24,994 bases of DNA from an uncultured Actinomycetes bacterium (GTDB lineage Bacteria > Actinomycetota > Thermoleophilia > Solirubrobacterales > 70-9). The notes beneath the pieces were generated by a model. It was given only the letters and a program-made list of their open reading frames with translations, had not been told where the DNA came from and ran no database searches. Location: NCBI GenBank assembly GCA_946479725.1, contig CAMLHB010000012.1:1-24994 (forward strand). Direction: 5' to 3'. A program made the translations under genes and the position numbers. Positions 1 to 24,994 of the stretch are shown piece after piece; the stretch's first letter is position 1, and the number at the start of each line of letters is the position of its first letter.

Positions 1-1320
1 CAGGACGACTTCCACTACATGTACAAGGGCCAGTGCCGCGCGATGGACAAGCTCGACCGCACGAACTCGTGGTCGCCGAACCTGAGCGACTCGACGCCGT
101 CGGGCTCCGAGACGCTGACCGCCTACCGCACCGTGCACGGCATCGTCTACGCGCGCGGGACCGTTCACGGCAAGAAGGTCGCGTTCGTCTCGGCGCGCAC
201 CACCTACTTCCACGAGGCCGACAGCGCGATCGGGTTCTTCGACCTCAACGACCCGACGAAGGTGCACGACCCGCAGTCGTTCCGCCAGGCGGTCGGCGGG
301 ATCAACTTCCTCTTCAACTGGGCCTACATCGACGCCGACCACATCGCCTACCAGCTGAGCGGCTGGATGCCGCAGCGGGCCAAGAGGACGTCGCCCGACT
401 TCCCGGTGCTCGGGACCGGCGCGTTCGACTGGCAGGGATTCGACCCGGACCTGCACACGGAGAAGACCGTGCCGCTGGACCGCCGCCCGCACACGGTCGA
501 CCAGAAGTACCTCGTCTCCTGGAACAACAAGCAGGCGCCGGGCTGGGCGGCGGCCGACGACAAGTACAGCTACGGGCCGCTCTTCCGCTCGCAGATGATC
601 GCCGACAAGGTCAAGGCGGCGACCAAAGGCAAGAAGAAGATGACGATCGTCCAGCTGATCCAGGCGATGGAGGAACCGGCGACCCAGGACCTGCGCGGCT
701 ACCGGCTGCTGCCGACGATCTTCAAGGCGATCGGCGAACCGAAATCGAAGGCTCTGCGTCGGGCGTTCGTGACCCTGCGCACCTGGCGCGAACACGGCGC
801 CCACAGGCGCGACCTCAACCGCGACGGCGTCTACGAGGAAAACGACGCGGTCGAACTGATGGACGCCTGGTGGCCGAAGCTGGTCGAGGGCGAGTTCAAG
901 CCGGTGCTCGGGGCGCGCGCCTACTCGGCCCTGGAAGGGATGGTGCGGACCGGCAGCTACACCGGCGGCTCGCCGACCGAACCTGACTTCTCCGACGGCT
1001 GGTGGAGCTACGTCTCCAAGGACCTGCGGGACCTCTACGGCCCGAAGCCGAAGGCTCCTTGGAGTCGAGTGTACTGCGGCGAGGGCTCGAAGAAGCAGTG
1101 CCGGGCGATGCTGCAGCGCACCCTGCGGGCGGCGCTGAAGGTCACCCCGCAGCAGCTCTACGGCGGCGGCGACGGCGCCTGCGCCTCGAACCCGCAGCCC
1201 TCCTGCTTCGACCAGAACCGGCCGGCGGTGACCGGCGGCATCTCGATGCCCCCGTTCCCGTTCCAGAACCGGCCGACCTTCCAGCAGGTGGTGACGCCGA
1301 CGCAGAAGCTGCCTCGGTGA
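1..1320 (+). CDS. Penicillin acylase family protein, C-terminal part (5' end outside window)
   Basis: The reading frame is open from base 1 and ends at TGA 1318-1320, giving 439 residues without a start, so this is the C-terminal part. Penicillin acylases are Ntn-hydrolases of family S45 that cleave amide bonds of acylated small molecules, often outside the cytoplasm. Diagnostic segments are FNWAYIDADHIAYQLSGWMP (about residue 105), VSWNNKQAPGW (about residue 170) and a late alpha-helical region containing RDLNRDGVYEENDAVELMDAWW. The catalytic N-terminal Ser of the beta chain, expected further upstream, is not in the window, so activity cannot be judged. The tail is rich in Pro, Gln and Gly and contains four Cys, possibly in disulfides. 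The gene is followed within 5 nt by a large inverted repeat. The substrate is unknown; the family name is often misleading about the natural role, and quorum-signal acylases are one alternative. Confidence 0.88.
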   Translation, partial: QDDFHYMYKGQCRAMDKLDRTNSWSPNLSDSTPSGSETLTAYRTVHGIVYARGTVHGKKVAFVSARTTYFHEADSAIGFFDLNDPTKVHDPQSFRQAVGGINFLFNWAYIDADHIAYQLSGWMPQRAKRTSPDFPVLGTGAFDWQGFDPDLHTEKTVPLDRRPHTVDQKYLVSWNNKQAPGWAAADDKYSYGPLFRSQMIADKVKAATKGKKKMTIVQLIQAMEEPATQDLRGYRLLPTIFKAIGEPKSKALRRAFVTLRTWREHGAHRRDLNRDGVYEENDAVELMDAWWPKLVEGEFKPVLGARAYSALEGMVRTGSYTGGSPTEPDFSDGWWSYVSKDLRDLYGPKPKAPWSRVYCGEGSKKQCRAMLQRTLRAALKVTPQQLYGGGDGACASNPQPSCFDQNRPAVTGGISMPPFPFQNRPTFQQVVTPTQKLPR

Positions 1321-1324
1321 TGGG

Positions 1325-1409
1325 GGGAGGGGTCGGGGGTCCCCTCTCCCGACACATCTCGCTATGGCTCGATGTTGAGTGTCCTGAGAGGGGACCCCCG
1401 ACCCCTCCC
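1325..1409. repeat. Inverted repeat with 24-bp perfect arms
   Basis: Arms 1325-1348 and 1386-1409 are exact reverse complements (the left arm begins GGGAGGGGTCGGGGG). They are separated by 37 nt that can extend the stem after a 2-nt internal mismatch through GACAC 1351-1355 pairing with GTGTC 1379-1383. It lies between two genes on the same strand. There is no T-tract after it, so it is not a classical intrinsic terminator. It could act as a processing/termination hairpin or be one copy of a dispersed palindromic element. Confidence 0.85.
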
Positions 1410-1438
1410 GGTGAGCGCCCCTGTCAACATCGTCGGCT

Positions 1439-2110
1439 ATGGGCGAAGAGCTATTTGCGGCTGTCGACGCGTTCATTGGCGAGACGATCGTCGAGGAGGA
1501 CGAGGGGTTGCGCGGGGCCGTGGAGGCTGCCGAGGCGGCTGGGCTGCCGTCGATTCAGGTCTCGCCGCCGCAGGGGAAGCTCTTGCAACTGCTGGTTCGG
1601 CTGGTCGGCGCCAGGCGGATCCTCGAGTTCGGGACGCTGGGCGGCTACAGCGCGATCCTGATGGCGCGGGCGCTACCGGCCGACGGGGGGCTGATCACCC
1701 TCGAGGCGGAGCCGGAGTTCGCCGAGGTGGCGCGGCGCAGCATCGACGCCGCCGGCGTGGGGGAGAAGGTCGCGATCCGCATCGGGCCGGCGCTGGAGGC
1801 ATTGCCGGCGCTGGAGGAAGAGGCCGGCCCGCCCTTCGACCTCGTCTTCATCGACGCCGACAAGGTCAACACGCCCAACTACTTCGCCTGGGCGCTCGAC
1901 CACACGCGCCCCGGCGGCCTGATCGTCGCCGACAACGTTGTCCGCGATGGGACCCTCGCCGACGCCGCCGACCCCGACGAGGCGACGCAGGCCCAGCGCC
2001 GCCTGCACGAGACGCTGAGGGGGGAGCCGCGGGTCAGCGCCACCACCATCCAGACCGTCGGCGTCAAGGGCTACGATGGCTTTCTCGTCGCCCTCGTCGA
2101 GCCTGCCTAA
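1439..2110 (+). CDS. SAM-dependent O-methyltransferase (caffeoyl-CoA OMT / Methyltransf_3 type)
   Basis: A 223-residue cytosolic class I methyltransferase, close to the usual 210-230 residues of the bacterial O-methyltransferase (DUF/Methyltransf_3) family. These transfer the methyl group of S-adenosylmethionine to catechol-type or other hydroxyl acceptors, with a divalent metal. Motif I is visible as ILEFGTLGGYSA (residues 61-72), the following acidic strand as LITLEAEPEFAEVARRS, and the metal/SAM-binding strand as FDLVFIDADK (133-142). A second acidic/Asn pair, VADNVV, follows, as in metal-dependent OMTs. The ATG at 1439 is chosen because the family N-terminal helix starts there; no convincing ribosome-binding site precedes it. 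It lies directly upstream of the ribosomal cluster with 149 nt between, so whether they share a transcript is open. The acceptor substrate cannot be read from the sequence. Confidence 0.88.
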   Translation: MGEELFAAVDAFIGETIVEEDEGLRGAVEAAEAAGLPSIQVSPPQGKLLQLLVRLVGARRILEFGTLGGYSAILMARALPADGGLITLEAEPEFAEVARRSIDAAGVGEKVAIRIGPALEALPALEEEAGPPFDLVFIDADKVNTPNYFAWALDHTRPGGLIVADNVVRDGTLADAADPDEATQAQRRLHETLRGEPRVSATTIQTVGVKGYDGFLVALVEPA

Positions 2111-2259
2111 AAGCGCCTGATGACAAGGTGGGCGCCAGGCACCGTTGAGGCGTCGCCCCTGCTATCTTTCCCGGTCGGCCTTGTTGGCCGGTTGGTTGAT
2201 CCTGCCGTCCGATTCATGGGGCGCGTGGGAATCCTGTTGTCGATACGAGATCCGGAGCA

Positions 2260-2373
2260 ATGAAGGTTCGAGCTTCCGTCAAGCCGATGTGCGAGAAGTG
2301 CAAGGTAATCCGCCGCAACGGGGCGGTCCTGGTGATCTGCCAGAACCCGCGCCATAAGCAGAGGCAGGGTTAG
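2260..2373 (+). CDS. rpmJ: Ribosomal protein bL36
   Basis: A 37-residue protein reading [20 protein letters not shown] and ending RHKQRQG. It is the smallest large-subunit protein and binds 23S rRNA. The zinc ribbon of the C+ form is intact: Cys11, Cys14, Cys27 and His32. GGAG at 2254-2257 is a ribosome-binding site, although its spacing to the ATG is tight. The stop codon lies 2 nt before the GTG start of rpsM, so the two are probably translationally coupled. In most bacteria rpmJ follows infA; here it follows an O-methyltransferase and infA is not in the window. Confidence 0.97.
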
Positions 2374-2375
2374 CC

Positions 2376-2747
2376 GTGGCGCGGATCGCGGGGATCAACA
2401 TCCCGGTCAACAAACGGGCTGAAATCGGGCTCACCTACATCTTCGGGATCGGCCAGTCGACGGCGAGGAAAATCCTCGCCGAGACGGGCGTCGACCCCGA
2501 CACGCAGGTCAAGGACCTGACCGAGGACGAGGTCATGAAACTGCGCGAGGCGGTTGAGAACCGCGAGGTCGAGGGCGACCTCCGCCGCGAGCGCTCCCAG
2601 AACGTCAAACGGCTGATGGAGATCGGTTCCTACCGCGGCCTCCGTCACCGCCGCGGCCTCCCGGTCCGCGGCCAGCGAACCAAGACCAACGCCCGTGGCC
2701 GCAAGGGCCCCCGGCGCCTCAGCGTCGCCGGTAAGCGCAAGGTATAG
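2376..2747 (+). CDS. rpsM: Ribosomal protein uS13
   Basis: A 123-residue small-subunit head protein that contacts 16S rRNA, the P-site tRNA and the large subunit. The sequence is typical throughout: [20 protein letters not shown] at the start, the [12 protein letters not shown] helix-two-turn-helix segment, and [20 protein letters not shown] followed by a basic tail ending GKRKV. It starts with GTG at 2376, 2 nt after the rpmJ stop. The GAGGCAGGG at the end of rpmJ can serve as its ribosome-binding site. It is the second gene of the rpmJ-rpsM-rpsK-rpsD-rpoA-rplQ cluster. Confidence 0.98.
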
Positions 2748-2755
2748 GCAGACAG

Positions 2756-3154
2756 ATGGCTGAGAAAAAACCCGCCAAAGGGCGCACGCGCCGCCGCGTC
2801 AAAAAGAACGTCACCTACGGGCAGGCGCACATCAAGACCTCCTTCAACAACACGATCGTCACCCTGACCGACACCGACGGCAACGTGATCGCCTGGGAGT
2901 CGGCCGGCTCGGCCGGGTTCAAAGGCTCCCGCAAGTCAACCCCGTTCGCGGCCCAGGTGACGGCCGACGCGGCCGCCAAAAAGGGCATGGAACACGGACT
3001 CGAGCGGGTCGAAGTCTTCGCCAAGGGCGCGGGTTCGGGCCGTGAGACCGCGATCCGCTCGCTGCAGGCCGCCGGCCTCGACGTCACCACCGTCAAGGAC
3101 GTCTCGCCGCAGGCCCACAACGGCTGTCGGCCGAAGAAGCGGAGGAGGGTCTAA
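2756..3154 (+). CDS. rpsK: Ribosomal protein uS11
   Basis: A 132-residue platform protein of the 30S subunit. It has a short basic N-terminal extension (residues 1-18). The conserved body follows: [40 protein letters not shown] and the C-terminal [20 protein letters not shown], which matches the family signature. It starts 8 nt after rpsM. Its TAA stop overlaps the rpsD start by one base (TAATG), which implies stop-start re-initiation and coupled synthesis. Confidence 0.98.
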
Positions 3155-3774
3155 TGGCTCGGGATACCGCCCCGCAGTGCAAGCAGTGTCGGCGCGAGGG
3201 CCAGAAGCTCTTCCTCAAGGGTGAGCGCTGCTTCACCGACAAGTGCGGCGTCGAGCGCCGCTCATACCCGCCCGGCGAGCACGGCCGCGGCCGCCTGCGC
3301 CAGAGCGAGTACCGGGTGCAGCTGCGCGAGAAGCAGAAGACCCGCCGCTACTACCAGGTGCTGGAGAAACAGTTCCGCGCCTACTACGACAAAGCCTCCC
3401 GCCAGGACGGCGTCACCGGCGAGAACCTGCTGCGCCTGCTCGAGTCCCGCTTCGACAACGTCCTCGTCCGCCTCGGCTTCGCCGCCTCGCGGCGCCAGGC
3501 GCGACAGCTGATCACCCACGGCCATTGGCAGATCAACGGCCGCCGCGTGAACATCCCCTCGTACCAGGTACGACCCGAAGACATCGTCTCGATCAAGGCC
3601 GGATCGAACGCCACCGACACGATCCGGCGGGCGACGGAACTCGTCTCCACGGTTCCCGCCTGGCTGCAGGCCGATCACGATGCCCTCACCGCCAAGGTCC
3701 TGCGCTACCCCGAGCGTTCCGAGATCTCGGCGCCGGTCCAGGAGCAGCTGATCGTCGAGCTGTACTCCAAGTAG
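3154..3774 (+). CDS. rpsD: Ribosomal protein uS4 (zinc-binding form)
   Basis: A 206-residue primary 16S rRNA-binding and assembly-initiating protein of the 30S subunit. The N-terminal zinc motif of the C+ form is complete: Cys9, Cys12, Cys26 and Cys31. The S4 RNA-binding domain lies at about residues 95-155 (RLDN-type segment LESRFDNVLVRLGFAASRRQ, then ARQLITHGHWQINGRRV). The C-terminus VQEQLIVELYSK is canonical. In many bacteria uS4 is the translational repressor of this cluster; no leader structure supporting that was identified here. The start overlaps the rpsK stop by one base, and rpoA follows after 40 nt. Confidence 0.98.
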   Translation: MARDTAPQCKQCRREGQKLFLKGERCFTDKCGVERRSYPPGEHGRGRLRQSEYRVQLREKQKTRRYYQVLEKQFRAYYDKASRQDGVTGENLLRLLESRFDNVLVRLGFAASRRQARQLITHGHWQINGRRVNIPSYQVRPEDIVSIKAGSNATDTIRRATELVSTVPAWLQADHDALTAKVLRYPERSEISAPVQEQLIVELYSK

Positions 3775-3814
3775 TCCGGACAATCGTTTTCTGAACCACC
3801 AGAGCAAGGAACTC

Positions 3815-4795
3815 ATGACCACCGATTTCCAGGTCCCCCGCATCACCTCCGAGAAAGTCGACGACCGCCGTGGCACGTTCACGATCGAGCCGCTCGACAA
3901 GGGCTTCGGCTACACGTTCGGCAACAGCCTTCGTCGCGTCCTCCTCTCCTCGCTCGGCGGCGCCGCCATCACCAGCGTCCGCATCGAGGGAGTGGCGCAC
4001 GAGTTCTCGACCGTGCCCGGCGTCAAAGAGGACGTCACCGACATCATCCTCAACCTCAAGGACCTCGTCGTCCGCATGCACACCGATGCCGACGAGGTCG
4101 AGGCGCCGCTGGTTGCCACCGGCCCCGGCGAGGTGAAGGCGAAGGACATCGACCTGCCCTCCGGCGTCGAGATCCTCAACCCCGACGCGCCGATCGCGAC
4201 GCTCGAGAAAAAAACCAAACTCGAGGTCTACCTGACGATCGGCCGCGGCCGCGGCTACTCGCCGGCCGAAGAGAACAAGTCCGACGACCAGCCGATCGGC
4301 GTGATCCCGATCGACTCGATCTTCTCGCCGATCCGGCGCGCCTCCTACGCGGTCGACGCCGCCCGCGTCGGCCAGCGCACCGACTACGACAAGCTCAGCC
4401 TCGACCTCGAAACCGACGGCTCGATCGAGCCGGGGGCGGCGCTGCGCGAGGCCTCCGAGATCCTGATCAAGAGCCTGGCGATCTTCACCGATGCCGACCG
4501 GGTCGAGGAGCTGACCGCGCGCGAGCCGGTGCCGGCGGTGCCGAGCGACGGCTTCTCCGCCGCCGGCGACGGCGGTGTCGCCGCCGCCAACGGCCTCGAC
4601 GAGATCCTGATCGAGGAGCTCGAACTGGGCGTCCGCTCCTACAACTGCCTGAAGCGGGCCGGCGTGCAGACCGTCGGCGACCTGGTGCGCAAGTCGCGCG
4701 CGGAACTGAACGCGATCCCGAACTTCGGCCAGAAGTCGATCGAGGAAGTTATCGAGACCCTGCACTCCCGCGGTCTGGACCTGCAGGCGGACTAG
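3815..4795 (+). CDS. rpoA: DNA-directed RNA polymerase subunit alpha
   Basis: A 326-residue subunit that dimerises to nucleate RNA polymerase assembly. The N-terminal domain covers residues 1 to about 230 and includes GFGYTFGNSLRRVLLSSLGGAAI, cut here as GFGYTFGNSLRRVLLSS at the dimer interface, and the VPGVKEDVTDIILNLK segment. A Gly/Ala-rich linker lies around residues 235-258. The C-terminal DNA/activator-binding domain includes SYNCLKRAGVQTVGDLV and FGQKSIEEVIETL. AAGGA at 3806-3810 gives a clear ribosome-binding site 4 nt before the ATG. Length and domain order are normal. rplQ follows after 27 nt. Confidence 0.98.
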   Translation: MTTDFQVPRITSEKVDDRRGTFTIEPLDKGFGYTFGNSLRRVLLSSLGGAAITSVRIEGVAHEFSTVPGVKEDVTDIILNLKDLVVRMHTDADEVEAPLVATGPGEVKAKDIDLPSGVEILNPDAPIATLEKKTKLEVYLTIGRGRGYSPAEENKSDDQPIGVIPIDSIFSPIRRASYAVDAARVGQRTDYDKLSLDLETDGSIEPGAALREASEILIKSLAIFTDADRVEELTAREPVPAVPSDGFSAAGDGGVAAANGLDEILIEELELGVRSYNCLKRAGVQTVGDLVRKSRAELNAIPNFGQKSIEEVIETLHSRGLDLQAD

Positions 4796-4822
4796 GGACT
4801 CGACGAGGGCGGGGGCGGACCG

Positions 4823-5176
4823 ATGCGGCACAAAAAGAAGCGGAACAAGCTCAGCCGCGATTCCGCCCACCGCGAGGCGCTGCTCTCGAACCTCTCGAAG
4901 CAGCTGATCGAGCACGAGCGGATCCAGACCAGCCAGGCCAAGGCCAAGGCGGTCAAGCCCGAGGTCGAGAAGCTGATCACCCTCGCCAAACGAGGCGACC
5001 TCCACGCCCGTCGCCAGGCTCTCGCCACCCTTCACAACGACAAGTTCATCGTCCACAAGCTGTTCGACGAGGTGGCGCCCCGCTACGCCGAGCGCCCCGG
5101 CGGCTACACCCGCATCGTCAAGCTCGGCCCGAGGAAGTCCGACTCGACCGAGATGGTCTTCCTCGAGCTCGTCTAG
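4823..5176 (+). CDS. rplQ: Ribosomal protein bL17
   Basis: A 117-residue large-subunit protein lying near the peptide exit tunnel. The N-terminus MRHKKKRNKLSRDSAHREAL is the conserved opening, and the body includes LISLAKRGDLHAR-like ITLAKRGDLHARRQAL and ends with GGYTRIVKLGPRKSDSTEMV. A G-rich stretch just upstream of the ATG can serve as ribosome-binding site. It is the last gene of the ribosomal cluster; the next gene on this strand is unrelated. Confidence 0.98.
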   Translation: MRHKKKRNKLSRDSAHREALLSNLSKQLIEHERIQTSQAKAKAVKPEVEKLITLAKRGDLHARRQALATLHNDKFIVHKLFDEVAPRYAERPGGYTRIVKLGPRKSDSTEMVFLELV

Positions 5177-5216
5177 CCGCCGCAAGCTGCCCCAAAAACA
5201 GGCTGGGTAGGGGGAG

Positions 5217-5236
5217 AGTCGCAGGGGTTGGCGACT
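5217..5236 (+). terminator. Weak hairpin after rplQ
   Basis: AGTCGC (5217-5222) and GCGACT (5231-5236) form a 6-bp stem with an 8-nt G-rich loop, 40 nt after the rplQ stop and 10 nt before the next ATG. There is no T-run, so it is only a candidate attenuator or end-of-operon structure. Confidence 0.3.
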
Positions 5237-5246
5237 TGTAGGGGCT

Positions 5247-6182
5247 ATGACCCCCAAAACTCGCCAGTCGCCTGCCTCGGGGGTTGCTGAGGATGTTCGG
5301 AGCGCCGAGACGTGGCGGCTCGCTCGGCGACAGCATTGGGTGATCGCGCGGACTCAGCTGCTGGCGCTGGGATTTTCTTCGGAAGCGATTCGACATCGAA
5401 TCGAGCGCGGTCGCCTGAACCCGGTGCGGCGGGGTATCTACTCCGTCGGGCGCCCCTCCCTCACCCAGCATGGCCGTTGGATGGCTGCGGTTCTGGCCTG
5501 TGGCGACGGCGCGGTCCTCAGCCATTCCAGCGCGGCGGCCTTGTGGCGCATTGGGTATGAGCGGCGCTCCGAGATAGAGCTCTCCCTACCCAGCCAGTCC
5601 CATCGCGAAGTTCCCGGCCTTCGGATTCATCGCAGGCCTTCGCTCGATGTCGAGCGAAGCACCGCCACGCGGCACCACATCCCGGTCACCACTCCCGTCC
5701 AGACCTTGATCGACATGACCCTCCGCCTCGACCGCCGCGGCGTCGAGCGGATGATCAACGAGGCGGACAAATACGACCTCGTCCACCCGCCCGGGCTGCG
5801 AAATGCCCTGGAGGAGCGAGTCGGAGAGTCCGGAGTAGCGAGACTCCGCCACATCCTCGACCGCCGCACCTTCCGCCTGACCAAAGAGGAGCTTGAACGG
5901 CGCTTTCTCCCCCTCGCCCGCAAGGCCGGGCTCCCCACTCCGCTCACCGGCCAGTGGCTCAACGACTTCGAAGTCGACTTCTACTGGCCCGAACTCGGTC
6001 TGGTCGTCGAGACCGACGGCTTGCGCTATCACCGCACGCCGGCCGAGCAGGCTCGGGACCGGCTTCGCGATCAGGCCCACACCGCCGCCGGCCTCACCCA
6101 GCTCCGCTTCACGCACGAGCAAGTTCGTTACGAACCCGACTATGTGGTGCGGATCCTTGCCGCAACCGCACGTCAGCTGTAG
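5247..6182 (+). CDS. AbiEi-like N-terminal domain fused to DUF559 (Vsr/PD-(D/E)xK-like) protein
   Basis: A 311-residue protein of an architecture common in high-GC actinobacteria. The N-terminal region, about residues 28-80, reads ARRQHWVIARTQLLALGFSS, then RGRLNPVRRGIYSVG. It resembles the winged-helix domain of AbiEi-type antitoxins (type IV toxin-antitoxin). The C-terminal region, about 210-311, resembles DUF559, a small endonuclease-like fold: E242-V-D244 then VVETDG (E255, D257), followed by RDRLRDQAHTAAGLTQLRFT. That residue pattern fits a PD-(D/E)xK core, so nuclease activity is possible but unproven. There is no AbiEii partner next to it, so a classical toxin-antitoxin pair is not seen. 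The gene stands alone between rplQ and the reversed truA, and its last 10 bases overlap the 3' end of truA. The ATG at 5247 is the only good start; no strong ribosome-binding site is seen. Confidence 0.75.
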   Translation: MTPKTRQSPASGVAEDVRSAETWRLARRQHWVIARTQLLALGFSSEAIRHRIERGRLNPVRRGIYSVGRPSLTQHGRWMAAVLACGDGAVLSHSSAAALWRIGYERRSEIELSLPSQSHREVPGLRIHRRPSLDVERSTATRHHIPVTTPVQTLIDMTLRLDRRGVERMINEADKYDLVHPPGLRNALEERVGESGVARLRHILDRRTFRLTKEELERRFLPLARKAGLPTPLTGQWLNDFEVDFYWPELGLVVETDGLRYHRTPAEQARDRLRDQAHTAAGLTQLRFTHEQVRYEPDYVVRILAATARQL

Positions 6183-6188
6183 CTGACG
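6171..6188. terminator. Short palindrome spanning both convergent stop codons
   Basis: CGTCAGCT (6171-6178), GT, AGCTGACG (6181-6188) is a perfect 8-bp inverted repeat. It contains the TGA of truA (6175-6173, minus strand) and the TAG of the DUF559 gene (6180-6182). It could terminate transcription from both sides, although no T-tract follows on either strand. Confidence 0.45.
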
Positions 6189-6907
6189 GACTCGAGGTAG
6201 AGGCCGTGAGGGGGAGCGGTGTCGCCCGCCGCGGTTCGCGGCGCGCCCTCTAGAAGCGCGACGAAGCTCTCTACAGCTCTGCGGCCGGAGGCGACTTCGA
6301 GCTGGGTGCCGACGAGGACGCGGACCATGTTGCGCATGAAGGCGTCGGCGGTGATGCGGAAGGAGAGGATGTCGCCTTCGTTGGTCCAGGAGGCGGCGAG
6401 GATGTCGCGGTCGAAGCGGACGTGGTCGTTTTGGGTGGGGGTGAAGGCGGTGAAGTCGTGGTTGCCGGGGAGGGCCGCGGCGCAGGCGTCGAGCGCCTCA
6501 TGGTCGACCCGGTGCGGCCACCAGAGCGCCTTGCCGAGCTCGAACGGGCTGGGCGCGCTGCGGGCAAGGAGGCGGTAGCGGTAGCTGCGCGCCCTCGCGT
6601 CGTGGCGGGCGTTGAAGCCGTCGGCGGCCGGCGCCGCGGCGGTGACGGCGACGTCGTCCGGCAGCAGCCCGTTGAGCCGCCGCGACAGGTCATGCGGGGG
6701 GTCCGCCGGCGTATCGAAGCTGGCCACCTGCCCGAGGGCGTGGACGCCCGTGTCGGTGCGCCCGGCGACCGTCAGTTCGACCGGTTCCCGCAAGACCGTC
6801 GCCAGCGCCGGCTCCAGCTCCCCCTGCACGGTCCGCTGGCCGGGCTGCCTGGCCCAGCCGCGAAAGCCGGCGCCGTCGTATTCGACGTCGAGCCTGACAG
6901 TGGTCAT
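6173..6907 (-). CDS. truA: tRNA pseudouridine(38-40) synthase TruA
   Basis: A 244-residue enzyme that converts U38, U39 and U40 of the tRNA anticodon stem-loop to pseudouridine. The start MTTVRLDVEYDGAGFRGWAR is typical. The catalytic motif AGRTDTGVHALGQ carries the essential Asp52. Later family segments are FNARHDARARSYRYRL, GNHDFTAF and the C-terminal FMRNMVRVLVGTQLEVASG. A longer in-frame extension to 7261 exists but runs through surE and has no family similarity, so the ATG at 6907 is used. It is divergent from surE with 34 nt between and convergent with the DUF559 gene, overlapping it by 10 nt. In many bacteria truA follows rplQ on the same strand; here it is near but inverted. A -10-like GATACT lies 6 nt before the ATG. 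Confidence 0.96.
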   Translation of the reverse strand: MTTVRLDVEYDGAGFRGWARQPGQRTVQGELEPALATVLREPVELTVAGRTDTGVHALGQVASFDTPADPPHDLSRRLNGLLPDDVAVTAAAPAADGFNARHDARARSYRYRLLARSAPSPFELGKALWWPHRVDHEALDACAAALPGNHDFTAFTPTQNDHVRFDRDILAASWTNEGDILSFRITADAFMRNMVRVLVGTQLEVASGRRAVESFVALLEGAPRTAAGDTAPPHGLYLESVSYS

Positions 6908-6913
6908 GGCGGC

Positions 6914-6919
6914 AGTATC
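6914..6919 (-). promoter_or_regulatory. Candidate -10 box of truA (leaderless)
   Basis: GATACT on the minus strand, followed by 6 nt and the ATG at 6907. A start site at the usual distance would fall at or next to the ATG, giving a leaderless mRNA. No clear -35 box is seen. Confidence 0.4.
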
Positions 6920-6928
6920 TCCGAACCC

Positions 6929-6934
6929 TAGAAT
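6929..6934 (+). promoter_or_regulatory. Candidate -10 box of surE (leaderless)
   Basis: TAGAAT matches the -10 consensus at five of six positions and lies 7 nt before the GTG at 6942. The expected start of transcription is at or next to the start codon. No Shine-Dalgarno sequence is present, which fits a leaderless transcript. Confidence 0.5.
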
Positions 6935-6941
6935 CGGGTTG

Positions 6942-9766
<2,825 letters not shown>

Positions 9767-9770
9767 CCGT

Positions 9771-11015
9771 TCAGTAGCCGGCGACGGCGCCGGCGATCCG
9801 GTCTTGGTCGAGGTGGGCGAGGCCGAGGTTGCCGACGCCTGCCATCAGGATCGAGAAGGCCATCACCCGGCCGCTGCGGTTGAAGCAGTAACCGGAGAGG
9901 TTGCTGACGCCGCTGATCGTCCCGGTCTTGGTCCGGCAGCGGCCGTAGGCGGCGGTCCCCTGCATGCGGCTGGCGACCGTCCCCTCGTGGCCGGCCAGGG
10001 CGAGGTCCTGGATGAACTCTTCCCCGGCCGGGTCTTGCTGCATGCCCAGCAGGAGGTCGACGATCTCGCGCGGGCTGGAGCGGTTGCTGCGGGTAAGGCC
10101 TGAGCCGTCGACCGCCTGCACCGCGGCGCCGTGTTCCCGCGCGAAGGCTTCGACCACGTTCGTCCCCGCGGCGGTCGTGCCGGCGCCGCCGAATTCCGCT
10201 CCCAGCAGCTTGATCAGGGTCTCGGCGAAGAAGTTGTCGGAGTAGACGTCGGTGAGGTTGACGATGCGATCGAGGCTGGGGGAGCGCAGGAGGGCGACGC
10301 GCTGGGCGTTCGGCGGCGTCGGCCGCACGGCGACCTGCGCCGGCACGCGGATCCCGGCCCGGCGCAGGGAGGCGGCCAGCTTCGTCGCCGCCAGCTTCGC
10401 CGGGTTGGAGGAGAAGCCGCTGGCGCTGGTGGAGCCGCGGAAGCCGGAGTTGAAGGCGAGGCCGGAGAGGGGGCCGATGTAGGGGCTGGTCGCGTAGCCG
10501 GAGTCGGCGACGCCGCGGCGGCGGTCGAAGATCGTGTCGTCGGCGTAGAGGCGGCCGGTGATCGCGGTGATTCCCGCCGCCTTCAGCTGCGGGGTCACGG
10601 CGAAGATGTTGGTCCCGAGACCGGCCAGGTAGCTGTCGTAGAAGGCGGGGGTTCCGAGCGTCGGGTCGCCGCCGCCGCGCAGGTAGAGGCTGCCGTGGAG
10701 GACCCCGTTGGCGTCGACGCGGCCGTCGCGGAAGACCTTGGTCAGGATCCGGTGTTCCGGGCCCAGCTTCGAGAGCGCGGTGGCGGTGGTGAACAGCTTC
10801 ATGTTCGAGGCCAGCGGCCGCGTCCGGTTGGGGGCGCTGGCGCAGAGGACCTGCCCGGATTCGGCGTCGGCGACGAGCAGGCTGCTGGCCGAACCGCCTC
10901 CTTGGTGCAGCCAGGCGCGCATCTGGTCGCAACTGGGGCTGGCCGCGGCGGCGCTCGCCAGCAGCAGGAAAAGGCCTGCTGAGGCGACCAAAAGCGGGAG
11001 CAGGATGCGTTTCAC
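9771..11015 (-). CDS. dacB: D-alanyl-D-alanine carboxypeptidase/endopeptidase (PBP4, S13 family)
   Basis: A 414-residue penicillin-binding protein that trims or cleaves peptidoglycan cross-links. A signal peptide is visible at residues 1 to about 25 (KRILLPLLVASAGLFLLL then ASAAAA), so it is exported. All three active-site motifs are present: SNMK (Ser70, Lys73), SDN (Ser259, Asn261) and KTG (363-365). The roughly 190 residues between the first two contain the inserted domain characteristic of S13, which separates it from the smaller DacA/S11 enzymes. GTG at 11015 is preferred to an ATG at 11084 because the longer form would bury the signal peptide. The gene is divergent from the patatin gene and convergent with ligA. 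The symbol is by family analogy. Confidence 0.92.
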   Translation of the reverse strand: MKRILLPLLVASAGLFLLLASAAAASPSCDQMRAWLHQGGGSASSLLVADAESGQVLCASAPNRTRPLASNMKLFTTATALSKLGPEHRILTKVFRDGRVDANGVLHGSLYLRGGGDPTLGTPAFYDSYLAGLGTNIFAVTPQLKAAGITAITGRLYADDTIFDRRRGVADSGYATSPYIGPLSGLAFNSGFRGSTSASGFSSNPAKLAATKLAASLRRAGIRVPAQVAVRPTPPNAQRVALLRSPSLDRIVNLTDVYSDNFFAETLIKLLGAEFGGAGTTAAGTNVVEAFAREHGAAVQAVDGSGLTRSNRSSPREIVDLLLGMQQDPAGEEFIQDLALAGHEGTVASRMQGTAAYGRCRTKTGTISGVSNLSGYCFNRSGRVMAFSILMAGVGNLGLAHLDQDRIAGAVAGY

Positions 11016-11074
11016 CGGGTTTCCCAACACGCGAGACGTGGAAGGTAGCGGTCGAGGATGACCTCCTGCCCTGG

Positions 11075-11080
11075 AATACT
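11075..11080 (+). promoter_or_regulatory. Candidate -10 box of patatin gene (leaderless)
   Basis: AATACT lies 6 nt upstream of the ATG at 11087, and no Shine-Dalgarno sequence lies between. The arrangement copies those at truA and surE. No -35 is recognised. Confidence 0.38.
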
Positions 11081-11086
11081 GCATGT

Positions 11087-12337
11087 ATGGGTGAAGTCGT
11101 AGACATCGAGTCCAAGCCGCGGAAGCGGAAGGGCCGACGCAAAAAGCCCTCGAAGACCGCCCTCGTGCTCGGCGGCGGCGGCTTCACCGGCGGCGTCTAC
11201 GAGATCGGCGCCCTCCGCGCCCTCGACCTGCTCGCCGTCAACAGCACGGTCAACAACTTCGACGTGTACGTCGGGACCAGCGCCGGCTCCTTTGTCGCCT
11301 CGATGCTGGCCAACGGGGTCACCCCCGAGGAAATGATGCAGGTGATCAATTCCGACGACGATCTGGGCCTCGAAGACCTCGACCTCGACAAGGTGCTGAA
11401 ACCCAACTACCTCGGTTTCCTCGCCAAAGGGGCCGCGCTGCCGCTGCGCTCGCTGGAGCTGCTGCGCTCGCTGGTCCGGATCGGCCAGTTCTCGGCGATG
11501 GACATCGGGGTCGGCCTCGCCGAGGCGCTGCCGACCGGCCTCTACTCGGGCTCGGGGATCGCCGACTACGTCGAAGACGCGCTCAGCGAAAGCGACCGGG
11601 TCAACGACTTCCGCCTTCTCGATCCCGAGCTCTACCTCACCGCCACCGATCTCGACACCTGCGAGCGGATCGTCTTCGGCGAGGACGGGTGGTCCGACGT
11701 GCCGATCTCCAAAGCAGTCGAGTGCTCGACCTGCCTGCCGATCGTCTACAAGCCGGTCGATCTGAAGGGGCGCCAGTTCGTCGACGGCGGCATCCGCTCG
11801 ACCACCAACGTCGACATCGCGGTCGAAAAGGGCGCCAAGTTCATCGTCGTCGTCAACCCGCTGGTCCCCTACGTCAATGACTTCGAGAAGACGATCCCGA
11901 CCGTCTTCGGCCGCCGCGTCCGCCGCGTCTCCGACATGGGCCTGCCGGCGATCGCCAACCAGACCTTTCGCCTCATCGCCCACGCCCGCCTGCACCAGGC
12001 GGTGGAGCAGTGGCAGGAGAAGTACCCCGGCGTCGACATCGTCCTGCTCGAGCCCCAGCCCAACGACGAGCTGATGTTCGGCACCCCGATCATGGACTAC
12101 TCGCGCCGCCTCAAGATCGCCCGGCACGGCTTCGAAACCGTCACCGCCGCCCTCGCCCAGGACTACGACCGCTACGCCGAGATCGCCGAGCGCCACGGCC
12201 TCGAAATCTCCGAGCGCCGCGTCCGCCGCGTCGTCGAAAAAGCCTCCGAAGAGGAGCCCGAGCAAACCTCCGCCTGGCGCCGCGTCCTAGAGCAGACCAC
12301 CTCGGTGCTGCTCAGGCAGTCCGGCGAGGCTTCTTAG
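11087..12337 (+). CDS. Patatin-like phospholipase
   Basis: A 416-residue lipid acyl hydrolase using a Ser-Asp dyad. The oxyanion glycine loop is ALVLGGGGFTGGVYEIGAL (residues 25-43), the nucleophile elbow is GTSAGS (Ser65), and the catalytic Asp is in VDGGIRSTTN (Asp233). A basic N-terminal stretch, residues 10-23, precedes the domain and could touch membranes or nucleic acid. The domain ends near residue 330, followed by a helical charged tail (RRVRRVVEKASEEEPEQ). No signal peptide is seen, so the protein is probably cytosolic or membrane-peripheral. Substrate is unknown; candidates are phospholipids or stored neutral lipids, and the acyl-CoA synthetase gene is 1.5 kb downstream on the other strand. 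It starts divergently from the carboxypeptidase gene with 71 nt between starts. Confidence 0.92.
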   Translation: MGEVVDIESKPRKRKGRRKKPSKTALVLGGGGFTGGVYEIGALRALDLLAVNSTVNNFDVYVGTSAGSFVASMLANGVTPEEMMQVINSDDDLGLEDLDLDKVLKPNYLGFLAKGAALPLRSLELLRSLVRIGQFSAMDIGVGLAEALPTGLYSGSGIADYVEDALSESDRVNDFRLLDPELYLTATDLDTCERIVFGEDGWSDVPISKAVECSTCLPIVYKPVDLKGRQFVDGGIRSTTNVDIAVEKGAKFIVVVNPLVPYVNDFEKTIPTVFGRRVRRVSDMGLPAIANQTFRLIAHARLHQAVEQWQEKYPGVDIVLLEPQPNDELMFGTPIMDYSRRLKIARHGFETVTAALAQDYDRYAEIAERHGLEISERRVRRVVEKASEEEPEQTSAWRRVLEQTTSVLLRQSGEAS

Positions 12338-12348
12338 CGGCCACGGCG

Positions 12349-12381
12349 CTACTTATCGCTACTTGCAATAATTGCAAGTAG
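12349..12381 (+). promoter_or_regulatory. Palindromic operator-like site at the AlbA_2 gene start
   Basis: A perfect 23-bp palindrome, CTACTTGCAAT (12359-12369), A, ATTGCAAGTAG (12371-12381), ends at the base before the ATG at 12382. An extra CTACTT half-site lies exactly 10 bp upstream (12349-12354). The palindrome centre contains AATAAT (12367-12372), a -10-like hexamer 9 nt before the ATG. A dimeric repressor binding here would block RNA polymerase, and the winged-helix protein encoded next is the obvious candidate. Confidence 0.7.
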
Positions 12382-13797
12382 ATGAGTACCGTTGATGCCG
12401 AAAGGGCTCTGAACGAGGTTTCCGCCCCTGACGTGGGGAGGGAGCTGCTGGACCTTGACGAGGATCAGTGGCTCGAGCGTAAGTCTGCCCGCATCTCGCC
12501 TCGGAGCCTCGCCGATACCTTGATCGGCTTTGCCAATGCGGATGGCGGGATCGTGGTTGTGGGCCTGCATGACGAAAAGATTGAGGGAACGGAGGCCAGC
12601 ACCTCGCGGCGAAATTCGCAGATGCAGGCGCATATCGACTTCTGCAGTCCGCCGGTGCGAGTTCGCCACAGGCTGGTCGAGTGCATCAACGAGGAAGGGG
12701 CGCCAGACAAGCTCTTGGCTATCGAGGTTGCAACGGGCGAGACCGTTCACGCCAACGGAAAGGACGAGGTTTACCTCCGGGTCGGCGACGAGAACCGCCG
12801 TCTCAGCTTTGTCCAGCGACAGGAGCTTCTCTTCGACAAGGGGCAAGCGACCTACGAGACCCGCCTTCTTGCCGGAGCGACCCTGGACGACCTCGAGCGG
12901 CCTTTGTTGGACGGGTACGCCGAAGCGATTGGCGCCCCCGATCCGCTGAGGTTGCTGAGGGCTAGGGGTCTCGCAGACGACTCTCAGCTGACCGTTGCGG
13001 GAGCCCTGCTGTTTGCGGCTTCGCCTCAGGAGTTTTTGCCGGAGGCGTTCCTACGGGTTCTGCGGTGGCGAGGGCGAGAGCGAGGGTCTGGCGCTCGACA
13101 GCAGCTCTTACAGGACACGCGTGTGGAGGGACCGATCCCAGAACAGCTGATGGTGGCGAGGAAGCATGTTCAGCGGTTGCAGCCCACCCGCCGCGCCCTG
13201 CAATCAGACGGCAGGTTCGGCGATGTTCCGCTGATTCCCGAAGATGCCTGGCTGGAGGGCATCGTCAACGCCGCTGTCCACCGTTCGTACAGTGCGGCTG
13301 GTGATCACATCAGGGTAGAGGTGTTTGACGATCGGATCGAGATTTCGAGCCCCGGAAGGTTTCCGGGCCTGGTGGATTTGAGCGAGCCCCTCGAGACGGT
13401 GCGATTTGCGCGCAATCCTAGGATCGCCCGCGTTTGCGCGGATCTCAATTTCGGCCAGGAGCTGGGCGAGGGAATCCGCCGCATGTTCGACGAGATGCGA
13501 CAGGCGGGGCTCACCGATCCGGCCTACCGCCAAACGGCGGGGAGCGTCGAGCTGACCTTGCTGGCGGAGCCGGTTGATCGCAGGCTGGAGGCGCGCCTGC
13601 CGGAGAACGCCCGTCGCATCATTGCTGCGCTGCGTGAGGGGGAACGGCTCAGCACGGGGGAGGTGGCAGAGGTGTTGGGCGTTTCGCGACCCGTGGCGCA
13701 AAAGGAGCTTGGCCGCCTCAGGGAGGCCGAGATCGTCGAATGGGTCGGCAACTCCTCGCGAGACCCAAGGGCGTACTGGCGCCTTCGGCCTACTTAG
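12382..13797 (+). CDS. AlbA_2 (Schlafen-like) / HATPase_c_4 / winged-helix ATP-binding protein
   Basis: A 471-residue protein with three recognisable parts. Residues about 25-150 form an AlbA_2 (Schlafen AAA_4-like) domain: WLERKSARIS (Glu32, Lys34) and LIGFANADGGIVVVGL. Residues about 285-400 match the HATPase_c_4 GHKL-like module: GIVNAAVHRSY (Asn296), FDDRIEISSPGRF, ARNPRIARV and GQELGEGIRRMFDEMRQAGL. Residues about 403-470 form a winged-helix DNA-binding domain: LSTGEVAEVLGVSRPVAQKE. Proteins of this build are annotated as putative transcriptional regulators; some family members are linked to phage defence, but the role of this one is unknown. Codon choice is mixed and less GC-biased than in the neighbours, suggesting acquisition. 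A palindrome sits at the start and related CTACTT repeats sit at the stop. It is isolated between patatin and the acyl-CoA synthetase. Confidence 0.85.
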   Translation: MSTVDAERALNEVSAPDVGRELLDLDEDQWLERKSARISPRSLADTLIGFANADGGIVVVGLHDEKIEGTEASTSRRNSQMQAHIDFCSPPVRVRHRLVECINEEGAPDKLLAIEVATGETVHANGKDEVYLRVGDENRRLSFVQRQELLFDKGQATYETRLLAGATLDDLERPLLDGYAEAIGAPDPLRLLRARGLADDSQLTVAGALLFAASPQEFLPEAFLRVLRWRGRERGSGARQQLLQDTRVEGPIPEQLMVARKHVQRLQPTRRALQSDGRFGDVPLIPEDAWLEGIVNAAVHRSYSAAGDHIRVEVFDDRIEISSPGRFPGLVDLSEPLETVRFARNPRIARVCADLNFGQELGEGIRRMFDEMRQAGLTDPAYRQTAGSVELTLLAEPVDRRLEARLPENARRIIAALREGERLSTGEVAEVLGVSRPVAQKELGRLREAEIVEWVGNSSRDPRAYWRLRPT

Positions 13798-13825
13798 AAC
13801 CTACTTGCAACTACTTGAAAGCAAG
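13790..13825 (+). repeat. CTACTT direct repeats at the 3' end of the AlbA_2 gene
   Basis: CTACTT occurs at 13790-13795 (including the start of the stop codon), 13801-13806 and 13811-13816, spaced 11 and 10 bp. The middle copy extends to CTACTTGCAA (13801-13810), identical to 12359-12368 at the 5' end. GCAAG at 13821-13825 can pair with CTTGC at 13804-13808. Whether these are protein-binding sites or the boundary repeat of an inserted segment cannot be decided from this window. Confidence 0.7.
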
Positions 13826-13852
13826 ACTTGAAACCCTGGGCGAGGCGCCGGG

Positions 13853-15637
13853 CTAAGCCGCGTAAAGCTGCTCGATCGCGTCTTCGTGCTTCTGGGCGAC
13901 GACGGCGCGCTTGACCTTCAGGGTCGGGGTCAGCTCGCCGGACTCCTGGGAGAGGTCGTGGGGGAGGATGGAGATCTTCTTGACCTGCTCGACGCGGGCG
14001 AAGTTCTGGTTGATCTTCTCGACGTGGGCTTCGAGAGCGGCCTTGACGTCGGGGTTCTGCGCGAGCTGGGCGGGGTCCTCGGGGAGGTTGTGCTCCTGGG
14101 CATATTTGACCGCCTCTTCGGGGTCGAGGGTGACCAGCGCCACCAGGTAGGGACGGCGGTCGCCGACGACGACGCACTGGGAGACCAGCGGGTGCTGCTT
14201 GATTTCGGCCTCGAGGTTGGCGGGGGTGATGTTCTTGCCGCCCGCGGTGATGATGATGTCCTTTTTGCGGCCGGTGATCTTGATGAAGCCGTCGGGCTCG
14301 ATCTCGCCGATGTCGCCGGTATGGAGCCAGCCGTCAACGATCGTCTCTGCCGTCGCCTCCGGGTTCTTGTGGTACCCCTGGAAGACGTTCGGCCCTTTGA
14401 CGAGGATCTCGCCGTCGTCGGCGATTTTCACCTCGCAGCCCGGGAACGGTTTGCCGATCGTCCCGACCTTGAAGTCCTCGGGGGTGGAGATCATCGCCGC
14501 GGTCGAGGTCTCGGTCATCCCCCAGCCCTCCAAGACAAGGACGCCGGCGGCGTCGAAGAAGCGGAGGATCTCGGGATTGATCGGGGCGGCGCCGGAGACG
14601 GCGAGACGGATGCGGCCGCCGAACAGGCCGCGGATTTTCGACAGCACTTTCTTGTCAGCGAAGTCGTACTGGCGCTGCAGCAGGAAACCGGGCTTGCGGC
14701 CCTCGCGTTCGGCCGCGCGCATCTTCTCGCCGACCTTGATTGCCCAGTTGAAGATCGCCTTTTTGGCGCCGCCCTCCTTCTCGATCGCGCTGGTCGCGGC
14801 GGTGTAGATCTTCTCGAAGATCCGCGGCACCGAGGGGAAGTAGGTCGGTTTCAGTTCGGCCAGGTTCGGGAGGATCTTCAGCGGGTCGCGCTCCCAGTAG
14901 GCGAGCGTGGTGCCGAGGTCGAAGGTGCCGAACTGGATCAGCAGGGCGAAGGAGTGGGCGAGCGGCAGGTAGAGGTAGGCGACGTCTTCGTCTTCGATGA
15001 CGCTGACCCCGTTGACCATGTTCAGCATCGCCCGGTAGTTGCCGTGGCTGATGATGCAGCCCTTCGGCGGCCCGGTCGTGCCCGAGGTGTAGATGAAGGT
15101 GCAGATGTCCTCCGGCGTCACCGCCTCGTACAGGGTCGCCCAGGTGGCGTCGTCGCCGCCGGTGCCCTTGGCCGCCAGGTCCTCCATCGAGATCGCGTCC
15201 TCGGCGCTGCCACTCATGAGCACGATCTGCTCCAGCTTCGGCAGCTGCTCGCGGACCGCCCGCACCTTCTCCAGCTGTTCGGCGTCCTCGACGACGACGA
15301 CCTTGGCGTCGGAGTTCTCGAGCACGTAGCGGCACTCCTCGGGGGAGTTCGTCTGGTAGATCGGGACCACGGTGGCGCCGATCGAGAGGGCGGCGAAGTC
15401 GAAGTAGGTCCACTCCGGCCGGGTGTTTCCGAGAATCGAGACGCGGTCGCCTTTCTCGACACCCAGGGTGACTAGGCCGAAGGCGAGGGGGCGAACGATC
15501 TCCCGCACGTCATCGAAGGTCTTGCTGACCCACTGCTCGCCTTCCTTGTAGCGGACGGCGACTTTGGAGCCGTACTGAGCGGCCGCTCGCGGCAGCAGGT
15601 CCGCAATCGTCTTCGAGTTGGTACCTCTCCCCGACAT
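13853..15637 (-). CDS. Long-chain acyl-CoA synthetase (AMP-forming)
   Basis: A 594-residue ANL-superfamily enzyme that activates fatty acids to acyl-CoA through an acyl-adenylate, normally at the inner face of the membrane. The ATP-binding P-loop is YTSGTTGPPKG (from residue 183). The A5 motif GWGMTETSTAAM and the A8 hinge DIGEIEPDGFIKITGRKKDI are complete, as is GGKNITPANLE after it. The C-terminal catalytic Lys region lies near ELTPTLKVKRAVV. The length of about 600 and the AEIKQHPLVSQCVVVGD segment fit the FadD15/long-chain subgroup rather than acetyl-CoA synthetase. ATG at 15637 opens with a typical SKTIADLLPRAAAQYG. A small HTH gene ends 18 nt upstream and may be cotranscribed. Confidence 0.95.
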   Translation of the reverse strand: MSGRGTNSKTIADLLPRAAAQYGSKVAVRYKEGEQWVSKTFDDVREIVRPLAFGLVTLGVEKGDRVSILGNTRPEWTYFDFAALSIGATVVPIYQTNSPEECRYVLENSDAKVVVVEDAEQLEKVRAVREQLPKLEQIVLMSGSAEDAISMEDLAAKGTGGDDATWATLYEAVTPEDICTFIYTSGTTGPPKGCIISHGNYRAMLNMVNGVSVIEDEDVAYLYLPLAHSFALLIQFGTFDLGTTLAYWERDPLKILPNLAELKPTYFPSVPRIFEKIYTAATSAIEKEGGAKKAIFNWAIKVGEKMRAAEREGRKPGFLLQRQYDFADKKVLSKIRGLFGGRIRLAVSGAAPINPEILRFFDAAGVLVLEGWGMTETSTAAMISTPEDFKVGTIGKPFPGCEVKIADDGEILVKGPNVFQGYHKNPEATAETIVDGWLHTGDIGEIEPDGFIKITGRKKDIIITAGGKNITPANLEAEIKQHPLVSQCVVVGDRRPYLVALVTLDPEEAVKYAQEHNLPEDPAQLAQNPDVKAALEAHVEKINQNFARVEQVKKISILPHDLSQESGELTPTLKVKRAVVAQKHEDAIEQLYAA

Positions 15638-15647
15638 CTGCCGGGGG

Positions 15648-15653
15648 AGTCTA
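15648..15653 (-). promoter_or_regulatory. Possible -10 box of the acyl-CoA synthetase gene
   Basis: TAGACT on the minus strand lies 10 nt before the ATG at 15637, between the preceding small gene's stop and this start. It would give a 5' leader of only 2-4 nt. It is equally possible that this gene is read from the upstream small gene's promoter. Confidence 0.25.
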
Positions 15654-15655
15654 GT

Positions 15656-15847
15656 TCAGCGCTGCGCCTGGCGGGCGGCCTGGCGCGAGCCGCCGGCGAC
15701 GAGGCTGCGGAGGGAGACTTCGAAGAGGGTCCTGTCGATCCTGCCGTGGTAGATCGGAACGCCCATTTGCACGCATTTCCCGATCACCTCCTGTCGCTCC
15801 ATGTGCAGATGATCTGCGAGCTCGGCGGGCGTCAGGTGATGGGCCAT
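15656..15847 (-). CDS. Small helix-turn-helix protein
   Basis: A 63-residue protein. Residues 5-50 (LTPAELADHLHMERQEVIGK, then VPIYHGRIDRTLFEVSL) look like an excisionase/MerR-type helix-turn-helix followed by a short wing. The final 13 residues are basic and Ala/Gln-rich. The start is well supported: a perfect GGAGGT precedes the ATG with a 5-nt spacer. It ends 18 nt upstream of the acyl-CoA synthetase and diverges from the DsbA-like gene, so it may regulate one or both. I do not recognise a named family. The strong ribosome-binding site and codon use support a real gene. Confidence 0.65.
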   Translation of the reverse strand: MAHHLTPAELADHLHMERQEVIGKCVQMGVPIYHGRIDRTLFEVSLRSLVAGGSRQAARQAQR

Positions 15848-15871
15848 CGATGACCTCCAGGGTCGTTGAAA

Positions 15872-15884
15872 ATGGGTAGCCCAT
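15872..15884. promoter_or_regulatory. Short palindrome in divergent intergenic region
   Basis: ATGGG-TAG-CCCAT is a 5-bp-arm palindrome between the start of the small HTH gene (15847) and the DsbA-like gene. It may be an operator for the HTH protein, but arms this short also arise by chance. Confidence 0.25.
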
Positions 15885-15922
15885 GTCTACCGCCGGCGCC
15901 GGACGCCGTCAACTGGGAAAAT

Positions 15923-16657
15923 GTGTCGGTGTCCTCTGAAGTTGCCGTCAAGCCGCTTCCCCAGCGGGGCAGGCTCTGGGTCGTCCTCCTGCTTGGGCTG
16001 GGCCTGTTCGCGCTCGGCTACACGATCGTGCAGATGTCGACGCGGAAGCCGGGCAGTCCGGTCGTCCACCTCGCCGGGATCGAAGACGCCCAGGGCCTCT
16101 TCGGCGGCGTCCCGCAGGAAGGCGATCGTCTCGGCTCCGACGACGCCCCGGTGACGATCCAGGTCTTCAACGACATCCAGTGCGACAGCTGCCGCGACGA
16201 CTTCCTCGAAACGATTCCCCGGCTGACCGAACGCTACGCGCGGTCGGGCGAGGTGAAGCTGCTCTGGCGCCACTACTCGAACAGCGTCAACCCCGAGCAG
16301 CTCGGGTTCTACGGCGCCGAGGCGGCCGCCGAACAAAACTACGGCTGGAACTACATCTACCTCTTCTTCCGCAACCAGGACGAAGCCGAACGGGTCGGGA
16401 TCGACGACGACTACCTGGCCTCGGTCGCCGGCGGGGTGGAGGAACTCGACATCGAAGAATGGGAAGAGGACCTGGAAAAGAACGGGCAGAAGGGCGGCCC
16501 GATCGAGAAGCGCCTCGAAAGCTACGAGGAACTGGGACGCAACCTCGAAATCCGCACCGGCCAGGGGATGGTCGTCAGCGGATCGAACGGGACCGTGACC
16601 CTGCAGGAAGGACCGTCGCTGGCCGAAGTCGAAGCGGCGATCGCCGAAGTCGAATAG
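15923..16657 (+). CDS. Membrane-anchored DsbA-family thioredoxin-like protein
   Basis: A 244-residue protein with a short cytosolic tail, one transmembrane segment (residues about 19-36, WVVLLLGLGLFALGYTIV) and an extracytoplasmic thioredoxin-like domain of the DsbA/Thioredoxin_4 type. The redox motif is C-D-S-C (Cys87, Cys90) in FNDIQCDSCRDDFLETIP. The helical insertion and an acidic C-terminus follow. Such proteins form or isomerise disulfides in exported proteins, and some deliver thiols in cytochrome maturation. The start is uncertain: GTG 15923 (used), GTG 15929 and ATG 15872 are in frame. GTG 15923 has GGGA a few bases upstream and gives a short tail before the membrane helix. The usual cis-Pro loop is less obvious here, so the oxidase activity is inferred from the fold only. 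Confidence 0.8.
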   Translation: MSVSSEVAVKPLPQRGRLWVVLLLGLGLFALGYTIVQMSTRKPGSPVVHLAGIEDAQGLFGGVPQEGDRLGSDDAPVTIQVFNDIQCDSCRDDFLETIPRLTERYARSGEVKLLWRHYSNSVNPEQLGFYGAEAAAEQNYGWNYIYLFFRNQDEAERVGIDDDYLASVAGGVEELDIEEWEEDLEKNGQKGGPIEKRLESYEELGRNLEIRTGQGMVVSGSNGTVTLQEGPSLAEVEAAIAEVE

Positions 16658-16705
16658 CCCTTCCGAGATCGACCCTGCTAGAGCGAGGTCAAGTGCGTAG
16701 CGGTG

Positions 16706-17632
16706 TTAGGCCACCCGGCGCAGGCGTGCCCGCGGCGCGATCACATCCCGCCATTCGGAGTCGACGATGTGGGCGGGCGAGGTGGTGGCGAGGAAGTCGC
16801 CGAGAATCGCCGCCAGCCCCTCCGGGTCTTCGAGGTTGGGGAAGTGGGCGGCGCGGGGAAGGGTCTCGAAACGGCAGTTGGGGATCGAGCGCTCGGCCTC
16901 GAGGCCGTGCTCGAGCGGGATCGTGCGGTCGCGCTCGCCCCAGACGATCAGCGTCGGCATCTCCTTCAGCAGGTAGAGGCGGTCGGTGGCGCCGACCTTC
17001 TGCCCCTGGACGTCGATCACCGAGCGCAGCGTCTGCAGGAAGGCGCGGCGGGAGCCGGGCTCCTGCAGCGGCCCCAGCGCCCGAGCGACCGCCTGCAGGT
17101 AGACGCCGGTGGCGTGGCCGCGCTTGCGCAGCTTGGCCCCGCCCGCCGCCAGCGCCCCGACCAGCCGCGGCCGGGTCGCCAGCCGCAGCAGCGCCGCCGA
17201 GCCGGGCAGCGCGGCGCCGCGCAGCAGCGGGCTGACATCGTGCCCGAGGCCGCCGCTGGAGACGAGCACCAGGCGCTCGGTGCGCTGGGGGAACTGGTAG
17301 AAGAACTGCATCGCGACGCCGCCGCCGAGCGAGTGCCCGACGATCGTCGCCCGCTCGACCCCGATCGTCGTCAGCAGGTCGCGGATGCTCGCCGCGTGCG
17401 CCCCCAGCGAGTAGTCGCCCCGGGGCGTCGCCGCGTCGCCGTGGCCGATCAGGTCCGGCGCGATCACCCGGTAGGAGCCGGCCAGCTGCTGCGCCACCTG
17501 CTCCCAGTGCCGGGAGGAGTTGATCATCCCGTGGATCAGGACCACGTTCGGTCCGCTGCCAAGGGTCCGGTAGACCGCGCGGTGCCCGTGCAGGTTCGCC
17601 TCGTGGACCTCGAAGGCGGGGGTGGGGGACAT
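16706..17632 (-). CDS. Alpha/beta hydrolase
   Basis: A 308-residue hydrolase of the alpha/beta fold (Abhydrolase_1/6). The strand and oxyanion segment are VVLIHGMINSSRHWEQVA (residues 30-47). The nucleophile elbow is GHSLGGG (Ser101), the acid is Asp235 in WGERDRTIP, and the base is His263 in AAHFPNLEDP, a complete triad. The sequence resembles haloalkane-dehalogenase/epoxide-hydrolase-like and C-C hydrolase-like members, but the elbow is Ser, so it is an esterase, lipase or related enzyme. There is no signal peptide. A cap region (about residues 125-205) is Arg/Ala/Leu-rich. TAGTGT lies 6 nt before the ATG, another apparently leaderless start. The substrate is not readable. It is convergent with the DsbA-like gene, with 48 nt between stops. 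Confidence 0.9.
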   Translation of the reverse strand: MSPTPAFEVHEANLHGHRAVYRTLGSGPNVVLIHGMINSSRHWEQVAQQLAGSYRVIAPDLIGHGDAATPRGDYSLGAHAASIRDLLTTIGVERATIVGHSLGGGVAMQFFYQFPQRTERLVLVSSGGLGHDVSPLLRGAALPGSAALLRLATRPRLVGALAAGGAKLRKRGHATGVYLQAVARALGPLQEPGSRRAFLQTLRSVIDVQGQKVGATDRLYLLKEMPTLIVWGERDRTIPLEHGLEAERSIPNCRFETLPRAAHFPNLEDPEGLAAILGDFLATTSPAHIVDSEWRDVIAPRARLRRVA

Positions 17633-17638
17633 GTCGAG

Positions 17639-17644
17639 ACACTA
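17639..17644 (-). promoter_or_regulatory. Candidate -10 box of the alpha/beta hydrolase gene
   Basis: TAGTGT (fits TANNNT) is 6 nt before the ATG at 17632 on the minus strand, with no Shine-Dalgarno sequence in between. It copies the spacing at truA and the patatin gene. Confidence 0.35.
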
Positions 17645-17781
17645 GCGAGGCCGCGGGCGGCGAAAGCTGAAGTTGGGCAGCGAAGTCGGCCCCACGCCGC
17701 GAACGACGCTTTTTCGAAAGTCCTTCGTGGGCGCGCATATGCCGGTGCGGGCCTCCGGGGCGGCTGAAACGGATTCCGAAC

Positions 17782-17809
17782 TTGCTTTTCGCATCGGCTA
17801 AGAGATACT
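17782..17809 (+). promoter_or_regulatory. Promoter candidate of the RHS gene
   Basis: TTGCTT (17782-17787), a 16-bp spacer and GATACT (17804-17809) form a plausible sigma-70-type promoter. It would give a leader of about 40 nt before the GTG at 17855. The leader is notably A/T-rich and carries AGAGGA (17844-17849) as ribosome-binding site. Confidence 0.5.
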
Positions 17810-17854
17810 GGCCGAATGATCAGTCAGCTCTATCTATTCAAAAGAGGATGAGTT

Positions 17855-20800
17855 GTGCGCCTTCTGGCTACGGCCCTGGCCTCCGCCCTGCTGGCTTTAA
17901 TCGCCCTCGCGGCTGCTGACTCGGCCTCGGCCACGAATCTCTGCACAAACGCCGGCTGCACCACCGTTTACCCGGTCGGCACGAAAGTCACCTACACGCT
18001 GAAAGCGGGCACCTCGATCCGCTTCACATCGGGCACCAGCACCCTCGGCACATGCACGGGTTCGACTATCAGCGGCAAAACGTCAAACGAAGCGGGTGCC
18101 ATCGTCTCCAGCAACATCGAAGAACTCACCTGGACCGGCTGCAGCCAGGTCACGAAAACGATCAAAAACGGCTCGCTGGCGATCGCGTGGAGCTCGGGGA
18201 CTAACGGCACCGTCTCCGGATCGGGGACCGAAGTCACAGTTTTCGTCTCCCTCTTCGGCACGAGCTGCACCTACGGCACCGGCGAAGGCACGACCCTCGG
18301 GACCTTGACCGGGGGAGAAGAACCGGTGCTCGTGGTCGCGGCCACGCTGAAAAAGATCGCCGGCACCTTCGTCTGTCCGGCCACCGTGGTCTGGGATGCC
18401 GAATACGTCATCACCGCCCCTCACGCGCTGTTCGTCGGCAAAGCGGGAGGCAATCAGGAATTCGTCACCAAGGAAGGGTGGGGGCAAGGGAACTCGGCAT
18501 CCCCGAACCTGGTCGGTTGCTTCACAGGCAATACGGTCAACTGCGCAACCGGCAACCTCGTTGAGGAACAGATGGATTTCGCGCTCGGCGGTCGCGGTCC
18601 CGCCCTCGCCGCCACCCGTGCCTACAACTCCCAGGCTGCCGCGGAAGCGAAAGAAGCGGGTCCCTTCGGCTACGGCTGGACCGGACCTTACGGCGCCCGT
18701 CTGGAAGTGAACAAAGAAGCCGGCATCGTGACCGTCTACCAGGGAAACGGCGCTGCCGCCGTCTTCTATCTCTCCGGCGCCACCTACGTCCCCGCCGCCT
18801 GGGGGCAGGCGACCCTGGTCAAGGAAGTGGTCGAAGGCAAAGACGTCTACCTCTTCACCCTGCCCAACCAGGAAAGGCTCAAGTTCAACTCCGAAGGGAA
18901 GCTGACGGAAGTAAGGGACCGCAACCTCAATCTCCTCACGCTGACCTACGTCGAAGGCAAGCTCAGCACGGTCAAAGACGGCGCCGGCCGCGAACTGAAA
19001 TTCGCCTACACCGGATCGCAGGTGAGCAGCATCGAAGACCCCTTGGGGCGCAAAGTCTCATATGGCTACGAAGCCGGAAACCTCATTTCGGTGACCCTCC
19101 CGGGCGTCGAAGCCGCACGCTGGAAATTCAAATACGACGCATCCCACCGGATGACCGAACTGACCGACGGGCGCGGGGGCGTGCAGAAACTCGAATACGA
19201 CGAAAAAGGCCGGGTCAAAACACAGACCGATCCGCTCGAACGCAAGACGAAATTCGAATACGGGGAAGCGGCCGGGAAAAGGACCTCCACGATCACCGAG
19301 CCGAATGGTGCGGTCCTCTACCAGACCTTCAACGAAGCCGGGGAGCCGCTGGAAGTGGTCGAAGCCAAAGGCACCGCCCTGGAAAGAAAAGCGGTCAGCG
19401 AATACAGCACCTCCTTTGCCTTGACCAAACTAACCGATCCCCTCAGTCACTCCACCACCTACGAATACGACGCCGAAGGCAACCGCACGCTCGCCAAAGA
19501 CGCCGAAGGCAATGAACGCAAATGGACCTACAACAAAACCCACGACATCGAAACCGAGACCACGCCCCGGGGCGAGAAAACGACGGCCAAACGCGACGCT
19601 CACGGCAACGTGGAAGCGATCGAACGACCCGGGCCCGCTGAAACCACGCAGAAACTCACCTTCAAACATGCCGAAAACGGCGATCTCGAATCGGTCACCG
19701 ATCCCCTCGGCCGTGAAACCAAATTCGAATACGACACCTACGGTGACCGCAAAGCGGAAACCGATGCCGAAGGCGACAAGAGGACTTGGACCTACGACAA
19801 AGACGGGCGGGTCGAAAGCGAGGTCAGCCCCCGCGGGAACGAAGAAGGAGCCGAAGCCTCCAAATTCACGACGACGGTGGAACGCGATCTGCAGGGGCGC
19901 CCGATCAAGGTCACCGATCCCCTCAAACACGAAACCAGCTACGCCTATGACGGGAACGGAAACCTCGAATCTCAGACCGACCCCAACAAACACGCGACGA
20001 AATACACCTACGATGCCGCCGATCAGCGGACGAAAGTCGAAGCGGCCAACGGGACGAAATCCGAAACCGCTTACGACTCGATGGGGATGGTCAAAAGCAG
20101 GACCAACGGCAACGGCAAAACGACCAAATACGAACACAACCTGCTCGAGCAGCTGACGGAAACGATCGATCCGCTGGAACGCAAGGTCACGCGGGAATAC
20201 GACGCCGCCGGCAACCTGGAAAAGCTCAAAGACCCCGAAGCCCGGACCACGACCTACAGCTACGACAAAGCCGACCGGCTCTTGAAAACGAGCTACTCGG
20301 AAGAAGCCACCCACGCGGTCGAATACGAATACGACAAAGACAGCAACGTCACGACGATGAAAGACGGGACCGGAACGACGAAACTGGTCTACGACGTTCT
20401 TGGCCGGCCGACGGAAGTCGAAAACGGGAACAAAGAACTCCTCAAATACGAATACGACCTCGCCAACCTCCCGACCAAAATCACCTATCCGAATGGGAAA
20501 TCGATCAGTCGCGAATTCGACAAAGCACTGCGCCTGACGAAAGTCACCGACTGGCTCGGCCGCTCGACCACCTTCACGTACAACCGCGATTCGCAGCCGA
20601 AAGCGACCGTCTTCCCCACCGAAGCGACCGACGAAGACGTGGCCGAATACAGCACGGCGGGAGAACTCAGCAAACAGACCTTCAAGAAGGGCTCGGAAAC
20701 GCTTGCCTCGCTTGCCTACACCCGCGACAGCGCCGGGCAGCTCGAATCGGTGACGCAGACGGGGCTGCCGGGGAGCGCGACGACGGCCTACGAATACGAC

Positions 20801-22033
20801 AAAGGGGACCGCCTGATCAAAGCGGGGGGCAGCGCCTACGAATACGACAACGCCGGCAACCCGACCAAAATCGGCACGACCACCTACGAATACGACGCTT
20901 CTTCAGAGCTGAAATCCGGCGGCGGCGTGACGTATTCCTTCGACAAATTGGGCGAGCGGACGAAAGCGGCGCCGGGGTCAGGGCCGGCCACCACCTACGG
21001 CTACGACCAAGCCGGGAACCTGATCTCGGTCAAACGCTCCGCCGAAGGCGAAGTCTCGAAAATCGAAGACTCCTACGCTTACGACGGCAGCGGGTTGCGG
21101 GAGTCCGAGACGATCTCCGGTACCACCAATCACCTCGCCTGGGACGTCGCCGAAGGGTCCCTGCTCTACGACGGCACCCGCTACTACATCTATGGGCCCG
21201 GGAGTCTGCCTTTCGAGCAGATCGCAGCCGAAACCCCCACCTATCTGCACCATGACCAACAGGGCTCGACGCGCCTCCTGACCAGCCAGGCAGGGACCAC
21301 CTCCGGCGCCTACACCTACACGGCGTATGGCTCAACCGAAGGCCACACCGGCACTGCCACGACCCCTCTTGGCTATGAGGGTCAGTACACCAGCTCGAAT
21401 ACCGGCCTGATCTATTTGGGGGCAAGCGTCTATGACCCGACGACGGCACAGCACATGAGCGGTGACCCTCAGGGGAAGGGGGGAGAAGGCTACGTTTTCG
21501 CAGGCGCCAACCCGCTGAACGGATCGGATTCGGGCGAAGCACAACCACCTCCCGAGGAGATTCAGTGGCAACCCGTGGTCTCGGAGTGGCGCCAAATCAA
21601 CGGGGTCGGCCACGAGGTCTGGGAGATTTACCACAAAGGCTCCCTGTACCGATTGATCAACGGATGGCTCTGGCGCTTCGTCGACAACGCCTGGGTTCTG
21701 GCTCCCTCTCCTCCGGGGTTTCCTGAGCCCGGCAAATTGGTGTTTCCCGACCATATCTGGGGCGCGGCGCCAGAGCGGCCCTTGCCGGCTCGCCTGTCGA
21801 TTTCGCCGAAACCGGTACCAGAGCCGTTCAACTATTCGTCCCTGGTGATCCCGCCCAGCGTCTGGACCCCTGGTCCAATTCCAGACCGGTTCCAGGGGAT
21901 CCTCGACTTCGCGGAGCGGCACATAGTCACGTTCAACGTGCCGAACAACCCGCGCATGAAAGGCGGGGGGTTCTCGATTGGGGTCGGAGTCCAAGTTCCG
22001 CTCCCCGTCTGGGGCTGGAGCAAACGAAGATAG
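17855..22033 (+). CDS. Secreted RHS/YD-repeat protein with unassigned C-terminal domain
   Basis: A 1392-residue exported giant. Residues 1 to about 27 form a signal peptide (RLLATALASALLALIALAAA then DSASA). Residues about 28-200 form a Cys-rich, Thr/Ser/Gly-rich domain. Residues about 215-330 resemble DUF6531 (GCFTGNTVNCATGNLVEEQM, then GPFGYGWTGPYG), the usual N-terminal partner of RHS. About 345-1100 is a long run of YD repeats (YEYDxxGN pattern, roughly 20-residue period). About 1130-1228 is the RHS core-like end (YLHHDQQGSTRLLTS, YGSTEGHTG, LIYLGASVYDPTTAQHM, NPLNGSDSGE). The final 164 residues match nothing I know. RHS shells encapsulate C-terminal toxins in other species; here that is inferred. 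No immunity gene follows. GAA and AAA codons dominate, unlike the ribosomal genes. GTG 17855 is preceded by AGAGGA. Confidence 0.9.
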   Translation: MRLLATALASALLALIALAAADSASATNLCTNAGCTTVYPVGTKVTYTLKAGTSIRFTSGTSTLGTCTGSTISGKTSNEAGAIVSSNIEELTWTGCSQVTKTIKNGSLAIAWSSGTNGTVSGSGTEVTVFVSLFGTSCTYGTGEGTTLGTLTGGEEPVLVVAATLKKIAGTFVCPATVVWDAEYVITAPHALFVGKAGGNQEFVTKEGWGQGNSASPNLVGCFTGNTVNCATGNLVEEQMDFALGGRGPALAATRAYNSQAAAEAKEAGPFGYGWTGPYGARLEVNKEAGIVTVYQGNGAAAVFYLSGATYVPAAWGQATLVKEVVEGKDVYLFTLPNQERLKFNSEGKLTEVRDRNLNLLTLTYVEGKLSTVKDGAGRELKFAYTGSQVSSIEDPLGRKVSYGYEAGNLISVTLPGVEAARWKFKYDASHRMTELTDGRGGVQKLEYDEKGRVKTQTDPLERKTKFEYGEAAGKRTSTITEPNGAVLYQTFNEAGEPLEVVEAKGTALERKAVSEYSTSFALTKLTDPLSHSTTYEYDAEGNRTLAKDAEGNERKWTYNKTHDIETETTPRGEKTTAKRDAHGNVEAIERPGPAETTQKLTFKHAENGDLESVTDPLGRETKFEYDTYGDRKAETDAEGDKRTWTYDKDGRVESEVSPRGNEEGAEASKFTTTVERDLQGRPIKVTDPLKHETSYAYDGNGNLESQTDPNKHATKYTYDAADQRTKVEAANGTKSETAYDSMGMVKSRTNGNGKTTKYEHNLLEQLTETIDPLERKVTREYDAAGNLEKLKDPEARTTTYSYDKADRLLKTSYSEEATHAVEYEYDKDSNVTTMKDGTGTTKLVYDVLGRPTEVENGNKELLKYEYDLANLPTKITYPNGKSISREFDKALRLTKVTDWLGRSTTFTYNRDSQPKATVFPTEATDEDVAEYSTAGELSKQTFKKGSETLASLAYTRDSAGQLESVTQTGLPGSATTAYEYDKGDRLIKAGGSAYEYDNAGNPTKIGTTTYEYDASSELKSGGGVTYSFDKLGERTKAAPGSGPATTYGYDQAGNLISVKRSAEGEVSKIEDSYAYDGSGLRESETISGTTNHLAWDVAEGSLLYDGTRYYIYGPGSLPFEQIAAETPTYLHHDQQGSTRLLTSQAGTTSGAYTYTAYGSTEGHTGTATTPLGYEGQYTSSNTGLIYLGASVYDPTTAQHMSGDPQGKGGEGYVFAGANPLNGSDSGEAQPPPEEIQWQPVVSEWRQINGVGHEVWEIYHKGSLYRLINGWLWRFVDNAWVLAPSPPGFPEPGKLVFPDHIWGAAPERPLPARLSISPKPVPEPFNYSSLVIPPSVWTPGPIPDRFQGILDFAERHIVTFNVPNNPRMKGGGFSIGVGVQVPLPVWGWSKRR

Positions 22034-22186
22034 GCAGACCCAAGAGCCGCCGGCGACCAAGCCAAGTAGTTATCGGGGCGATCGGTTAGAAAACCAGATG
22101 TGGGGGTCTACTGATGTCCGGCCTGATCCTCAGCCTTAGCTTTACCGCAACTTGGTGCACACGATTCTGTCTCGGGAGGAGATGCG

Positions 22187-22654
22187 ATGCGGCGTTTGAG
22201 CAGGAAGGGCTGGCTGATCGAAGCATGGGCATTCATCGCGGTAGCGGTAATCGCGTTCGTGGCGGGACTGCTGATCGGCGATCTCGGCTCATCCCCGAAG
22301 ACCGAAACCATCCACGCCTCCGCGACGGAAGCCGAAGAAGCTTCCACCCAAGAAGCAGGAGGAGAACCGGCAACCGGCGGTGGGGCCCAGGTATTCGCCG
22401 CCAACGGTTGCGGGAACTGCCACACCCTCGCGGCGGCGGGTTCGACCGGTGAAGTCGGGCCGAACCTCGAAGAATCGTTGGCACCCGACGACGACACCGC
22501 CGGCATCGAAGAGATGATCGTCCAGCCCAACGTCGAGGTGATCGAAGGCTATCCGCCGAACGTCATGCCCCAGGACTACGGCGAATCGCTCTCGCCTTCC
22601 GAACTCCACGACCTCTCCGAATTCTTGGTCGAAAGCACGCCGGCGAAGCCCTGA
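22187..22654 (+). CDS. Membrane-anchored class I cytochrome c
   Basis: A 155-residue protein with an N-terminal membrane anchor (residues about 12-32), an acidic, low-complexity linker (about 38-66) and a small c-type heme domain. The heme site is CGNCH (Cys75, Cys78, His79). The likely distal ligand is Met127 in PPNVMPQDYG, and the C-terminal helix LSPSELHDLSEFLVEST closes the fold. It would carry electrons on the outer face of the membrane, possibly to a terminal oxidase or nitrite/nitrate-type reductase; none is encoded nearby. GGAGGAG (22175-22181) gives a strong ribosome-binding site, deciding ATG 22187 over the out-of-frame ATG at 22182. It is followed 6 nt later by the 3' end of the tRNA gene on the other strand. 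Confidence 0.9.
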   Translation: MRRLSRKGWLIEAWAFIAVAVIAFVAGLLIGDLGSSPKTETIHASATEAEEASTQEAGGEPATGGGAQVFAANGCGNCHTLAAAGSTGEVGPNLEESLAPDDDTAGIEEMIVQPNVEVIEGYPPNVMPQDYGESLSPSELHDLSEFLVESTPAKP

Positions 22655-22660
22655 CGCTCA

Positions 22661-22734
22661 TCGGGGCGCCCGGATTTGAACCGGGGACCTCACCGACCCG
22701 AACGGTGCGCGCTACCAGGCTGCGCCACGCCCCG
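22661..22734 (-). tRNA. tRNA-Pro (anticodon CGG)
   Basis: A 74-nt cloverleaf on the minus strand. The acceptor stem is CGGGGCG/CGCCCCG with discriminator A, the D stem is GCGC/GCGC, and the anticodon stem is CACCG/CGGTG with loop TTCGGGT, so the anticodon is CGG. The T stem is CCCGG/CCGGG with loop TTCAAAT. CCA is not encoded; the next bases are TGAGCG. It reads proline CCG codons, abundant in this GC-rich genome. The 3' end is 6 nt from the stop of the convergent cytochrome gene, so termination must occur inside that gene. Confidence 0.97.
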
Positions 22735-22743
22735 AGAGGGGGG

Positions 22744-22749
22744 ATTATC
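22744..22749 (-). promoter_or_regulatory. -10 box of tRNA-Pro
   Basis: GATAAT on the minus strand, five of six matches to the -10 consensus, lies 9 nt upstream of the first tRNA base (22734). A start just before the mature 5' end would leave a very short 5' leader for RNase P. No convincing -35 box is seen. Confidence 0.55.
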
Positions 22750-22817
22750 TCAGAAGCGGGAAGGGGGGCGCCGATGAGGGGGTGGCGCTACTTTGGGGCT
22801 GGACGCGGTTCCAAGCG

Positions 22818-23951
22818 ATGACGATGGCGCGCAGGCTGATCCCGATCGTGGTTTTGGCGCTGCTGGCGATTTGGCCGGCGGCGGCTCAGGGCTACCTGCC
22901 GCCGGGGTTCATCGGGGTCTCGCCGCAGAACGCGGGGACGGCGAAGGACTACAGGCTGATGCGGGAAGCGGGCGTCTACAGCGTCCGCATGCCGCTCAAC
23001 TGGGGCGCGGTGGAGCCGCAGAACCCGGCCTTCTCCGAACGCGACTGGGAGGGGTTCGACCACGAGGTGCGGCTGGCGGCGCGGGAAGGGATCGAGATCT
23101 TCCCCTTCATCGCGGGCTCGCCGGAATGGGTCGCCTCGCGGGGGATCGACCTGCCGGTCGCCAATGCCTGGCAACGTCGGGCCTGGGCCTCCTTCGTGCG
23201 GGCGGCGGTGCGGCGCTACGGGCCAGAAGGCTCGTTCTGGCGCGAAGAAGCCGAAGAAAACGAACTGCCCTACCTGCCGATGCGGCGCTGGGAGATCTGG
23301 AACGAGGAGAACATCGTCACCTTCGCCGCCCATCCGGAACCGAAGCGCTTCGCGGTCCTGATCCGGATCGCCGGCCGCATCATCCATCGCGAAGCGCCGG
23401 GCTCGAAGGCGATCGTCGGCGGCCTTTTCGGCCGGCCGCTGCAGATCCCGCCCAACGTCGCCTCCGGCGACTTCCTCACCCGCCTCTACCGCGCCCGGCA
23501 CGTGAAGCCGTTCTTCGACGGCGTCGCCCTCCACCCCTACGTCGCCGACGCTCGGGCGATGGGGTCGCAGCCGACCAACCTGCGGCGAATCATGCGCCGC
23601 CACCACGACGGCGCCACGCCGCTCTACGTGACCGAGCTCGGCTGGGGGTCGGAAAGCGGGCCGACGCGCTGGCAGCGCGGCCTCTGGGGTCAGGCGTACC
23701 AGCTCTCCAAGGCCTTCTCGATGCTCTCCGCCAACCGCACCCGCTGGAAGGTCCGCGGCGCCTGGTGGTTCACCTGGACCGACGAGGGCGGCAGCTGCGT
23801 CTTCTGCCACTCGGCCGGCCTGCTGACGGCGAAGCGGGAAGGCAAGCCCGCCTGGTACCGCTTCAACGAATGGACCGGGGGGGACGCCGAGACCGTGCCG
23901 CGGATCGGCAGCGACAAGCCCGGCCAAGGCGAGGAAGCCAGCGCGGAATAG
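22818..23951 (+). CDS. Secreted clan GH-A glycosidase-like protein
   Basis: A 377-residue exported protein. A signal peptide is clear: TMARRLIPIVVLALLAIWP then AAAQG, with cleavage near YLPPG. The mature part is a TIM-barrel glycoside hydrolase of clan GH-A. NWGAVEPQ and WNEEN are its early landmarks; the acid/base is Glu163 in EIWNEEN and the nucleophile is Glu273 in VTELGWGS. A late WWFTWTDEGG closes the active site. Cys residues in CVFCHSAGLL may form a disulfide outside the cell. The exact family (GH5-, GH39- or GH-like cellulase A superfamily) and the substrate are not readable. ATG 22818 is chosen (22824 is equal) because it places the signal peptide first; a GTG at 22782 would add 12 residues before it. 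There is no strong ribosome-binding site. Confidence 0.8.
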   Translation: MTMARRLIPIVVLALLAIWPAAAQGYLPPGFIGVSPQNAGTAKDYRLMREAGVYSVRMPLNWGAVEPQNPAFSERDWEGFDHEVRLAAREGIEIFPFIAGSPEWVASRGIDLPVANAWQRRAWASFVRAAVRRYGPEGSFWREEAEENELPYLPMRRWEIWNEENIVTFAAHPEPKRFAVLIRIAGRIIHREAPGSKAIVGGLFGRPLQIPPNVASGDFLTRLYRARHVKPFFDGVALHPYVADARAMGSQPTNLRRIMRRHHDGATPLYVTELGWGSESGPTRWQRGLWGQAYQLSKAFSMLSANRTRWKVRGAWWFTWTDEGGSCVFCHSAGLLTAKREGKPAWYRFNEWTGGDAETVPRIGSDKPGQGEEASAE

Positions 23952-23994
23952 TTAGGCTCCCGCTCGAACTTCCAATCGAGATAAAGGAGTTGCG

Positions 23995-24994
<1,000 letters not shown>

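Follow-up and report, generated by a model that had tools for sequence, protein, structure and literature searches.

Phased CTACTT repeats around an AlbA_2 gene in an actinobacterial genome: probable binding sites of the encoded protein within a probable mobile unit

Introduction

What does it mean that one short motif recurs at both the start and the stop of a single gene? The question is raised by a stretch of 24,994 nucleotides from an uncultured Actinomycetes bacterium (contig CAMLHB010000012.1, order Solirubrobacterales), referred to here as the window. Between a patatin gene and an acyl-CoA synthetase gene it holds a gene for a protein with an AlbA_2 domain, on both sides of which the motifs CTACTT and CTACTTGCAA are found. 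An initial annotation of the window offered two readings: the repeats bound a mobile single-gene unit, or both ends are binding sites that allow a loop. Here we compare the locus with its homologues, with gene-free sites in related genomes and with known mobile and autoregulated systems.

Results

The features of the locus are listed in Table 1. The two plus-strand copies of CTACTTGCAA reported by the initial annotation (12359-12368 and 13801-13810) were both found in place, as were the additional CTACTT copies described 10-11 bp upstream of each (12349 and 13790) and at 13811. In the gene-flanking regions CTACTT starts at 12349, 12359, 13790, 13801 and 13811, with spacings of 10, 11 and 10 bp. 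A third CTACTTGCAA, overlooked before, lies on the minus strand at 12372-12381, so that together with the copy at 12359-12368 it forms a perfect palindrome with the spacer TAA. The palindrome, CTACTTGCAA-TAA-TTGCAAGTAG (12359-12381), abuts the ATG at 12382, its last base standing directly before the start codon. Three phased half-sites are found at the stop of the 471-aa gene, and the first downstream CTACTT (13790-13795) covers the final codons and the stop itself (CCT ACT TAG); the repeats do, as had been claimed, adjoin both the start and the stop. The window contains 3 matches to CTACTTGCAA, where 0.01 are expected, and 13 to CTACTT, where 2.17 are expected; in either case the number was reached in 0 of 100 shuffles. 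Within the order, where the exact pattern CTACTTGCAAN{1,6}TTGCAAGTAG matches in only 1 of 232 genomes, the exact operator is therefore not a repeat that genomes commonly contain. The single match (Patulibacter G003, locus L004) sits beside that genome's own AlbA_2 gene.

Table 1. Coordinates of the features in and around the gene, as positions in the window
Feature	Position	Strand	Basis
Left neighbour, patatin-like phospholipase, host gene	11087..12337	+	PF01734
Putative inserted unit, largest extent, absent from compared relatives	12338..13844	+	alignment to the gene-free relative L103 breaks off at 12337 and is taken up again at 13845
Upstream single half-site CTACTT, 10 bp ahead of palindrome	12349..12354	+	sequence matches
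Operator-like palindrome CTACTTGCAA-TAA-TTGCAAGTAG, ends at start codon	12359..12381	.	sequence matches; kept in homologues
471-aa gene, SLFN_AlbA_2 + HATPase_c_4 + winged helix	12382..13797	+	ORF, Pfam; structure model pLDDT 87
SLFN_AlbA_2 domain, aa 27-141	12460..12804	+	PF04326, E 5.5e-15
HATPase_c_4 domain, aa 307-393	13300..13560	+	PF13749, E 1.1e-22
Winged helix-turn-helix, aa 408-453	13603..13740	+	HTH_20, HTH_24; MarR/ArsR-like fold
Recognition helix, aa 436-448, with site-covarying residues 440 and 442	13687..13725	+	structure model; mutual information
Downstream half-site 1, CTACTTAGAA, overlaps stop codon	13790..13799	+	sequence matches
Downstream half-site 2, CTACTTGCAA	13801..13810	+	sequence matches
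Downstream half-site 3, CTACTTGAAA	13811..13820	+	sequence matches
Possible degenerate fourth half-site, ACTTGAAA	13826..13833	+	candidate, read from the letters
Right neighbour, AMP-binding (acyl-CoA synthetase) gene, convergent	13853..15637	-	PF00501

According to Pfam the protein contains SLFN_AlbA_2, HATPase_c_4 and winged-helix domains in an order like that of PDB entry 3LMM. This structure is that of DIP2311 of Corynebacterium diphtheriae, a structural-genomics protein to which the identity is about 21-24% and which a passage of PMC8780604 describes as a protein of unknown function. In structure comparisons residues 1-398 match 3LMM and residues 402-471 match MarR/ArsR folds, and the fold of the AlbA_2 domain is that of Schlafen proteins. 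Schlafen ribonucleases have three acidic active-site residues. In an alignment of 21 rows E27 is invariant, position 32 is E or D, and a candidate third acid near residue 64 varies; in comparison with the core domain of the mammalian Schlafens SLFN5, SLFN11, SLFN13 and SLFN14, a third acidic residue would not be present in all rows, and the other domains differ as well. The Pfam and NCBIfam matches of the protein include no transposase or recombinase family. It has no methyltransferase or restriction enzyme domain either, and its neighbours in the window are the patatin and AMP-binding genes. PADLOC matched the protein to pAgo over residues 45-401, a range that extends past AlbA_2; because some pAgos carry an AlbA_2 domain, as stated in a passage of PMC6299218, the match is taken to reflect common domains. 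The family has many members: of 7996 candidates scored, 2981 proteins match at E <= 0.001, and among the 120 matches listed the only names are 'ATP-binding protein' and 'ATP-dependent DNA helicase RecG'. The gene is indeed less GC-biased than its neighbours, as had been noted: its G+C is 0.638 versus 0.665 and 0.650, and at third positions 0.744 versus 0.921 on both sides. Elsewhere the window encodes a protein with AbiEi_4 and DUF559 (5247-6182), by eye amid ORFs resembling ribosomal-protein and housekeeping genes, and a 1392-aa RHS-repeat protein with DUF6531 (17855-22033).

A genome scan yielded 62 loci, to which more were added from the order of genome G001 and from the genus Corynebacterium. 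The assembled set, a subset of the fetched loci, comprises 92 loci, with the window and two phage copies among them; 68 were left at <90% protein identity. A palindrome with ACT..AGT arms was found in 48 of these 68 start regions, the other 20 failing the rule, and in 4 of the 620 regions of these loci that served as controls. Downstream half-sites were counted as CTACTxxNA within 306 bp at the stop, for the 53 loci in which an operator could be recognised and the sequence was long enough. There were 111 of them, or 2.09 per locus versus a background of 0.066, with at least one in 33 loci and none in 20. The phasing recurs: 76 of the 95 same-strand CTACT spacings below 40 bp are 10 or 11 bp. 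Among the neighbouring ORFs of at least 110 aa, none is common to more than 3 other loci. A TGACCTG box was also seen near the gene ends (21 of 65 loci, e.g. L033, L035 and L014, versus 29 of 406 control windows); it is frequent in the Corynebacterium repeat described below and is present at the gene-free site L134.

The site sequence varies between lineages. Across the operators of the 92 loci most of the variation among half-sites was seen in the two positions that follow CTACT, so that the phylum may use a small alphabet of site types. In 74 of 111 cases the dinucleotide xx of a downstream half-site equals that of the operator at its locus (mean 18.8 and maximum 45 in 5000 shuffles, with kinship uncorrected). 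The agreement is in part this high because in many loci the upstream region is present a second time downstream: where a 16-mer is common to both flanks (24 loci), 61 of 86 downstream sites agree with their own operator. The 29 loci without such a 16-mer, the window included, are the fairer test. Twelve of them have sites (0.86 half-sites per locus over all 29), and 13 of the 25 sites agree, versus a shuffle mean of 5.9; as 13 was reached in 12 of 5000 shuffles, the agreement is still unlikely by chance.

The same dinucleotide was compared with the columns of the protein alignment by mutual information, for the 45 loci whose dinucleotide is clear and belongs to one of five types, again with kinship uncorrected. 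Residue 440, in the recognition helix, ranks 1 among the 471 columns and residue 442 ranks 4; ranks 2 and 3 are taken by columns 144 and 5, both outside the helix. Where the sites are of TG type, as in the window, residue 440 is Q or R and residue 442 is E; CT-type sites mostly occur with an aliphatic residue 440 and with Q, H or R as residue 442, and CG-type sites with R440 and mostly A442. Because downstream and upstream sites agree and the recognition helix covaries with them, the protein probably binds these sites.

Presence of the gene (E <= 1e-40) and of the patatin gene (E <= 1e-80) was scored in the 232 genomes of the order, which gave 13 and 166 carriers, respectively. Fifteen of 30 fetched patatin loci were compared with the window. 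Twelve align on both sides of a gap, the patatin gene adjoining the acyl-CoA synthetase gene without an AlbA_2 gene, and the remaining three stop short of the second gene. The two closest relatives, with a patatin 94% identical, are among the 12 gene-free loci, and the 13 carriers include neither of these two genomes; in G001 the patatin site is empty and an AlbA_2 gene lies on another contig. The gene was probably inserted between the patatin and acyl-CoA synthetase genes, judging from this comparison. As no clear target duplication was seen by eye around the window copy, the insertion is deduced from presence and absence between species, and CTACTTGCAA is not a target repeat. The initial annotation had expected an empty site with one CTACTTGCAA copy between the two genes. 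None of the 12 gene-free junctions has one, and CTACTT itself is absent from all of them, which rules out CTACTTGCAA as the target repeat. The initial annotation had also named two findings that would speak against its proposal: empty sites without the repeat, which is what these relatives have, and homologous genes lacking the downstream copies, where the outcome was the opposite, copies of the own motif being present in the 33 of 53 loci mentioned above. By eye, GGCGAGGC on both sides is at most a candidate for a degenerate target duplication in the window. The spacer between the patatin and acyl-CoA synthetase genes varies in length among relatives, up to ~700 bp (L104, L107, L108, L111, L117), and by eye some of these spacers contain long inverted repeats.

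Duplications were found at other loci. In 27 of 66 loci an exact 16-mer occurs both in the 150 bp before the gene and in the 300 bp that follow it, versus 1 of 463 within-locus and 4 of 780 between-locus controls; some of these flank repeats include the sites and others are host DNA. In Promicromonospora (L024) the last part of the upstream gene, stop codon included, is duplicated around the gene over 24 bp, and this segment occurs once at the gene-free site L134. In Jiangella (L022) ~60 bp are duplicated that occur once at four of seven relatives, gene-free at this site and aligned on both sides (L246, L247, L248 and L250); in L249 the target also occurs once, with a different sequence upstream, L251 has the gene, and L252 lacks an upstream alignment. 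In Actinomyces (L036) ~91-108 bp are duplicated that are single at the gene-free L221 and L225, the duplicated segment being itself an imperfect host inverted repeat. The distance from the left repeat to the first, loosely defined half-site is 5-18 bp in five of six loci (267 bp in L048), and that from the stop codon to the right repeat is 2-22 bp in five of six (184 bp in L036). In L024 and L022, where just 6-7 bp separate the stop codon from the repeat, there is accordingly no downstream array. In L011 the C-terminal coding tail of the gene is duplicated upstream. By eye, a palindrome-plus-array segment lies downstream of the gene in L036 and upstream of it in L025, at the same chromosomal site, as if the arrangement were permuted or left from an earlier insertion.

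In several species of Corynebacterium a repeat of ~100 bp, made up of a half-site array, the TGACCTG box and the palindrome, is found on both sides of the gene. Among 161 Corynebacterium genomes the repeat query matches 23 (E <= 0.001, some matches being weak) and the protein 33 (E <= 1e-25, three being distant at ~30% identity). The site after one conserved host gene was examined in 10 of 30 fetched loci, from genomes that may be incomplete: it is empty in L257, holds a solo repeat in L253, repeat, gene and repeat in L254, and two repeats without the gene in L255, and L256 and L258-L262 have no half-sites there. L175 has a 37-residue remnant of the C terminus of the gene between two repeats. 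L167 is a solo repeat in genome G343, which is outside the 33 protein carriers, with the same reservation as to completeness. In G365 (L160/L255) the host gene end and the 100-bp repeat occur twice, ~630 bp apart, with no AlbA_2 match between.

The protein matches 19 annotated phage records, namely 9 Gordonia and 2 Mycobacterium phage Squirty records at about 51-52% identity and 8 unclassified faecal records (24-38% among the 4 matches listed). Among viral contigs no relative was confirmed, and plasmids gave 3 distant matches (29-35%). In both phages that were examined the gene lies near an integrase gene, and its start is preceded by the palindrome or by one half of it. Gordonia sibling phages hold HicA/HicB, RelB/RelE or other small genes in the corresponding region, and all four siblings lack a matching half-site in about 9 kb; as far as these sequences go, the pattern fits a swappable cargo gene. 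The Gordonia phage Nymphadora is mentioned as a target phage in a passage of PMC6426606.

Discussion

The reading that we consider most likely, and on the whole probable, is that the motifs are the cognate sites of the protein encoded between them, its own operator and an end array, and that gene and sites together form one compact mobile unit. Directly visible in the sequences are the layout, the covariation of upstream with downstream sites and of the site dinucleotide with the recognition helix, the gene-free sites and, in relatives, the duplicated host DNA and the solo repeats. On this basis the C-terminal winged helix would bind CTACTTGCAA half-sites, as a dimer on the palindrome abutting the start codon. 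There it would repress itself by obstructing its promoter or the start of translation. Downstream, binding on the 10-11-bp-phased half-sites would be cooperative, and the unit (at most 12338-13844) would have entered the site at which the patatin and acyl-CoA synthetase genes converge. Binding and autorepression we infer from the site and helix patterns, and mobility by insertion with a long variable target duplication is suggested by analogy with what is reported for restriction-modification genes. More tentatively, the end activity may be that of a Schlafen-like effector acting on nucleic acids, gated by the ATPase domain and kept as defence or selfish cargo. The two initial readings would then each be partly right and mutually compatible. 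Binding sites at both ends are favoured by the two covariations; a mobile single-gene unit is favoured by the gene-free sites as well as by the host DNA duplications and solo repeats of other genera, but the part of that reading that made CTACTTGCAA the target repeat does not stand.

The gene might instead be that of an autoregulated regulator, passed on by ordinary horizontal transfer, and its flank repeats would then be left by tandem duplication and deletion rather than by insertion. The duplicated coding tail in L011 and the remnant between two repeats in L175 are what such events would leave, and the phage copies suggest carriers; the duplicated sequence in L024, L022 and L036, however, is host DNA that is single at the gene-free sites of relatives, which makes this account doubtful. 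It is possible, though in our view unlikely, that the protein drives its own movement, the unit being an autonomous single-gene transposon of a new kind whose AlbA_2/ATPase/winged-helix protein binds the end sites and catalyses insertion through long staggered cuts. The one-gene unit with sites at both ends, the AlbA_2 domain with its Schlafen fold, the repeats lying close to the unit in five of six loci on either side and the solo repeats, as expected after excision, all agree with it. Yet the Pfam and NCBIfam matches hold no transposase or recombinase family, the duplications are long and variable, downstream half-sites are absent from 20 of the 53 operator-bearing loci, L024 and L022 are duplicated without a downstream array, and the boundary rule is broken by L048 (267 bp) and L036 (184 bp). 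Equally improbable is a new class of autonomous single-gene elements, spread over Actinobacteria and some of their temperate phages, whose Schlafen-fold/ATPase/winged-helix protein would recognise arrays of its own half-sites at both ends, drive insertion with long variable target duplications and excision to solo repeats, and have a recognition-helix code co-evolving with the ends.

That the palindrome works as a hairpin in the mRNA leader and hides the start codon is very unlikely. The segment 12338-12400 does form a stem that includes the start codon (-30.5 kcal/mol, z -6.17), but the half-site recurs downstream singly and as direct repeats, where the fold is at chance level (z 0.38), the CTACT core is kept in the arms, and the recognition helix covaries with the variable site positions. 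Chance repeats around a gene of unusual composition, which its lower third-position G+C might suggest, have a negligible probability in view of the 3 copies of CTACTTGCAA versus 0.01 expected and the recurrence of the pattern in homologues.

The unit of gene and cognate sites, to return to the preferred reading, resembles several known systems in part. Restriction-modification gene units reportedly insert with long target duplication (Nobusato in 2000, Furuta in 2010). In passages of PMC3031569 and PMC3874152, the insertion of restriction-modification genes with long variable target duplications is described, the latter giving their length as 'in the order of 100 bp'. As in those descriptions, the present units are compact and have no known transposase, and in the relatives L024, L022 and L036 the duplications are long and variable; unlike them, they consist of a single gene without methyltransferase or restriction enzyme, have putative cognate sites at both ends and show solo repeats. 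From insertion sequences and DNA transposons they differ by the lack of a transposase or recombinase domain and, in relatives, by duplications of 24, ~60 and ~91-108 bp that are not short and fixed. With autoregulated toxin-antitoxin and C-protein operators they share a helix-turn-helix regulator and a palindrome at its own start, and one phage copy lies in a region where sibling phages carry HicA/HicB or RelB/RelE; unlike two-gene toxin-antitoxin systems, they have no conserved partner among ORFs of at least 110 aa. Among the best matches in the literature, with subscription papers mostly outside the search, no title or abstract concerned these sites or the mobility of this gene.

The finding would link a large protein family to a defined DNA target and, through the covarying helix positions, to a probable code for protein-DNA specificity at the level of residues. 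The gene-free, solo-repeat and occupied sites in related species constitute a natural system for studying the movement of single genes with long target duplications, of the kind reported for restriction-modification genes.
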